Positions 1 to 57,996 of a stretch of 57,996 bases of DNA are shown one piece after another. Every line of letters begins with the position of its first letter. Positions within the stretch are counted from its first letter, which is position 1. The DNA lies in NCBI GenBank assembly GCA_944389315.1, contig CALXLX010000027.1, positions 1 to 57,996 of the forward strand. The letters are read 5' to 3'. Source of the DNA: an uncultured Opitutales bacterium (lineage in GTDB: Bacteria > Verrucomicrobiota > Verrucomicrobiia > Opitutales > Intestinicryptomonadaceae). The notes beneath the pieces are model-generated. The model did not search any database. It was not told the origin of the DNA and saw only the letters and a program-made list of their open reading frames with translations. A program made the translations under genes and the position numbers.

Positions 1-992
1 TGCTTGTTGAAATCTGAATGGTATGAATGTCCGGCGACAATTCTCTTTATGTGCTTGAAATTGCCAACATAGTATTTGCTGTCTTTATCGAAGAAATTCT
101 TTATTATTTCCTCCGGACGCGACTGCAACGGAACAACCTCATAATGGTGTCCCTTGTAAGAAGAGGGCTTTCTTTCGTAAAGGCTCTCCAAATTTGCAGC
201 CTCGCCAAGATAGGCGTTTACGGAATCAAGATTTTTTTCTGCAAGAGCCCTGTCTAACTCTTTGTGCATCTTGTATATATTCTCAAGATGCCATGGCGAG
301 CCCTCCTGCTTGTTGTAATCCCAACGCCATTGGGGCTCGTTTATGGGGCTTATGTAGCGGATGTTGTATCCTTCGTCCACAAAATGTTTTGCTACGCCGG
401 CAAGGTAGTCAGCAAATTTACCGTAACAATCGTCTTTGAGGTTTGCTGAGAAGTCCTTTGTGCCTTTTGCGTAGCCCAATCCGTTCTTTGTGTATTGTAC
501 GGGGGGAGTGTTTGAAAAAAGCAGGAAATTATCCACCCCGTATTCCTTTGCTTTTTTCATGAAATATTGCTGGCCGGAACATTTGCCCCAATCGAAGTTT
601 CTCCCGTCTTTTGTCAGGTATGATTCGGACCGGTTTTGGAATGGAATTATATCTGCACCGTCCTGCTCAAGCGTTCCTCCTCCAAGGTTTATTCTCCATT
701 GGCTTAGGCCTATGCCTTCAGGATTTCCGTCGGCGCCCAATTTATCAGAGAACAACCAACGAGATAAATCCTCCTTTTGTTGTTCGTCAAAATACTGTCC
801 GACAAAATTTCCGCTCCAGGCGTCGGAGGCGGCGAAAAACTCCATAGTCTGAAATGTGGAGTCCGGATTTATAGATACTTGCAAGGAAATTTTTTCCGCA
901 GCAGACAGCGCGGCTTTTGGGGAAAGTAAAAAAACGCATATGCCCATATAGGGCAGAACTGCCCTTTTTATATTTTTATTTAGCGTTGGCAT
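1..992 (-). CDS. Secreted GH30-family glycosidase, partial (C-terminus outside window)
   Basis: Reading the minus strand from ATG at 992 gives about 330 residues open to the window edge. An AGGAGGGG ribosome site lies 4 nt upstream of the start. The N-terminus is a Sec signal peptide (basic start, then a hydrophobic stretch ending LSA). The mature part fits a GH30 (beta/alpha)8 catalytic domain: FAASDAWSG near the start, LGGGT, a LLFSNTPP strand and ISPINEPQWRW, in which Glu219 would be the acid/base residue. GH30 members cleave beta-glucans, xylans or beta-1,6-galactans. This one most resembles the galactanase-type subfamilies with NEPQW, but substrate cannot be set without the nucleophile region, which is missing. 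It is divergent from the small lipoprotein at 1132. Confidence 0.8.
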   Translation of the reverse strand, partial: MPTLNKNIKRAVLPYMGICVFLLSPKAALSAAEKISLQVSINPDSTFQTMEFFAASDAWSGNFVGQYFDEQQKEDLSRWLFSDKLGADGNPEGIGLSQWRINLGGGTLEQDGADIIPFQNRSESYLTKDGRNFDWGKCSGQQYFMKKAKEYGVDNFLLFSNTPPVQYTKNGLGYAKGTKDFSANLKDDCYGKFADYLAGVAKHFVDEGYNIRYISPINEPQWRWDYNKQEGSPWHLENIYKMHKELDRALAEKNLDSVNAYLGEAANLESLYERKPSSYKGHHYEVVPLQSRPEEIIKNFFDKDSKYYVGNFKHIKRIVAGHSYHSDFNK

Positions 993-1131
993 ATATCCCC
1001 TCCTTGTATAACTTGAACATCTTAACGGAACAAGTTATATTTTGGTAATTATGAAGGAGCTTTGTGTCAATCTTCCAATTACGGGAAAATATGTTTGATT
1101 ATTGTTCGTAAAATTATTCAGAATACAAAAT

Positions 1132-1272
1132 ATGAAAATTGTAAGGATAATTGCGGCTGTGATTGCACTTTTTGTGCTTGCGTCATGCACTACGACAAAC
1201 GAGCACGGGGTGACGATAAGCAAGGGAATGTTCGTCTATGCGTCGTCAGTTTCTGATACGGTAAATTCCTGA
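1132..1272 (+). CDS. Small lipoprotein, 46 aa
   Basis: ATG at 1132 opens a 46-codon frame ending TGA at 1270-1272. The protein begins with a short basic region (MKIVR), a hydrophobic run and a lipobox LASC, with Cys19 as the predicted lipidation site. The mature peptide is only about 28 residues, Ser/Thr/Val-rich. It has the size and form of entericidin-type small lipoproteins, but no family can be assigned. There is no strong ribosome site. It sits between the divergent GH30 gene and hisG. The clean signal sequence is the main reason to call it real. Confidence 0.55.
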   Translation: MKIVRIIAAVIALFVLASCTTTNEHGVTISKGMFVYASSVSDTVNS

Positions 1273-1367
1273 TGTTTTGACTGCGCGGCGCGTCGGGGCT
1301 TTTTTTCTTGCAAGAAACCCTGGGCGGCGTTTTATCTAACGGCTTTATATTTTACAGGAGACAAATT

Positions 1368-2246
1368 GTGAGCAACCCACTTATAATGTTCGGCTTCCCT
1401 AAGGGCAGCCTTGAAGAGTCCACAAAGGCCCTCTTTGCGAAGGCGGGGTGGAATATAACAACGAGCTCGCGCTCGTACAAGCCGTCCATAGACGACGAGG
1501 AGCTCGACGGCCGCTTTGTGCGCGCGCAGGAGATTAGCAGGTATGTGGAACAGGGGTTCTTCGATTGCGGCCTCACCGGGTACGACTGGATCTTGGAGAA
1601 CGACAGCGACGTCGTCGAGGTTTGCGATCTCATTTACAGCAAGGCCACAACGCTGAAGTCCAAATGGGTGCTTTGCGTCAAGGACGATTCCCCCATAAAG
1701 ACCGTAAAGGATTTGGAGGGCAAGCGCATTGCCACGGAGCTTGTAAACGTCACCAAGAAGTTTCTTGCCGAGAAGGGCGTGAATGCCGAGGTTGAATTTT
1801 CGTGGGGCGCGACAGAGGTGAAGGTGCCCGATTTGGTCGACGCCATCGCCGACATCACCGAGACGGGTTCCTCCATACGCGCGAACAATCTGCGCATAAT
1901 AGACACCATGATGTACACGAACACCAAGCTGATAGCCAACAAGGCCTCTTGGGAGAATCCGGACAAGCGCAGGAAGATAGAGAACATCGCCCTGATGCTG
2001 CGCTCGGCGCTGGACGCGGCGCACAAGGTGGGCTTGAAGATGAATCTGCCAAAGGCGAATTTGGCGCGCATAATATCTGCGCTTCCGGCTTTGAGAAAGC
2101 CGACTGTATCCCAGCTTTCGGATCCGGCGTGGGTTGCGATAGAGACGATAGTCGACGAGAAGGCCGTCAGGGAGCTGGTTCCCATGCTCAAGGCAAACGA
2201 GGCCGAGGGCATTGTGGAGTATCCTCTCAACAAGATTATAGCCTAG
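1368..2246 (+). CDS. hisG: ATP phosphoribosyltransferase HisG, long form
   Basis: It catalyses the first step of histidine synthesis, joining ATP and PRPP, in the cytoplasm. The GTG start at 1368 is chosen because AGGAG lies 7 nt upstream and the protein then begins directly with the first strand ([17 protein letters not shown]). The frame is open further upstream without family similarity. The HisG signature is clear: GLTGYDW, then [17 protein letters not shown], which forms the PRPP site. At 292 residues it is the long form, with a C-terminal regulatory ACT-like domain (about residues 210-292) that binds histidine and needs no HisZ. No other his gene is nearby, so it is a stand-alone locus. 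Confidence 0.95.
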
Positions 2247-2321
2247 GAACTTAAAAAAAGTGTTGAATTTTTGTTTTTCGGCTACATTCTACTGATTTTT
2301 AACTTTTAAACAAATTCAATT

Positions 2322-2492
2322 ATGCCAAGAGAAACTGTAATAATAGAGTGCACGGAAGCCCGCAAAGAAGGCAAGAAACCGTCCAGATACATGACAACGC
2401 GCAATCCGCGCCAGCAGACCGAGAAGGTTGAGAAGATGAAGTACAACCCCTCTCTCAGGCGCCGCACTTTGCACAGGGAAATCAAGAAATAG
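2322..2492 (+). CDS. rpmG: 50S ribosomal protein bL33
   Basis: This 56-residue basic protein is a component of the large ribosomal subunit near the E site. It begins MPRETVIIECTEARKEGKKP and ends NPSLRRRTLHREIKK, both characteristic of bL33. It has a single cysteine (Cys10), so the paired CxxC zinc ligands are absent. This is the zinc-independent (C-minus) type. It starts 75 nt after hisG and is followed by a strong terminator. Confidence 0.95.
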   Translation: MPRETVIIECTEARKEGKKPSRYMTTRNPRQQTEKVEKMKYNPSLRRRTLHREIKK

Positions 2493-2515
2493 GAAGTTAG
2501 TTCTTATTGCTCTTT

Positions 2516-2549
2516 AGCCAAGCCCGATTTGCGAGCTTGGCTTTTTTTG
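2516..2549 (+). terminator. Rho-independent terminator after rpmG
   Basis: Perfect 8-bp stem AGCCAAGC/GCTTGGCT (2516-2523 with 2535-2542) followed by a T7 run, 24 nt after the rpmG stop. Confidence 0.9.
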
Positions 2550-2644
2550 TTATGGACAGTTTTATTCTTCACGCCGATAGGCCGGCGCTTTTTTGCAAAA
2601 AATTTTAAAATTGGTTTGGAAAAAAAAGCGGTTCTGTTATATCT

Positions 2645-4048
2645 GTGGTGAAAATGGCCGACGAGTTTTCCAGTATGTTTTTCAGCGTTCCTCTCGCGTG
2701 GACGGTTGCGGGAGTTTGTCTTGTTTTCGGGGTTGCGGCGTCGGTTCTTCTGGCGCTTAAGGCGCGCGAGCTTACAAGGATGAAGATAAGCGATTCCGCC
2801 CGCGAGGCGAACTTTGGCAGGCTGGCTTCGGATTTGGAGCAGGCAACGTCGAAGCTTTCTGCCGCCGAGGAGCTTGGCGGGCAGCTGAAAGCGCGGCTCG
2901 CCGCCGCCGCAGAGCGCGAGAACGTGCTCAGGGAGCGTCTTGAACTGCAGGCTTTGGAGACGGAGAAGATGCGCCAGAAGTTGGCCGCGGATTTTGAGAA
3001 TTTGTCCAACCGCATATTTGCCGACGCCGGAAGGAGGCTGTCAGCCTCAAACAGGGAGCAGATGGATTTGGTCCTGGGGCCTCTGAAGGAGAATTTGCAG
3101 AATTTCGAGCGCAAAGTAGACGAGCTCAACCGCACACAGGAGGCAAAGAATGCCGGATTGGCCGAGCACATCAACATGCTCGGGCAGATGAGCCTCAAGA
3201 TAGGAAAGGACGCCGAGAATCTTGCCGCCGCGCTAAAGGGCAGAAGTAAAACTGCGGGGAATTGGGGAGAGCTTGTGCTTTCCGAAATCCTCGAGGCGTG
3301 CGGCCTATCGGAGGGCAGGGAGTTTTCCGTCCAGGAGGGCGCCGATTCGGAATCGGGCAGGCTGATTCCGGACGTAATTGTATATCTGCCGGATTCCCGA
3401 AAGATAGTCATAGATTCTAAGGTGTCTTTGACAAATTACGAGAGATACTGTTCCGCGGAGGCGCCGGAAGCTGCGGAGAGCAGGGCGGCAGCCCTGAAGG
3501 CATTCATGAGATCGGCGAAAGAGCGCATAGACGAGCTTTCTGCGAAGGATTATGCGTCGCAGTGCGCGGAGGGGGCGTCGCCGGATTTTGTAATGCTGTT
3601 TATGCCGATAGAATCTGCATTCAGGCTGATGGTCCAGACGGATCCTAATATATGCCTGTACGCATTAAAAAGGAAGATAGTTATAGTCTCTCCCACGACT
3701 TTATTGGCCGCCCTGAAGACTGTTGAGAGTTTGTGGAGGGTGGACAGGCAGTCGAAAAATTCCCGCGAGATTGCTCAGCTCGGCGGTGCGCTGTACGACA
3801 AAATAAAGATATTTTGCGACAAGTTCATGCGCTTGGGCAAGGACATAAGGGATTTGGACGGACGCTTTGCCGACGCTCTCAAGACGCTTTCGTCGGGCAG
3901 GGGGAATGTTGTGCGGGCGGCGGAGAATCTGCGCGCTTTAGGTTCGCCGGTAAAGTGCAGGATAGACGCTGATCTTGTTGAAGACGCAATGGGCGCGTCC
4001 GGCGGCGAGGACGAAGGCGGCGGCGCCCTGCCTAAGGCGGACAAATAA
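2645..4048 (+). CDS. rmuC: DNA recombination protein RmuC
   Basis: RmuC limits DNA inversions and rearrangements and has a restriction-endonuclease-like fold. The layout is typical: an N-terminal membrane helix (about residues 17-37), a long charged coiled coil (about 40-190), then the RmuC domain from GNWGELVLSEILEACGL through LIPDVIVYLPDSRKIVIDSK to DFVMLFMPIE. The Asp and Lys in VIDSKVSL and the Pro-Asp motif match nuclease-like positions. The tail is Gly/Asp/Lys-rich and variable. The start is uncertain: GTG 2645, GTG 2648 and ATG 2654 are all in frame with no strong ribosome site. meaB follows after 20 nt, probably co-transcribed. Confidence 0.9.
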   Translation: MVKMADEFSSMFFSVPLAWTVAGVCLVFGVAASVLLALKARELTRMKISDSAREANFGRLASDLEQATSKLSAAEELGGQLKARLAAAAERENVLRERLELQALETEKMRQKLAADFENLSNRIFADAGRRLSASNREQMDLVLGPLKENLQNFERKVDELNRTQEAKNAGLAEHINMLGQMSLKIGKDAENLAAALKGRSKTAGNWGELVLSEILEACGLSEGREFSVQEGADSESGRLIPDVIVYLPDSRKIVIDSKVSLTNYERYCSAEAPEAAESRAAALKAFMRSAKERIDELSAKDYASQCAEGASPDFVMLFMPIESAFRLMVQTDPNICLYALKRKIVIVSPTTLLAALKTVESLWRVDRQSKNSREIAQLGGALYDKIKIFCDKFMRLGKDIRDLDGRFADALKTLSSGRGNVVRAAENLRALGSPVKCRIDADLVEDAMGASGGEDEGGGALPKADK

Positions 4049-4068
4049 CAACGGAAAAGATTTATCTT

Positions 4069-5214
4069 ATGGAAAAGAAAAACAGGCCCGAATGGGTTCC
4101 CGAAAACGCGAGCGACGAGTTTTTTACCACCGAGGTAAAAAAGGGCATAAGCTCCGACGAATTTAAAATGCAGGGTACGGGCGCCATGCGCGACTACCTG
4201 AAAAACGTTGCGCGCCGCCGCGCGAAGGCACTTTCTTTGGAGGACTATAAAAAGGGCGTCTTGGAGTGCGACAAGACCGTTTTGGCCAGGGCAATAACTC
4301 TCATAGAGAGCAATTCTCCCGCGCACATGGGCAAAGCCCAGGAGCTTGTCGGGCAGATACTGCCGTATACGGGCAAATCTTTCAGGATAGGCATAACGGG
4401 AGTTCCGGGGGCGGGGAAATCCACATTTATAGAGGCGCTGGGCACAATACTTTGCGATATGGGCCACAGGGTGGCGGTGCTTGCGGTGGATCCGTCGAGC
4501 TCGGTCTCGGGCGGAAGCATACTGGGCGACAAAACCAGAATGGAGAATCTCTCGCGCCACAAGAACGCGTTTATAAGGCCGTCCCCTTCGGGCGGCGTGC
4601 TGGGAGGCGTGGCGCGAAAGAGCAGGGAAACTATGCTTCTGTGCGAGGCGGCCGGGTACGACATAATACTGATAGAGACGGTTGGAGTCGGCCAGAGCGA
4701 GGTTACGGTAAGGTCCATGTCGGACTTTTTCCTTCTCATTCAGCTTGCTGCGCAGGGAGACGAGCTGCAGGGCATAAAGAAGGGCGTGATAGAGCTTGCC
4801 GACGCCATACTCGTCAACAAGTGCGACGGAAACATGGTCGAGCGCTCCAGAATGCGCAGGGCCGAGCTTTCCGGCGTGCTGCACTACCTCAAAAGCCCCA
4901 CGCCGGACTGGTCTCCCTTCTGCGACGTCTGCTCCGCGGAGACGGGCCTTGGAATCAGGGAGGCATGGGAAAAGCTTTGGGCTTTCAAGGAAAAGCAGAC
5001 TGCCCTCGGGCATTTTCAGCGGCGCCGCAACGCCCAGAAGAAGGAATGGCTCTACTCCGTCTTAAACGACGAGGTTCTGCGCGACTTCTACTCGGACAAA
5101 AACGTCTCCTCCATGATGGATGGCGTTTTGGCCGATGTCGAAAGCTCCAAGCTTCCGGTGACATCTGCGGTAAAGATGCTGCTTGCCGCGCGCGGTATAT
5201 CCGCGGGAGAGTAG
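4069..5214 (+). CDS. meaB: MeaB/ArgK-type GTPase (methylmalonyl-CoA mutase chaperone family)
   Basis: G3E-class P-loop GTPase that loads and protects adenosylcobalamin in methylmalonyl-CoA mutase. The P-loop GVPGAGKST is at residues 111-119, the magnesium/switch region DPSSSVSGGSILGDKTRM at 141-158, the switch ETVGVGQSE at 203-211 and the guanine-specificity motif NKCD at 250-253. The C-terminal dimerisation helices are present. A 40-residue polar N-terminal extension precedes the family core. ATG 4069 lies 20 nt after rmuC. No mutase gene is visible in the window, so the client enzyme must lie elsewhere. The older name, LAO/AO transport ATPase, reflects mis-annotation of the family. Confidence 0.9.
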   Translation: MEKKNRPEWVPENASDEFFTTEVKKGISSDEFKMQGTGAMRDYLKNVARRRAKALSLEDYKKGVLECDKTVLARAITLIESNSPAHMGKAQELVGQILPYTGKSFRIGITGVPGAGKSTFIEALGTILCDMGHRVAVLAVDPSSSVSGGSILGDKTRMENLSRHKNAFIRPSPSGGVLGGVARKSRETMLLCEAAGYDIILIETVGVGQSEVTVRSMSDFFLLIQLAAQGDELQGIKKGVIELADAILVNKCDGNMVERSRMRRAELSGVLHYLKSPTPDWSPFCDVCSAETGLGIREAWEKLWAFKEKQTALGHFQRRRNAQKKEWLYSVLNDEVLRDFYSDKNVSSMMDGVLADVESSKLPVTSAVKMLLAARGISAGE

Positions 5215-5257
5215 GCTGGCCGCTTGTGGCCGCGTTGCGGTTTTTGTTTCGCGCCCT

Positions 5258-6205
5258 ATGGAAGGCAAAGACAAGGATGTTGATATTTCGGCTTTCGGGA
5301 ATGACTTGGAGGCCTTCGGGCTATATTTGCAGCTCGAGCTTGGCCGCGGCAAGAACACGCGCCTGAGCTATGTGGGAGACATGAAGCTTTTTGCGAGGTT
5401 TCTTGCGCGCATGGGCGTTAAGGGCTTTGCGAATGTGGAAAAGCGGCATGTCGCGGAGTGGATAGAGTCTGTATCTTCGGAGACCAAGGCGGGGACGCAG
5501 TCGCGCAAGCTGAGCTCGGTCAGGGCGTTTTCGGAGTTTATGATGGACGAGAAAATCTGGACGGAGGATTTCTCAAAGGCGGTCGCGAGGCCGAAACTGC
5601 GCCGCCCCGTGCCGGAGGCCCTTTCCATTTCCGAGGTTGACGCCCTGCTCAACAGCCCGCAGGGCGATGGATTCTTGGCCGTGCGCGACAGGGCCATGCT
5701 CGAGCTTATGTACTCCAGCGGGCTTCGCGTAAGCGAGCTGTGCTCGCTAAAGCTTTCAGACATAGATTTCGACGAGGGGTTTATCCGCGTTCGCGGCAAG
5801 GGCGACAAAACGCGCCTTGTGCCCATGGGAAGTTCCGCGCAAGAGGCGGTGTTAAAATACAGGGATATACTTCCCCAAAGCGTCAAAAAAGTCAAAGGCG
5901 CGGAGCTTTTTCTGACGGCGCGCGGCCGCAAGCTTTCAAGAAAGACGTTCTGGTTTAACATAAAGAAGTACGCCCGCCCGCTTGGGTTGGAGGACAGGGT
6001 AAAACCCCACATATTAAGGCACAGTTTTGCTACGCACCTTTTGCAAAACGGCGCAAACCTTATGGCCATAAGGGAAATGCTTGGCCATAGCGACCTTTCC
6101 ACGACGCAAATTTACACAAAACTTGCAAACGGAACGTTGTTCTCTGAGCATGCTTTGCGCCACCCGAGGGCGTCCATGAAATTTTCGTTCGGCTCAAGGG
6201 GCTGA
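5258..6205 (+). CDS. xerC/D: Tyrosine recombinase XerC/XerD
   Basis: Site-specific recombinase that resolves chromosome dimers at dif. At 315 residues it has the normal Xer length. It has an N-terminal SAM-like DNA-binding domain (about 10-105) and a catalytic domain with the full set of active residues: Arg157 (SSGLRVSEL), Lys181 (GKGDKTR), His251 and Arg254 (HILRHSFATH), His277 (LGHSD) and the nucleophile Tyr286 (TTQIYTKL). ATG 5258 is chosen over upstream in-frame codons because it leaves no extension before the SAM-like domain and does not overlap meaB, which ends 43 nt earlier. XerC and XerD cannot be separated by eye. Confidence 0.9.
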   Translation: MEGKDKDVDISAFGNDLEAFGLYLQLELGRGKNTRLSYVGDMKLFARFLARMGVKGFANVEKRHVAEWIESVSSETKAGTQSRKLSSVRAFSEFMMDEKIWTEDFSKAVARPKLRRPVPEALSISEVDALLNSPQGDGFLAVRDRAMLELMYSSGLRVSELCSLKLSDIDFDEGFIRVRGKGDKTRLVPMGSSAQEAVLKYRDILPQSVKKVKGAELFLTARGRKLSRKTFWFNIKKYARPLGLEDRVKPHILRHSFATHLLQNGANLMAIREMLGHSDLSTTQIYTKLANGTLFSEHALRHPRASMKFSFGSRG

Positions 6206-6269
6206 GCCTGAAAAATTATACCTGCCTCGGTTTTTCACCCCTATTGGTGTCTGTATCATATGCATTGCC

Positions 6270-7877
6270 TTGAGGAAGAATCTTTCAGATTCTCGAGCCA
6301 CGGGGGAGGGAATAATTTATTGCTTTGCACTGTCCGAAAGTTTGACAAGGCATTTAAATGCTGCTTTCATACAATTCGTGTTTGCATATTTTAAGTATTT
6401 TGTATTTTTCTCGGCGTTTTTTATTGCGTCGGGGAGCATGGTGTCGGCCGGGCCCGGGGCGAAAGCGGCGCCGGATAAGGAGCATGCGGGAAATCCCGCC
6501 AAAGAGGCGCAGCAGGGTTCCTCCGTAAGAGATTTGGCCGATGTGTTTTTGAATTGTCTGGACTATAACTGCTCGTGCATGAAAATTTTGGACGCCGATG
6601 GTTTTTCCAAAATACGCGACGCCGCCGCGGCGAAGAATCCGGACGCAAAGGCTTTGTTCTCCCTCGGGGTGTGCCTTCTTAAGGGGCATTTTGCGGAGCG
6701 CAATACAGCGCAAGCGGCCGACTATTTTGCCCGCGGAGCCTCCATGGGAGACGCCTATTGCATCTACGCCTTTGCGATGTGCCTTCAGGAGGGCACGGGT
6801 GTTGCAATAGACGAGAAAAAAGCTTTTGAGCTGTATCTTTCCGCCGCGCAGGCGGGGCTTTCCAACGCCCAGAACGCCCTGGGGGTGTGCTATCTTAAGG
6901 GGTTGGGAGTCCGGGCGGACGCAAAGAAGGCGGTTGAGCTTTTCGATAAATCGGTTGCAGCAGGCAATGTCCGCGCAAAGATTTCCATGGCAAACTGCCT
7001 GATTGCGGGCGTCGGGCGCGCCAAGGATACGGCGAAGGCCTTGGAGCTTTTACTGCAGGCCGCGCAGGCGGGCAGTTCCATCGCGAAATATTCCGTTGGG
7101 CTATTCTACGAGAAGGGCACGGGCGGGACTGTGGATTATGCCAAGGCTTTTGAGTATTACAAAAAGTCGGCCAACGACGGATATGCCCAGGCAATGTCGG
7201 CGATAGGCACATGCTACCTAAAGGGCATAGGAGTTTCCGTAGATTATGAGGCAGGAGCGAAATGGATAGAGAAGGCCGCTCTCGAGGGCGACGCCGAGGC
7301 CCAGAACAACTACGGGTTGTGCCTCGCAAACGGCATAGGGGTGTCTCAGAATACGACTCTCGCGGTTTTCTGGTATTTGAAGTCGGCGGCGCAAGGGTAT
7401 GCGATAGCGCAGAACAATCTTGCGGAATGTTATTTTTCCGGGGTGGGAACGTCCGTGGACTACGCGGAGGCGGTCAAGTGGTACAGAAGGGCTGCGTGGC
7501 AGGGAAACGTCGCGGCGCAAAGCTCTCTTGGGTACTGCTATCTCAGCGCAACGGGCGTTGAAAAGAGCTATGAAAACGCCGTAAGATGGCTGAAAAAAGC
7601 CGCCGAGAAAGAGGATGTTGCGGCGATGAGCAATCTTGGGACCTGCTATCTTGAAGGCTACGGGGTGAAGAAAGACTACGCCAAGGCTGTGGAGCTTCTT
7701 TCCAAGGCGGCCGACGCGGAAGACGCCCAGGCTCTCGGCAACCTCGGTGCATGCTACTATATGGGCCTTGGCGTCGAGAAGAACGAAATCAGGGGCAAGG
7801 CGCTTATAAAAAAGGCCGCAGACCTCGGAAACGACGAAGCCAAAAGAGCCCTGCGCAGAATAAACGGCTACAACTGA
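6270..7877 (+). CDS. Exported Sel1-repeat (TPR-like) protein
   Basis: About eleven tandem Sel1-like repeats of 36 residues, each with A-x-x-x-L-G-x-C-Y-x-x-G-x-G-V and K-A-x-x-x-[LY]-x-x-A-A signatures, fill residues about 115-530. This makes an alpha-solenoid used as a scaffold for protein contacts. A hydrophobic stretch (FVFFSAFFIASGSMVSA) near residues 40-60 looks like a signal peptide, which implies an envelope location. The true start is uncertain. The TTG at 6270 would give a 40-residue lead before the hydrophobic core, and a TTG at about 6340 would give a normal signal peptide; no ATG is available upstream of the core. The binding partner is unknown. Confidence 0.8.
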   Translation: MRKNLSDSRATGEGIIYCFALSESLTRHLNAAFIQFVFAYFKYFVFFSAFFIASGSMVSAGPGAKAAPDKEHAGNPAKEAQQGSSVRDLADVFLNCLDYNCSCMKILDADGFSKIRDAAAAKNPDAKALFSLGVCLLKGHFAERNTAQAADYFARGASMGDAYCIYAFAMCLQEGTGVAIDEKKAFELYLSAAQAGLSNAQNALGVCYLKGLGVRADAKKAVELFDKSVAAGNVRAKISMANCLIAGVGRAKDTAKALELLLQAAQAGSSIAKYSVGLFYEKGTGGTVDYAKAFEYYKKSANDGYAQAMSAIGTCYLKGIGVSVDYEAGAKWIEKAALEGDAEAQNNYGLCLANGIGVSQNTTLAVFWYLKSAAQGYAIAQNNLAECYFSGVGTSVDYAEAVKWYRRAAWQGNVAAQSSLGYCYLSATGVEKSYENAVRWLKKAAEKEDVAAMSNLGTCYLEGYGVKKDYAKAVELLSKAADAEDAQALGNLGACYYMGLGVEKNEIRGKALIKKAADLGNDEAKRALRRINGYN

Positions 7878-8049
7878 TTTTTCATGCAGCTGCGTTTCGG
7901 CGCTGATTTTCCCCTAATGGGGGCATTTTCCCCGCATCGTTTTGAGGATTTGCCCTTCTTAATCTTTCCGCGGCGAGGTTTGAGCGGGGTTTTTTAAATT
8001 GACACTTGCACTCAATTGCAAATCCTTTTCGGGTATTTATTTTTTTAAG

Positions 8050-10746
8050 ATGAGCCAAATAGACAAATCATACAATCCCTCCGAAGTGGAGGATAAATGG
8101 TACACGCGCTGGTTGGCCGACGGGTGTTTCAAGCCTTCGGACGACGCCTCAAAAGAGGCGTACAGCATAGTAATTCCGCCGCCTAACGTAACGGGCGTGC
8201 TTACCATGGGCCACGTCTTAAACAACACCATTCAGGATATTTTGATAAGGCGCGCGCGCCAGGAGGGGAAGGCTGTTGTGTGGATTCCCGGCACCGACCA
8301 TGCGGGAGTTGCCACGCAGACAAAGGTAAACGCCGTTTTGCGCTCTGAGGGCACATCCGCGGCAAAGCTCGGCCGCGAGCGCTTCTTGGAAAGGGCGCGC
8401 AAGTGGCGCGACGATCACGGCGGCATAATCATAGAGCAGCTTAAGAAGCTCGGGGCCTCTTGCGACTGGTCCCGCCTCGTCCACACCCTCGACGACGACT
8501 ATTCCAAGGCGGTTCTCACCGCGTTTGTAAAGCTGTTCAAGGAGGGGCGCATATACAGGGGCAAGCGCATGGTCAACTGGTGCCCTGTAAACCTCACGGC
8601 TCTTTCAGACGAGGAGGTCATAATGACCCCCACAAAGAGCAAGCTTTACAGGATGCGCTACGAGCTCGTCGACGAGCCCGGAAAATTCCTTGAGATTTCC
8701 ACGACGCGCCCCGAAACCATAATGGGCGACAGCGCCGTTGCGGTAAATCCGGCCGACCCGCGCTATTCTCACCTTATCGGAAGAAAGATTTACAGGCCCT
8801 TCCCGAAGAAGGAAATTCCCATAATAGGGGATTCCTATGTGGACATGAAGTTCGGCACGGGAGTTCTGAAGGTGACCCCCGCGCACGACGCTGCGGACTT
8901 TGAGATAGGCCAGAGGCACAATCTCGAAGTTATAGACGTCATGAATCCCGACGGCACCATGAACGCCCTCGCCGGGCCCGAATTTGAGGGGCTCGACAGG
9001 TTCGAGGCGCGCAAGAAAGCCGTCGAGATGCTCGACAGCCTCGGATTGTTGGTGAAGATAGAGGATTACGAAAACAACATAGGCATATCCGAGCGCGGCC
9101 AGGTGCCGATAGAGCCCAGGCTCTCGGACCAGTGGTTTTTGCGCTATCCGAAGGTAGATGAGGCCAAGGACGCAGTTTCCAAGGGGTTGATAAAGTTTTG
9201 GCCGCAGCGCTGGGAGAAGGTGTATTTGCACTGGCTCGACAATATCCGCGACTGGTGCATAAGCCGCCAGATATGGTGGGGGCACCGCATACCCGTATGG
9301 TACAGGAAGGGCGTGGAGAATCCGGATATAAACAATCCGCAGGAGGTCTACGTCGGGGTGGAGCCTCCGCCGGACCCGGAGAACTGGAACCAGGACGAGG
9401 ATTCTTTGGACACCTGGGCAAGCTCCTGGCTGTGGCCTTTTGCCACCATGGGCTGGCCCGATAAGGACGCCATGGAAAAGAGCGGGCTTTCACGCTTCTA
9501 TCCCACAAGCGACCTTGTCACGGGTCCGGACATCATATTCTTCTGGGTTGCCAGAATGATAATGGCCGGTATGGAGTTCATGGAGGGCGGCGAGAAGGAC
9601 AAAATACCCTTTAAGAACGTGTATTTTACGGGCATAATACGCGACATGCAGGGCCGCAAGATGTCAAAGAGCCTGGGCAATTCGCCGGATCCTTTGGATA
9701 TCATAGCGCGTTTCGGCGCCGACGGTCTGCGCTTCGGGGTGATGAACTGCGCTCCGCAGGGGCAGGACATTCTCTTTAGCGAGGAGCGCGTGCAGCTGGG
9801 CAGAAACTTCTGCAACAAGCTGTGGAACGCCTGCAGGTTCCGCCAGATGTCGGGCGAAATTGCGGACAATACGTCCCTTGAAAAGATAGTGTCGCGCATG
9901 GATTTCTCCAAGCTCGATTCCGACGACCACGCTTTGCTTGCGTCGCTTGAGAAAGCCTCGCAGGCGGTTGCGAAGGATTATGCCTCCTATCAGTTCAACT
10001 CCATAACGCAGACGCTTTACGCATTCTTCTGGACGGATTTCTGCGACTGGTATCTGGAGGTCTCCAAGGCGAGAATGTCCGACGAATCCGCCAAGCAGAC
10101 CGTGCTTGCCGTGCAGGATTTGGCAATCAGGCAGACGCTTTTGCTGCTGCATCCGTTCATGCCGTTTATCACGGAGGAATTGTGGCATTCTATGGGCTAT
10201 GCAAAGTCGGAGTCGGAGCACATACAGGACGTCTCCCCGAATTTTTCGGAGGCGCTGGCTTCCTGCGGCCTTAAGATAGACCAGCTTGCTCTTGAAACTA
10301 CCGCAAAGATGCAGGAGTTTGTTTCGGCCGCGCGCGCGCTTAAGGCCCAGTACAAGCTCGGCACAAAGCGCGACAGCAAAATCTCGCTGCTCGCCTCGGG
10401 CGACGGCGCGCGCATACTCTCGGAGAATCTCGAAAAGCTGAAGAAGCTTGTGGGCGCGCAGAGCATAGAGGCGGTTTCTTCTGCGCCGGATTCCCCCGCA
10501 GCGATAACCCCGCTGGGCACGGTCTATCTCGACCTTTCCGGAGCCATAGACGCCGAGGCCGAAAAGAGAAAAATCGGCAAGGAGCGCGAGAAAATGCTTT
10601 CCCTCATAGCCTCCACAAAGGCGAGGCTGTCGAACGAGGCGTTTGTCTCCAAGGCGCCCGCGGCGGTGATAGAGGGCGCAAAAAAGCAGCTCGCCCTCTA
10701 CGAGGAAAAGCTCGCTGAGATGGACCGCATATTAAAGCAGCTTTAA
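8050..10746 (+). CDS. valS: Valyl-tRNA synthetase
   Basis: Class I aminoacyl-tRNA synthetase that charges tRNA-Val and edits threonine. At 898 residues it has family length. The nucleotide-binding HIGH region is PPPNVTGVLTMGHVL (Thr52-Met-Gly-His55, the first His replaced by Thr), and KMSKS is at 537-541. The editing domain (TTRPETIMGDSAVAVNP) lies between them, the anticodon-binding domain follows, and the C-terminal tRNA-binding coiled coil runs from about 830 to the end. ATG 8050 gives the usual MSQIDKSYNPSEVEDKWY start. An in-frame TTG at 7999 is possible but adds non-conserved residues. A strong terminator follows. Confidence 0.95.
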   Translation: MSQIDKSYNPSEVEDKWYTRWLADGCFKPSDDASKEAYSIVIPPPNVTGVLTMGHVLNNTIQDILIRRARQEGKAVVWIPGTDHAGVATQTKVNAVLRSEGTSAAKLGRERFLERARKWRDDHGGIIIEQLKKLGASCDWSRLVHTLDDDYSKAVLTAFVKLFKEGRIYRGKRMVNWCPVNLTALSDEEVIMTPTKSKLYRMRYELVDEPGKFLEISTTRPETIMGDSAVAVNPADPRYSHLIGRKIYRPFPKKEIPIIGDSYVDMKFGTGVLKVTPAHDAADFEIGQRHNLEVIDVMNPDGTMNALAGPEFEGLDRFEARKKAVEMLDSLGLLVKIEDYENNIGISERGQVPIEPRLSDQWFLRYPKVDEAKDAVSKGLIKFWPQRWEKVYLHWLDNIRDWCISRQIWWGHRIPVWYRKGVENPDINNPQEVYVGVEPPPDPENWNQDEDSLDTWASSWLWPFATMGWPDKDAMEKSGLSRFYPTSDLVTGPDIIFFWVARMIMAGMEFMEGGEKDKIPFKNVYFTGIIRDMQGRKMSKSLGNSPDPLDIIARFGADGLRFGVMNCAPQGQDILFSEERVQLGRNFCNKLWNACRFRQMSGEIADNTSLEKIVSRMDFSKLDSDDHALLASLEKASQAVAKDYASYQFNSITQTLYAFFWTDFCDWYLEVSKARMSDESAKQTVLAVQDLAIRQTLLLLHPFMPFITEELWHSMGYAKSESEHIQDVSPNFSEALASCGLKIDQLALETTAKMQEFVSAARALKAQYKLGTKRDSKISLLASGDGARILSENLEKLKKLVGAQSIEAVSSAPDSPAAITPLGTVYLDLSGAIDAEAEKRKIGKEREKMLSLIASTKARLSNEAFVSKAPAAVIEGAKKQLALYEEKLAEMDRILKQL

Positions 10747-10784
10747 GGCTTTTTTTAAGCCGTCCGGCTTTGTAAAAGTATTTT

Positions 10785-10820
10785 CGCGCGGAAGGCATAA
10801 AGCTTTCCGCGCGTTTTTTT
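10785..10820 (+). terminator. Rho-independent terminator after valS
   Basis: Perfect 9-bp GC-rich stem CGCGCGGAA/TTCCGCGCG (10785-10793 with 10805-10813) and a T7 run, about 40 nt after the valS stop. Confidence 0.85.
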
Positions 10821-10908
10821 ACGCTTTGCGGGTATCTCGCTTTGGAGCTTCCTTAATTGAAAGGTGGATCTTATGGAAAAATAACGGCCCGCGTGCGGCT
10901 GCGGATGC

Positions 10909-10941
10909 AAAAAAATTCCCCCGAAGCGTTCTCCGGGGGAA
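10909..10941 (-). terminator. Rho-independent terminator for the minus-strand lipoprotein gene
   Basis: Inverted repeat TTCCCCC/GGGGGAA (10916-10922 with 10935-10941). On the minus strand it is followed by a T7 run (A7 at 10909-10915). It lies 27 nt beyond the stop of the gene ending at 10968, facing the valS terminator. Confidence 0.8.
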
Positions 10942-10967
10942 AGGAGTTAAGCGCGCGGACTTATATG

Positions 10968-13535
10968 TTAGTCCGCCCGCTGAATCTCAACAATCTTTAT
11001 GCCGAAAGGCTCGAGAGATACCCCGAAGCTGTTATCCTTTATATCAGCATCTTTTGAAGATATATTCTTCCAGCCCAATACGGAAGGGCCTATTTTTACA
11101 GACGTATCAAGCTTATGGGCGCTGCTGTTTAGGATTATCGCAAACAGGCTTTTGCCGTCTTTTGAAACGGCGCACAGATAGTCGGCATTGGGGGAGGAAG
11201 TTTTCAAAAGGCCCTGCTTTATTATTATGTCGGCCTCGCGCCCGCGCACCTTGCCAGGCTTGAACCCAAAGCATTTTTGCGGGCCGACTTTCGGGGTGAA
11301 GAATCCTCTCGGGAAGGATATCTCGCCGCCCGAGCGCATTTGAGCCTCGGAGAGCAGATAGTCTGTTATCCAGCCTATCTGCCACCAGACGTGGTTGGGG
11401 AAGTCCAGCTTGCGGTCGAAATTTGCCCAGTAGTAAGAGTACACCTGCTGCGCGCTTACAAAGCAGTCTTTTGCAAGCGCGGCGTGGCGCGCCATGTCGA
11501 GGAATATCTTATCCTTTGTAATATCGTAGATTCTTACAAAATATCCGGCGTGCGTCGCCAAATTTATGGGCCCCCCGCCGCGCGCCGAACCCATGGCGCC
11601 GCCGTGTTCAAAGCTCAGCCCGACCTGGCTTAGCTGCCACTGCTCCACGGGATTGCCCCTGTATATGCGCGGCGCCTTGCTGTCTATGGGGTGGGTGTAG
11701 ACGCTGAAAGTGTAGAGCCTTGCGGCCTTGATTGCCGCGTCGAGATATTTCTTCTTGCCGGTCAGCTCGTACATGTCCAGGAGACCTTGTCCCACCTGCG
11801 CGGTGGCGAAGTCGTTTACAAAGCGGTGGTCTCCGCATACGCCTATGAAATACGCGGGGTTTACGGCGTTTTCTATAATCCAGTCCGCCCCCTTCTCGGC
11901 GGCATCGAGGTATTTCTCGTCCCCGAGTATGCGGTAGGCGACATACATGCCGTAGAATGTGGGGCGCAAATCCTCTATATCCTTAAATACGGGTTCGCGG
12001 GTGTTGGTGTCGTAGGCGACCTCCCAGGAGCCGTCGGGCTTTTGCCATTCAAGAAGCTTGTCGGCTCCCAGGCGCAGGAGCTCTTTTATGCCGCTGTCTT
12101 CGGGCTCAAAGAGCATTATGTTGCCCAGGTCTATTATGGTGTAGTAGGTAAGGCCTATGGGCTCGTAATGGTCGTGGTACTCCTCTATAAACCTGTTTTG
12201 AGAGCATATGAAGTACTGCCCGCGCGCGGCCCCCTTGAAAAACCCCTCCGAGGTGTCCTGCTGGGCGAATTTGAAATTGCGCATGTATTGCAGGCGTCGG
12301 GTTTTTACCTCGTCGTCGCCAGAGGTAAAGCCAAGCATCCAGGCGGCGCCTATGTCGGTATTCTTCATCTCGCCGCGCTTGCCTATTTTTGGGGAGAACC
12401 CCTGGGCGCCTATCTTTCTGCCCTCGTAGTCTACGACCTTCCAGTAGGATTCGGCGTCGTTCATTATGTAGGAGCGCATGTTCAAGACGCGCTCGGAGAG
12501 GGACACTTTTGCGTCCTTTAAAGCGAGGGTGTCGCCAAGTTTGTATATATCCTCAGCGGCATGCCTGTATACATCGAAATATCCGTTTCCCCCGAGGGTG
12601 TAGCGCAGCTTAAATATGCGGGGTTGACCGCTGTCTGTAAGAGAGTCCGCCTGGCCGAGAACAGGGTAGTAGGCCGTGGGGGAGAGCTTGCCAGAACGCG
12701 CCATGTGCGAAAGCCCGACCTTCCATACGGAATGCTCGGACTTGTCTTTGGGGTAAGGGTCCCGTGCCTGTCCGGGCTCCACTATGACTCCCAAGGACAA
12801 TCCGCCCCGGCTCTCGAGTATCGAGGCCATGGTAGTTGTGGTATCGTCGCGGGTTATTACGGGGTACTCGGGCAGACCCTGCGCATAGACATACGCATGC
12901 ACGAAATTTTTATTTATGCTTTTGCCTTGAAACCACCCCGGCACTATTCCCCAAGAAAGGTCTTCCTCCTTTAGCTCGGCAAGGGAGGGCGAGGATACGC
13001 TGTAATAGGCCTTTTCGTTCGGAGTGAACTTTGTTTCAACCAAAACATCTTTTGGGTTGTTCTTATCGAGGAACCAGGCCGCCTCAAAAAGGCCGTAGGC
13101 GGTGTTGCGGGAGAATATGAGCCTGCCGTCTGCCGTTTTTGAAGCCTTGTCGGGCCAGAAGCTTATGGCTTCTCCGGCTCTATTCATGGCGACGGGGCTT
13201 GTGGCGCTGTTGTACCTTTTTATGCAGTAGACAAAGTTCTTTTCCGGAAAGTTTACGATTTTCCCCTCCGATATGACTTTCACGCCGTTTTCGGAATCCG
13301 GGCGCTCCTTGGATTTTATGAGGGTGTACATGCCCGACGGCGCGCCGAAGCTCTTGCCGTTTAGGGAAAATTCCTCCAACTCCCAGCCGCGAGGACTTTT
13401 ATGCCATACGAGAGAGATTTCCCCGTTGTTTAGCGATATTTTCCCCTTTTCAGTTTCATAATTTGCGTCTTTATGCGCGCAGCCGGAAAATAGCACAGCG
13501 CAAAACGTAAATGCCAATAATAGTTTTGTCTTCAT
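10968..13535 (-). CDS. Large lipoprotein, putative alpha/alpha-toroid glycan-active enzyme (paralogue A)
   Basis: An 855-residue predicted outer-surface lipoprotein: signal MKTKLLLAFTFCAVLFSGC with a lipobox Cys. GGAGG lies 5 nt before ATG 13535. An N-terminal beta-rich part (about 25-340) precedes a helical region (about 350-720) with repeated motifs of the form KKYLDAAIKAARLYTF and EKYLDAAEKGADWIIEN, typical of alpha/alpha toroid glycosidases and lyases. The C-terminus is again beta-rich (GLLKTSSPNADYL, LFAIILNSS). Paralogues at 19007 and 45797 share the block VGLSFE near Trp-Gln-Leu-Ser, the YxLTGxxxxLDAA helix and the LLKT end. No CAZy family could be named by eye, so substrate and mechanism are open. 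A role in polysaccharide degradation is inferred from fold and neighbours. Confidence 0.6.
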   Translation of the reverse strand: MKTKLLLAFTFCAVLFSGCAHKDANYETEKGKISLNNGEISLVWHKSPRGWELEEFSLNGKSFGAPSGMYTLIKSKERPDSENGVKVISEGKIVNFPEKNFVYCIKRYNSATSPVAMNRAGEAISFWPDKASKTADGRLIFSRNTAYGLFEAAWFLDKNNPKDVLVETKFTPNEKAYYSVSSPSLAELKEEDLSWGIVPGWFQGKSINKNFVHAYVYAQGLPEYPVITRDDTTTTMASILESRGGLSLGVIVEPGQARDPYPKDKSEHSVWKVGLSHMARSGKLSPTAYYPVLGQADSLTDSGQPRIFKLRYTLGGNGYFDVYRHAAEDIYKLGDTLALKDAKVSLSERVLNMRSYIMNDAESYWKVVDYEGRKIGAQGFSPKIGKRGEMKNTDIGAAWMLGFTSGDDEVKTRRLQYMRNFKFAQQDTSEGFFKGAARGQYFICSQNRFIEEYHDHYEPIGLTYYTIIDLGNIMLFEPEDSGIKELLRLGADKLLEWQKPDGSWEVAYDTNTREPVFKDIEDLRPTFYGMYVAYRILGDEKYLDAAEKGADWIIENAVNPAYFIGVCGDHRFVNDFATAQVGQGLLDMYELTGKKKYLDAAIKAARLYTFSVYTHPIDSKAPRIYRGNPVEQWQLSQVGLSFEHGGAMGSARGGGPINLATHAGYFVRIYDITKDKIFLDMARHAALAKDCFVSAQQVYSYYWANFDRKLDFPNHVWWQIGWITDYLLSEAQMRSGGEISFPRGFFTPKVGPQKCFGFKPGKVRGREADIIIKQGLLKTSSPNADYLCAVSKDGKSLFAIILNSSAHKLDTSVKIGPSVLGWKNISSKDADIKDNSFGVSLEPFGIKIVEIQRAD

Positions 13536-13853
13536 CAAATTCCTCCGCTTGGGTGTTTCTCAAAAAATACCAAAAACTTCAATAAAAAACGTCTTTTTCT
13601 TACTTTTAAAGAATTTGCGGAATATGCCTATGGAATTTTTCAATGCATAAACGCCCAAAACGAAAGGGACAAATTGTGGCAAAATTTTTAGAGGAAAATT
13701 TTTATTTTTCCAGGGGAAGCGTTTTTTGGAGTTTTTTTTAACGCAATTTTTAAATTAGTCTTTTTGCATGGCGCGATAGGCTTAAAAAAGCTTGATTTGG
13801 GGTTGCCCATATTTGAAAATGACGAAATTTAAAATTCATATACGGCCCATTTG
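13536..13853. other. AT-rich divergent intergenic region
   Basis: About 320 bases between the minus-strand lipoprotein gene and lepA, strongly AT-rich with many A and T runs. It should hold both divergent promoters. No good -35/-10 pair, riboswitch, small RNA or ORF could be supported. Confidence 0.4.
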
Positions 13854-15653
13854 ATGTATCAGATAGAAAATATCAGGAATTTCTGCATAATAGCGCATGT
13901 CGACCACGGCAAGACGACCCTGTCGGACAGGCTTCTTGAAGCCACGGGAACCATAGCCAAGCGCGAGATGCAAGACCAGCTGCTCGACTCCATGGACTTG
14001 GAGCGCGAGCGCGGCATTACCATAAAGAGCCACCCCGTATCCATGCACTATGAAAGGGACGGCAAAAAATACCTTTTAAACCTGATAGACACCCCAGGGC
14101 ACGTTGATTTTTCCTACGAGGTTTCCCGCTCCCTCGCAGCGTGCGAAGGCGCGCTTTTGCTTGTGGATGCGGCGCAAGGTGTTGAGGCGCAGACCGTTGC
14201 AAACGCTCATCTTGCAAACGCCCAGGGGCTTGAGGTGATTCCCGTGATAAATAAGGTGGATCTGCCCGGCGCGCACCCGGATTCCTGCAAGAGGCAGATA
14301 GAGGACGTTCTGGCAATACCCGCGGAAAACGCCATTCTCGCGAGCGGAAAGGCGGGAATAGGAATAGAGGAGATTCTAAACGCTGTGATAGACCGCATAC
14401 CGCCGCCGCGCTGGTCTGACCAGAAGAGCACGCGCGCGCTGGTGTTCGACTCTGTGTTCGACTCCTTCAAGGGCGTGATATGCTATGTCAGGGTGTTCTC
14501 CGGCGAGATAAAGGCGGGGGACGAAATAGAGATGATGGGCTCCGCCGTAAAGACTACCGTCAAGGAGGTCGGGTATTTCAGCCCCAAGATGACGCCGTCG
14601 AAATCTCTCGAGGCGGGATACACGGGGTATATCGTCACGAATATCAGGGATGTCAGCGAGATTAAGATAGGCGATACCGTAACCCACGCTTCCGCCCCCG
14701 CAGAGGAGATGCTGCCGGGCTACAAGGAGGTAAAGCCCATGGTCTTCGCTGGAATTTATCCGGTGGACACTTCGGAGTACGAGAAGCTGAAAAGCTCCCT
14801 GGCGAGGCTGCAGATAAACGACTCGGCGCTAAACTACCAATCGGAAAATTCCGTCGCGCTGGGGTTCGGTTTCAGGTGCGGTTTCCTGGGGCTTTTGCAT
14901 ATGGAAATCGTGCAGGAGCGCCTTCGCAGGGAATACGGCATGGATATTATCTCCACCTATCCGAGCGTAGTGTACAAGGTTCTGACTACCGCGGGAGAGA
15001 CGATAGAGATAGACAATCCCGTCAAGCTGCCGGATCCCTCCGTGATAGACAAAATTTTCGAGCCCAAGATAAAGGCCTTTATACATATTCCCAGCGACTC
15101 CATAGGAGACATGCTCGCCCTTGTTTCCGAGAAGCGCGGCTTCTGCTCCCAGACGGAAAATATAGACGAGACGAGGGTCATGCTGACTTGCTCCCTGCCT
15201 CTCAACGAGATTCTGGTCGATTTCAACGACAAGCTAAAGAGCATAACGCGCGGGTACGGAAGCCTGGACTACGAGCTTGACTCCTACGAGGCTTCGGACC
15301 TTGTCAGGCTCGACATTCTAATAAACGGCGAGCAGATAGACGCGTTTTCGTCGATAGTGCACCGCGACAAGGCGGTGGGCAAGGGCAGGGCGCTTTGCTC
15401 GAAACTAAAGGAGATACTGCCCAGGCAGATGTTCAAGATAGCCATACAGGCGGCCGTCGGCGGCAGGATAGTAGCCAGGGAGGACTTAAGCTCCTTCCGC
15501 AAGGACGTGACGGCAAAGTGCTACGGCGGAGACATCACCCGAAAGAAAAAGCTTCTCGAAAAGCAGAAAGAGGGTAAAAAGAAGATGAAGCAGATAGGAA
15601 AAGTGTCCATACCCCAGGAGGCTTTCATCAACGTGTTAAAATCCAACGCCTAA
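13854..15653 (+). CDS. lepA: Elongation factor 4 (LepA), ribosomal back-translocase
   Basis: Translation GTPase that acts on stalled or mistranslocated ribosomes. At 599 residues it has normal length. G1 is AHVDHGKTT (14-22), G3 DTPGH (79-83) and G4 NKVD (133-136), followed by EF-G-like domains II, III and V and the LepA-specific C-terminal domain (YETDS-like region GSLDYELDSYEASDLVRLDILING, ending KKMKQIGKVSIPQEAFINVLK). ATG 13854 follows an in-frame TTG; the ATG gives the standard start MYQIENIRNFCIIAHVDHG. No Shine-Dalgarno is visible. lepB starts 5 nt after the stop, so the classical lepA-lepB pair is kept. Confidence 0.95.
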   Translation: MYQIENIRNFCIIAHVDHGKTTLSDRLLEATGTIAKREMQDQLLDSMDLERERGITIKSHPVSMHYERDGKKYLLNLIDTPGHVDFSYEVSRSLAACEGALLLVDAAQGVEAQTVANAHLANAQGLEVIPVINKVDLPGAHPDSCKRQIEDVLAIPAENAILASGKAGIGIEEILNAVIDRIPPPRWSDQKSTRALVFDSVFDSFKGVICYVRVFSGEIKAGDEIEMMGSAVKTTVKEVGYFSPKMTPSKSLEAGYTGYIVTNIRDVSEIKIGDTVTHASAPAEEMLPGYKEVKPMVFAGIYPVDTSEYEKLKSSLARLQINDSALNYQSENSVALGFGFRCGFLGLLHMEIVQERLRREYGMDIISTYPSVVYKVLTTAGETIEIDNPVKLPDPSVIDKIFEPKIKAFIHIPSDSIGDMLALVSEKRGFCSQTENIDETRVMLTCSLPLNEILVDFNDKLKSITRGYGSLDYELDSYEASDLVRLDILINGEQIDAFSSIVHRDKAVGKGRALCSKLKEILPRQMFKIAIQAAVGGRIVAREDLSSFRKDVTAKCYGGDITRKKKLLEKQKEGKKKMKQIGKVSIPQEAFINVLKSNA

Positions 15654-15658
15654 AAGCC

Positions 15659-16960
15659 ATGTTCGGACTATTCTCAAGAAACAGCGGTGTAAAAAAACGT
15701 AAAGCGGCCAAGCAGCTTCTCGACATGGCCGAGAAGGTTTACAATTACCGCAGGGACGTTATCGCCGCGGAGGACGCCCGCCAGCTAAGCATTTTGATAG
15801 ACGAGCTTGATTCTATGGTTTCGGACTCCAAGGTGGAGACCCCGCAGTTTGAAAAGGGCGCCGATAAGCTCGAGAAGCTCCTGCGCAAGTGCGGCGGCAG
15901 GATATACCCTCTCACGTCGTGGACGGACAATGTTGAAACTGTAATTGTCGCGGGCATACTTGCGCTTGCCGTGCGCAGCTTTTTTCTGCAGCCGTTTAAA
16001 ATTCCGACGAACTCCATGTATCCGAGCTTTTACGGCATGACGCCGCAGGTTTACAAGACTTCCGCGGAGGCGCCCAAGGGCTTTGAAAAGCTCATGAGGC
16101 TCTGCCTCAAGGGAGCCTCAAATTACGAGACTCTCTCCCCCGCAGACGGGGAGCTTTTTGCGGTTTTAAATGAACCCGACAAAATGGCGTTCTTCGGCAG
16201 CGCGTTTGCGTACGATACCGTGGACAGAAAGCTGTTTGGCGTGTGGCCCAGCGCCAAGAGGGCGTATAAATTCAGGGTAAAGACGAAAGATTCCGTCGTG
16301 GACGTGCCTGTGGAGGTGCCTTTGGAGTTCTCGCTGGACGACGTTGTCTTGGAGACTTATTTCGGCGGGGAGGATTTGCGCAAGTTTGTATCCTCCCTGG
16401 TTGACGGGGAGCGCAGGGTTGTTAACCTGAACGGTGTCCCGGCGGTGAGTCTGGGAAAAGTGTCAAAAGGTTCTCCGATTTTAAATTTCGACATACTTAC
16501 CGGGGACATGCTTTTTGTTGACAGGTTTACATACAATTTCCGCGAGCCCAAAGTAGGCGAGAGCATAGTATTTCTTACAAAATACTGCGACGGGCTGACG
16601 GAGCGCAACGGAGGCAAGCCTGACGACAAGTACTACATAAAGCGCCTTGTGGGTGTCGGCGGGGACACTTTGCAGATAAAGGATTCCACCCTGTACAGGA
16701 ACGGTTCTCCCATAACGGGGGCGTCCGCCTTCATGAAAAATGCCAAGAAATCTGACGGGTTCAAAGGCTACCAGGCTGCCGGTGCGCTTGAAAACGGCGC
16801 CAAGGTGGCGGTTCCGAAGGGCAACTACTACGCCATGGGGGACAATTCCTACAACAGTCTCGACAGCCGCTTTTGGGGATTTGTGCCCCAGAAGGCCATG
16901 GTGGGCAAGTCCATTATAATATTTTATCCCTTCACTGAAAGGTGGGGGGCTACGCGCTAA
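15659..16960 (+). CDS. lepB: Signal peptidase I with a large insertion
   Basis: Membrane serine protease that removes signal peptides from exported proteins, of which this window encodes many. A 90-residue charged, coiled N-terminal region precedes one membrane helix (about 92-112). The catalytic Ser119 sits in IPTNSMYPSF and the general base Lys328 in DDKYYIKRLVGVGGD. The C-terminal box is MGDNSYNSLDSR (393-404). The Ser-Lys spacing of 209 residues is far longer than in E. coli LepB (about 55), because of an insertion at about 125-300. At 433 residues it is long for the family. It is co-transcribed with lepA. Confidence 0.92.
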   Translation: MFGLFSRNSGVKKRKAAKQLLDMAEKVYNYRRDVIAAEDARQLSILIDELDSMVSDSKVETPQFEKGADKLEKLLRKCGGRIYPLTSWTDNVETVIVAGILALAVRSFFLQPFKIPTNSMYPSFYGMTPQVYKTSAEAPKGFEKLMRLCLKGASNYETLSPADGELFAVLNEPDKMAFFGSAFAYDTVDRKLFGVWPSAKRAYKFRVKTKDSVVDVPVEVPLEFSLDDVVLETYFGGEDLRKFVSSLVDGERRVVNLNGVPAVSLGKVSKGSPILNFDILTGDMLFVDRFTYNFREPKVGESIVFLTKYCDGLTERNGGKPDDKYYIKRLVGVGGDTLQIKDSTLYRNGSPITGASAFMKNAKKSDGFKGYQAAGALENGAKVAVPKGNYYAMGDNSYNSLDSRFWGFVPQKAMVGKSIIIFYPFTERWGATR

Positions 16961-17005
16961 GCGGCGCGCCGTTTGGGGCGCAGCTTTTCTGGAAAAACTT
17001 TGCCT

Positions 17006-17040
17006 TGCGGAAGGATGCATCTTTCGCAGGGCTTTTTTTT
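17006..17040 (+). terminator. Rho-independent terminator after lepB
   Basis: Stem TGCGGAAG/CTTTCGCA (17006-17013 with 17021-17028, one G-T pair), then a T8 run at 17033-17040; 45 nt after the lepB stop. Confidence 0.75.
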
Positions 17041-17233
17041 GCAAAAATGCCGCTGCAACAAGCATGGGGGCATATATCTTTTTGTATTTGCGGCGGGCTA
17101 AGGGCTGGCGGCCAATCTTTGCAAGTAGGCGCTTAATGGACTTGACCGCTTTGGATTGTTTTGGTTTCATCTCCACGACGCGTCCGTATTGTTTATGGAT
17201 GCGCTTTAATTACAACAACCAGCCAGCTATTAC

Positions 17234-18985
17234 ATGAAAAAGTTTCTTTCAGGCGTATTTGCCTTCGCAATGGCATCTGCAATGTTGACGGGCCAGGAAG
17301 TTCCGCCGGACACTTCGTTCAGGGACGCCCCCCTCAGAAAAATTCCCGTGAGGAAAACATTTAGGGTTTCTGATTTCGGGGCCGTTGCCAACGACGGGAA
17401 AAACGACCTTCCAGCGATACAGAAAGCCGTTGCCGCAGCGGCGAGGGCGGGCAAGGGCGCCGTTGTGAAGTTCGACAAGGGCGACTACGATTTGATTCAG
17501 ACGGACAAGTCCAAAAAGAGCCTCATATATTTGAACAGTACGGACGGCCTTACGATAGACGGCAACGGCGCGCATTTTACGGTCAGGTCGCCGCGCTGCG
17601 GGTTTATGGATTTGCGCGCGTGCAAGGATACCATAATAAAGGACATGACAATAGATTACGACCCCATTCCCTGGACGGAGGGGGAGATAGTTGCCGTTGA
17701 CATACCGGGGAACAGCGTGGACGTGAAGATCCGCGAAAGCGCCCCCAAGCCGGAGGCTCCCAATTTCATAGAGACGGATTTTTGCTACCTTATAGACCCG
17801 CAGGTTCCCGGGCGCATAAAGACTGGGGCTCCCAACCACTGCTATTCAAAGAAGATAACCAAGCTTTCCGACGGCGTTTACAGGTTTGCGCTAAAATATA
17901 AGATTCCCCGCCCCGACACCTACCAGGTGGGGGACAGGTTCGTCTATCTTGCCAGAACGGGCTGCGGCGGGCTTTTTGGGATAACCCTTTGCGACAACGT
18001 ATCCTTCATAGACATAATTTCCTACGCGTCTCCCGCTGGGCATTATGCGGGGGCTTTGTCTTCGCGCATAAACGTGCTGGGGTGCAAGGCGCTTATAAAA
18101 GAGGGAAGGTGGAAGGGCGGCAATGCTGACTTTTTGCACCTTCAGCAAAACAGGATAGGCCCCTGGATGGAGGGCTGCGCGGTTGAGGGCATAAGCGACG
18201 ACAGCGTAGTCATATACACCCGCCCGCTATTTTTGAAGGATTTGAGCTCTGACGGCACAGCCAAGTTTGTCAAGGCGGCAAAGTTCGACGGCACAAAGCA
18301 TATGCCGCTTTCCGAGGGCGAGGTGCGCGGGGGCGACACTCTCGGATTCTTCGACACCGAGGCGGGCGAGTATATCGCGCAGGCTACCGTGGAAAAGGTA
18401 CTTTCCAAGGATTCGTTCAAGCTCAAGAATATCACTCCCGAAGACGCAGACATAAGGGTTTTGGGAGAGGGGAGAATTCCGCTTCAGATATTCAATCTAA
18501 ACATTACCAGGGACTTTGTCATAAAGAACAACGCGTTTAGAAATTCACGCAGGTACGGCATATATTGGAAGGGGTCCAACGGCATAATATCTGGAAACTC
18601 CTTCGAGGGGCTCAGCAACGAGGCTATATCCGTCCACAACGAAAGCCGCGCGCCCAACGGGCCGACGTGCCGCAATTTGTACATAGTCGGCAACAAGATA
18701 AAGGACTGCGGTTTTGAAAGCGGCTACAATGGCAAGTTTTCCGCCGCGTCTATATCCGTGCATTCAGACAGCACTTCATACGGCATGACAAATTCCGACT
18801 CTTCTCACAGGGACGTTCTGATAAAGGACAACTATGTGGAAGGCTGGAACGGAAGGGCCATATACGCGCGCAATGTTCAAAACCTGACGTTGTCCGGCAA
18901 CAAGGTCGGTGAGCCGAGCCCGAGGTTTGCGCCGAAGGCGGATCCGGTTAAGATAGAATGTTGCTCTAACGTGAAACAAAACTAG
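17234..18985 (+). CDS. Secreted right-handed beta-helix protein, GH110/pectate-lyase-like
   Basis: The 583-residue protein has a signal peptide (MKKFLSGVFAFAMASAMLTGQ). After the signal comes the classic beta-helix cap VSDFGAVANDGKNDLPAIQKAV of the Pectate_lyase_3 fold, then coil repeats such as LTIDGNGAHFTV, IIKDMTIDY, NAFRNSRRYGIYWKGSN and IISGNSF. A central stretch with GGNADFLHL and GCAVEGISDDSVVI resembles the Asp-rich active-site ladder of GH110 alpha-galactosidases and related beta-helix glycosidases. The exact family is not certain. The toroid paralogue B starts 21 nt downstream, so the two probably attack the same glycan. Confidence 0.7.
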   Translation: MKKFLSGVFAFAMASAMLTGQEVPPDTSFRDAPLRKIPVRKTFRVSDFGAVANDGKNDLPAIQKAVAAAARAGKGAVVKFDKGDYDLIQTDKSKKSLIYLNSTDGLTIDGNGAHFTVRSPRCGFMDLRACKDTIIKDMTIDYDPIPWTEGEIVAVDIPGNSVDVKIRESAPKPEAPNFIETDFCYLIDPQVPGRIKTGAPNHCYSKKITKLSDGVYRFALKYKIPRPDTYQVGDRFVYLARTGCGGLFGITLCDNVSFIDIISYASPAGHYAGALSSRINVLGCKALIKEGRWKGGNADFLHLQQNRIGPWMEGCAVEGISDDSVVIYTRPLFLKDLSSDGTAKFVKAAKFDGTKHMPLSEGEVRGGDTLGFFDTEAGEYIAQATVEKVLSKDSFKLKNITPEDADIRVLGEGRIPLQIFNLNITRDFVIKNNAFRNSRRYGIYWKGSNGIISGNSFEGLSNEAISVHNESRAPNGPTCRNLYIVGNKIKDCGFESGYNGKFSAASISVHSDSTSYGMTNSDSSHRDVLIKDNYVEGWNGRAIYARNVQNLTLSGNKVGEPSPRFAPKADPVKIECCSNVKQN

Positions 18986-19006
18986 GACGGAGTCTTTTAT
19001 AAGGAT

Positions 19007-21907
19007 ATGAGGATTTTTAAGGGATTTCTTCTTGCGTCTGCGGCGCTTTTTGCCGCGGGCGCGCTTTTTGCCGAGAAAATTTCCAACGACGCCTACACGG
19101 TGGAGTTGGCGTCTAAAGGCGCGGGTTTTACCGTGACCAAGAAAGGGATGCATCCGTGGAGTTTCACTCCTGATTTCATGGTTTTCAGGACGGAGAAAGA
19201 CCCCATGCCGCGCATGAGGCGCGTTAAGCTTCCCAAATTCTGCCAGTACAACGTCGTCAGCTGGCTTTCGGAAGTTCCGGAGAAGAAGCCCTCTTTAAAA
19301 CAGCTTTATGTCAGCGAAAGCGCGGGGGGAGACGGCATAGATATGTCCATATTGAAAGGCTCCGTGGAGGGCCGCACGGCGGACGTGTTCTGTTCTGCGC
19401 CTTCGGCGAAAATATCGGCATCGTCCGCGAAGGTGGAGGGTAATAAGATAATATTCGCCTTCCCGGAGAATAAGGATTTCGATTTGTCCGCGGAGCTTTC
19501 TCTGCCGCAGGGAGACGGCGAGCCCGTGCTGGAATTTACGCTCAAGCCCAAGCTCGGGGCGTTTTATTCCGTAGGCTTTGTGGGGGCGAGCGCCTTCAAG
19601 CCCGAGGAGGCCGACGGAGTATTTCAGCCCTTTGTATGGCAGGAGAAGCGCTTTCCGGAGCTTTCGTATATGAGCGCGGCCTACCACTGCACCTTGCCTG
19701 GTGCGTTTGTGGCCTACAAGGGGGCGACTTTGGGCCTTCTTGTGGATTCTTCGGAGTTTCCGTTTAAGTACGAGATACCCACTCTGGCCAACAGCGAGTT
19801 CGGCGTGGCGGTCAGGGATCCAGACGGCATGGCGCGCCCTATGGTTTTCGCGCCGATGCTCGGAAGCGAGAAGTCGCTTATGGAGGACGACACGGTCTAT
19901 TCCTTCAAGATGAGGATATTCGTTTGCGAGGGCGGCGTGACGGACGCGTACGCGTTGGCCTCGGAACGCCTGTACGGATTTTCCGACATAAGGGAAAACG
20001 CGCTGGGGACTCTCAACGAGACTTTCGACAATATGACAGACTACGGCCTTTCCGAGTTTTCGCGCTTCAAGGCCGACGAAAAGGGCTTCGCCTACGACAC
20101 CGACGTCAAGGGCTCCACCCGCAACGACACGAGTGTGAGCGTCCTCAACATCGCAAATGTCCGCGACAGGGAGGATATTTACAGGGACATATCCTACAAT
20201 ATACTCGAGTTTATGCTTTCGCGCCAGAAGTCCCTTTTTATAATGGACGAGAGCGTCAAGACGCAGAATCCGTCGAAGAAGATGCTCGGGCCCTGCGCTC
20301 AGATAGCGGAGCTTGAGACTCTATACGGCCTTTCGCACGGTTCCTGCGGCGTGCTTGATAAATTCGCCAAGGAGAAGTACGAAAAGGCAAAGCCCGCCAA
20401 GCATCTTGACGTGCAAACAGGCGGCTACTGGCCCGACGCTATAACCTTCTACGAGAACACAGGGGATAAGGAATACTTGAAGCGGGCGATAGAGGGGGCT
20501 GACCATTATATAGCGGAGAATATAACCAATCCGTCGGATTTATTTCTGCACAACGCCTTCTTCTGGAACAAATACGCCCCGGATTTTGTTGATTTGTTCA
20601 GGCTCTACGAGCTTACCGGGGAGCGCAGGTTCTTGGATGCTGCGCGCAAGGGGGCAAGGCTTTATACGATGTTCACCTGGCGCGCCCCCGAGATACCCAA
20701 AGGAAATATATTGGTAAATCCGGACGGGCTCGCCCCGCTTTATCCGCATGCTGCAAAGAGCGCGCCAGATCCCATAGCCATAGCGCCCGAGCAGATACCC
20801 GCATGGAGGGTCTCGGAGATAGGCCTCACGCCCGAGGCCAGCGGCACGATGAGCGGGCACAGGGCGATATTTATGGCCAATTTCGCCCCGTGGATGCTCA
20901 GAATAGCGAGGGCTACTGGGGACGACTATCTGCTCGCCTCGGCCAGAAGCGCGGTTGTCGGGCGCTATATGAATTTTCCGGGCTACCATATGAATACTGC
21001 TCGCACGTCGTTGTTTGAAAAGCCGGACTATCCGCTCAGGCCGCACAACAAGCTGAGCGCAAACTCCTTCCACTACAACCATGTATGGCCCATGATGGCT
21101 ATGGTGCTCGACTGGCTTGTTTCCGACGCGGAGACGCGTTCCGAAGGGAATATAAAGCTGCCGTCCCGCTTTATGGACGCCTCCGCCTACATGCAGAGCA
21201 AGATATACGGTTTTGCCGACGGCGATTTCTACGGGCGCAAGGACGCCAGGCTATGGATGCCCTCGCGCCTGCTTAAGACGGATTCCGTGCAGGCAAACTA
21301 CATAGCCATGCGCGGGAAGGACTCTTTGTATCTGGCCTTCTGCAACCAGAGCAAGAGGGCGCATACGACCCGCGTAAAGCTCGACGCCGCGGTTTTGGGG
21401 GCGGAGATTCCCGGGACTCTCAAGGCCAAGCTTTGGGTGGACAACAAGCCCTCGGCCGACATAGACGTCAATAACGGCGAGTTTGAAATACCCTTAAGCC
21501 CCTCGCCGAATGGCATAACGGCGGTGGCCATAGACGGGCTGAAAATAACGCCAAAATTCCAGGACAAGATATTTAATCTTTCTGAGAAGGACGCCTGGAA
21601 AAAGGACATGGTGGACATAGACACCCCGTTTAAGGCGAGGGCGCTTATGTTGAATTTCGGCAAGGATTTCAAGACGGCGTTCGTATACATGAAAGACGAG
21701 AATCCGTCGTATGTGTCCGTAAAGCTGATGTGGAGGGACGGCGACCAGACGAAGACCATGACCGACGATTCCTATCCGTTTGAGTTCACGGTAAAAATTC
21801 CCGACGGGGCGGACAAATTTCAGTTTATTCTTGAAACGGCGGACGCCGAGGGCAAAACTGAACGTTCACCAATATACGTTTTGGAAAAGGAAAATGGAAA
21901 AAAATAA
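19007..21907 (+). CDS. Large secreted putative alpha/alpha-toroid glycan-active enzyme (paralogue B)
   Basis: The 966-residue exported protein has signal MRIFKGFLLASAALFAAGALFA and an AAGGA ribosome site. A beta-sandwich-like N-terminal part (about 25-330) precedes a helical toroid region (about 340-720) with YELTGERRFLDAARKGARL, WRVSEIGLTPEASG and ARSAVVGRYMNFPGYH. A linker domain holds IYGFADGDFYGRKDARLW and SRLLKTDSVQANYIA, and a C-terminal beta domain (about 860-966) ends in SYPFEFTVKIPDGADKFQF. The same order and motifs occur in paralogue C at 45797, and more distantly in A at 10968. Catalytic residues are not known. Its 3' end overlaps proC by 14 nt. The N-terminal domain (YTVELASKGAGFTV) looks like a sugar-enzyme super-sandwich domain. 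Confidence 0.65.
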   Translation: MRIFKGFLLASAALFAAGALFAEKISNDAYTVELASKGAGFTVTKKGMHPWSFTPDFMVFRTEKDPMPRMRRVKLPKFCQYNVVSWLSEVPEKKPSLKQLYVSESAGGDGIDMSILKGSVEGRTADVFCSAPSAKISASSAKVEGNKIIFAFPENKDFDLSAELSLPQGDGEPVLEFTLKPKLGAFYSVGFVGASAFKPEEADGVFQPFVWQEKRFPELSYMSAAYHCTLPGAFVAYKGATLGLLVDSSEFPFKYEIPTLANSEFGVAVRDPDGMARPMVFAPMLGSEKSLMEDDTVYSFKMRIFVCEGGVTDAYALASERLYGFSDIRENALGTLNETFDNMTDYGLSEFSRFKADEKGFAYDTDVKGSTRNDTSVSVLNIANVRDREDIYRDISYNILEFMLSRQKSLFIMDESVKTQNPSKKMLGPCAQIAELETLYGLSHGSCGVLDKFAKEKYEKAKPAKHLDVQTGGYWPDAITFYENTGDKEYLKRAIEGADHYIAENITNPSDLFLHNAFFWNKYAPDFVDLFRLYELTGERRFLDAARKGARLYTMFTWRAPEIPKGNILVNPDGLAPLYPHAAKSAPDPIAIAPEQIPAWRVSEIGLTPEASGTMSGHRAIFMANFAPWMLRIARATGDDYLLASARSAVVGRYMNFPGYHMNTARTSLFEKPDYPLRPHNKLSANSFHYNHVWPMMAMVLDWLVSDAETRSEGNIKLPSRFMDASAYMQSKIYGFADGDFYGRKDARLWMPSRLLKTDSVQANYIAMRGKDSLYLAFCNQSKRAHTTRVKLDAAVLGAEIPGTLKAKLWVDNKPSADIDVNNGEFEIPLSPSPNGITAVAIDGLKITPKFQDKIFNLSEKDAWKKDMVDIDTPFKARALMLNFGKDFKTAFVYMKDENPSYVSVKLMWRDGDQTKTMTDDSYPFEFTVKIPDGADKFQFILETADAEGKTERSPIYVLEKENGKK

Positions 21908-22700
21908 ATTTGGATTTGTAGGCGCAGGCAAGATGGCCGGCGCCATAGTTAGGGGAATGATAAGCGGGGGGGCGGCCTCCTCCGGCGAGATTGCGTGCGT
22001 CTGCGGGGACGACAATACCGGCAGGGCCCTTTCCGAAAGCACGGGCATAAAACTTTTGGACGGGCTGGACAGTCTGTGCGCCGGTTCCGCCACCGTGGTT
22101 TTGGCGTGCAAGCCCCAGCAGCTTGCGTCGCTTTCCGAAGGGGCGGCTTCGTCGTTTACGGGGCTTTTGATTTCCATACTTGCGGGCACTTCCGTAGCGC
22201 GCCTGCGCCAGAAATTTCCCAATGCGCGAAACATAGTGCGAGTCATGCCAAACATGCCGGCGCAAATCTCCATGGGCTTTTCCTGTTTTGCTCCCGAACA
22301 GCCGCTTTCTGAGGAGGACGGCAAGACGGTTTACTCCGTGCTTTCGGCCATAGGCGATGTTTCCCAGGTGAGGGAGTCGCAGCTCGACGCGGTCACGGCG
22401 GTTTCGGGCAGCGGGCCGGGATACATATTCGAGTTTGCAGCCGCAATGATAGAGGCGGCAAAAAACATGGGTTTCGACGGCGATCTGGCAAAGAGAATGG
22501 TCTTGAAAACCATGTCGGGGTCTGCGGAGCTGCTGATGCGCTCGGAGCTTTCGCCCGAGGAGCTCAGAAATGCGGTGTGCAGCCCGGGCGGGACCACTCT
22601 TGCGGCGCTGTCCGTATTTGAGGCGCACAATTTCAGGGAAACCGTGGCTGAGGCTCTCGCCGCGGCGGATAAACGCTCAAAGGAACTGTCAAAACTGTAG
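21894..22700 (+). CDS. proC: Pyrroline-5-carboxylate reductase
   Basis: Cytoplasmic last step of proline synthesis, reducing P5C with NAD(P)H. ATG 21894 (not the upstream in-frame codon at 21831) gives the standard start with the nucleotide-binding loop GFVGAGKMAGAIV at residues 7-19. Further family marks are VMPNMPAQISMG, AVSGSGPGYIFEF and the C-terminal signature SPGGTTLAALSVFE. At 268 residues it has normal length. The start lies inside the end of the upstream toroid gene, with an AG-rich ribosome site (GGAAAAGGAAA) in that coding sequence, which suggests translational coupling. hldD starts 6 nt after its stop. Confidence 0.95.
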   Translation: MEKNKFGFVGAGKMAGAIVRGMISGGAASSGEIACVCGDDNTGRALSESTGIKLLDGLDSLCAGSATVVLACKPQQLASLSEGAASSFTGLLISILAGTSVARLRQKFPNARNIVRVMPNMPAQISMGFSCFAPEQPLSEEDGKTVYSVLSAIGDVSQVRESQLDAVTAVSGSGPGYIFEFAAAMIEAAKNMGFDGDLAKRMVLKTMSGSAELLMRSELSPEELRNAVCSPGGTTLAALSVFEAHNFRETVAEALAAADKRSKELSKL

Positions 22701-22706
22701 GGCTAT

Positions 22707-23720
22707 ATGCTGTCGAGAATGCAACAGAGATTCAGGAACGGGAGGGTGCTCGTAACGGGCGGCGCGGGCTTCATAGGAAGCGCGCTTATTTGGTATCTGA
22801 ACAGCCTTGGCATAACGGACATAGTCGTCACCGACGTTCTCGGGCGCGACGAGAAGTGGCGCAACCTTGTTCCGCTGAAGTACGAGGACTACTACGAGGC
22901 CGACGATTTCCTCAACCTCCTGCAGCAGGACGACAATCTTCTTGCGTCGATGAAAATCCGCTGCGTATTCCATTTCGGGGCGAGCGCCTCGTATTCGGAG
23001 AAGGACGCCTCCTATCTGGCGGTCAACAATTTTGGCTATGCCAAGATACTTGCAAGAAGCGCTCTCAATGCCAATGCGCGTTTCGTGTACGCCTCGAGCG
23101 TGGCGTCTTATCCGGACGGGCTGTGCTCGGACAACGATGCGGATTTGTCCAACCTGCGCCCCGCCACTGTGTATTCATACACCAAGCATATGTTCGACCT
23201 TTGGGCCCAGAGGCACAACATATTAAACGACATGGTCGGCATAAAGTACTTCAACGTGTTCGGGCCAAACGAGTACCACAAGGAGGACATGCGCTCGCTG
23301 GTGTTAAAGAGCGCCGATAAAATCATAAAGACGGGCAGGGCGGACATATTCAAAAGCCATATTCCCAACATACCCGACGGCGGCCAGACGGGGGACTTTC
23401 TATATATAAAAGACGCCGTTAAGACGACATTCGACCTGGCGATGAATCCCAATGCGTGCGGTCTTTTCAATATAGGAAGCGGCATTCAGACATCTTGCCT
23501 GGACGTTGTAAAGGCTGTGTTTGAGGCTCTTGGCAAGCCCGTTGCCACCGACGTTGTGGAGATGCCTCCGGCCGACGAGTACAGCTCCTGCCTGAACAAG
23601 ACCGCAAATCTGGACAAGCTTCGCCAGGCCGGTTGCTATCACGAGCCTATGCCTCTTGCGGACGCTGTAAAGGACTATGTGGGCAACTATCTGCCGTCCC
23701 GAATAACGCTGGGGTGGTAG
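22707..23720 (+). CDS. hldD: ADP-glyceromanno-heptose 6-epimerase
   Basis: Short-chain dehydrogenase/epimerase making ADP-L-glycero-D-manno-heptose for the LPS inner core, which implies a Gram-negative outer membrane with heptose. The Rossmann loop GGAGFIGS is at 18-25, LVTGG precedes it, and the catalytic Tyr156-x-x-x-Lys160 is in VYSYTKHMFD. The family segments IKYFNVFGPNEYHKEDMRS and DGGQTGDFLYIKD are present. A downstream ATG at residue 5 is an alternative start. At 337 residues it matches the family. It sits in a run with proC although the pathways are unrelated. Confidence 0.92.
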   Translation: MLSRMQQRFRNGRVLVTGGAGFIGSALIWYLNSLGITDIVVTDVLGRDEKWRNLVPLKYEDYYEADDFLNLLQQDDNLLASMKIRCVFHFGASASYSEKDASYLAVNNFGYAKILARSALNANARFVYASSVASYPDGLCSDNDADLSNLRPATVYSYTKHMFDLWAQRHNILNDMVGIKYFNVFGPNEYHKEDMRSLVLKSADKIIKTGRADIFKSHIPNIPDGGQTGDFLYIKDAVKTTFDLAMNPNACGLFNIGSGIQTSCLDVVKAVFEALGKPVATDVVEMPPADEYSSCLNKTANLDKLRQAGCYHEPMPLADAVKDYVGNYLPSRITLGW

Positions 23721-23975
23721 CCCGCCCTTTGCTTTTTAGCATCATTTCGCAAAAAGAGCCGTCTGCTGAGAGCTATATTTTATATTTAGCTGTTCAGGGT
23801 TTGCGAATAATGTGTGGTAAATGGACTTGGGCGGCCTTGCAAAAGTCCTTTCTTCGGAAGCCATGAAATTTTATAAAAAAAATTTTAAAATTTTTAAGAT
23901 TATGACTTGACGCGGAGGCAATAAAACGTCAAATTATCGTAATACAAACAGATTCTAACCCCTCTAAAGATTTAA

Positions 23976-24461
23976 ATGAAAAAACTTATTCTTCTGCCTA
24001 TCGCCGCGCTCGCGCTTTGCGCATGCAGTACGGTTTTCACCGATAAAGTTACCGTTACTTCCACTCCGGAAGGCGCGGACGTATACATCAACGGGGTTCT
24101 CTCCGGAGTGACACCGCTTGAGACGCAGCTGGATAGGGACGGTTCTTACGAGATAACCATAACCAAGGTTGGCTACAAGCCTCAGACTCAGATTTTGGCC
24201 TCCACCCAGTGGGATCCTTTTGTAAAGTTCGGCCCTCTGATGGACTTGGGCTACTACAAGGAGCTGTATCCCTCTCCTCTATCGGCTGAGTTAAAGCCCG
24301 CCTATCTGCCCGACTCCGTCGGCACGGATCCTTTCGGCAGCATGACATACTGCATATTGCAGGCTGATATGTTGCGCAAGAGCGGCAAAATATCTCCGAA
24401 GGAGCACTCCTACATGGTCAACACCATAATGAAGTTCTTCTCGCCTCAGAACGATTTCTAA
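23976..24461 (+). CDS. PEGA-domain lipoprotein
   Basis: A 161-residue predicted lipoprotein with lipobox LCAC in MKKLILLPIAALALCACS. Residues about 25-68 form a PEGA domain (VTVTSTPEGADVYINGVLSG...PLETQLDRDGSYEITITKVGYKP), a small beta-sandwich common on surface proteins. The C-terminal part is Pro/Tyr-rich and ends in a helix. No Shine-Dalgarno is seen before ATG 23976. It is a single-gene unit with its own terminator. A structural or anchoring role is inferred, and there is no enzymatic motif. Confidence 0.8.
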   Translation: MKKLILLPIAALALCACSTVFTDKVTVTSTPEGADVYINGVLSGVTPLETQLDRDGSYEITITKVGYKPQTQILASTQWDPFVKFGPLMDLGYYKELYPSPLSAELKPAYLPDSVGTDPFGSMTYCILQADMLRKSGKISPKEHSYMVNTIMKFFSPQNDF

Positions 24462-24497
24462 AATTTCCAAGTTTGTTATAGTTTGTTCAGTTTATAG

Positions 24498-24523
24498 CGG
24501 CGCGTTTATACGCGCCGTTTTTT
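24498..24523 (+). terminator. Rho-independent terminator after the PEGA lipoprotein
   Basis: Perfect 7-bp stem CGGCGCG/CGCGCCG (24498-24504 with 24511-24517), loop TTTATA, then a T6 run. Confidence 0.85.
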
Positions 24524-24767
24524 ATGCCCGGATATCTTTTTTTATGGCCGGGGCAAATATGGGGCCGGGCTTTTGGGGGGTGGAACTTATTTTATCCGTA
24601 ACGCGATTGCATCTTGCCGCCCTTTCTCGGGAGACGTCCGCATTCCTCGAAAAAAGCCGTATTTTTGCATGTTGCGCGCAGCATAATTAGGTTGCCGCGC
24701 AACATATCTTTCGTATAAATAATTACTTCCCCTTTTTGGGGATTCCAAAAACTATATTGCAGCAGTT

Positions 24768-25154
24768 TTAATGTGAACTGCTGGGCCTTTGCCAGATTTT
24801 TTTTGATATGAAAAAAACTTCGTCCACATCGGGAGGGACGGACAGATAGAAATCTTGATTCGGGATTTTCCCCGTTGTTAGCAATCCGTTTACGAACATG
24901 CTTTTGCCCCGTACTTGTGCGGATAATTCGGATACGCTCCAAGCGCTTTCTCCGTATGACATTTTTATCTTCAGGACAGTTTCTCCGCGCGATGGCGTAT
25001 TTGAAATATCCTTTTTCTCCTCAGATACGGCTATGTTGAGAAAACGCTCGTCTATTGCCTTTTCGGCAAGGCTGCATCCGGGGAAAGCCGCCCCATATGC
25101 CGATAATAGGAGTATGGCGGCGCCTTTTTTTATGAACGGGGGTATGCGCTTCAT
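24768..25154 (-). CDS. Lipoprotein with an A8 homopolymer near its C-terminus (possible frameshift)
   Basis: Starts 10 nt after the stop of the AspT-like transporter, so the two form an operon. The signal ends in lipobox FPGC (MKRIPPFIKKGAAILLLSAYGAAFPGC). The mature part has an LTTGKIPNQDFYLSVPPDVDEVFF segment and, in this frame, ends KKIWQRPSSSH. A run of eight A (minus strand; T8 at 24797-24804) lies 14 codons before the stop. With one more A, or a -1 slip, translation would continue about 65 residues, to a stop at 24592-24594. Either reading is possible. The short form ends with an Ile-Trp-x-Arg pattern reminiscent of small surface lipoproteins. No function known. Confidence 0.6.
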   Translation of the reverse strand: MKRIPPFIKKGAAILLLSAYGAAFPGCSLAEKAIDERFLNIAVSEEKKDISNTPSRGETVLKIKMSYGESAWSVSELSAQVRGKSMFVNGLLTTGKIPNQDFYLSVPPDVDEVFFISKKIWQRPSSSH

Positions 25155-25164
25155 AATATTTCGC

Positions 25165-26838
25165 TCACAGGAAGATTACAATAAGCTGGGCGCTTACTAT
25201 TCTAAGGAACATGGCAAGTGGGTATACGGTTGCGTATCCGACGGAGGAGAGGTCGTTCTCCTGGGAAGAACACGATGCAAGCGCCGGCGGGTTTGTATTT
25301 CCTCCAGAAAGGACGCCCGTGAGTGTGAAAAAATCCATCTTGAAAACGCATCTTGCAAATATGCCGGCGGCTAGTATGGGCACCGCGGTTATAAGGGCTC
25401 CGCATGCGATATACTCGATGCCGTTTTTGCTCAGCACCGCAGGGAGAAAGCTTTCTCCCAGCGAGAGCCCTACGCATGCAAGGAACAGGCTCATGCCCGT
25501 TTTTCTGAGCATCAGGCCCGCGCTTATCGTAGTGTAGGTTACAAGCCCGAAGTTGGCCCCGTAGCGGCCTATCAAAATTGCCGCGATCATCGGGCCGCAA
25601 GCCAGCCCGAGCCTGACAGGGTGCGGCATACCCGGTATCGCAAAAGGTATGCTTCCGAGTATCACCCCGAAAAATATTCCCAAAAATATGGGGAGCAGGT
25701 GCGGGTGACGCAAATCGGCCATGGAATTGCCGAGGGTCTTTTCGAGGTTGTCGAGCGCCTCGGGAGCGCCCACCGCAACTACTATGTCCCCCATTTGAAG
25801 CTCGAAAGACGGGTGCGCTACAAGGCCGAGCCCCGCGCGCGATATGCGCGTTATATTGAAGGAAAGCCTGTCCGCAATTTTCAACTCACCGAGGCTTTTG
25901 CCGTTGGTCTGCGGGTTTGTGACAAGTATGCGCCTGAGCTCGAAGGAGTTTTTTAATTCGCTCCATTGCATTTTTACCTCGCGGCCTATCAGGGTTAGGA
26001 GCATCTTTGAGTCTTCACGGTCGCAGACTACCAGGACTTTATCCCCTGCGGATACGGAAGATTCTGGCGAGGCTATCTTGCATGTTCCGTCTGGGGAACA
26101 GATTCTTGAAATCACAAAATGGCAATCCGAAAGCTTGTGCAAGTCCGCAATTTTCATGCCGTCGAGGGCGGGGTTCTCAATTTGCACGCTCATGCGGACG
26201 GCGCTATTTTGCGTCTTTTTCCGCTCGCACTCCACGGCTTCGGACTCCTTAGCATACGATATTCTGAAAATCATCTTCAGAATGAATATTGACGCTATTG
26301 CCCCTATAACACCCAAAGGATAGGCCAGAGCATATCCGAGCGCCACTTGTCTGGACACTTCCCCCGCTTCCGCGCCGGTTGCCATGTTTGACGCCGCCTG
26401 CGCCGCCGCGCTCATGGCGGGGGTGTTTGTCACCGCGCCTGTCATTATCCCCGCGAGGGTTGGAAGAGGTATGTCTGATAATTTGTATATGGCAAAAGTA
26501 AGCAGCACGGTAAGGGCCACCATAAATGTTGCGGTAAAGTTCATCTTCAGGCCGGAGGTCTTGAATGATGAGAAAAACGACGGGCCTATCTGCAATCCAA
26601 TGGCATAGACGAACAATATCAGGCCGAAATCGCCCAGGAAGGCGTATACGTTGGGCTGCGCGTTGCCCATTCCAAAATGCCCGAGCAATATTGCGGCAAA
26701 AAGTATCCACATTACGCCGAATCCCACTCCGGCTATCTTAATCTTGCCGAGGGCCAGGCCTATTGTTATGGCCGCGGCTATAACAAGGACGCTGTGGGCC
26801 ACGGAGTCTCCGAAAAACAAAGTTTCCAACCAGTTCAT
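25165..26838 (-). CDS. AspT/YidE/YbjL-family transporter (AAE antiporter family)
   Basis: A 557-residue inner-membrane protein with two membrane halves (about 10-195 and 385-557) around two cytoplasmic TrkA-C (RCK_C) domains (about 215-285 and 295-370). The conserved motifs GAVTNTPAMSAA (134-145) and GGNTNPPALAS near the C-terminus are the paired re-entrant signatures of this family. The best-studied member, AspT, exchanges aspartate for alanine; most homologues have no known substrate, so the substrate here is open. It is divergent from nrdJ and is followed after 10 nt by a small lipoprotein. Confidence 0.85.
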   Translation of the reverse strand: MNWLETLFFGDSVAHSVLVIAAAITIGLALGKIKIAGVGFGVMWILFAAILLGHFGMGNAQPNVYAFLGDFGLILFVYAIGLQIGPSFFSSFKTSGLKMNFTATFMVALTVLLTFAIYKLSDIPLPTLAGIMTGAVTNTPAMSAAAQAASNMATGAEAGEVSRQVALGYALAYPLGVIGAIASIFILKMIFRISYAKESEAVECERKKTQNSAVRMSVQIENPALDGMKIADLHKLSDCHFVISRICSPDGTCKIASPESSVSAGDKVLVVCDREDSKMLLTLIGREVKMQWSELKNSFELRRILVTNPQTNGKSLGELKIADRLSFNITRISRAGLGLVAHPSFELQMGDIVVAVGAPEALDNLEKTLGNSMADLRHPHLLPIFLGIFFGVILGSIPFAIPGMPHPVRLGLACGPMIAAILIGRYGANFGLVTYTTISAGLMLRKTGMSLFLACVGLSLGESFLPAVLSKNGIEYIACGALITAVPILAAGIFARCVFKMDFFTLTGVLSGGNTNPPALASCSSQENDLSSVGYATVYPLAMFLRIVSAQLIVIFL

Positions 26839-26892
26839 AGTTTATTTGGATAATGGAAATTTTCATATTTTACGAATTTGTCAACGCCGCAT

Positions 26893-26915
26893 GCCCCTAA
26901 AAGGGCAATTTTTTT
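26893..26915 (+). other. Terminator-like hairpin in the nrdJ upstream region
   Basis: GCCC/GGGC stem (26893-26896 with 26903-26906) followed by AA and T7. It lies plus-strand between the divergent transporter and nrdJ promoters, where no plus-strand gene ends. It may insulate nrdJ from read-through or be chance in AT-rich sequence. Confidence 0.3.
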
Positions 26916-27027
26916 ACTCGGCGGAGGAAAATTTCGGAAATATGCAAGAAAAAAGCGCATTTTTTTGAAAATAAACATTCCGTGTAAATTGGAAGGGGCG
27001 GAAGGCTCCAAAAAAGTGCAAAATAAT

Positions 27028-27054
27028 TTGACTAAAATTCCCGCCGATTATAAT
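27028..27054 (+). promoter_or_regulatory. Candidate sigma70-type promoter of nrdJ
   Basis: TTGACT (27028-27033) and a perfect TATAAT (27049-27054), with a short 15-nt spacer. It leaves a 5' leader of about 65 nt containing a small GGGG/CCCC hairpin, then AAGGAG 12 nt before ATG 27129. No cobalamin riboswitch fold was recognised in the leader. Confidence 0.45.
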
Positions 27055-27128
27055 TTTAATTTGAATTTTTAAGCAAGGGGGTTTGCCCCGTAAAAATTTA
27101 AACAACCTCAAGGAGACTGATAGAAAAA

Positions 27129-30100
27129 ATGGCTAAGATAACGGTGGACGGAAACCAGATTCTGGATTTGGGAAAACGGCAGGTTCAGGGCGGTTTCAAG
27201 CTCGAAAGGATTTTTACAAAACAGGGGCAGTGGGCTTACGACACCGCCAAGTGGAAGCGTCAGGACATTAAAATGTTTGCCGCCGGGGAAACGGTATTTT
27301 CAAGAAACGCCGTGGAGGTTCCTGCCCATTGGGGTGAAAACGCGCTTAAGATAACGGTAAGCAAGTACATATTCGGCAAGGAGCCCGGCTCGCCCGAATA
27401 CGAGGATTCCGTAAAGCAGATATTCGACAGAATCGCCAACACATACACCGTTTGGGGCTATCAGCTGGGGTATTTCTACAACGAGGAGTCCGCGAAGATT
27501 TTCAATCAGGAGCTTAAGTACATGCTGTTGCACCAGATTTGGGCTCCGAACAGCCCGGTGTGGTTCAATATAGGCCATTGGGAGCAGTGGCGCTGGGGAA
27601 GGCCCGACCTGCGCGGAATACTGCGCGACAAGGGCACTATAACATACTTCGGCCAGGAGGCCAAAAACGGGGAAGTGGAGGCAAAGCGCGCCTTGAACAA
27701 CTATGCCAATCCGCAGATGAGCGCGTGCTTTATATTGGGAGTGGAGGACTCTATGGAGTCCATACTCCGCCATCAATATACGGAGGGCGCCATATTTGCG
27801 AGTGGTTCGGGAGTGGGCATAAACATATCTTCCATAAGGAGCGAGGGAGAGCCCATAACGGGCAAGGGCACGGCTTCGGGGCCCTTGTCGTACGACAGAG
27901 GCTGGGACAGAATGGCCGGGGCGATAAAGTCCGGCGGCAAGACCCGCAGGGCGGCGCGCATGGTTGTGATGTACTCCGACCATCCCGACGTATTTGAATT
28001 CATCAACACGAAGTTCAAGCAGGAGGAGATAGCCAAGGTAATTTTGCAGGAGCACAACGTGCAGTACGGGCTGCGCAAGCTTGCCGAGCAGAAGCTATCA
28101 GACGGCACTCCCGAGGAGCAGATTGCCGCAAAGATGCTGCTGAGCACGCCGTTTGTGGTGGACAAGACCTACAGCCCCGCCATGGACGACCTGATCTACG
28201 GGCAGACTCTCGCAAACCAGAATGCCAACCATACGGTTTCGATGAAGGCGGGCTTCTGGCTGGCTTTCAAGAACGGCGAAAAATACGCGACGCGCTGGGT
28301 GAAGGATCCGTCGCACATCGTCAAGGAGTACGAGCCGATGGAGATTTTGGAGCTCATGGCGCACGCCATTTGGAACAACGCCGAGCCCGGGCTTCACAAC
28401 AACGACATAATCAATTTCTGGAGCACTTTCAGGGACGAGCTTGATCTGGAGACGAGCAACCCGTGTTCGGAATATTTGGGGCCTGTTTTCAGCTCGTGCA
28501 ATCTTAGTTCTTTCAACGTAATACGTTTTTACAAGAACGGCGTCTTCGACATAGCAAAATTCAAGGCTGCGGTGGCTTTGGCGATGATGGCCGCGGACAT
28601 GAACGTCACGAAGGGCGGTTTCCCGATAGAGAACATTGCAAAGAACACAGTGGCCTACCGCACGACGGGCATAGGCTTTGCGAATATAGGCGGCTTGCTG
28701 ATGTCGCTTGGAATACCGTACGATTCGCCCGACGGCAGGGCCATAGCGGCATCCCTTGCGAGTTTGCTTACGTCGACTTGCTACGAGTTCAGCTCCCGCA
28801 TGGGGGAGCAGCTTGGCGCGTTTGCCAAGGAGCCCAAAATTAAGGGCAGCTTAAAGCGCGTGATAAACATGCACGCCCTGATGAACGACGAGCTTAAGAA
28901 GCTTGCGGGGCTAAAGCCCTCCACGCGCAAGACGTCGGATCTGCCGAATATAGAAAGCTTCTCTCCGGCCGACGCCGTCGCCGGCTTCAGAAAGAGCATA
29001 GGGGCAGACAAACTCGCCCTTGCGGACGCTTGGAAGGACGTCATAGAGGACGCCGCCGCCACCTGGAACGAGGTCAAGACGCGCAAGACCTTCAGGAACA
29101 GTTTTGTCACATGCATAGCGCCCACCGGCACCATAAGCGCGCCGCTTGGCATATACGAGGAGGGCACGACCTCCGCGGAGCCGGAGTATTCTTTGGTAAA
29201 GCACAAGCAGCTCAGCGGCGGCGGAACCATGACCCTCATAAACGGGCTTGTCCCGCAGGGGCTGGCGGCTCTCGGATTTACTTTCGAGCAGATTGTCACG
29301 ATAGTCGCGGAGGTTTCCGGCATGGCGGGCATGGAGGCCTTCCTCAACTCCAAGAAGATAAAGGACAGGGTTGACATCTTAAAGACGCTTGCCGACGGCG
29401 GCGAGATATGCCATGCGATACTCGAGCGCGTCGGTTCCTTCAAGGACGACGACGAGTATATGGCCTTCTACAACCGTTTGCATTCGCTCTCAGAGAAGGG
29501 CAAACTGCCTTTTGCGGATTCATCCATATATTACGGGTGCGGCCATATGGAAAATATCCCGTGGATTTCCGAAGACGTCTTGAAGGTGTTCGACTGCGCG
29601 AACAAGCCTTTTGGCGGGGAGAGGTTCATAGCCACGCAGGGGCACCTGAAGATGCTCGGCGCGTTGCAGCCTTTCATATCGGGGGCCTCGAGCAAGACCA
29701 TAAACATGCCCGCTTCCTCTACGGAGAAGGATATTATATCAGCCCTCATAGAGAGCCACGAGCTCGGCGTGAAGTGCATAGCCATATACCGCGACGGCTC
29801 CAAGGCAAACGCCGTTTACAGCACGCGTCTGGATTCCTCAGAAATACAGGACGCCTGGGCTAAGGTTCTTCAGACTGCCACGCAGATACGCATACAGGAG
29901 CATGCAAACCCGATACGCAAGAAGTTGCCGTACCGCCGCTGGGGGCAGACGATAAAGTTCTCCATAGGCGACAACATCAACGGCTTCATGACGGTGGGCA
30001 TTTCCGATACGGGGCAGTGCGCGGAGATATTCGGGCGCCTCGGGCAGGGAGGCTCACTTATAAACGGAATGTTCGACGCATTTACAAAGGCGTTCTCCAT

Positions 30101-30563
30101 AGCGCTGCAATACGGTGTGCCTTTTGACGATTTCATATCGTCGTTTAGGTACATGTCGTTCGACCCGTCGGGCTGGGTGAAGATAGGTGATTATACGGAC
30201 GAGTACAAGCCGGACATACACTCCTGCAAGAGCATAGTCGACCTTCTGATGCAGCTTTTGGATTGGATGTTCCCGTCGGAGAACGGGCGCAGGCTGCGCG
30301 AGCTCGACCAAAGATACATAAATTCCCTGTTCAATTCCGGGGCTGCTTCTTTGGAGATAAAGTCCGTTGGGGAGAAGCGCCCGTTGCAGACGGAGCTTCC
30401 GCTGGCTTCTAATGCGGGGGCTTCGGCCTCAAAGGCCAAGGCGGACAAGGCTATGGCAAGCGCGCTGACTTGCCCAAAGTGCCACTCCTACGCCTATGTG
30501 TTCGACGGCAAGTGCCGTTCCTGCCGCGATTGCGGTTATAAGGACGGCGGCTGCGGGGCGTAG
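27129..30563 (+). CDS. nrdJ: Adenosylcobalamin-dependent ribonucleotide reductase (class II)
   Basis: Makes deoxyribonucleotides with an adenosylcobalamin radical, independent of oxygen. At 1144 residues it is the long NrdJ type. Marks: PNSPVWFNIG, QMSACFILGVEDSMESI, GSGVGINISSIRSEGEPI (nucleotide-loop region), NPCSEYLGPVFSSCNLSSF with Cys446 and its partners, APTGTISAPLGIYEEGTTS, and a C-terminal zinc-ribbon of CxxC pairs (CPKC...CRSC...) at 1115-1143. The last is typical of NrdJ and shuttles electrons. AAGGAG precedes ATG 27129. No class I or III genes are seen nearby. Together with meaB it implies that the cell makes or imports cobalamin. Confidence 0.95.
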   Translation: MAKITVDGNQILDLGKRQVQGGFKLERIFTKQGQWAYDTAKWKRQDIKMFAAGETVFSRNAVEVPAHWGENALKITVSKYIFGKEPGSPEYEDSVKQIFDRIANTYTVWGYQLGYFYNEESAKIFNQELKYMLLHQIWAPNSPVWFNIGHWEQWRWGRPDLRGILRDKGTITYFGQEAKNGEVEAKRALNNYANPQMSACFILGVEDSMESILRHQYTEGAIFASGSGVGINISSIRSEGEPITGKGTASGPLSYDRGWDRMAGAIKSGGKTRRAARMVVMYSDHPDVFEFINTKFKQEEIAKVILQEHNVQYGLRKLAEQKLSDGTPEEQIAAKMLLSTPFVVDKTYSPAMDDLIYGQTLANQNANHTVSMKAGFWLAFKNGEKYATRWVKDPSHIVKEYEPMEILELMAHAIWNNAEPGLHNNDIINFWSTFRDELDLETSNPCSEYLGPVFSSCNLSSFNVIRFYKNGVFDIAKFKAAVALAMMAADMNVTKGGFPIENIAKNTVAYRTTGIGFANIGGLLMSLGIPYDSPDGRAIAASLASLLTSTCYEFSSRMGEQLGAFAKEPKIKGSLKRVINMHALMNDELKKLAGLKPSTRKTSDLPNIESFSPADAVAGFRKSIGADKLALADAWKDVIEDAAATWNEVKTRKTFRNSFVTCIAPTGTISAPLGIYEEGTTSAEPEYSLVKHKQLSGGGTMTLINGLVPQGLAALGFTFEQIVTIVAEVSGMAGMEAFLNSKKIKDRVDILKTLADGGEICHAILERVGSFKDDDEYMAFYNRLHSLSEKGKLPFADSSIYYGCGHMENIPWISEDVLKVFDCANKPFGGERFIATQGHLKMLGALQPFISGASSKTINMPASSTEKDIISALIESHELGVKCIAIYRDGSKANAVYSTRLDSSEIQDAWAKVLQTATQIRIQEHANPIRKKLPYRRWGQTIKFSIGDNINGFMTVGISDTGQCAEIFGRLGQGGSLINGMFDAFTKAFSIALQYGVPFDDFISSFRYMSFDPSGWVKIGDYTDEYKPDIHSCKSIVDLLMQLLDWMFPSENGRRLRELDQRYINSLFNSGAASLEIKSVGEKRPLQTELPLASNAGASASKAKADKAMASALTCPKCHSYAYVFDGKCRSCRDCGYKDGGCGA

Positions 30564-30594
30564 CAGGGAGCTTTTGGAAATTCTTATATTCGGT

Positions 30595-30638
30595 CGCGGT
30601 CTTTCTAAATATATAGGAAAAGACCGCGGCTTGTTTTT
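30595..30638 (+). terminator. Rho-independent terminator after nrdJ
   Basis: 10-bp stem CGCGGTCTTT/AAAGACCGCG (30595-30604 with 30619-30628) followed by a T-rich stretch interrupted by one G, 30 nt after the nrdJ stop. Confidence 0.75.
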
Positions 30639-30682
30639 GGTAGCCCACGTAAATTGCGCGGCATATGGTGCGGAGAGAATTT

Positions 30683-33271
30683 ATGAGGGAACGGAAGGTC
30701 ATATTTAACGGAACTTTTGACGCGGGATATTTTTTATCGGGCGTCTTTTCCCATTTTCTTATTTTTTCGGTAATATTTTTTTCGTTTCTTTCTGCGGGAG
30801 GCTCGGCCGATGGCGACAAAGCGGCGCTGCGGGTTGATACGGCAAAACCGTGGACATTCTGGCATATGGTAGGGCCTATGGACAGGGAAGGCATAAGCGC
30901 CCAGCTTGAGATTATGTCAAAGTCGGGTCTGGGCGGGGTGAGCATAGTGCCCACCTACGGACTGAAGGACGGCTCCGCCTCTCCTGAATTTCTCGGGCGG
31001 GAATATATGGAATTGCTCCGCCACATAAAAAGTGAGGCGGACAGGCTCGGAATGGGCGTTGATATGACCATGGGCACGGGGTGGCCTTTCGGCGGCAGGA
31101 ATGTTGGGGCGGGGCAGTCCGCAAAGAAACTCGACCCGCGCGGAAGGTGCACGCAAACCAAGCAGAAGGTTAAACGCCCGGCCCGCGGGGGCGAGGGGCT
31201 TGTTTTGGACCATTTTTCGGAGGAGGCTTTCGAGAGCTATTCAAAAGTTTTTGAGGAGGTTTTTAAGCGTCCCGAAAACGAGGGCCTGTTGCGCGCTTTT
31301 TTCAACGATTCCTACGAGGTCTTCGGCGCGAATTGGACGGACGGTTTTGAGGAATTTTTCTCGGAGCGGCGCGGGTATTCAATAGCCCCGTACAAAGCCG
31401 CGTTTTTAACCGGTTCCTTGGATCCGCGCATATGGCAGGACTACCATAGAACCGTATCGGAGCTTCTTTTGGAGGGTTTTGCCCGCCCGTACGCACGCCA
31501 TGCGCACGATATGGGCTTTTTATGCAGGAGCCAGTCCCACGGGTCTCCGGGGAATCTTTTGGACTTGTACTCCGCCTGCGATATTCCCGAGACGGAATCT
31601 TTCGGGGCGAGCGGGTTCGATATCCCACTTGTAAGGCTCGACGGGGACTATTCCCGCGAGCGTTTTGGCTCTCCCGATAAAATGATGATGAAGTTTGCCT
31701 CCTCCGCGGCAAACGTATCGGGAAAGAAGCTTGTCTCGTCGGAGACGGGCACATGGCTTGGAGACCATTTCAAAGTTTCGCTCTCCCAGCTTAAGCCCGA
31801 GGTCGATAAGCTATTCCTCGGCGGTATAAACCACATATTCTACCACGGCACGGCATATTCTCCGCCTTCAGAGCCGTGGCCTGGCAGATTGTTCTACGCC
31901 TCGACAAACTTTTCCCATACGTCGCATTTCGCGGAGTTCTTTAAGGACTTTAACACATATGTTTACAGCTGCCAAAGGTTGCTTCAAAACTCGAGGCACG
32001 ATGCGGACATTCTTCTATATTTTCCCATACACGCTTTTTGGAGGGATTCGGGCGGGCCAAGCAAGATATTGCAGTTCGACGTCCACAAGGCATCAAAATG
32101 GCTGAAGCGGTGCCCTAATTTTGAGAACCTTGCCAGGGAGCTCGACTCTCGCGGGTACGCGTTTGATTTTGTCTCCGACATGCAGCTTTCAGAGATGAAA
32201 GTAGAGGCCGGCAAACTCGTTTCCGGGGGCGGGGCGGAATATTGCGCTATTGTTGTGCCCGATACGGGGGAGCTTCCCGTGGAAACCTACGGCAATTTGC
32301 TGCGGCTGGCAAAAGCGGGGGCGAAAATTGTTTTCGAGGGCAGGGTGCCAAAGGATGCGGACGGCTTTGGGAATTTGCGTCAAAGAAGGGCTGAAGCGGA
32401 AAGGCTATCCGCAATGCTCAAATCTGCCGAAGGCGTATCTGAAGGCGGAGTTTGCGAAAATCTTGAAAAGCTTGCCCTAAGGCGGGAGTCCGTATCGGAC
32501 TTAGGCTTGGAGTTTATACGAAAGCGCGCGGAATTTGGCGCATTGTACTTTTTGGCAAACCAAAAGAACTCTTTCAGAGAGGGATACATATCCTTAAGCG
32601 AGCCTTGCAATGCCTTGTATTATCCCCTCACGGGGGAAAAATACGCCCTGCCCAAAGATGCGGAAAAATTCTTTCTTCGGCTTGGGCCCGGCGAGAGCTG
32701 CTTTGTGTATGCCGCAAAGGATGTATCCGCGCTTCCTCCGGCCCGCCGGCTGAAAAAGATTTCCGAAAGGGAAATAGGGGGCGTTTGGAATATAGAATTC
32801 ATAGAAGGGTGGCCTGACTTGCCGCCTGCGGCCAAGCTGGGAAAGCTCGTTTCCTGGACAAGCCTTGAAAAGGCCGCGTACTTTTCAGGCACGGCAAGAT
32901 ATTCAAATTCCTTTGACATATCAGACGCTTCTTGCGCCTATGTTTTGGATCTTGCCGACTTGCGCGAACAGGCCGAGGTTTTTGTAAACGGAAAATTGGC
33001 CGGCAGGGTGTGGAGCGTCCCGTACAGGCTTGAAATACCGGAAGGTTTGCTCGTCGAAGGGAAAAACAAGCTGGAGATTTATGTGACGAACCTGTCCTAC
33101 AACCGAATAATAAAGATGGATAAGGTCAAAGTTCCGTGGAAGCGTTTTGGCGACATAAACATAGTGGATATAAACTACAAGCCCTTTGACGCGTCAAAAT
33201 CGAAGCCTGTGCCCTCTGGCATATTGGGCGGTGTGAAAATTTCGGCCTATTCGCTGGAGGAAAACACTTAA
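30683..33271 (+). CDS. GH106 family alpha-L-rhamnosidase, secreted
   Basis: Removes terminal L-rhamnose from plant or bacterial glycans. ATG 30683 has GGAGAG 5 nt upstream and is preferred over ATG 30665. A long N-region then a hydrophobic signal (FLIFSVIFFSFLSAGGSA) directs export. The GH106 catalytic barrel shows WTFWHMVGPMDREGISAQLE, MTMGTGWPFGGRNVG, LLRAFFNDSYEVFGANWTD and FSERRGYSIAPY, then SQSHGSP and SSETGTWLG. The C-terminal beta-sandwich (AEVFVNGKLAGRVWSVPYRLEI) matches the galactose-binding-like domain of the family. At 862 residues it is somewhat short for GH106, mainly through compact linkers. It is convergent with the disrupted acyltransferase. Confidence 0.88.
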   Translation: MRERKVIFNGTFDAGYFLSGVFSHFLIFSVIFFSFLSAGGSADGDKAALRVDTAKPWTFWHMVGPMDREGISAQLEIMSKSGLGGVSIVPTYGLKDGSASPEFLGREYMELLRHIKSEADRLGMGVDMTMGTGWPFGGRNVGAGQSAKKLDPRGRCTQTKQKVKRPARGGEGLVLDHFSEEAFESYSKVFEEVFKRPENEGLLRAFFNDSYEVFGANWTDGFEEFFSERRGYSIAPYKAAFLTGSLDPRIWQDYHRTVSELLLEGFARPYARHAHDMGFLCRSQSHGSPGNLLDLYSACDIPETESFGASGFDIPLVRLDGDYSRERFGSPDKMMMKFASSAANVSGKKLVSSETGTWLGDHFKVSLSQLKPEVDKLFLGGINHIFYHGTAYSPPSEPWPGRLFYASTNFSHTSHFAEFFKDFNTYVYSCQRLLQNSRHDADILLYFPIHAFWRDSGGPSKILQFDVHKASKWLKRCPNFENLARELDSRGYAFDFVSDMQLSEMKVEAGKLVSGGGAEYCAIVVPDTGELPVETYGNLLRLAKAGAKIVFEGRVPKDADGFGNLRQRRAEAERLSAMLKSAEGVSEGGVCENLEKLALRRESVSDLGLEFIRKRAEFGALYFLANQKNSFREGYISLSEPCNALYYPLTGEKYALPKDAEKFFLRLGPGESCFVYAAKDVSALPPARRLKKISEREIGGVWNIEFIEGWPDLPPAAKLGKLVSWTSLEKAAYFSGTARYSNSFDISDASCAYVLDLADLREQAEVFVNGKLAGRVWSVPYRLEIPEGLLVEGKNKLEIYVTNLSYNRIIKMDKVKVPWKRFGDINIVDINYKPFDASKSKPVPSGILGGVKISAYSLEENT

Positions 33272-33313
33272 AATACGCCGTCCTGGCAGCGCGCGGCTTT
33301 CCGTATCTTGCGC

Positions 33314-34388
33314 CTATGACAAATTTCTTATGGAGCGTCTCTTCATTCCCAAAAATTTCGATTCCACAAACGCGTAGGAGAGAATAGACACCGCAACGGT
33401 AAGCGCAAAAGCAAGCATCGCGTTGGACATCCCAGTTCCCGCGGTATAAATTATGAAATTCGCTATCGGCATATGGTATACATATAGGCCGTATGATATG
33501 TCCCTTCTTTTTAATATGCGGTCGGAGAGGTTCTGCATGGAATATCCTGCAGAAAATACGCACAGCGCGAGCGTCAGCATTAGGAGGTATTTTGAGAATC
33601 CGCCGGAAGTTGCCAAGACGGAGGCTGTGCCTCCGAAATGCGCTACGGCGTAAAATGCGCAAATGTGAATGATCAAAAATATGGGGAATCTGTTTCTTGC
33701 GAGTTTATAGAAAAAGTCGAAATTCGCATAGAAGAACATTCCTATTATAAACATCGGGAAGTGGACAAGAAAAGACGACAGCACTGCCTTGGAAACGGCG
33801 CTTGTCTCCGGAATCTGCAACTTCTGCAAAAGCCACAGCATTGCCGTTTTGCAGACGAGCATCAACAGGAAGAATATGATGGCGCAAAGCGACGGGGAAG
33901 CTTCTTTGCCTTCATCACCAGATATGCGAGCGGCACAAGGGCGTAGAAGGTCAGCTGTATGGGTATTATCCATAAAGAGCCGTTTATCGCGCCTACACCG
34001 TATCCCCTCAGCCATTCCGGAGTGTAAAGCGGATAGACCATATACACGCCCAGCCATTCCAGGAATTTATATAATGGCGCCTCCGGTTTAAAACCAGAGA
34101 CAAACATCAAAAAAACGGAGAGTGCTATGGAGCACCACATGACGGGAAAATTTTTAATATCCTATTGCGCGCGTAGTTTAATATTTCCGAATTTCTTTCA
34201 AAAGACATGGGTATAAATATTCCGGCCAGAAAGAAGAATATGGGCACTCCGCTGAAGGCGTTCCATAGCGAGGCTTCGTGTCCGAGCTTAAAATGGAAGA
34301 AGTAATGGTTGCATATAATCACTTGCAAAGCGCCGAGGAGCCTTATGGCGTCGAAGTTGTTTGTTAGATATTCCTTCTTGACGGTCAT
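33314..34388 (-). pseudogene. Acyltransferase 3 (OafA/YrhL-like) membrane O-acyltransferase, broken by two frameshifts
   Basis: Three consecutive minus-strand frames together give one acyltransferase-3 protein of about 358 residues. Frame 1 from ATG 34388 has NNFDAIRLLGALQVIICNHY and GVPIFFFLAGIF, the conserved His being in the NHY segment. Near 34150 (A5T4 on the minus strand, KIFP/VMWCSIAL) the frame changes; one extra T restores KIFPVMW. Frame 2 runs to about 33890 (LVMKAKK), where another missing base joins SPSLCAIIFFLLMLV in frame 3, ending with typical last helices (DISYGLYVYHMPIANFIIY). Such enzymes acetylate surface polysaccharides. Two separate single-base losses argue for decay. Assembly error is the alternative. 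Confidence 0.8.
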
Positions 34389-34694
34389 ATCGCAAGGGTG
34401 TGTTTGGGCGGTTTGCCGTTGCAACTACAGGCTGCACATATCCCGGCGTTTACATGCGCGCTTAATGGATATTTTGCGTCCTGTCGGGGAAAACATTCAC
34501 TCCGTTTATGCGTGTTTATGTCAACTGAAAAATAATTTTTCGGACAGGTGTCGGGGCAGAGTGGGGTATGGCTTTTGGCGTCGGAGTTTTTCTCCCAGGC
34601 ATTTTTTACGGAGAGCTTGCCGCTCCTAAAGAAGCTGTGTGGGGCGGAGGCTTTTATCCTTGAAATGCAAAATATTCCCTTTGATAAGTAGATT
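34389..34694. other. Divergent intergenic region without a supported gene
   Basis: About 306 bases between the disrupted acyltransferase and the beta-helix gene at 34695. Open frames here have no family likeness. It probably holds the promoters for both sides, but no convincing -35/-10 pair was found. Confidence 0.4.
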
Positions 34695-36116
34695 ATGAGA
34701 TTTTTGCCTCTCAATCATGTTTTTACTCTAATAATATTTATCTCCGTGCCCATGCGCGTCTTTGCCGCCGACTACTATGTAAGCTCCTCGGCAGGCAGCG
34801 ACTCTTTCGACGGGAGCGCGAATAGACCCTTCAAAAGCATTGCAAAGGCCCTGAGCCTTCCCGGGAAGAAAAGCATATTTTTAAAGCGGGGAGACGTTTT
34901 TTACGAAAGCATAAAAAATGTTTCGGACACGCGCATAGCGCCGTACGGGAAGGGCGGGGGAAAGCCCGTATTGTGCGGCTTTAGGGTGCTCGAAAATCCG
35001 AAGGCTTGGCGCAAGGTGGCAGAGGATTTATGGCGGCTAGACTTGCATTCCGACGCCGATTTCTCCGGAATGCCGCGGCAAAAAACGCCCATATTCGACA
35101 GCATAGGCTTTATTTATGACTCCTCCCAAAATGAGATTCACGGCCGCCGTCTAAAGTGTATAGACGACATGCGCCGCGATTGGGATTTTGTAGTCTCGTC
35201 TTTGCCGGAACCTGAATTTTCCCTCTCCCAAGAGCGGATTGCCTCGGACTATCGCGGGGATAACCTGCGCTATTTATATTTAAAACTATCCCGTTCCCCC
35301 GCGGCGCTGTCTCTTAGCTTTGCCACCTATATTACGGCAATTTCTTCCGCCAAAAACTGCGCTTTTGAAGGCTTCAAAATTTGCGGCTTTGCACTGCACG
35401 GATTCCAGCTTGTAAAGGACAGTGTCCTGGACGGGCTATGGATAGACGCCATAGGCGGGGGCATGCGCTATGCGGCAAGCCGAGACGTCATAGAAAGGCT
35501 CGGCAACGGCATAGAATTCTGGGCCTCCGACGGAGCCTCAGACGGCGGAAACACCGTGAGAAACTGCCTCATATCCCGCACCTACGATTGCGGCTCGACG
35601 ATTCAGGGCGTTGGAACCCGTTTAAAAAGCCCAGCAAACATAAGGTTTGAGAACAACAGGTTCTTCAGGTGCAGGCAGGCTTTCGAGCATTTTTTGTCGT
35701 CTAAAATATCGGGCGGCCTGTCGTATGAAAATTGTTCCTTCACGGGCAACATAGGCTTTGAATGCGGCCTTAACGGCTTCGACTCCCCGGAGCCGCGCGA
35801 CGCCATGTTCCTGTCGTACGACAAAATCTCATGCACTGTGGAAATCTCAAAAAACAAGTCCTACTTTTCAAACGGGTATTTTGGCAGGGTTGTAAGCGGC
35901 AAATTTTTTTGCAACGAGTTCTTCCTGGAAGAGACAGTCTATTTGTACAAAGGCTTAAACGGTAAAACCATACTTGCCTCCGATTCCGATTCAATCGAGG
36001 AATTTTCAAGGCTCTTCGGAAACAATACCAACAAAGTGAAAATACTATCCGCTTCGGAAGCAAAAGCCTTGCGCGCTAAAATAATTGCCGAGATCTTTCC
36101 GGAGTTCGCAAAATAG
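34695..36116 (+). CDS. Secreted right-handed beta-helix protein, DUF1565-like N-terminus
   Basis: The 473-residue exported protein (signal MRFLPLNHVFTLIIFISVPMRVFAA) begins its mature part with YYVSSSAGSDSFDGSANRPF and KSIAKALSLPGKKSIFLKRGD, the start of many beta-helix carbohydrate enzymes and DUF1565 proteins. Coil-like repeats follow: CAFEGFKICGFALHGFQL, NTVRNCLISRTYDCGS, NIRFENNRFFRCRQAF and LSYENCSFTGNIGFE. Helical C-terminal residues end the protein. Likely a polysaccharide lyase or hydrolase, or a binder, of unknown substrate. It is divergent from the acyltransferase remnant and downstream of the GH106 gene, so all may deal with one rhamnose-containing glycan. Confidence 0.65.
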   Translation: MRFLPLNHVFTLIIFISVPMRVFAADYYVSSSAGSDSFDGSANRPFKSIAKALSLPGKKSIFLKRGDVFYESIKNVSDTRIAPYGKGGGKPVLCGFRVLENPKAWRKVAEDLWRLDLHSDADFSGMPRQKTPIFDSIGFIYDSSQNEIHGRRLKCIDDMRRDWDFVVSSLPEPEFSLSQERIASDYRGDNLRYLYLKLSRSPAALSLSFATYITAISSAKNCAFEGFKICGFALHGFQLVKDSVLDGLWIDAIGGGMRYAASRDVIERLGNGIEFWASDGASDGGNTVRNCLISRTYDCGSTIQGVGTRLKSPANIRFENNRFFRCRQAFEHFLSSKISGGLSYENCSFTGNIGFECGLNGFDSPEPRDAMFLSYDKISCTVEISKNKSYFSNGYFGRVVSGKFFCNEFFLEETVYLYKGLNGKTILASDSDSIEEFSRLFGNNTNKVKILSASEAKALRAKIIAEIFPEFAK

Positions 36117-36343
36117 GGCGGCGCCTTATGCGTTCCCGCGACTGCCGCCCGCATTATATAATATCGTACGCGCAAGGAACTTTTCGCGCAGATGAATGAT
36201 TTTTCTTTGTACGGGTTCTTCGGAAAAGGAATATTTTTTTATATGTCTGCGCATTTCAGCCGTCCGCAGGCGGGCATTGCATTAGGCTTCCTGCGCCTAT
36301 GGCGCTGCAACCTTTGGGGAGATTTTAACCCTTATATGCACGC

Positions 36344-36375
36344 AAAAAAAAGCGGCTTCCCAAGTGGAAAGCCGC
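36344..36375 (-). terminator. Rho-independent terminator for ppdK
   Basis: Stem GCGGCTT/AAGCCGC (36352-36358 with 36369-36375), with T8 on the minus strand (A8 at 36344-36351). It is 26 nt beyond the ppdK stop. Confidence 0.85.
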
Positions 36376-36400
36376 CTAAATGCCAAGATTTTACTAAGGG

Positions 36401-39163
36401 CTATTTAATGGCAGCCTGAGCCGCCGCAAGCCTTGCCACGGGAACGCGGGGCGGCGAGCAGCTGACGTAGTTTAAGCCGACGTCGTTGAAGAAGGATATG
36501 GAATCCGGATCTCCGCCGTGCTCTCCGCAAACGCCGAGCTTGAGGTTCTTCTTTACGCTTCTGCCTTTCTGCGCGCCTATCTTCACCAGCTGGCCTATGC
36601 CGCCCTGGTCTATGCTCGCGAAGGGGTTCTTCGGGAGTATGTCCAGCTCCTTGTAGCGGCCGAGGAAAGAGCCGGAATCGTCGCGGCTCATGCCAAGACC
36701 CGTCTGGGTAAGGTCGTTCGTGCCGAACGAGAAGAACTCCGCCTCCTGGGCGATTTCGTCGGCGGTGAGGGCTCCGCGGGGAATCTCTATCATGGTGCCA
36801 ACCATGTAGTCTATCTTCACGCCCTTTTCCTTCATCACGCTCTTTGCAACCTCGTGAATGAGGCCAGCCTGGTACTTGAGCTCCTGGACGAAACCGACCA
36901 GCGGCACCATAACCTCGGGCTTTACCTTCAGCTTCTTGTTTGCCTTCATCACGTTTGCGGCAGCCTCGAATATCGCGCGAGCCTGCATCTGGGTGATTTC
37001 CGGATAGCTGTTGCCCAAACGGCAGCCTCTGTGCCCGAGCATCGGGTTCTGCTCCTCGAGAGCCTTGCACCTCTCGGCGACCATCTCGGGCGAGAGGTTC
37101 ATCTTCTCGGCCAAGGCGTTGCGAGCCGCGCCGTCGTGCGGGAGGAACTCGTGCAGCGGCGGGTCGAGCAGGCGTATCGTCACGGGCAGGCCTTTCATGG
37201 CCTTGAATATGCCCTCAAAGTCCTTGCGCTGGAAGGGCAGGAGCTTCGCCAAAGCCTTCTGGCGTTCCTCCTTGTCCGAGGAAAGTATCATCTCTCTGAC
37301 GTAGTCTATCCTGTCTCCCTCGAAGAACATGTGCTCCGTACGGCAAAGGCCTATGCCCTCGGCGCCAAGCTCTATGGCGCGCTGCGCCTGCGCGGGGCTG
37401 TCCGCATTGGTCCTTACGCCGAGCTTACGGAACGAATCCGCCCACTTCATGACTGTTGCAAAAAGCTGGTATGTGTAGCTCTTCTTCGGATTCATCTTGC
37501 CGGAAAGCACGCGGATAACCTCGCTGTCGGCGGCCTTAATCTCGCCGGCGTATATCTCGCCGGTGGTGCCGTCTATGGAGATGCACTCGCCCTCCTTGAT
37601 GACAGTGCCGTTCACCGTCATCAGGCGCTTAGCGTAGTCTATATGTACGTCGGAGGCGCCGCATATGCAAACCTTGCCCATCTGGCGGGCAACCAGCGCC
37701 GCGTGCGAGCTTACACCGCCGCGCGATGTAAGTATGCCCTCGGAAGCTATCATGCCGCGCAAATCCTCTGGCGAGGTCTCCTCTCTGCAGATTACAACCT
37801 TAATGCCCTGGGCGTGCATAAGCTCCGCCTTGGAGGCGGTAAATACAACCTGGCCGCAAGCCGCTCCGGGGCCGGCCGCCAAGCCCTTGGCCAGCGGCTT
37901 TGCCTTCTTGAGGGCGGCAGAGTCGAACACCGGAACCAGCAGCGTGGAGATGGAGTCCGCAGGAATCTTCTTTACCGCGGTCTTAACATCCATGAGCTTT
38001 TCCTTGTTCATCTCAACGGCTATCCTGACCGCAGCCAGACCCGTGCGCTTGCCGTTTCTGGTCTGGAGCATGAAAAGCTTGTTCTCCTCTATGGTGAACT
38101 CAAAGTCCTGCATGTCGCGGAAATGCCTCTCGAGCTTCTTGCGTATGTCGAGCAGCTGCTTGTAGGCCTTGGGCATGTCCTTGCCCAGATTTGCTATCTG
38201 GTTGGGCGTGCGTACTCCCGCGACAACGTCCTCTCCCTGGGCGTTAATAAGATACTCGCCGTAGAAAACGTTCTCTCCGTTGGCAGGGTCCCTCGTGAAG
38301 GCGACGCCCGTGGCGGAAGTGTCTCCCTTGTTGCCGAAAACCATAGTCTGCACGTTGACGGCCGTGCCCCAGCTCGATGGTATGCCGTACTTCTGGCGGT
38401 AGATTATGGCCCTCTCGTTCATCCACGAACCGAACACCGCGCCTATGGCGCCCCAGAGCTGCTCGTAAACGTCCTGCGGGAACTCCTTGCCCTTGCGGCT
38501 CTTGATGAGTGCCTTGTAGCGCTTTACAAGCTCCTTTAAGTCGTCGACATTAAGCTCGGTGTCGAGCGTCTTGCCTATCTCGGCCTTGAGAGTTTCCATA
38601 ACCTCGTGGAAGGGCTCGGGATCGGACTCGCTCAGAGCCACAACTCCCATTACGACGTCTCCGTACATCTGGATGAAGCGGCGGTAGCAGTCGTACGCAA
38701 AGCGCGGGTTGTTGGTCTTCTGCGCCAGACCCTCGACGGTTTTGTCGTTGAGGCCGAGATTTAAGATGGTATCCATCATGCCAGGCATGGACTCCCTCGC
38801 GCCAGAGCGAACCGAGAACAAAAGCGGATTCTTCTCGTCGCCGAACTTGTTGCCCATCTGGGCCTCCACGGAGGCTACGCCCTCCTTGACGAGCTTCTCA
38901 AGCTCCTTGGGGTATTTCTTTTTGTTGTCGTAGTAGTATGTGCAAACTTCCGTCGTGATTGTGAATCCCGGAGGCACGGGCAGGCCTATCCTGGCCATTT
39001 CCGCAAGGTTTGCTCCCTTGCCGCCCAGCAACGCCCTCATCGAGGCGTCACCGTCGGTCTTCTTGCCGAACAAGTAGGTGTATTTTGTTTTCTTAGCCTT
39101 TCCAACGGCGGCCGCCGGCTTCGCCTTTTTGGAGGGCTTTTTCTTTGTTGCTGTTCTTGCCAT
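36401..39163 (-). CDS. ppdK: Pyruvate, phosphate dikinase
   Basis: Reversibly converts pyruvate, ATP and phosphate to PEP, AMP and PPi, typical of PPi-based anaerobic glycolysis. At 920 residues it has full length. The ATP-grasp domain begins with [23 protein letters not shown]; the swivelling domain carries the phospho-His487 in [16 protein letters not shown]; the PEP/pyruvate barrel has [22 protein letters not shown] and [18 protein letters not shown]. It also has an unusual Lys/Ala-rich N-terminal extension of about 27 residues ([19 protein letters not shown]). A GC-rich hairpin lies in its leader. The codon bias of this gene creates a long meaningless antisense frame. Confidence 0.95.
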
Positions 39164-39202
39164 ATATTTTGTTTATTGTTGCTTGAAAAAATGAATAAAC
39201 GT

Positions 39203-39240
39203 TAAAACAACCCCGCATGCGGTAGTGTCCTCGTGCGGGG
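39203..39240 (-). promoter_or_regulatory. Hairpin with U-rich tail in the ppdK leader (candidate attenuator)
   Basis: Perfect 7-bp stem CCCCGCA/TGCGGGG (39211-39217 with 39234-39240). On the minus strand it is followed by TTGTTTT. It sits 40-77 nt upstream of the ppdK ATG. It could be a leader terminator or attenuator, or simply stop antisense-strand read-through ahead of the divergent gene. Confidence 0.35.
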
Positions 39241-39364
39241 AATTTACAACCAATCTTTTAAGGCGGCTTTTCGCCAAGTCAACAGTTTTATTGAGGGCAT
39301 TTTGAGATTTTTCGGCATATTATAAATCTTGAAATGCGCGGCATTTCGGTTAAAAAGAAAAGCC

Positions 39365-40324
39365 ATGAAAATTTCGATATTGGACGGTTATACCGTAAAC
39401 CCCGGAGACCTGTCTTGGGACTCCGTAAAATCCCTGGCAGACTCCTTCGAAGTGTTCGACCGTACTCCAGCCTCGCTCGTATCCGAGCGGGCTGCAAACT
39501 CGCAGATTGTGCTGACAAACAAAGTTGTATTGGACAAGTCCAAGCTAGACACTCTTCCGGACTTGCGCTACATAGGCGTCTTGGCGACGGGATACAATGT
39601 TGTGGATTTGCAGGAGTGCCGCAGGCGCGGCATATGCGTGACCAACATACCCGCATACAGCACCATGAGTGTCGCCCAGACGGTTTTTGCGTACATACTA
39701 TTTCTCGCAAACTCCGTGGAGAGGCATTTTGAAAGCACGCGCGCGGGAGACTGGTGCAAGTCTGCGGATTTCGCCTATACTCTGTCTGAAATTAAGGAGC
39801 TTGACGGCATGTCTTTGGGGATAGTCGGGTACGGCCAGATAGGCCGGGCGGTGGCAAAAATAGCGCGGGCTTTCGGCATGAATGTTAGGGCCTTTGCGCC
39901 GAGCCGCAAGCCCGGCACTTCCGACGAGACCGCCAGTTTTTGCACACTTGAAGAAATACTTTCACTCTCGGACATAGTCAGCCTTAACTGCCCTCTAAAC
40001 GACAGGACAAAAGATCTCATAAATAAAGAGAGCATCTCTATTATGAAGAAATCCGCCTGGCTGATAAACGCGGGGCGGGGCCCCCTTGTAAACGAGCGGG
40101 ACTTGGCAGACGCCCTAAACGGCGGTGCCATAGCCGCCTACTGCGCGGACGTGCTTTCCGTGGAGCCTCCCTCGGACGGGAATCCGCTACTTTCTGCGAA
40201 AAACAGCTTCATAACGCCCCACTGCGCGTGGGCCAGCCGCGAGGCAAGGAGCCGGCTAATAAAAATAGCCGCCTCAAACATAGCCGCATGGCTTGAAGGC
40301 AAACCCCAGAACGTGGTGTTCTGA
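39365..40324 (+). CDS. D-isomer-specific 2-hydroxyacid dehydrogenase (glycerate dehydrogenase-like)
   Basis: NAD(P)-dependent oxidoreductase interconverting a 2-oxoacid and its D-hydroxyacid; hydroxypyruvate/glycerate is the likeliest pair for this subgroup. At 319 residues it has normal length. The Rossmann motif is GYGQIGRAVAKIARAFGM. Catalytic residues: Arg in LINAGRGPLVNE (with the second Arg-binding region DIVSLNCPLNDRTKDLI), Glu in DVLSVEPP and His in ITPHCAWAS. ATG 39365 gives MKISILDGYTVNPGDLSW, a start seen in HprA-like enzymes. The upstream ATG at 39329 adds a non-conserved leader. It is divergent from ppdK. Confidence 0.88.
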   Translation: MKISILDGYTVNPGDLSWDSVKSLADSFEVFDRTPASLVSERAANSQIVLTNKVVLDKSKLDTLPDLRYIGVLATGYNVVDLQECRRRGICVTNIPAYSTMSVAQTVFAYILFLANSVERHFESTRAGDWCKSADFAYTLSEIKELDGMSLGIVGYGQIGRAVAKIARAFGMNVRAFAPSRKPGTSDETASFCTLEEILSLSDIVSLNCPLNDRTKDLINKESISIMKKSAWLINAGRGPLVNERDLADALNGGAIAAYCADVLSVEPPSDGNPLLSAKNSFITPHCAWASREARSRLIKIAASNIAAWLEGKPQNVVF

Positions 40325-40558
40325 TTCCCCGTTTTTTTGAGGTTTCCCGCGGGGGCGCCTGGGGAACAAGGCGGAAGCAAGATTTTGCGTTTTTTTTCCC
40401 TATATATTTTTCCCCGTCATATGCGGGGTATTTGAAGCCTTTATCTGCAGGCGGGCCTATGGAAGGCTTGCCTGCGGATAGATGCGGCAAAATTTATGCA
40501 TCCAATGCGCGTGTTATAGAAATGCTCTTTGCATATCCATGCAGATGGATATATGTTT

Positions 40559-41152
40559 TCAGATAAACCAAGATTTAGCCTCTGATAAGGGGTGGTTTAT
40601 TCTCCAACACATAAATTCGCCGAGGCTTCTTACGCCGTATATAAGCACCGCCGCGCAGAATTCTATGCCGCAGATTTTCTCCGAGTCTGGCGCGGCGAAT
40701 TTCAGCGCGAGAATGTCGGCCCGCTTTTGGGGAGTGAGCATGGATTTTATCCTGTCTGCGACAGATTCAAAATAACCGTCGTACTTGGAGCTTTCGAGTA
40801 TGTTTATAATGTCCAATGTCCAGGGCCTGCCGCGGGAATCCGCGCACCGCATATGCCATTCGAGACATTTTTCTTCGGTATCCGATAGATTTTTGAAACT
40901 CGCGCTTTCCGCATTAAGATTCTTCGCGACGCGGCCCATTATTTCAAACGAACGCGCTTCGTCTAAGACGGGGGTGTAAAAATGTATGTCTATATCCAGA
41001 TGTTTGGCAATCAAACCCGTGCGGACGGACCCCACCAAGTCCGCGCGGGTGTTGCCATCGCGCAAAATTTCTAAAACTTTGCCCGAAGCTAAAACTTCCT
41101 TGGCCGCGGCAAGATTGCCTGCCGAGACCCCATCCATTTCTTCGGGCGTCAT
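40559..41152 (-). CDS. Putative nucleotidyltransferase-fold protein
   Basis: A 197-residue cytoplasmic protein. DLVGSVRTGLIAKHLDIDIHFYT contains a Gly-Ser (41-42) and Asp53-x-Asp55 spacing as in polymerase-beta-type nucleotidyltransferases, and a further Asp in RPWTLDIINI could be the third carboxylate. The C-terminal half is helical. It begins 4 nt after the stop of the secreted hydrolase gene, so it is co-transcribed although the partner is exported. The family is not securely recognised; it could bind nucleotides without catalysis. Function unknown. Confidence 0.5.
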   Translation of the reverse strand: MTPEEMDGVSAGNLAAAKEVLASGKVLEILRDGNTRADLVGSVRTGLIAKHLDIDIHFYTPVLDEARSFEIMGRVAKNLNAESASFKNLSDTEEKCLEWHMRCADSRGRPWTLDIINILESSKYDGYFESVADRIKSMLTPQKRADILALKFAAPDSEKICGIEFCAAVLIYGVRSLGEFMCWRINHPLSEAKSWFI

Positions 41153-41156
41153 AGGC

Positions 41157-42485
41157 TTATTTCTCAGACTTTTTGGACACGGCCTCCGATACCATTTCCA
41201 CCAGCTTTTTCCGCGTCTCTATGCAGGCTGGGTTGTCCTCGTTGAACATTGTGTCGACATGAACCCCGCCGTATTCGGAAACGCAGTTTAAAATTTTCCT
41301 GTCGCCCAGACGCGCCATGCGCTCGTCCCAGCCGTATTGGGCGCCGTTCCATTTGCTCGGCCAGGCGTTGGAGTTGACCCTTACAAGGCACAGCCATTTC
41401 TTGGCAATTTCATCGTTCCTTAAGGCTATGTAGTTTGCGGCTATCTCGCCCCTGGAAAATCCGGTGAATATGTACGCTCTCGGATCTGCCCCAAAGTATT
41501 TTTCGGCGTCCTTGAGAGCGGCTAGGCAGTATTCGACAGTAAGGTCGGGGCTGCCCCAGGCGTTTATCTGCTCGCGCTTGCCGTCCTTGCTGACGAAGGG
41601 CAGGGTAAGTACTATAAAATCCTTCCCGCGTGACATCGCCGAACCCAGATTTGCCTGTGTCAGATATCCTGTGGAATAACAACACGCACTCGGATAATAA
41701 AATACGTTGCCGGTGTATTCAACTATGAGCGGATATTTTTTCCCCTTCTCCCAGTTGTCGGGCAGGAAAACCGCATGGACGATGTCTGTATCCTCGTATC
41801 CCTTAAGTTTTCTGAAAAATCTAAGGCCAGCCTTAGGCGTGGTTCCCAAAGGCAGAATCTCCGGCGTTTTATATCTGGCGTCTAGCGCGGCCCGGTTTAC
41901 CTTGGCGTTGGGCTCTCCGCATGGAGAAATATCCTTAATCTGCAATTTTGCCGAATTGGAGTATAGGCTGCGCCCGCTGGAATCCTTCTTTGCGGGGCCT
42001 TTCCTGTCTACTACAATTTCAACCGATGAAATTTTAGACCTGTCGACGCAGTCCGAAACCGCGTCTTTCCCCGGATAATGTGTCTCGAGGTCTATCCTGA
42101 AGGGCTTTTCCTCGTCCGGCTTGAGGGTGCAAAACCCTTTGCCCTCCCATATGGCGCCGGAATATCCTCCTTTTGAATGCGCCCATATGGAAAACTTCAC
42201 TTCCTTGTCCGAAAGATTCTTTACCGTGAGGCTTACATATTTGTAGTCGGAAAGGTCGAAGGCGTCATTCTTATCCTTCGGTACAACTTTAAATATGGGG
42301 TAATCTTCCGATTCCTGGCCTTCAAATATGAACCCGTCTGCCGTTTTGGAAATCTTGCCGGCTTTATTTGTTTGGGTATCTATGGAATTTTCCTTTAACT
42401 CGGCGGCAGATACGCTTAGGGCATATAGGAATGCTCCCATTGTTAAAATCTTAGGAAATATATTTATTCTGTTTGGAATCTTCAT
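41157..42485 (-). CDS. Secreted alpha/beta-hydrolase (putative carbohydrate esterase)
   Basis: ATG 42485 gives a 442-residue protein with a signal peptide (hydrophobic ILTMGAFLYALSVSA, cleaved near AAE). Upstream in-frame starts add a non-signal leader. Residues about 35-190 are a beta-sandwich resembling carbohydrate-binding modules (YVSLTVKNLSDKEVKFSIWAHS). Residues about 215-440 form an alpha/beta-hydrolase: nucleophile Ser344 in GFSRG, and probable catalytic His409 in GGVHVD. It probably de-esterifies plant or host glycans. It is divergent from the PEP-CTERM gene and co-transcribed with the nucleotidyltransferase-like gene. Confidence 0.7.
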   Translation of the reverse strand: MKIPNRINIFPKILTMGAFLYALSVSAAELKENSIDTQTNKAGKISKTADGFIFEGQESEDYPIFKVVPKDKNDAFDLSDYKYVSLTVKNLSDKEVKFSIWAHSKGGYSGAIWEGKGFCTLKPDEEKPFRIDLETHYPGKDAVSDCVDRSKISSVEIVVDRKGPAKKDSSGRSLYSNSAKLQIKDISPCGEPNAKVNRAALDARYKTPEILPLGTTPKAGLRFFRKLKGYEDTDIVHAVFLPDNWEKGKKYPLIVEYTGNVFYYPSACCYSTGYLTQANLGSAMSRGKDFIVLTLPFVSKDGKREQINAWGSPDLTVEYCLAALKDAEKYFGADPRAYIFTGFSRGEIAANYIALRNDEIAKKWLCLVRVNSNAWPSKWNGAQYGWDERMARLGDRKILNCVSEYGGVHVDTMFNEDNPACIETRKKLVEMVSEAVSKKSEK

Positions 42486-42632
42486 ATCGATTATTATTTC
42501 GCTATTATTCAGTAATTTCCCAAGCAATATAGACATTTGTATCTTTCTCCAAAGAGATACATTAGTCAACACTTTTGAGCATATATCTATGCGGGAAAAT
42601 CTGTGAAAATTTTTGTTTTTATAGAAGAAGTC

Positions 42633-42661
42633 TTGACCAAATCATTCTGAAGGAATTTAAT
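42633..42661 (+). promoter_or_regulatory. Candidate sigma70-type promoter of the PEP-CTERM protein gene
   Basis: TTGACC (42633-42638), 17-nt spacer, TTTAAT (42656-42661). It predicts a leader of about 64 nt before ATG 42732. The gene itself has no clear Shine-Dalgarno. Confidence 0.5.
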
Positions 42662-42731
42662 AGGAGCGTGATTTCAGTCAGTTCTCTTTGCTAAAGACAC
42701 ATTTGATAACCTCAAAGATATTTATCCTGCT

Positions 42732-45296
42732 ATGAATAGAAAATTTATTGCTCCGGCTGTGATTGGTTCGTTATTATCTGCTATCGCAGTTTCATATTCA
42801 GCACCGTTAACCCAGTCTGATGTCACCGGCTGGTGGGCGTACGCACAGGGTTCCATGTCGGGGACTCAGTTTATATCAACATATTACGGAAATACCGCGG
42901 AGGACTTCAACAATTCTCTAATATCCCATCCGGAGTCATGGGACGTTTCGGCCGAGGGCACGGAAATTTTGGGCAAGTCCTTAAATTGGGGTATGACGCC
43001 TATAATGGTCGGGAACGTCGCAAACAACAACTATATGACCGCCGTATCCGGAGTTATGCATCTTGCAGGCATTTACAACGGTTCTACGGAGGGCGAGTTT
43101 GCCACTTACGACACTTCAAGCGGCCAAGTATGGCAGTTTTACGACAGCGGCAACGGCGGCATCTTTACCGTGGACAATATAACCTCCTCGCTCAACTGTT
43201 ACAACAATATCAGGCACAACAACGCCATCATAATAAGGAAACGCGCCACCGGCACTAATTTTTCTGTAGCGGTTAAGGATATATATCTTTCCAACGGTTC
43301 GTCCCTCCAGCTCGGTGAGGACGGCGCAGGCACGTTTTTAACAAACCTGACTTTGGGCGATGCCGAGAGCGGCGGAGTTATAAACGTATCGGGCCTTTCC
43401 TCAACTTCGGGAATGGGAAGGCTTCAGATACGTTCGTCCAATATCACAAGCTATGTCTCCCAGATAAACCTCAGCAACGGAGGCGTTTATATTTACAACG
43501 GCATCAGCAACGATACGGAGGCTTTCGGCGTCTCCAATGCAGATTTCTCATCGGCGACAATTTCGGCTTCCGGGAGCTCGTATTTTTATTATGGTGATAA
43601 GAACTCTCCCATGACGGGAAATTTGTCTTTGGGGGACATAAATGTCACCGGGTCCGACAGCAAGTTCGATTTGTACGCCTTTACAAGCGGGGCTGTTGAG
43701 CTTGGAAACATACATTCGGAGGGGATTGCGTCCAATTTCGACATAGACGACGCTGTTACAAGCTTTAAGGTAGGCAATATAGACTTTGCCGACAAGGCCT
43801 ATCTATATGTGGGCAGCTATAACAGCAGTGTCGCAGGCGGGTATGTGGACAGTGTCCAGCTCGGCTCCAAAATCAATCTGACAAGTTCCGATTCTACGAG
43901 CAGGGCACAGGCGATAATTGTGGCTAAGGAGCTGACGTTTTCGTCGCCCGTCACGGAGATAAACCTTAACAACGGCTATATACAGTTCCTCGGCGGCGTC
44001 TATGAGGCGTATGTCGATCCGGACAATATGGAAAAGACTTATTCGTACGATTTGGATTTGTCTTCCGCAACTTTGACTATGGCCGGAAATTCCTATTTTA
44101 ATTACGGCAAGCAATGGAATGTTGCCATGGACGCAGATATATCCATAGGCGATATAGTTTTTGCCTCTGCAGATTTGATGGGCGCTTTTGACATATATGT
44201 GACCAATGGAAGATCAATAGAAGTCAACTCCATTTCCACAACCGTCAAGGGCCAGGCCGGAAGCTCCCTTTTCTGGAAGCTCAACAATCAGACGGTGGAG
44301 GTAAAAAACGACGCCGAGATTGCGGTGGAGTCTCTGCAGCTTTACGGCATACTGCAAGTTGACGGCAATTATCTGAACAGTTTTGAAGGTGATTCCTTTC
44401 TGCGTTACCAGTTCCCCGAAACGGGGATGCTGAGGGTTATGGGAACCTTTGAGACGCAGGGTACCTTTGTAGTCGGCATAGGCGATCAGGGGCTTCAGAC
44501 CTCAGAAAAAACCGTGTTAAATTTGGGCGGCATAACTGGCGAGACTGCTGGCTCAAAGATAACGACGGCGTACAATTATGAGGCTTATGCCGGCAATACG
44601 GGCGCTTCCATAATAATTCTAAGCGGGGCAGGGAGCTATTCCACATCAACTTCCCTTGTAGATTTTGCTCCCGATGCGAGCCCCGCAGAGTTGGCTTTGA
44701 CCGGCGCGCTGAAGCTTAGCAAGACGGGGTCAGGCATCCAGTATTTGAGGGGCAGCAACATGTACAGGGGGCAGACTACGGTTTCTGCCGGCGAGCTGTA
44801 CATAAATGCCGACGGCAGCGGAAACAGCGCGGGCTGGGGCATAGGGGCTGTGTCTTTGTCCGGCGGCAAATTCGGCGCGGTGGGGGCCGATAGCGACATA
44901 GGCAAGATAGTTGCTACGGATTTTGTCTGGTCAAATAACGCAGTTATAGCAGTTGATGTCGCCGCCGACGGCACTTGCGACCTTATAACCCTCAGCGGCA
45001 ACTTCCTCAAGGCCGATGGAGACGCCGACGGCAAATATATATTTGACTTCAACGGCGCTTTTGCCGCAGAGGAGACAATGTACAAGATATTCAGCTGGGA
45101 GGATTCATCGTCTGTTGATTTCACCGCCGACGACTTCGGATATACCTACAACGGCGAGGTTGCCAATCTGAAGGGAAACTTTGTCGTGCAGGACAACAAT
45201 TTGTACTTTGTATCCGTGCCCGAGCCTGCCGAGTATGCGGCGTTGTTCGGCGCGTTCGCGCTGGCGCTTGCGTTGGTTCGCAGGAGAAGAAAATAA
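42732..45296 (+). CDS. PEP-CTERM surface protein with passenger-type beta repeats
   Basis: An 854-residue exported protein with signal MNRKFIAPAVIGSLLSAIAVSYSA. The body is Ser/Gly/Asn-rich and predicted beta-helical. It contains an autotransporter-associated repeat-like stretch (about 664-700: LSKTGSGIQYLRGSNMYRG, TTVSAGELYIN). The C-terminus is a textbook PEP-CTERM anchor from residue 829: VPEP, a helix AALFGAFALALALV, then RRRRK. This signal is processed by an exosortase (EpsH family), which is not encoded in this window. It is probably a surface or matrix protein; ligand unknown. A strong terminator follows. Confidence 0.85.
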   Translation: MNRKFIAPAVIGSLLSAIAVSYSAPLTQSDVTGWWAYAQGSMSGTQFISTYYGNTAEDFNNSLISHPESWDVSAEGTEILGKSLNWGMTPIMVGNVANNNYMTAVSGVMHLAGIYNGSTEGEFATYDTSSGQVWQFYDSGNGGIFTVDNITSSLNCYNNIRHNNAIIIRKRATGTNFSVAVKDIYLSNGSSLQLGEDGAGTFLTNLTLGDAESGGVINVSGLSSTSGMGRLQIRSSNITSYVSQINLSNGGVYIYNGISNDTEAFGVSNADFSSATISASGSSYFYYGDKNSPMTGNLSLGDINVTGSDSKFDLYAFTSGAVELGNIHSEGIASNFDIDDAVTSFKVGNIDFADKAYLYVGSYNSSVAGGYVDSVQLGSKINLTSSDSTSRAQAIIVAKELTFSSPVTEINLNNGYIQFLGGVYEAYVDPDNMEKTYSYDLDLSSATLTMAGNSYFNYGKQWNVAMDADISIGDIVFASADLMGAFDIYVTNGRSIEVNSISTTVKGQAGSSLFWKLNNQTVEVKNDAEIAVESLQLYGILQVDGNYLNSFEGDSFLRYQFPETGMLRVMGTFETQGTFVVGIGDQGLQTSEKTVLNLGGITGETAGSKITTAYNYEAYAGNTGASIIILSGAGSYSTSTSLVDFAPDASPAELALTGALKLSKTGSGIQYLRGSNMYRGQTTVSAGELYINADGSGNSAGWGIGAVSLSGGKFGAVGADSDIGKIVATDFVWSNNAVIAVDVAADGTCDLITLSGNFLKADGDADGKYIFDFNGAFAAEETMYKIFSWEDSSSVDFTADDFGYTYNGEVANLKGNFVVQDNNLYFVSVPEPAEYAALFGAFALALALVRRRRK

Positions 45297-45320
45297 AAGC
45301 AAAGGGAAGGGGCTTTCTTG

Positions 45321-45348
45321 CGGCGGCATTTTTCATGCCGCCGTTTTT
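45321..45348 (+). terminator. Rho-independent terminator after the PEP-CTERM gene
   Basis: Perfect 9-bp stem CGGCGGCAT/ATGCCGCCG (45321-45329 with 45335-45343), then T5. Confidence 0.88.
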
Positions 45349-45796
45349 GCGTGTGCAAAAGTTTTTTCCCATAGGCGGCTTGCATTTGATTTTTCTGATC
45401 CCCCATGCTTGCCGCCGCGAATTAAAATATATGCGGGCGCTTTCCGAGCGCCGAAGTTTTCGCATACGCGGCCTATCGAAACCGTGGGGCCGGTATATTT
45501 TTAGGATAGGCGGGATATTCTTGCAATTTATATGGGAATTTCCCGCTTCCGTTGCGTGGCGCAAATTTTTTGCTGCATGCAGCGCGCCGTTTTGCCATAG
45601 GCTGGGGGCCTATGGCATATGAAAATCCATACGTAGGCTTATATCGCCTTTAGGGCCACAATTGCCTGGTCTCCAATTTTAGGCGGAATCGCATTAGCGC
45701 GGCTGCCCGTATTATCCGGCAACAAGCAGCGCTCCCGTGCAGCGCAAGCGCCGCCCGGAACGCTTACGGGGGAGAATTCAACTGCATGCCGCAAGG
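45349..45796. other. Gene-free convergent interval with an isolated 9-bp hairpin
   Basis: About 450 bases between two converging genes. No frame resembles a protein. A perfect inverted repeat TGCCATAGG/CCTATGGCA (45593-45601 with 45609-45617) stands alone without a T-run on either side. The remainder has GC-rich partial inverted repeats near 45720-45770 that might terminate the minus-strand gene ending at 45797, but no canonical terminator is visible. Confidence 0.4.
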
Positions 45797-48700
45797 CTAG
45801 TTTTCGGCCGGAACGGCTCTTTCTAGCGTGAAATACTCGGTTTCAAAAGGTTTATCGTTTGAGAGAGTTCCCCTGAACTTGAATTTCACGGATTTTACCG
45901 GTGAGTCTATCCTTGCGGAGAAATCGTAGGGATATTTGTCCTTTTTCAGGGAGATTTTGCGCCCGCCGGCGTCTATGAGCATCTCTATGTTCTTAAAGGT
46001 GCCGTATGGGGAGTCCATCCATGCGTAGGCGTCCCAAAACTTGTCCGTAACCGCTATTGCGACGGCGCTCAGCGTGCCTTCGTCAAGCTTCTTACTCATG
46101 AAAGTTTTTTGGGCGTTTGCTATCTTGGTCTCTATCGGACGGTGGGAGTCCACCCGGATATCGAGGGAATCTATCATGAAGATTCTCTGTTGGCGCGGCC
46201 CTATGGACACCTCGGCCGAGGCGTTTTTCAATGCGAGTTTTTCCGGCGAGGCAGAATCTATGCGGGTCATGTATTCAAAACCTCCTTCGCTCTTTGATAT
46301 GGCTTTGGGGTTAAACCAGACGGTGAATTTTTGGGATTTGTCGGACTGGTTTGTGAAAACCGCAAAGAATTTGTCCTTCGTATGGGCGGCTATCCAGTTT
46401 ATCTGGGGGTTGTTCGTCTTTACGAGATTGCGGTTTATCCAAAGCCATGCGCCTTTGTGCCCGCATATCTCGCCGGGCTCGTGCCCGTATATTAGGCAGT
46501 CGAAATACGCGTATCCGAATTGCCTTAAGGACGGGAATTTTATTTTGCCCTCGGACTTTAATACCGAATCGCTTATAAGATAATCCAGCGACCACGACAG
46601 ATGCACAGGAAGATGATGGTAGTATATGAAACTTATATCCGGCCCCTCGTACGGGAATTTCGCGGACTGCGTTATGTCCGAGAAATCCGTATAGTAGTAC
46701 CCCGGATAATTGCCCCATCTGCCTACTACTGCGTTGCGCGCATAGGTTTCGTAGGTTTTGTCCTTAGTGTATTGCGCCAGCCTGAGGAAATTGGGCGCCC
46801 ATGGAGACTGCATTATCATGCGCCCGCCCTGTTTCATGTATGTGTACGTGCAAGGCTGCTCGAAGCTCAGCCCGACGTTTGAAACCCTCCAGGCGTCCAC
46901 TTCCTTTTCTGTTAGGGTGTCGTAGCCGATGGGGAATCCCAATCTGTATTTCCCGTCGCCCCTGTGCAATATGAGGTTGGGCTTGTCCGCCCCGACCTCC
47001 CCGTCAAGGTGTATGGGAGTCTTCCCCTCGGGGAAGCGCGGCTGCGTCCATACGCCCGTCATCAGCACTTTTGCGCCCAATTCGGCAGCATCGAGAAAAC
47101 GCTTTTCACCGGTGACCTCGTAAAAGCGCAGCATGCTCTCCCATTTGGGGACAAACGAACATAAAAAGAATGGATTTAAACCGAGATCGTCGTCGGGAGC
47201 GCCAGTTATGTTTCTGGCTATGTACCAGTCGGCTCCGGCTATGGCCTCGTCGAGGTCTTTCTTGTCCTTGGTGTGCTCGTATTTTGCCAGTTTCTCGGCG
47301 AAATCGTCGTGCTTTGAACCTATCCTTATCCCGCTGCCAGCCGGAAATGCGATATCGGCAAAACGGGGGGTATATCCGGCGCAGAGCTTGTCTAGCCCGT
47401 CGAAAACCGTACTCCCGACAGTGCGCAACGGCCCGCTCATGGAGCCGGCTCCGTACCCTTTGCCGGTATCGTGGGGAACTTCCGAAAAATGCCATCCGCT
47501 CCGCGAGAGCGAGTATTCCAATATGGGAAGGGCGCGCTTGTCGTACATTTGCTCGGAATCCATTATCCTGTACAGGCTCAGCGCTATCATCGGGGCGGAA
47601 TTGCTCGCCCCGTTGTGGCTTTCTATCTGGTAGAACCCCTTTGAGGATTCCCACCAACCGCCGTATTTGTCGTCAAGCATAAGGTCGGCCATGTTCAGGC
47701 AAGCGTCTGTCAGAGAACAGTCGGTGTTGCTGCGATAGTCCCTCAGCCCGAAAATCTCGTCCGCGGCGCACCTGTAGGCGTCGTACCAGGAACCGTCCTC
47801 GAATATTGCGTTGAACGAATAGTCAAGACGGTCTCCCCGGCTTATAAACGCCTCCTCCGTGCCTATTATCGGGCCAAAGGTGGAGGGCTGCACCAGCCCT
47901 CTCGGGTTTTTTATCTGCATGACATAATGCGACAAAATGGGAGTGGGAAATTCAAATGGAGTTTTGGAATCGTCGCCCACAACCCCGAATGTGGCCTCCC
48001 CGCCCGCGTCAAAACTCATGACGGACATGGGGGTGGGAGCGGCCCCCTGCAACATGGAATAATTTGTCCTTGGAAAACGCTTGCGCTGAACAAGCATGGG
48101 CATGAGAAGCTCGGAAACATCGTCGATAGGCTTAGCCACGGGAATGAAATATCCCAGGGAATATTGCCCCTCCTTTCCGGCGGAAAAGTTCAGCCTCACA
48201 TTGGCGTAACTCTTGTTCTCCTTGAGAACCCATACGGCTTTCAAATTTCCCACGGGCGTCGGGTAGAAATCTATCTCCACGGTGTCCTTTGAGATGTTTT
48301 TAGCGGATTTTGGCACGGCTTCGTAGCAGACCCCGGCGTTCCATATCACGGGCTCCCCACCGCGGCTCGTCTCTACAATCTTGGAATTTCCAAGGTCTAT
48401 TTTCGCGGACTTCCTCTTAGTGTTGCTCCATTGCGGGTGATAGTGCCTGTGCGGCAGGTCGAAAGTGACGTTGTCGTCGGCCCGAACCACGGCGTAAGCC
48501 TCGGAGTCGGGATACACCCGCCTGTCGGAACCGATGCAAACGACGGGCGCAACAGAGCTCTTTCCACCGCGAGTGCACTTGACAAAGTCTATTTTTATGC
48601 GCCCGTTGGAAAGCGTCGCCTGCGGGGATTTTTCGTTCAAATTCTCTATCTTTGCAAAGTTCAATTCAAAGTCAGCCAGCTTGGAGCATGTCGCGGGAGC

Positions 48701-49228
48701 AATGCCTTTTATGCCGTCGAGAAATAGTGTGGTCCGCGGGGAATATTTAGGATTCTTAGACAGTATGAGCGCGTCTATTTCAACGCTGTCTTTCGGAGAC
48801 CGGCATGTAAAGGCCAGGACGTTTTCCCCCTTTTGCAGCTGTATGGGGGCTGCGCGCTCCCATCTCCATTCCCCGCCTTCCCGCGCGAATACGGTTTCTA
48901 TTTTGTTCCCGTTTATCCACAGTTCAACCCCGCCAGGAGCCCCATTCATATTGCGGCTTCTCAAGAAGGGCGTGTATAAGCCCGACTCCGGCAGAATTAT
49001 GGATGTCACCGCAGGCTCGCTTCCGCCGCCAAACCTTAGGCTCTTTTGCTGGGACGCCGCTCTTGCGGGGGATAAATTCCACGATCCGTTATATTCGAAA
49101 CTTTCGCATTCTATCCCGATGACTCCCTTCGGTTCGGCGGTGCACAATAATGTTCCCATTGCGAAGAACGCGGACAATATTGCAAATTTTGAAATATGTA
49201 GAATTGTGGCGTTTATATTTGGAATCAT
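45797..49228 (-). CDS. Very large secreted putative alpha/alpha-toroid glycan-active enzyme (paralogue C) with N-terminal CBM-like domain
   Basis: The 1143-residue exported protein has a signal region about 12-32 (FAILSAFFAMGTLLCTA). Residues about 35-155 resemble a CBM6/35-type sugar-binding sandwich (IGIECESFEYNGSW, GVELWINGNKIETVF, IDALIL). A second beta domain (about 190-490) precedes the helical toroid (about 510-900), with YEVTGEKRFLDAAELGAKVLM, WRVSNVGLSFEQPC and ARNAVVGRWGNYPGYYY. The block IYGHEPGEICGHKGAWLW with NLVKTNNPQINWIA and a C-terminal beta domain (KYPYDFSARIDSPVKSVKF) align with paralogue B. Catalytic residues and substrate are unknown. It is the largest of the three paralogues. 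Confidence 0.65.
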   Translation of the reverse strand: MIPNINATILHISKFAILSAFFAMGTLLCTAEPKGVIGIECESFEYNGSWNLSPARAASQQKSLRFGGGSEPAVTSIILPESGLYTPFLRSRNMNGAPGGVELWINGNKIETVFAREGGEWRWERAAPIQLQKGENVLAFTCRSPKDSVEIDALILSKNPKYSPRTTLFLDGIKGIAPATCSKLADFELNFAKIENLNEKSPQATLSNGRIKIDFVKCTRGGKSSVAPVVCIGSDRRVYPDSEAYAVVRADDNVTFDLPHRHYHPQWSNTKRKSAKIDLGNSKIVETSRGGEPVIWNAGVCYEAVPKSAKNISKDTVEIDFYPTPVGNLKAVWVLKENKSYANVRLNFSAGKEGQYSLGYFIPVAKPIDDVSELLMPMLVQRKRFPRTNYSMLQGAAPTPMSVMSFDAGGEATFGVVGDDSKTPFEFPTPILSHYVMQIKNPRGLVQPSTFGPIIGTEEAFISRGDRLDYSFNAIFEDGSWYDAYRCAADEIFGLRDYRSNTDCSLTDACLNMADLMLDDKYGGWWESSKGFYQIESHNGASNSAPMIALSLYRIMDSEQMYDKRALPILEYSLSRSGWHFSEVPHDTGKGYGAGSMSGPLRTVGSTVFDGLDKLCAGYTPRFADIAFPAGSGIRIGSKHDDFAEKLAKYEHTKDKKDLDEAIAGADWYIARNITGAPDDDLGLNPFFLCSFVPKWESMLRFYEVTGEKRFLDAAELGAKVLMTGVWTQPRFPEGKTPIHLDGEVGADKPNLILHRGDGKYRLGFPIGYDTLTEKEVDAWRVSNVGLSFEQPCTYTYMKQGGRMIMQSPWAPNFLRLAQYTKDKTYETYARNAVVGRWGNYPGYYYTDFSDITQSAKFPYEGPDISFIYYHHLPVHLSWSLDYLISDSVLKSEGKIKFPSLRQFGYAYFDCLIYGHEPGEICGHKGAWLWINRNLVKTNNPQINWIAAHTKDKFFAVFTNQSDKSQKFTVWFNPKAISKSEGGFEYMTRIDSASPEKLALKNASAEVSIGPRQQRIFMIDSLDIRVDSHRPIETKIANAQKTFMSKKLDEGTLSAVAIAVTDKFWDAYAWMDSPYGTFKNIEMLIDAGGRKISLKKDKYPYDFSARIDSPVKSVKFKFRGTLSNDKPFETEYFTLERAVPAEN

Positions 49229-49453
49229 GGCTTATTTTCTTCGGTAATGTTTAACTAATACGCATCGCGGATTTGACTATTGAAACTTTTCTTGCTCTTA
49301 CTATCAAGGTTTTTATGAAAAAATTATAGCCGCTTTGCCTTAGCCGGAATATATCCTTTGCGCGCCAATTTCGCGGGGCAGTTTTCCTGCTGGTTTTCCG
49401 AAGAATATTTCGCTTTTTCTGCGGCGGGCGTCTCTTTCCTCCTCTTATGCTGA

Positions 49454-49488
49454 CAAAAAAACGCGGATGGAAAACCCGCGTTTTTTTT
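49454..49488 (-). terminator. Terminator for the flavodoxin gene (symmetrical, bidirectional form)
   Basis: Stem ACGCGG/CCGCGT (49461-49466 with 49476-49481), flanked by A8 on the left and T8 on the right, so it would work on either strand. It lies 28 nt beyond the flavodoxin stop on the minus strand. The remaining 225 bases down to 49228 are the upstream region of paralogue C and hold no supported gene. Confidence 0.75.
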
Positions 49489-49516
49489 AATGGAGGGATA
49501 GTTTTTGCCTCTTGCC

Positions 49517-50077
49517 TCAGAGTATTCCCAAGGTTTTCAGCCATTTCTCGGCATCCGCAGACGCATTTTTCGCCGAAGTCCCCCTTACGGCCAGCCCTTC
49601 AAGAACTCCGGATTTCGGACAGAGCTTTTTTATGTCTTCAGCGGCCCTCCCCATGCGGCTGCCCTCGTGCGTTATAAACGGGGCAATTCTCTTTCCTGAA
49701 AAGTCATGCGAGGCAAGCACGGAACGTATGGGAGATGATATGGTCCCCCACCAGTTCGGCGAGCCTACAAAAATAAGCCCGTATTCGGAAATATTTTTTA
49801 TTTCGGTCTTTATCGGTGGTTTATAGTTTGAGTCTACCTCCTTCTTCGCCTGCGAAACAGTTTTGTTGTATTCGGACGGGTAGGGTGTTTGCGGGATAAC
49901 CTCGACTATGTCGGCTCCGGTTAAACCCTTTATCGTTTTTGCGAGACTTCGGGTGTTGCCGCTCCACGAGTAGTATATTATAAGGCTCTTTTTAGATGCG
50001 CTGTCCGCGGACTGCGCCCACGCTTTGGCGGCGGTCAATGCGGCTGGCAGGAGGGCGATAAACTTCTTTCTTTTCAT
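49517..50077 (-). CDS. Exported flavodoxin-fold protein
   Basis: 186 residues. The N-terminus MKRKKFIALLPAALTAAKAWAQS is a clear signal peptide, so the flavodoxin domain (about 30-180) is predicted outside the cytoplasm. SLIIYYSWSGNTRSLAKTI is the FMN-phosphate loop (SWSGNT), GLIFVGSPNWWGTISSP is the second FMN loop (Trp over the flavin), and FITHEGSRMG matches the Flavodoxin_4 group. Such proteins carry one or two electrons via FMN. It is divergent from an AraC-family regulator across a 287-bp region with repeats, which suggests control by that regulator and a shared role with the downstream ferredoxin and aldo/keto reductase genes. Confidence 0.85.
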   Translation of the reverse strand: MKRKKFIALLPAALTAAKAWAQSADSASKKSLIIYYSWSGNTRSLAKTIKGLTGADIVEVIPQTPYPSEYNKTVSQAKKEVDSNYKPPIKTEIKNISEYGLIFVGSPNWWGTISSPIRSVLASHDFSGKRIAPFITHEGSRMGRAAEDIKKLCPKSGVLEGLAVRGTSAKNASADAEKWLKTLGIL

Positions 50078-50228
50078 ATATTCTATCCTTTTAGTCGTCT
50101 ATGTATATATCTTCAATCCTAAATGCGGAATATGCTTTTCCGCATCCGCGCGTTTTTGCAACAGCGCCCAAGTCTGCCGGATATGGATGCTTGCAAAGCG
50201 GCTTATATGCGGAACGCGCAGCCTATAC

Positions 50229-50290
50229 TACCGCTAAAAGCTCCCTGAGTAAATATACGATACCGCCTAAAGTTTGCCTAATACCGCCTA
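50229..50290. promoter_or_regulatory. Candidate AraC-type operator: three phased TACCGC(C)TA repeats
   Basis: TACCGCTA at 50229-50236 and TACCGCCTA at 50261-50269 and 50282-50290. The starts are 32 and 21 bp apart, close to three and two helical turns, so all three face the same side of the DNA. They lie in the divergent region between the exported flavodoxin and the AraC-family gene. Direct repeats 21 bp apart are the usual arrangement for AraC/XylS activator half-sites. Binding is inferred. Confidence 0.5.
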
Positions 50291-50364
50291 TATGCCGCTT
50301 GACGGGAACGCCGATTTTTTTTGAATGTCTGTGAGCCCGGCGCCAACCACTCCGACTATATTGT

Positions 50365-51246
50365 ATGAATCTGTCTCAATTATCCCTCGATCTGAAAAAA
50401 CAGGCACTCAGACATCTGCCGTGCCAGGGAACTTTTCAATGCCCGATAGACGGCCTTGAATTTCACCGCATAGACGACCGTGTCCACCCGGAGAACTGCT
50501 TTTATAAGCCAATGATAATAATCATGCTTCAGGGCAGGAAACGGGTTGCCATAGGAAACAGGGAGTATACCTACGGCCAGGGGCAGTGCCTCGTCTCGGG
50601 AGTGAACGTGCCAGCGACGAGCTGCTTAGTGGAGGGAAGTCCGGAAAAACCGGCCATCGCGGTGTCTTTGGATTTGGATACAAATCTTCTCTCGCGCATG
50701 CTTACGGAGATTCCTCCCGTTCCTTCGCCGCTGAGGGAATCCAGCGAAAGCATAGCCGTTGACACCGCCGAAGGCGACATTCTCGACGCATTCTCGCGTC
50801 TGTTGCGCCTATTGGATAAAGGTTCTCAAATACCCGCAATAGCGCCCATAATTATTCGGGAAATATATGCCAGGCTTATCATAAGCCCTCTGGGGAGAAA
50901 TCTGAGGCAATTTTGCACAAAGGGAACCCGCAATAACTCCATCATGCGCGCGGTTAACTGGCTAAAGAAAAACTACTCCAAGCCTTTTAAGATAGAGGAG
51001 CTTGCGAAATATTCCCACATGGCCCCGACGACATTCCACAGGCATTTCAAGGCTGTTACGTCCGTCAGCCCGTTGCAGTACCAGAAAAGGCTGCGCCTGT
51101 ACGAGGGCAAGCATCTTATGCTCTTCGGTAATAGAACCGTTGCCGAGGCGGCGTATTCTGTCGGATATGAGAGCCCTGCGCAGTTTAGCAGGGAGTACAA
51201 AAGATTTTTCGGCGTATCTCCTAAAAAAGACGCATTTTTACAATAA
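50365..51246 (+). CDS. AraC-family transcriptional regulator (YqhC-like)
   Basis: 293 residues. The N-terminal AraC_N domain (about 15-165; YKPMIIIMLQGRKRVAIGNREYTYGQGQCLVSG) is of the type found in YqhC, which responds to aldehydes and controls an aldehyde reductase and an aldo/keto reductase. The C-terminal AraC/XylS DNA-binding domain (about 190-290) has both helix-turn-helix units, FKIEELAKYSHMAPTTFHRHFK and VAEAAYSVGYESPAQFSREYKRFFG. It is divergent from the exported flavodoxin and upstream of the ferredoxin and aldo/keto reductase genes, which are its likely targets. No ribosome site is visible at ATG 50365. Confidence 0.88.
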   Translation: MNLSQLSLDLKKQALRHLPCQGTFQCPIDGLEFHRIDDRVHPENCFYKPMIIIMLQGRKRVAIGNREYTYGQGQCLVSGVNVPATSCLVEGSPEKPAIAVSLDLDTNLLSRMLTEIPPVPSPLRESSESIAVDTAEGDILDAFSRLLRLLDKGSQIPAIAPIIIREIYARLIISPLGRNLRQFCTKGTRNNSIMRAVNWLKKNYSKPFKIEELAKYSHMAPTTFHRHFKAVTSVSPLQYQKRLRLYEGKHLMLFGNRTVAEAAYSVGYESPAQFSREYKRFFGVSPKKDAFLQ

Positions 51247-51589
51247 GATGCCCTTAAATTTCCGCTGCTGAGGGCATACTTTAAGAAAGCTGGCCGGGGC
51301 ATGCCCGCAAGGTAGGATTAGGCAGATTTTTGGCGGCATCGTGTATTTACAAAAACCGGGCGATTTCGTAATATTTAGGCATGAAAGCTGCCGCGGCGGA
51401 ATCTATACGCAACTTGCCCTCTAAGATGGGCGCCCTGAGGCGGCAGGCAAAAAATGCGCCTTTTGAATCTGCGCCGGATTTGGAAGATGGGCATGCCGCT
51501 TATGAGGCTGCCAAACAATTTTTATCTCCGGGGATTTTTACAATCGCCGCTTTTTTATTTTGAAACTTCTTTCGCATTGTGGTTATTTT
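51247..51589. other. Interval with a doubtful 60-codon frame
   Basis: About 340 bases. An ATG at 51381 opens a 60-codon frame ending at 51563, with an Ala-rich start and a hydrophobic end (FTIAAFLF). It has no ribosome site, no signal-like order and no recognised similarity, so it is not called as a gene. No terminator hairpin is evident after the AraC gene. Confidence 0.3.
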
Positions 51590-51617
51590 TTGAAAATATT
51601 AGATAGAATCTTATACT
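51590..51617 (+). promoter_or_regulatory. Candidate promoter of the ferredoxin/aldo-keto reductase operon
   Basis: TTGAAA (51590-51595), 16-nt spacer, TATACT (51612-51617). The -10 box ends 7 nt before ATG 51625, so transcription would start at or next to the start codon, giving a leaderless message. No Shine-Dalgarno is present. Confidence 0.5.
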
Positions 51618-51624
51618 CTGCCAT

Positions 51625-53154
51625 ATGACGTTGAGACGCATAAGAATAATTGCGGCAATACTGTTCTTCTGTGCCGTTACACTGTTGTTCTTGGATTTTA
51701 CATCGGCTACGCATGCGTGGCTGGGCTGGACTGCGAAGGTACAGTTTGTGCCGGCTCTCCTTGCCGCAAACTTCGCGGTGGTCGCGGGCCTGGTACTGCT
51801 GACGTTGATATTCGGGCGCATATACTGCTCTGTGGTCTGCCCTCTGGGAGTGCTGCAAGACGCATTCTCGCGCCTCGCCGCCCGCAGGCGGCGCAACAGA
51901 TTTGCCTACGCCAAGGCTTTGACGAAGGTGCGCGTGCTGTTTCTTCTGCTGTTTGTCCTGGCGCTCGCAATTGGGTTTCTCTCGGCGGCAGCGCTCATAG
52001 CCCCTTACAGCGCCTACGGCAGAATAGCGTCCAATATCTTCGCATCGGTATGGGCCGCTGCGAACAATGTCTTTGCGTTCTTTGCGGAGAAGGCGGATTC
52101 CTACGCCCTTTATTCCGTGGACGTATATTTCAAGGGGGCGGGGGCTTTCATGATAGCCTTGGCAACCTTCCTGATTGTAGCGTTTCTTGCATGGCGCGGG
52201 GGAAGGACATATTGCAATACGGTTTGTCCGGTCGGCACCGTGCTGGGGTTCCTGGCAGGCTATTCTATTTTCAGGCCGTTTATCGACGCCTCAAAATGCG
52301 TCTCCTGCGGACTCTGCGAGAAAAACTGCAAGGCAAAGTGCATAAATGCGGGGGAACACAAAATAGACTACTCAAGATGCGTGGCGTGTTTCGACTGCAT
52401 TGAAAAATGCAAAAAAGGCGCAATAACATACAGGCCGTTTTTCGTCCGAAAAGCGGCTGAAGAAAAACCCCGCGCAAGCGCGGATGCGGCCCGGCCTGCC
52501 GGATTGCGCAATTTAAAGGCGCATTCCAACGGCCGCAGGGGCTTTTTTGCGTCGGCGTTCTTTTTGGCGGCGTCGGCGGTATCTAAGGCGCAGGAGATGA
52601 AGCTCGACGGCGGGCTTGCCCCCATAAAGCCGAGGACGCCCGCAAAACGTTCGGAGCGCATAGTTCCGCCGGGCGCGGGGAGTGTCGCAAATTTTTCGGA
52701 CAAATGCACAGCCTGCCATCTTTGCGTGTCTGCGTGCAAGACGCATGTTTTGACACCCTCCGTGCGGGCGGAAAGCTTCTTGCAGCCGGAAATTTCATAC
52801 GAACGGGGCTATTGCGACATAGACTGTACGGAATGCTCAAAAGTCTGCCCGTCGGGCGCCATACTTCCCATATCCAAAGCTGACAAGGTCTCCACGCAGA
52901 TAGGCCGTGCGGTTTGGACCGCGTCGCTTTGCGTCGTAAATACGGACTCCATCCAGTGCGACAACTGTTTCAGGCAATGCCCAACCGGCGCTATACAAAT
53001 GATAGAGCGAGACCCTAAAGGCGACGCGAAACTTAAAATCCCGACGGTGGACGAAGCCCGCTGCATAGGCTGCGGCGCCTGCGAGAATCTATGCCCGGCC
53101 CGCCCGGTGTCGGCCATACATGTTGAGGGGTGCTCCGTTCACGGGAAAATATAG
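51625..53154 (+). CDS. NapH-NapG-like fusion: membrane polyferredoxin with internal twin-arginine segment
   Basis: 509 residues. The N-terminal half resembles NapH/MauN/CcoG: membrane helices at about 5-25, 44-64, 102-122 and 172-190, with the paired motifs CSVVCPLG (68-75) and CNTVCPVG (197-204). Two cytoplasmic [4Fe-4S] motifs follow (CVSCGLCEKNC 225-235, CVACFDCIEKC 252-262). Then comes a second module with RRGFFASAFFLAASAVSKA (304-322), which looks like the Tat-type N-terminus of NapG. After it are four more cluster motifs (CTACHLCVSAC 361, CDIDCTECSKVC 397, CDNCFRQC 445, CIGCGACENLC 480). The arrangement suggests an electron relay across the inner membrane. It is co-transcribed with the aldo/keto reductase 27 nt downstream. 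Confidence 0.85.
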   Translation: MTLRRIRIIAAILFFCAVTLLFLDFTSATHAWLGWTAKVQFVPALLAANFAVVAGLVLLTLIFGRIYCSVVCPLGVLQDAFSRLAARRRRNRFAYAKALTKVRVLFLLLFVLALAIGFLSAAALIAPYSAYGRIASNIFASVWAAANNVFAFFAEKADSYALYSVDVYFKGAGAFMIALATFLIVAFLAWRGGRTYCNTVCPVGTVLGFLAGYSIFRPFIDASKCVSCGLCEKNCKAKCINAGEHKIDYSRCVACFDCIEKCKKGAITYRPFFVRKAAEEKPRASADAARPAGLRNLKAHSNGRRGFFASAFFLAASAVSKAQEMKLDGGLAPIKPRTPAKRSERIVPPGAGSVANFSDKCTACHLCVSACKTHVLTPSVRAESFLQPEISYERGYCDIDCTECSKVCPSGAILPISKADKVSTQIGRAVWTASLCVVNTDSIQCDNCFRQCPTGAIQMIERDPKGDAKLKIPTVDEARCIGCGACENLCPARPVSAIHVEGCSVHGKI

Positions 53155-53181
53155 AATGAATATCGGAAAGGGATATTGAAT

Positions 53182-54960
53182 ATGAGCGAATTTCCTAAGG
53201 AACTTTTAAACCGCAGAAACTTCCTGAAAAATATGACGGTGGGGGCTCTTGCAGCTCCCGTTATGGGCGGATGCTCTCGGAAGGAAAATTCCGGCGAGCC
53301 TTCGGGGCAGATGACGATGAGGGTAAATCCCAAGACGGGGCAGAAGGTTTCCCTGCTGGGATACGGCTGCATGCGCTGGCCTTCGACGGACGGCAGAAGC
53401 GCGCGCGAAGGCGTCGGCGAAATAGACCAGGCTGCGGTAAACGAGCTTGTCGACTACGCCATAGCCCACGGGGTTAATTATTTCGACACGTCTCCCGCCT
53501 ATTGCAGGGGAAAATCTGAGCATGCCACGGGTTTGGCGTTGAGCAGGCACCCGAGGGATAAATATTTTATAGCTACGAAACTATCCAACTTTGCGCCGGC
53601 AACCTGGAGCAGGGAGGCTTCTTTGGAAATATACCGAAACTCGTTGAAGGAGCTGAGGGTGGACTATATCGACTACATGCTTTTGCACGGGGTCGGCATG
53701 GGCGGCGGAATGGACGAGTTTAAGTCGCGCTACATCAACAACGGAATGCTTGAGTTCCTCCTCGGAGAGCGTGAGGCCGGGCGTATACGCAATTTGGGAT
53801 TCTCATACCACGGTGACATAAGGGTTTTCGACTATCTTCTTGAAAAGCACGGCCTCTACAAATGGGATTTCGTCCAGATACAGCTTAACTATCTGGATTG
53901 GAAGCACGCCAAGAAGATAAACGAGCGCAACACCGACGCGGAATATCTATATGCCGAATTGTCCAAGCGCGACATTCCCGCCGTGATAATGGAGCCTCTT
54001 TTGGGCGGCAGGCTTTCGAGCGTTCCGCACACGATAGTTCCGTATTTCAAGCGGAGGGACCCCGACAGCAGCATAGCATCGTGGGCGTTTCGTTTTGCGG
54101 GGAGTTTTCCGAAGGTGCTGACCGTGCTGAGCGGCATGGTTAAGATGGAGCATTTGCGCGACAACATAAGGACCTATTCGCCCCTCCGAGAGTTGTCGGC
54201 CGAGGAGTTCGGCTTTTTGGAGAATGTGGCCGAGGAGATGATGCAGTTTAACACCATACCCTGCAACGATTGCAAATATTGCATGCCGTGCCCCTATTCT
54301 TTGGACATACCGGCAATATTGCTTCATTACAACAAGTGCCTGAACGAGCGCATGGTGCCGGACAGCGTTCTCGACGAGAATTACAAGAGGGCCCGTAGGG
54401 AGTATTTGATAGGCTACGACCGTTCCGTTCCGAAGCTGAGGCAGGCCTCGCAATGTACGGGGTGCGACCAGTGCAGTCCGCATTGCCCCCAGCGAATAGA
54501 CATTCCCAAGGAGCTCCGCCGCATAGACGGGTTTGTCAGAAATCTAAGGCGGCAGGCCGCCCTTATGGGGGACGTTAGGAGGAAGTTCGACGAGGGGAAA
54601 TATTCCTGCGTCATAGGAAACGGCGTCATAAGGACTTTTTCCGATCCCGGGGTTGACGACCTGCTTAGAATTTACCGCGACGAACCATCGCTTTTAAAGG
54701 GAGCGCTTGTTGCCGACAAAGTTGTAGGCAAAGCCGCCGCCTCTATTCTTATAATGGGCGGGGTATCGGAGGTTTACGCAGATGTTTTGAGCCGTCCGGC
54801 GCGGGCCATGCTGAACAGGGCCCGGATAATTGTATCGTGCAAGACCCTTGTAAATAATATAAAGAACAAGAAGGGGACAGGGCTTTGCCCGCTTGAAATT
54901 AAGTGCAAGAAAGCTAAGACGCCCGAAGAGTGCCTGAAAATTCTTCTCGGCATGCGTTAA
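53182..54960 (+). CDS. Tat-exported aldo/keto reductase with two [4Fe-4S] motifs and C-terminal DUF1893 domain
   Basis: 592 residues from ATG 53182 (GGAAAGG upstream). The N-terminus has a twin-arginine signal RRNFLKNMTVGALAAPVMGGC, possibly ending in a lipid-modified Cys31. The aldo/keto reductase barrel (about 45-345) keeps the whole tetrad: Asp102 and Tyr107 (NYFDTSPAYCRG), Lys133 (ATKLSN) and His169 (LLHG). The ferredoxin-like part has Cys361/364/367/370 and Cys425/428/431/435. Residues about 466-590 match DUF1893, a deaminase-fold domain (VIRTFSDPG, MGGVSEVYADVLS, KGTGLCPLE). Substrate unknown. It probably receives electrons from the fused ferredoxin rather than NADPH if it truly acts outside the cytoplasm. 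Confidence 0.85.
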   Translation: MSEFPKELLNRRNFLKNMTVGALAAPVMGGCSRKENSGEPSGQMTMRVNPKTGQKVSLLGYGCMRWPSTDGRSAREGVGEIDQAAVNELVDYAIAHGVNYFDTSPAYCRGKSEHATGLALSRHPRDKYFIATKLSNFAPATWSREASLEIYRNSLKELRVDYIDYMLLHGVGMGGGMDEFKSRYINNGMLEFLLGEREAGRIRNLGFSYHGDIRVFDYLLEKHGLYKWDFVQIQLNYLDWKHAKKINERNTDAEYLYAELSKRDIPAVIMEPLLGGRLSSVPHTIVPYFKRRDPDSSIASWAFRFAGSFPKVLTVLSGMVKMEHLRDNIRTYSPLRELSAEEFGFLENVAEEMMQFNTIPCNDCKYCMPCPYSLDIPAILLHYNKCLNERMVPDSVLDENYKRARREYLIGYDRSVPKLRQASQCTGCDQCSPHCPQRIDIPKELRRIDGFVRNLRRQAALMGDVRRKFDEGKYSCVIGNGVIRTFSDPGVDDLLRIYRDEPSLLKGALVADKVVGKAAASILIMGGVSEVYADVLSRPARAMLNRARIIVSCKTLVNNIKNKKGTGLCPLEIKCKKAKTPEECLKILLGMR

Positions 54961-55147
54961 AGTCTGATATCCGCAATATCCAGGCATTTTTTGTCTGTTC
55001 AATGTGCAATATATATTGAACAACAATTTTGTATTAAGTTTTGCAATAAAGTGTATATTTGCTTGTGACTTTTTCGTCTTTATGGGCTGAAGGCCCGCTA
55101 AAATGTGTTTTTAATTGTAGTCTTTTCATTCTTATTTAAATTATATT

Positions 55148-55175
55148 ATATTTGCAGTAAGTAAGTTGCAAATAT
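55148..55175. promoter_or_regulatory. Perfect inverted repeat, candidate operator of the RyR-domain gene
   Basis: ATATTTGCA (55148-55156) and TGCAAATAT (55167-55175) are exact reverse complements around a 10-nt centre, 62 nt before ATG 55238, in an AT-rich promoter region (54961-55237). It has the form of a dimeric repressor site. No obvious regulator gene is adjacent in the window. Confidence 0.5.
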
Positions 55176-55237
55176 TTATAAATATGTTGACATAAGTTTG
55201 TTGAATGTTTGTATTAAACAAAAACGAAGGCTACAAT

Positions 55238-56680
55238 ATGGAACAAAAAAATAATATTAACTATGTGTTTTTTGATGATAATGCAGAACATAGAACATTT
55301 GCAAAAAATGTCGAAAAGCATTTCGGAAAAGCTGCAAAAATAACCTTCGTTATAGGGAAGAATTCCACTTCAGATGCGTCAACTTCGTTGCCGGACGGAT
55401 ACAATGTGGTTGATTTTTCCGAGAAATCTGTCAGGGGGCTTTTGTCGGATTCAAACAGCCGTTTTTTCTTCATATCCAGGAATGCCGACAGAAATGTCCA
55501 TCTGGCCTTTTCCCTGATGGACATAGCCAAAAAACTTAATATCACTACGGAGGGCATATCCATATACATAGCCCCAAATTGGGAGAACATAGAGGCGTTT
55601 ATATTAAACAAGCAGCGCAGCATGTTGCGCCACTTCGATGTAAAGCTGATAAACATACCCAATCTTGCCGCGCACACTCTCTCTGCAAAGTACAAGCCGG
55701 TGGACAATATTTTATTCGACGCCGACACCTGCGAGGCAAAGGAGGATTTCCGCGTCGCTGTTTTGGGGCTCAACCACATAACGCGCGAGGCTATGTTTAA
55801 GATTTATACGCAGGGGCGTTTTGTGAACTCCAAGTTTGTCTTGGATATATACGACGTCGGGGCGGAGGCGAAATCCGGAGGGTTTAAGTCAAAGTATCCG
55901 GGATTTGCAAAGGATGCGGATATAAGTTTCCTCGACTATGATAGATTTGCGGAGGCGGAGAAGGCGTTAAGGGATAATTTGTCCAAATACAAGCTGGTTA
56001 TAGCCGACATGGGCGACGACGCCAGAAATTCGGCATTTGCAAAGGATATGCAGGAGAAAATCTTGGAGGAGAATCTCGCGGGCATAACGGTTTCGGTGTA
56101 CATATCCTCTCCGGAGGAAGACATATTGAACGGCGACTTATACCCGAGCATAGCGGTATTCGGGATTTCTGAATCGATATACAACCCGGACGCCATACTG
56201 CTGGAGTCGTACTCCAGGAGCGGACGCTATGTAAACGACTATTACAACAGCACGAAATCCGATCCTATCAAGATGCGGAATTGGGTGGGCATGTCCGAGT
56301 TTGACAGGGGCTCAAACATATCGGTGGCTGATTTTAATTACTCGTTCATAAAGCTCATAGGGGCAGGGCGTTTTTCCGAATTTGGCTCTTCTGCGGATTT
56401 CAAGAAATGGCTGCACGATAATCCGAAGAAGTTCGATACGCTGACGAGGACCGAGCATTTGCGCTGGTGCGCCTATCTTTACGCCAACGGATGGGACTGC
56501 ATGCCCTTGGATAAGGACGTAATGGTGGAGAACAAGAACATGAAGGATAAGAGGCACACCTGTCTTGTGCCGTTCGACGAGCTCGACAAAGTGTCCGAAA
56601 TGTTCAACGAGGATTACAAGAAATACGATGCCGACAACGTGGAAATAATATACGACATATATAAAATCTTAAACTTCTAA
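55238..56680 (+). CDS. RCK/TrkA-like Rossmann protein with C-terminal RyR domain
   Basis: 480 residues from ATG 55238 (GAAGG 7 nt upstream); ATG 55205 is in frame but lacks such a site. The first part has TrkA-N/RCK-like alternating strands and helices (NYVFFDDNAEHRTFAKNVEK, FFFISRNADRNVHLAFSLM). A second Rossmann-like unit begins FRVAVLGLNHITREAMF, and its nucleotide loop is not a canonical GxGxxG. The C-terminus (about 398-470; RTEHLRWCAYLYANGW, DKRHTCLVPFDELDKVS, then YDADNVEIIYDI) matches the bacterial RyR domain. Such RCK-RyR proteins have been predicted to sense nucleotide-derived signals. No transmembrane helix is seen, so it is cytoplasmic. An exported pentapeptide-repeat gene follows after 13 nt. 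Confidence 0.7.
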   Translation: MEQKNNINYVFFDDNAEHRTFAKNVEKHFGKAAKITFVIGKNSTSDASTSLPDGYNVVDFSEKSVRGLLSDSNSRFFFISRNADRNVHLAFSLMDIAKKLNITTEGISIYIAPNWENIEAFILNKQRSMLRHFDVKLINIPNLAAHTLSAKYKPVDNILFDADTCEAKEDFRVAVLGLNHITREAMFKIYTQGRFVNSKFVLDIYDVGAEAKSGGFKSKYPGFAKDADISFLDYDRFAEAEKALRDNLSKYKLVIADMGDDARNSAFAKDMQEKILEENLAGITVSVYISSPEEDILNGDLYPSIAVFGISESIYNPDAILLESYSRSGRYVNDYYNSTKSDPIKMRNWVGMSEFDRGSNISVADFNYSFIKLIGAGRFSEFGSSADFKKWLHDNPKKFDTLTRTEHLRWCAYLYANGWDCMPLDKDVMVENKNMKDKRHTCLVPFDELDKVSEMFNEDYKKYDADNVEIIYDIYKILNF

Positions 56681-56693
56681 GGATACTCATCAG

Positions 56694-57996
56694 ATGAAAA
56701 GCTACCTGTTCCCTTGTTTTTTTGCGGCGGCGTTGTTTTTGTCGCTGCCGCTGAGCGCTGCGAGAATCGACGCCCAGGCAAGGGCGGTGACAATGATGCG
56801 CAATCTCGACGGGGAGGAGGTTGTGTTGCAGTCTGTAGACTATGTATTTTCGACGAAATACGGCAGAGTAAAGGTGAAGTTTTCAAAATCCGGCGGCAAG
56901 GACGTTATGTCCCTTGTGCTGACTCCCCCGCTTGAGGGCGAGACTGGGAGCATGATAGACCAGGCTAACTCTCTTACATCCGCATTTACGGACAGCTCCA
57001 CCCATGCCAATTCAGGGTCTATAGGAGAGGCGGTTTCTGGCATATTGCAAAACGGGATAGGCGATAAGGAAGGCGCTGAGGACGACGTTATTTTGGATTT
57101 GACCATGGGCGAATCCGAAGACGGCAAGGGTACGGACGTTTCCATATCTTTCGAGGCCGACGACACCGTAATAAAGGCGGAAATCACCGTGACGGACAAG
57201 GGCGACGGCACTATGGAGGCCGAAGGCGAGAGCACCGTAAACGGGGTGTCGAAACCCGTGGATTTGGAGATAAGCAAGAACGATGATACTATTACATCGA
57301 GCGGCAATATAGGCGGCGAGATTGTCAATACGGAGAATTCGGCAAATAAGGAGGACGTAAAGCTTGAAAGCAGCGTTACGACGGGGGTTACGTCCGAAGG
57401 TTCAAGTGTAATAAAGGAGGAGGTTGTCAATCCCGACGGGAGTATAACTATTACAGAGACGGTAAAGGATCCCGCAGGAAATAACGTGTCAGAATCGACT
57501 ATTGTCACGATGAGACCTCCTGATGGAGATTCACCTACGGGTTCTGCAGGCGGCGGGGAGGTTTCGACAACCCCGCCCGTCATGGAGGGCAACCAGAGCA
57601 ATTTTGGGAACGACTCCGTTGTCGACAATACGATATTGGGAGATCCTGTCTACGATTCCACAGACTACTCTAACAAGGATATCAGCGGGCAGGATTTCTC
57701 CAATCGGCTACTTTACGGATACAATTTCAAGAATGCCACCGCGGTGGGCACGACATTTGAAAATTCCCTGACAAACGGAAGCAATTTTTCTTCTATAAAT
57801 TTGACGGACGGCATATTGAGGAACACAAACTTTGGTGTTTCTGACTTGTCGAATGCCAATTTGACAAATGCCGACATGACCGGCGCAATAGTGGGCGGTT
57901 CAAATCTTTCGGGCGCGAATTTTTCCAACGCCACAATAGCCGGGGCTGACTTTGGCGGGGCCACGCAAAACGGTTTTACGGCCTCGCAGCTGTATT
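56694..57996 (+). CDS. Exported pentapeptide-repeat protein, partial (C-terminus outside window)
   Basis: ATG 56694, with AAGGA upstream, opens a frame to the window edge (434 residues visible). The signal peptide is MKSYLFPCFFAAALFLSLPLSAA. Residues about 25-310 are acidic and Thr/Ser/Gly-rich, with beta-like repeats (SISFEADDTVIKAEITVTDKG). From about 325 pentapeptide repeats of A(D/N)LXX type begin (DFSNRLLYGYNFKNATAVG, LSNANLTNADMTGAIVGGSN, FTASQLY). These fold into a right-handed quadrilateral helix. In related organisms such proteins often end in a PEP-CTERM anchor, but that end is not visible here. It follows the RyR gene by 13 nt and may share its transcript. Confidence 0.8.
   Translation, partial: MKSYLFPCFFAAALFLSLPLSAARIDAQARAVTMMRNLDGEEVVLQSVDYVFSTKYGRVKVKFSKSGGKDVMSLVLTPPLEGETGSMIDQANSLTSAFTDSSTHANSGSIGEAVSGILQNGIGDKEGAEDDVILDLTMGESEDGKGTDVSISFEADDTVIKAEITVTDKGDGTMEAEGESTVNGVSKPVDLEISKNDDTITSSGNIGGEIVNTENSANKEDVKLESSVTTGVTSEGSSVIKEEVVNPDGSITITETVKDPAGNNVSESTIVTMRPPDGDSPTGSAGGGEVSTTPPVMEGNQSNFGNDSVVDNTILGDPVYDSTDYSNKDISGQDFSNRLLYGYNFKNATAVGTTFENSLTNGSNFSSINLTDGILRNTNFGVSDLSNANLTNADMTGAIVGGSNLSGANFSNATIAGADFGGATQNGFTASQLY

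Follow-up and report, generated by a model that had tools for sequence, protein, structure and literature searches.

A conserved NapH-NapG-type polyferredoxin paired with a predicted exported iron-sulfur aldo/keto reductase in an Opitutales bacterium and in Bacteroidales

Introduction

What would an aldo/keto reductase (AKR) with a twin-arginine signal do outside the cytoplasm, and which protein would exchange electrons with it? The question is raised by a locus in the window, the 57,996-nt stretch of contig CALXLX010000027.1 from an uncultured Opitutales bacterium that was analysed here. A preliminary description had placed four genes in one inducible pathway for the reduction of carbonyl compounds or sugars in the envelope: those of an exported flavodoxin, an AraC-family regulator, a NapH-NapG-type fusion and a Tat-exported FeS AKR. 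All four genes and their signals were located where that description had put them. As members of one locus, however, only the fusion (NapHG) and the AKR held together as a conserved pair, whereas the flavodoxin and the regulator were not fixed members.

Results

The NapH-NapG fusion is a variant of a known polyferredoxin type

The napHG gene (51625..53154, + strand) encodes a 509-aa fusion polyferredoxin recognised by its domains, hydropathy and Cys spacing, and both the membrane helices and the internal twin-arginine segment attributed to it earlier were recovered. Four membrane segments were predicted from hydropathy (aa 8-26, 45-63, 104-122 and 171-189), all with values above 1.6; the internal twin arginine (R304 R305 in NGRRGFF, 52534..52539, +) precedes a weakly hydrophobic segment with a best 19-residue value of 0.98. 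Cys spacing predicted six clusters, with two [4Fe-4S] motifs on the cytoplasmic side and four on the periplasmic side. The RR motif was matched in 74 of the 76 scored relatives, both misses being sequences cut by contig edges.

Fused NapH-NapG proteins are a type for which Tat dependence has been demonstrated (available part of PMC5449189). Like the dual Sec/Tat polyferredoxin MLMS-1 Q1NSB0 described there (Tooke et al. 2017, eLife), the window protein is a NapH-NapG fusion in which the twin arginine immediately precedes a last segment of weak hydrophobicity and in which four clusters lie on the periplasmic side. MLMS-1 Q1NSB0 differs in its reported seven [4Fe-4S] clusters, three in and four out, rather than two and four, and the available part of the paper names no AKR partner for it, whereas the window fusion adjoins one. 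Because the architecture is the same and the cluster count is different, the window NapHG is, by sequence, a variant member of the dual Sec/Tat type with predicted Tat dependence. Export of NapG was blocked once its FeS binding was lost (PMC6708511).

NapGH, which PMC5449189 describes as a quinol dehydrogenase for respiration with nitrate, likewise combines a four-segment NapH-like part with a NapG-like Tat polyferredoxin; the window protein differs from it in being fused, in lying beside an AKR and in scoring far under the curated cut-offs (71.3 of 269 bits for NapG, 60.9 of 213.05 for NapH/MauN). A profile search of its own genome (91% complete) with PF00384 gave two partial matches, over positions 237-349 and 280-350 of 353, both at 27 bits (cut-off 24) and neither a full molybdoenzyme, and revealed no convincing nitrate reductase. 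On these two grounds, a role in nitrate respiration was set aside as improbable. The idea that the lack of menA implies the lack of a quinone was also dropped, because the genome holds menaquinone-pathway-like genes, namely an MqnE-like gene (335 bits, cut-off 434.55), a UbiA-like gene over its cut-off and a UbiX-like gene.

NapHG and the aldo/keto reductase are conserved as a pair

The AKR gene starts 27 nt after napHG. The comparison covered 80 related loci, the top 80 when 386 were ranked by AKR similarity; almost all are from Bacteroidales, and many are MAG contigs of unequal length. Their hosts include cultured commensals such as Phocaeicola coprophilus (L050) and Parabacteroides bouchesdurhonensis (L057). 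In 77 of the 80 loci, NapHG lies immediately before the AKR. This count includes L089, which contains X letters and was added by eye but excluded from scripted motif counts, and four NapHGs cut by contig edges (L047, L075, L095 and L096); an AKR without NapHG was seen at L091 and L106. In the window's own family, eight genomes carry the AKR, and the pair was adjacent in all eight; the upstream neighbours were covered in seven of them (all save G017), over 2.1-6.4 kb of upstream DNA in six.

A sample of 149 Bacteroidales genomes, centred on the AKR carrier G079 (chosen as such) and including another known carrier, G062, gave a similar picture. NapHG immediately adjoined the AKR at 26 of 29 AKR loci (a hand count from two tables, with G104 included on a fragment, G225 in reversed order and G250 excluded), and all 27 NapHG matches of at least 450 bits fell within AKR-positive genomes. 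The AKR did not adjoin NapHG at G181:C46 and G121, and the two genes lay 2.7 kb apart at G250; three AKR matches (G223, G121 and G225) contain in-frame stops. Conserved co-occurrence, which the preliminary description had proposed as a check on its four families, was thus found for the pair and not for all four together. Judged by gene order, NapHG and the AKR alone, two of the four proteins, form the conserved unit.

A NapHG-type conduit can also stand beside another partner. At L116 and L118, in the window's own family, a NapHG paralogue likewise lies beside a protein with a twin-arginine leader; this partner is a DUF362 protein (PF04015, 1.8e-49 and 8.3e-47) rather than an AKR.

The aldo/keto reductase carries a Tat-lipoprotein-like leader with invariant key residues

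The AKR gene (53182..54960, +) encodes a predicted exported FeS AKR-DUF1893 fusion of 592 aa when read from ATG 53182, a start that is more likely than TTG 53176 because the aligned sequence P0001 begins there. Export signals were assessed from motif, hydropathy and conservation. The twin-arginine signal noted earlier was evident as an NRRNFLK leader of the S/T-R-R-x-F-L-K type, with the signal core running from R11 R12 x F14 to a lipobox-like Cys31 (53212..53274, +). R11, R12, F14 and C31 were invariant in an alignment of 62 AKRs, taken from 120 homologues among the matches listed (8000 scored), and RRxF was present in 78 of 79 loci, the sole miss being a contig-edge cut. The strict lipobox pattern was found in 49 of the 62 AKRs, and MGGC in the window protein fits it. 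Cys31 is an addition to the preliminary description.

The enzyme has the (beta/alpha)8 barrel of the AKR superfamily (53311..54231, +) with an Asp-Tyr-Lys-His tetrad (D102, Y107, K133 and H169), followed by two [4Fe-4S] motifs (C361/364/367/370 and C425/428/431/435; 54262..54486, +). The tetrad and the eight cluster cysteines were invariant in all 62 sequences; the FeS region of the structural model is of low confidence, with block means of 40-70. Barrel and tetrad are shared with canonical cytoplasmic AKRs (L-galactose dehydrogenase, AKR11/AKR14), to which the window protein adds the Tat-lipoprotein-like leader, the two [4Fe-4S] motifs and the DUF1893 fusion.

One-electron clusters without a flavin do not easily deliver a hydride. 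D327 and N328, which we take to face the adenine of NAD(P), were invariant in the alignment, and column 320, where an Arg for 2'-phosphate binding would be expected, holds V, T, A or S. Because D327 and N328 are invariant, the AKR may contain a bound nicotinamide cofactor. The earlier argument that an extracytoplasmic AKR is necessarily without NADPH is not compelling, since Tat carries folded proteins with their cofactors already loaded. One such cargo is the NADP-containing glucose-fructose oxidoreductase, named in a title among the references of PMC6708511.

The Bacteroidales sample also contained eight AKR paralogues with weaker matches. Seven of the eight aligned only from residue 42-50 onward, and six of these seven have frames of 383-406 aa with no space for a twin-arginine leader; G106:C20 aligned from residue 9. 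Another of the eight, G133:C26, has a 499-aa frame at a distance of 1.2 kb from a NapHG that has diverged, and it may itself derive from the NapHG-AKR unit by divergence.

tatC is linked to the pair

In 14 of the 80 loci a tatC gene follows the AKR in the same orientation at a distance of 0.2-4.0 kb, where about 0.5 were expected from roughly one copy per 2.6 Mb over the full 1.18 Mb of sequence; at least 3 kb of sequence follows the AKR frame in 68 of the 80. This excess strongly supports the predicted Tat route of the AKR. At L059 the order is NapHG-AKR-DUF1893-ECF S component-TatA-TatC, with TatA assigned by eye. The window's own genome has TatC, and among 50 carrier genomes there were two in which no TatC was found. 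TatC scored over cut-off in 26/26 AKR-positive genomes vs 98/123 others (P 0.005, uncorrected for kinship), although its presence alone is weak evidence because 124 of the 149 Bacteroidales have it.

The flavodoxin and the AraC regulator are loosely associated

The flavodoxin (49517..50077, -; Flavodoxin_4, E 6e-26) has a Sec-like signal recognised by eye, MKRKKFIALLPAALTAAKAWA followed by QS, and the AraC-family regulator (50365..51246, +) has AraC_N and HTH_18 domains. The one feature in line with its earlier assignment to the YqhC type is the AraC_N domain, which YqhC presumably also carries. Between the two genes lies an AraC-type, operator-like direct repeat (50260..50290, no strand assigned), two copies of ATACCGCCTA 21 nt apart. 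No further exact copy occurs in the window, and the region upstream of napHG has none. Of 2000 single-base shuffles, 3 produced an exact 10-mer repeat with copies spaced 18-25 nt apart.

A flavodoxin and an AraC_N regulator lie upstream of the pair in three of the seven Opitutales loci examined (the window, L032 and L033), those of L033 being just 35-37% identical to the window's. Apart from L032 and L033, none of the 80 loci has a relative of the window's AraC near the pair; other AraC-type regulators occur within 1.5 kb in six. Flavodoxin-type genes were found up to 1.5 kb upstream in 15 of the 80, eight of them Flavodoxin_4-like and seven Tat-signal flavodoxin/ferredoxin-like genes in which Pfam sees Fer4 only and the flavodoxin part was recognised by eye. 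The flavodoxin proposed as a partner thus recurs near the pair and yet is dispensable, no flavodoxin-type gene lying within 1.5 kb in 65 of 80 loci. The most plausible role for it is that of an additional, optional carrier under separate regulation, and the window's AraC is probably, from the position of the repeat, the regulator of the flavodoxin.

The C-terminal domain and its TonB-receptor-type and ECF-type neighbours

The AKR ends in a DUF1893 (TM1506) domain (54577..54945, +) that the preliminary description did not include. It matched PF08973 over the Pfam cut-off (E 1.6e-40) and showed a deaminase-like fold, as do RibD, PurH and an accessory protein of formate dehydrogenase; it was modelled alone because the AKR barrel filled the fold-search list of the whole AKR-DUF1893 model. 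TM1506 (PDB 1vk9) is of the same family, from which the window domain differs in its fusion to a predicted exported enzyme. Elsewhere DUF1893 is usually a separate gene with no signal visible by eye. The fusion occurs in two separate clades of the AKR tree (midpoint-rooted, built from a single search, with bootstrap values that had not fully settled) and, on this tree, arose at least twice.

An ECF-type S component lies near the AKR or DUF1893 in 18 of the 80 loci, and in six (L072, L082, L083, L084, L092 and L099; Pfam check made on L082 and L084) a TonB-receptor-type gene follows closely in the same orientation, sharing one open frame with DUF1893 in L072 and L099. The four Opitutales loci among the 80 showed neither family next to the pair. 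Against PF12822, a generic family, the S component of L057 scored over the cut-off and that of L101 under it, and no solved S component matched.

Discussion

Adjacency, invariant Tat motifs, linked tat genes and the TatC of the own genome all fit the extracytoplasmic electron-transfer unit of NapHG and a Tat-exported FeS AKR suggested at the outset. We propose, with a probability of about one in two, that the NapHG conduit passes electrons to a Tat-exported, lipid-anchored AKR that reduces a periplasmic carbonyl compound. The parts of this proposal differ in strength: the exported location of the AKR is very probable and NapHG is probably its electron partner, a carbonyl substrate is somewhat favoured, and the case for the reductive direction is evenly balanced.

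The four NapH-type segments would be inserted by Sec, leaving two clusters on the cytoplasmic side, and the Tat-dependent segment would then set four clusters in the periplasm, where they could dock with the two clusters of the AKR. Electrons from menaquinol or a cytoplasmic donor would cross the inner membrane via NapHG to the [4Fe-4S] clusters of the AKR and reduce the periplasmic carbonyl. Midpoint potentials are about -74 mV for menaquinone and about -190 mV for carbonyl/alcohol couples; menaquinol-driven reduction would therefore be uphill unless a stronger donor or the proton-motive force helped. DUF1893 may act as a bound partner of the AKR; where it is separate and signal-less, it could hitchhike through Tat or act earlier as a maturation factor.

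The same anatomy would also serve the opposite flow, in which the exported AKR oxidises a periplasmic sugar or alcohol, as L-galactose dehydrogenase does, and NapHG delivers the electrons to menaquinone. We regard this as possible but rather unlikely: a barrel shared with that enzyme reveals no substrate, carriers are mostly gut anaerobes, for which electron sinks would be worth more than extra input, and NapGH is described as working outward, as a quinol dehydrogenase for nitrate respiration (available part of PMC5449189). Uptake of a vitamin or cofactor precursor, imported by a TonB-type receptor, altered in redox state by the AKR, taken in through the ECF S component and handled by DUF1893, would account for the TonB-receptor-type and ECF-type neighbours and for the deaminase-like fold. 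The absence of these neighbours beside the Opitutales pairs and the generic or failed matches of the S component make it less probable still.

The AraC-controlled four-protein pathway for aldehyde stress, with the exported flavodoxin ferrying electrons to the AKR, draws on the upstream genes of the three Opitutales loci and on the scattered flavodoxin-type and AraC-type genes of others. Single control of all four genes was not supported, the repeat being found only at flavodoxin-araC and the AraC_N-type relatives only at L032 and L033; with no flavodoxin-type gene within 1.5 kb at most loci, and with a flavodoxin that would require periplasmic FMN, this version is improbable. A cytoplasmic AKR, with a twin-arginine segment that does not function in export, would agree with the usual location of AKRs and with the signal-less separate DUF1893 partners. 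It is hard to reconcile with the invariance of RR, F and Cys, with the linked tat genes and with the paralogues that lack the leader region, and we consider it the least credible reading.

Among the titles and abstract starts listed from the open-licence literature, PMC5449189 alone was relevant to the NapHG type, and no description of a NapHG-AKR unit was found. That literature gave no match for DUF1893 or for an exported or periplasmic AKR or flavodoxin, and its matches for TM1506 and COG1453 were unrelated or concerned Clostridium proteomics only. As a tentative generalisation, the NapHG-AKR unit proposed above might represent a membrane redox system that has so far gone unrecognised in gut bacteria. 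Its AKRs would be active outside the cytoplasm, independent of diffusible NAD(P)H and driven through a NapH-NapG wire, with their own DUF1893, with tatAC in the operon in some lineages and with horizontal transfer from Bacteroidales to gut Verrucomicrobiota.

The pair is common to many gut bacteria and is likely an electron wire across the inner membrane that would act on a compound outside the cytoplasm. If this is true, AKR chemistry would no longer be coupled to the NAD(P)H pool and would take place in the envelope, and DUF1893, whose structure entries found carry no function, would gain a concrete partner. Anaerobic Bacteroidales and Opitutales could then dispose of electrons, or gain them, through periplasmic carbonyls, sugars or vitamin precursors, by means of a few genes (napHG, akr, duf1893 and tatC) that are open to testing in cultured Bacteroidales.

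Architecture of the locus

The preliminary description had proposed a four-gene, AraC-controlled electron-transfer module outside the cytoplasm. In domain searches, its four open reading frames were borne out with their domains in the window, whose source genome is a 2.27 Mb draft. The flavodoxin (Flavodoxin_4; 49517-50077, minus strand) has 186 aa and a Sec-like signal at its N-terminus. In the NapH-NapG fusion polyferredoxin (NapHG; 51625-53154, plus strand; 509 aa), hydropathy and cysteine spacing indicate four strongly hydrophobic segments, the last followed by two cluster motifs, the sequence NGRRGFF, a weakly hydrophobic stretch and four cluster motifs. The FeS aldo/keto reductase (AKR; 53182-54960, plus strand) starts with MSEFPKELLNRRNFLKNMTVGALAAPVMGGC..., a Tat-type leader with a lipobox-like cysteine at its end, and continues with the barrel, eight clustered cysteines and a DUF1893 domain that had been overlooked. 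As only 27 nt separate napHG from the AKR gene, both are probably co-transcribed.

Two further frames were observed. The one at 45797-49228 (minus strand) encodes 1143 aa, begins with a signal-like sequence and gave no Pfam match; a 70% identical relative occupies the same location in the sister species (locus L032). Immediately 3' of the AKR lies a 491-aa frame (55205-56680, plus strand) without Pfam or NCBIfam match.

Conservation and spread of the NapHG-AKR pair

NapHG was found immediately 5' of the AKR in 77 of the best 80 of 386 genome loci, ranked by AKR similarity; two exceptions (L091 and L106) lack NapHG, and the third (L076) is interrupted by a contig edge. The RRxF motif of the AKR was present in 78 of 79 scored loci and the internal RR of NapHG in 74 of 76, the misses being lost at contig edges. 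An alignment of 62 AKR homologues, out of 120 listed matches, showed no variation in the Tat R-R-x-F, the +1 Cys, the D102/Y107/K133/H169 tetrad or any of the eight cluster cysteines.

Within the window's own family, the AKR was present in 8 of 19 genomes, adjoined by this NapHG in all eight; ten of the remaining 11 carry only a distant NapHG (36-49% over matched stretches) and one carries none. Of 149 Bacteroidales genomes, 26 carried the AKR at a threshold of at least 500 bits, at 29 loci in total; NapHG immediately adjoined it at 26 of these loci, and all 27 NapHG matches of at least 450 bits fell within AKR-positive genomes. The association of this known kind of conduit with an exported FeS-AKR is real and widely conserved; no published description of it was found in the literature searched.

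In G133, one of the sampled genomes, a diverged AKR (41%) with a diverged NapHG 1.2 kb away (contig C26, 84152-88021) is perhaps another version of this unit. Separately, in both loci inspected (2104-4879 of L116, a locus from contig C11 of genome G000; 5520-8304 of L118), the distant NapHG of the window's family adjoins a DUF362 protein whose leader holds a twin arginine, a parallel unit of NapHG plus exported partner.

In a midpoint-rooted tree, the Opitutales AKRs formed a single clade (100/99) nested in a supported set, the remaining 47 rows being of Bacteroidales type. Of 54 sampled relatives of the window, those outside its family had no close AKR homologue (best 68.8 bits). Horizontal transfer from Bacteroidales would be the simplest reading. 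Rows titled Staphylococcus (L108), Clostridium (L101) and Paenibacillus (L105) fall among the Bacteroidales; these MAG records probably bear wrong titles. The nearest titled relatives of the window's genome are Opitutales/Puniceicoccaceae (Verrucomicrobiota), for which the accompanying organisms suggest a gut habitat.

Flavodoxin and AraC as neighbours

The sister species has flavodoxin and AraC orthologues side by side in the vicinity of the pair (60-64% identity), and L033 has a more distant couple there (35-37%); none was found in the upstream DNA examined of four other loci (L034, L037, L119 and L120). Flavodoxin_4-like genes occur within 1.5 kb upstream of the pair in 8 of the 80 loci, in four of them (L035, L039, L084 and L101) on the same strand and immediately upstream. 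Seven other loci encode, within the same distance, proteins that combine a Tat leader, a flavodoxin-like start recognized by eye, and Fer4 motifs; their genes lie immediately upstream of or divergent from NapHG (L057, 5496-6443; L060, 5296-6237; and relatives). The proposed membership of the flavodoxin thus stands in part, as exported flavodoxin-type proteins are a recurrent yet optional neighbour of the pair. Such proteins would require FMN outside the cytoplasm, or export pre-loaded.

The flavodoxin and araC (50365-51246, plus strand) genes are divergently oriented, and araC ends 378 nt before napHG. A perfect direct repeat, ATACCGCCTA, is found at 50260 and 50281 (spacing 21 nt); these two copies are the only exact occurrences in the window, with none before napHG. 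The corresponding gap of the sister species holds a similar TGCCTAATACTGCC, identified by eye. The best reading is therefore that AraC regulates the flavodoxin.

Proposed electron flow

NapHG fits the dual Sec/Tat type of polyferredoxin, characterized by experiment for MLMS-1 in PMC5449189, with two inner clusters where that protein has three. Its outer clusters and the two clusters of the AKR would form one chain. The AKR tetrad is intact, and a D-N pair, which we take to be the adenine side of the nicotinamide cofactor site, is retained. For these two reasons, the AKR could possibly carry a tightly bound nicotinamide cofactor, like glucose-fructose oxidoreductase, a Tat cargo according to a title in the reference list of PMC6708511.

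The odds that the AKR works reductively on its substrate are about even. With menaquinol as sole partner, midpoint potentials favour oxidation of the substrate; with a stronger donor feeding NapH from the cytoplasm, they favour its reduction. Two points speak for the reductive reading, which is preferred here: PMC5449189 describes NapGH as a quinol dehydrogenase, and the carriers are largely anaerobes.

Tat genes and transport genes downstream of the AKR

Other genomes carry, 3' of the AKR, varying subsets of tatA, tatC, a gene encoding DUF1893 on its own and one for an ECF-type S component; directly behind one pair (L059, 9407-11356) DUF1893, an ECF S component-like protein, TatA and TatC follow in that operon order. 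In 14 of the 80 loci tatC was found, always on the same strand and 0.2-4.0 kb past the AKR frame, against about 0.5 expected across the full 1.18 Mb of locus DNA, assuming about one copy per 2.6 Mb. It also lies within 5 kb of the AKR in 5 of the 26 AKR-positive Bacteroidales genomes (G132, G144, G171, G223 and G250). TatC scored above the cut-off in all 26 of these versus 98 of the 123 others, and was detected in 48 of 50 carrier genomes, with one copy in the window's own. Such linkage and presence support the predicted export of the AKR by Tat independently of its signal motif.

TonB-receptor-type genes come after the AKR or DUF1893 in 6 of the 80 loci (L072, L082, L083, L084, L092 and L099). 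In L072, L083 and L092 a DUF362-type protein comes next, and in L072 and L099 one open frame spans DUF1893 and the TonB-receptor-type gene. Together with the ECF-type S component, near the AKR in 18 of the 80 loci, the TonB-receptor neighbours in these relatives hint that a compound is taken up.
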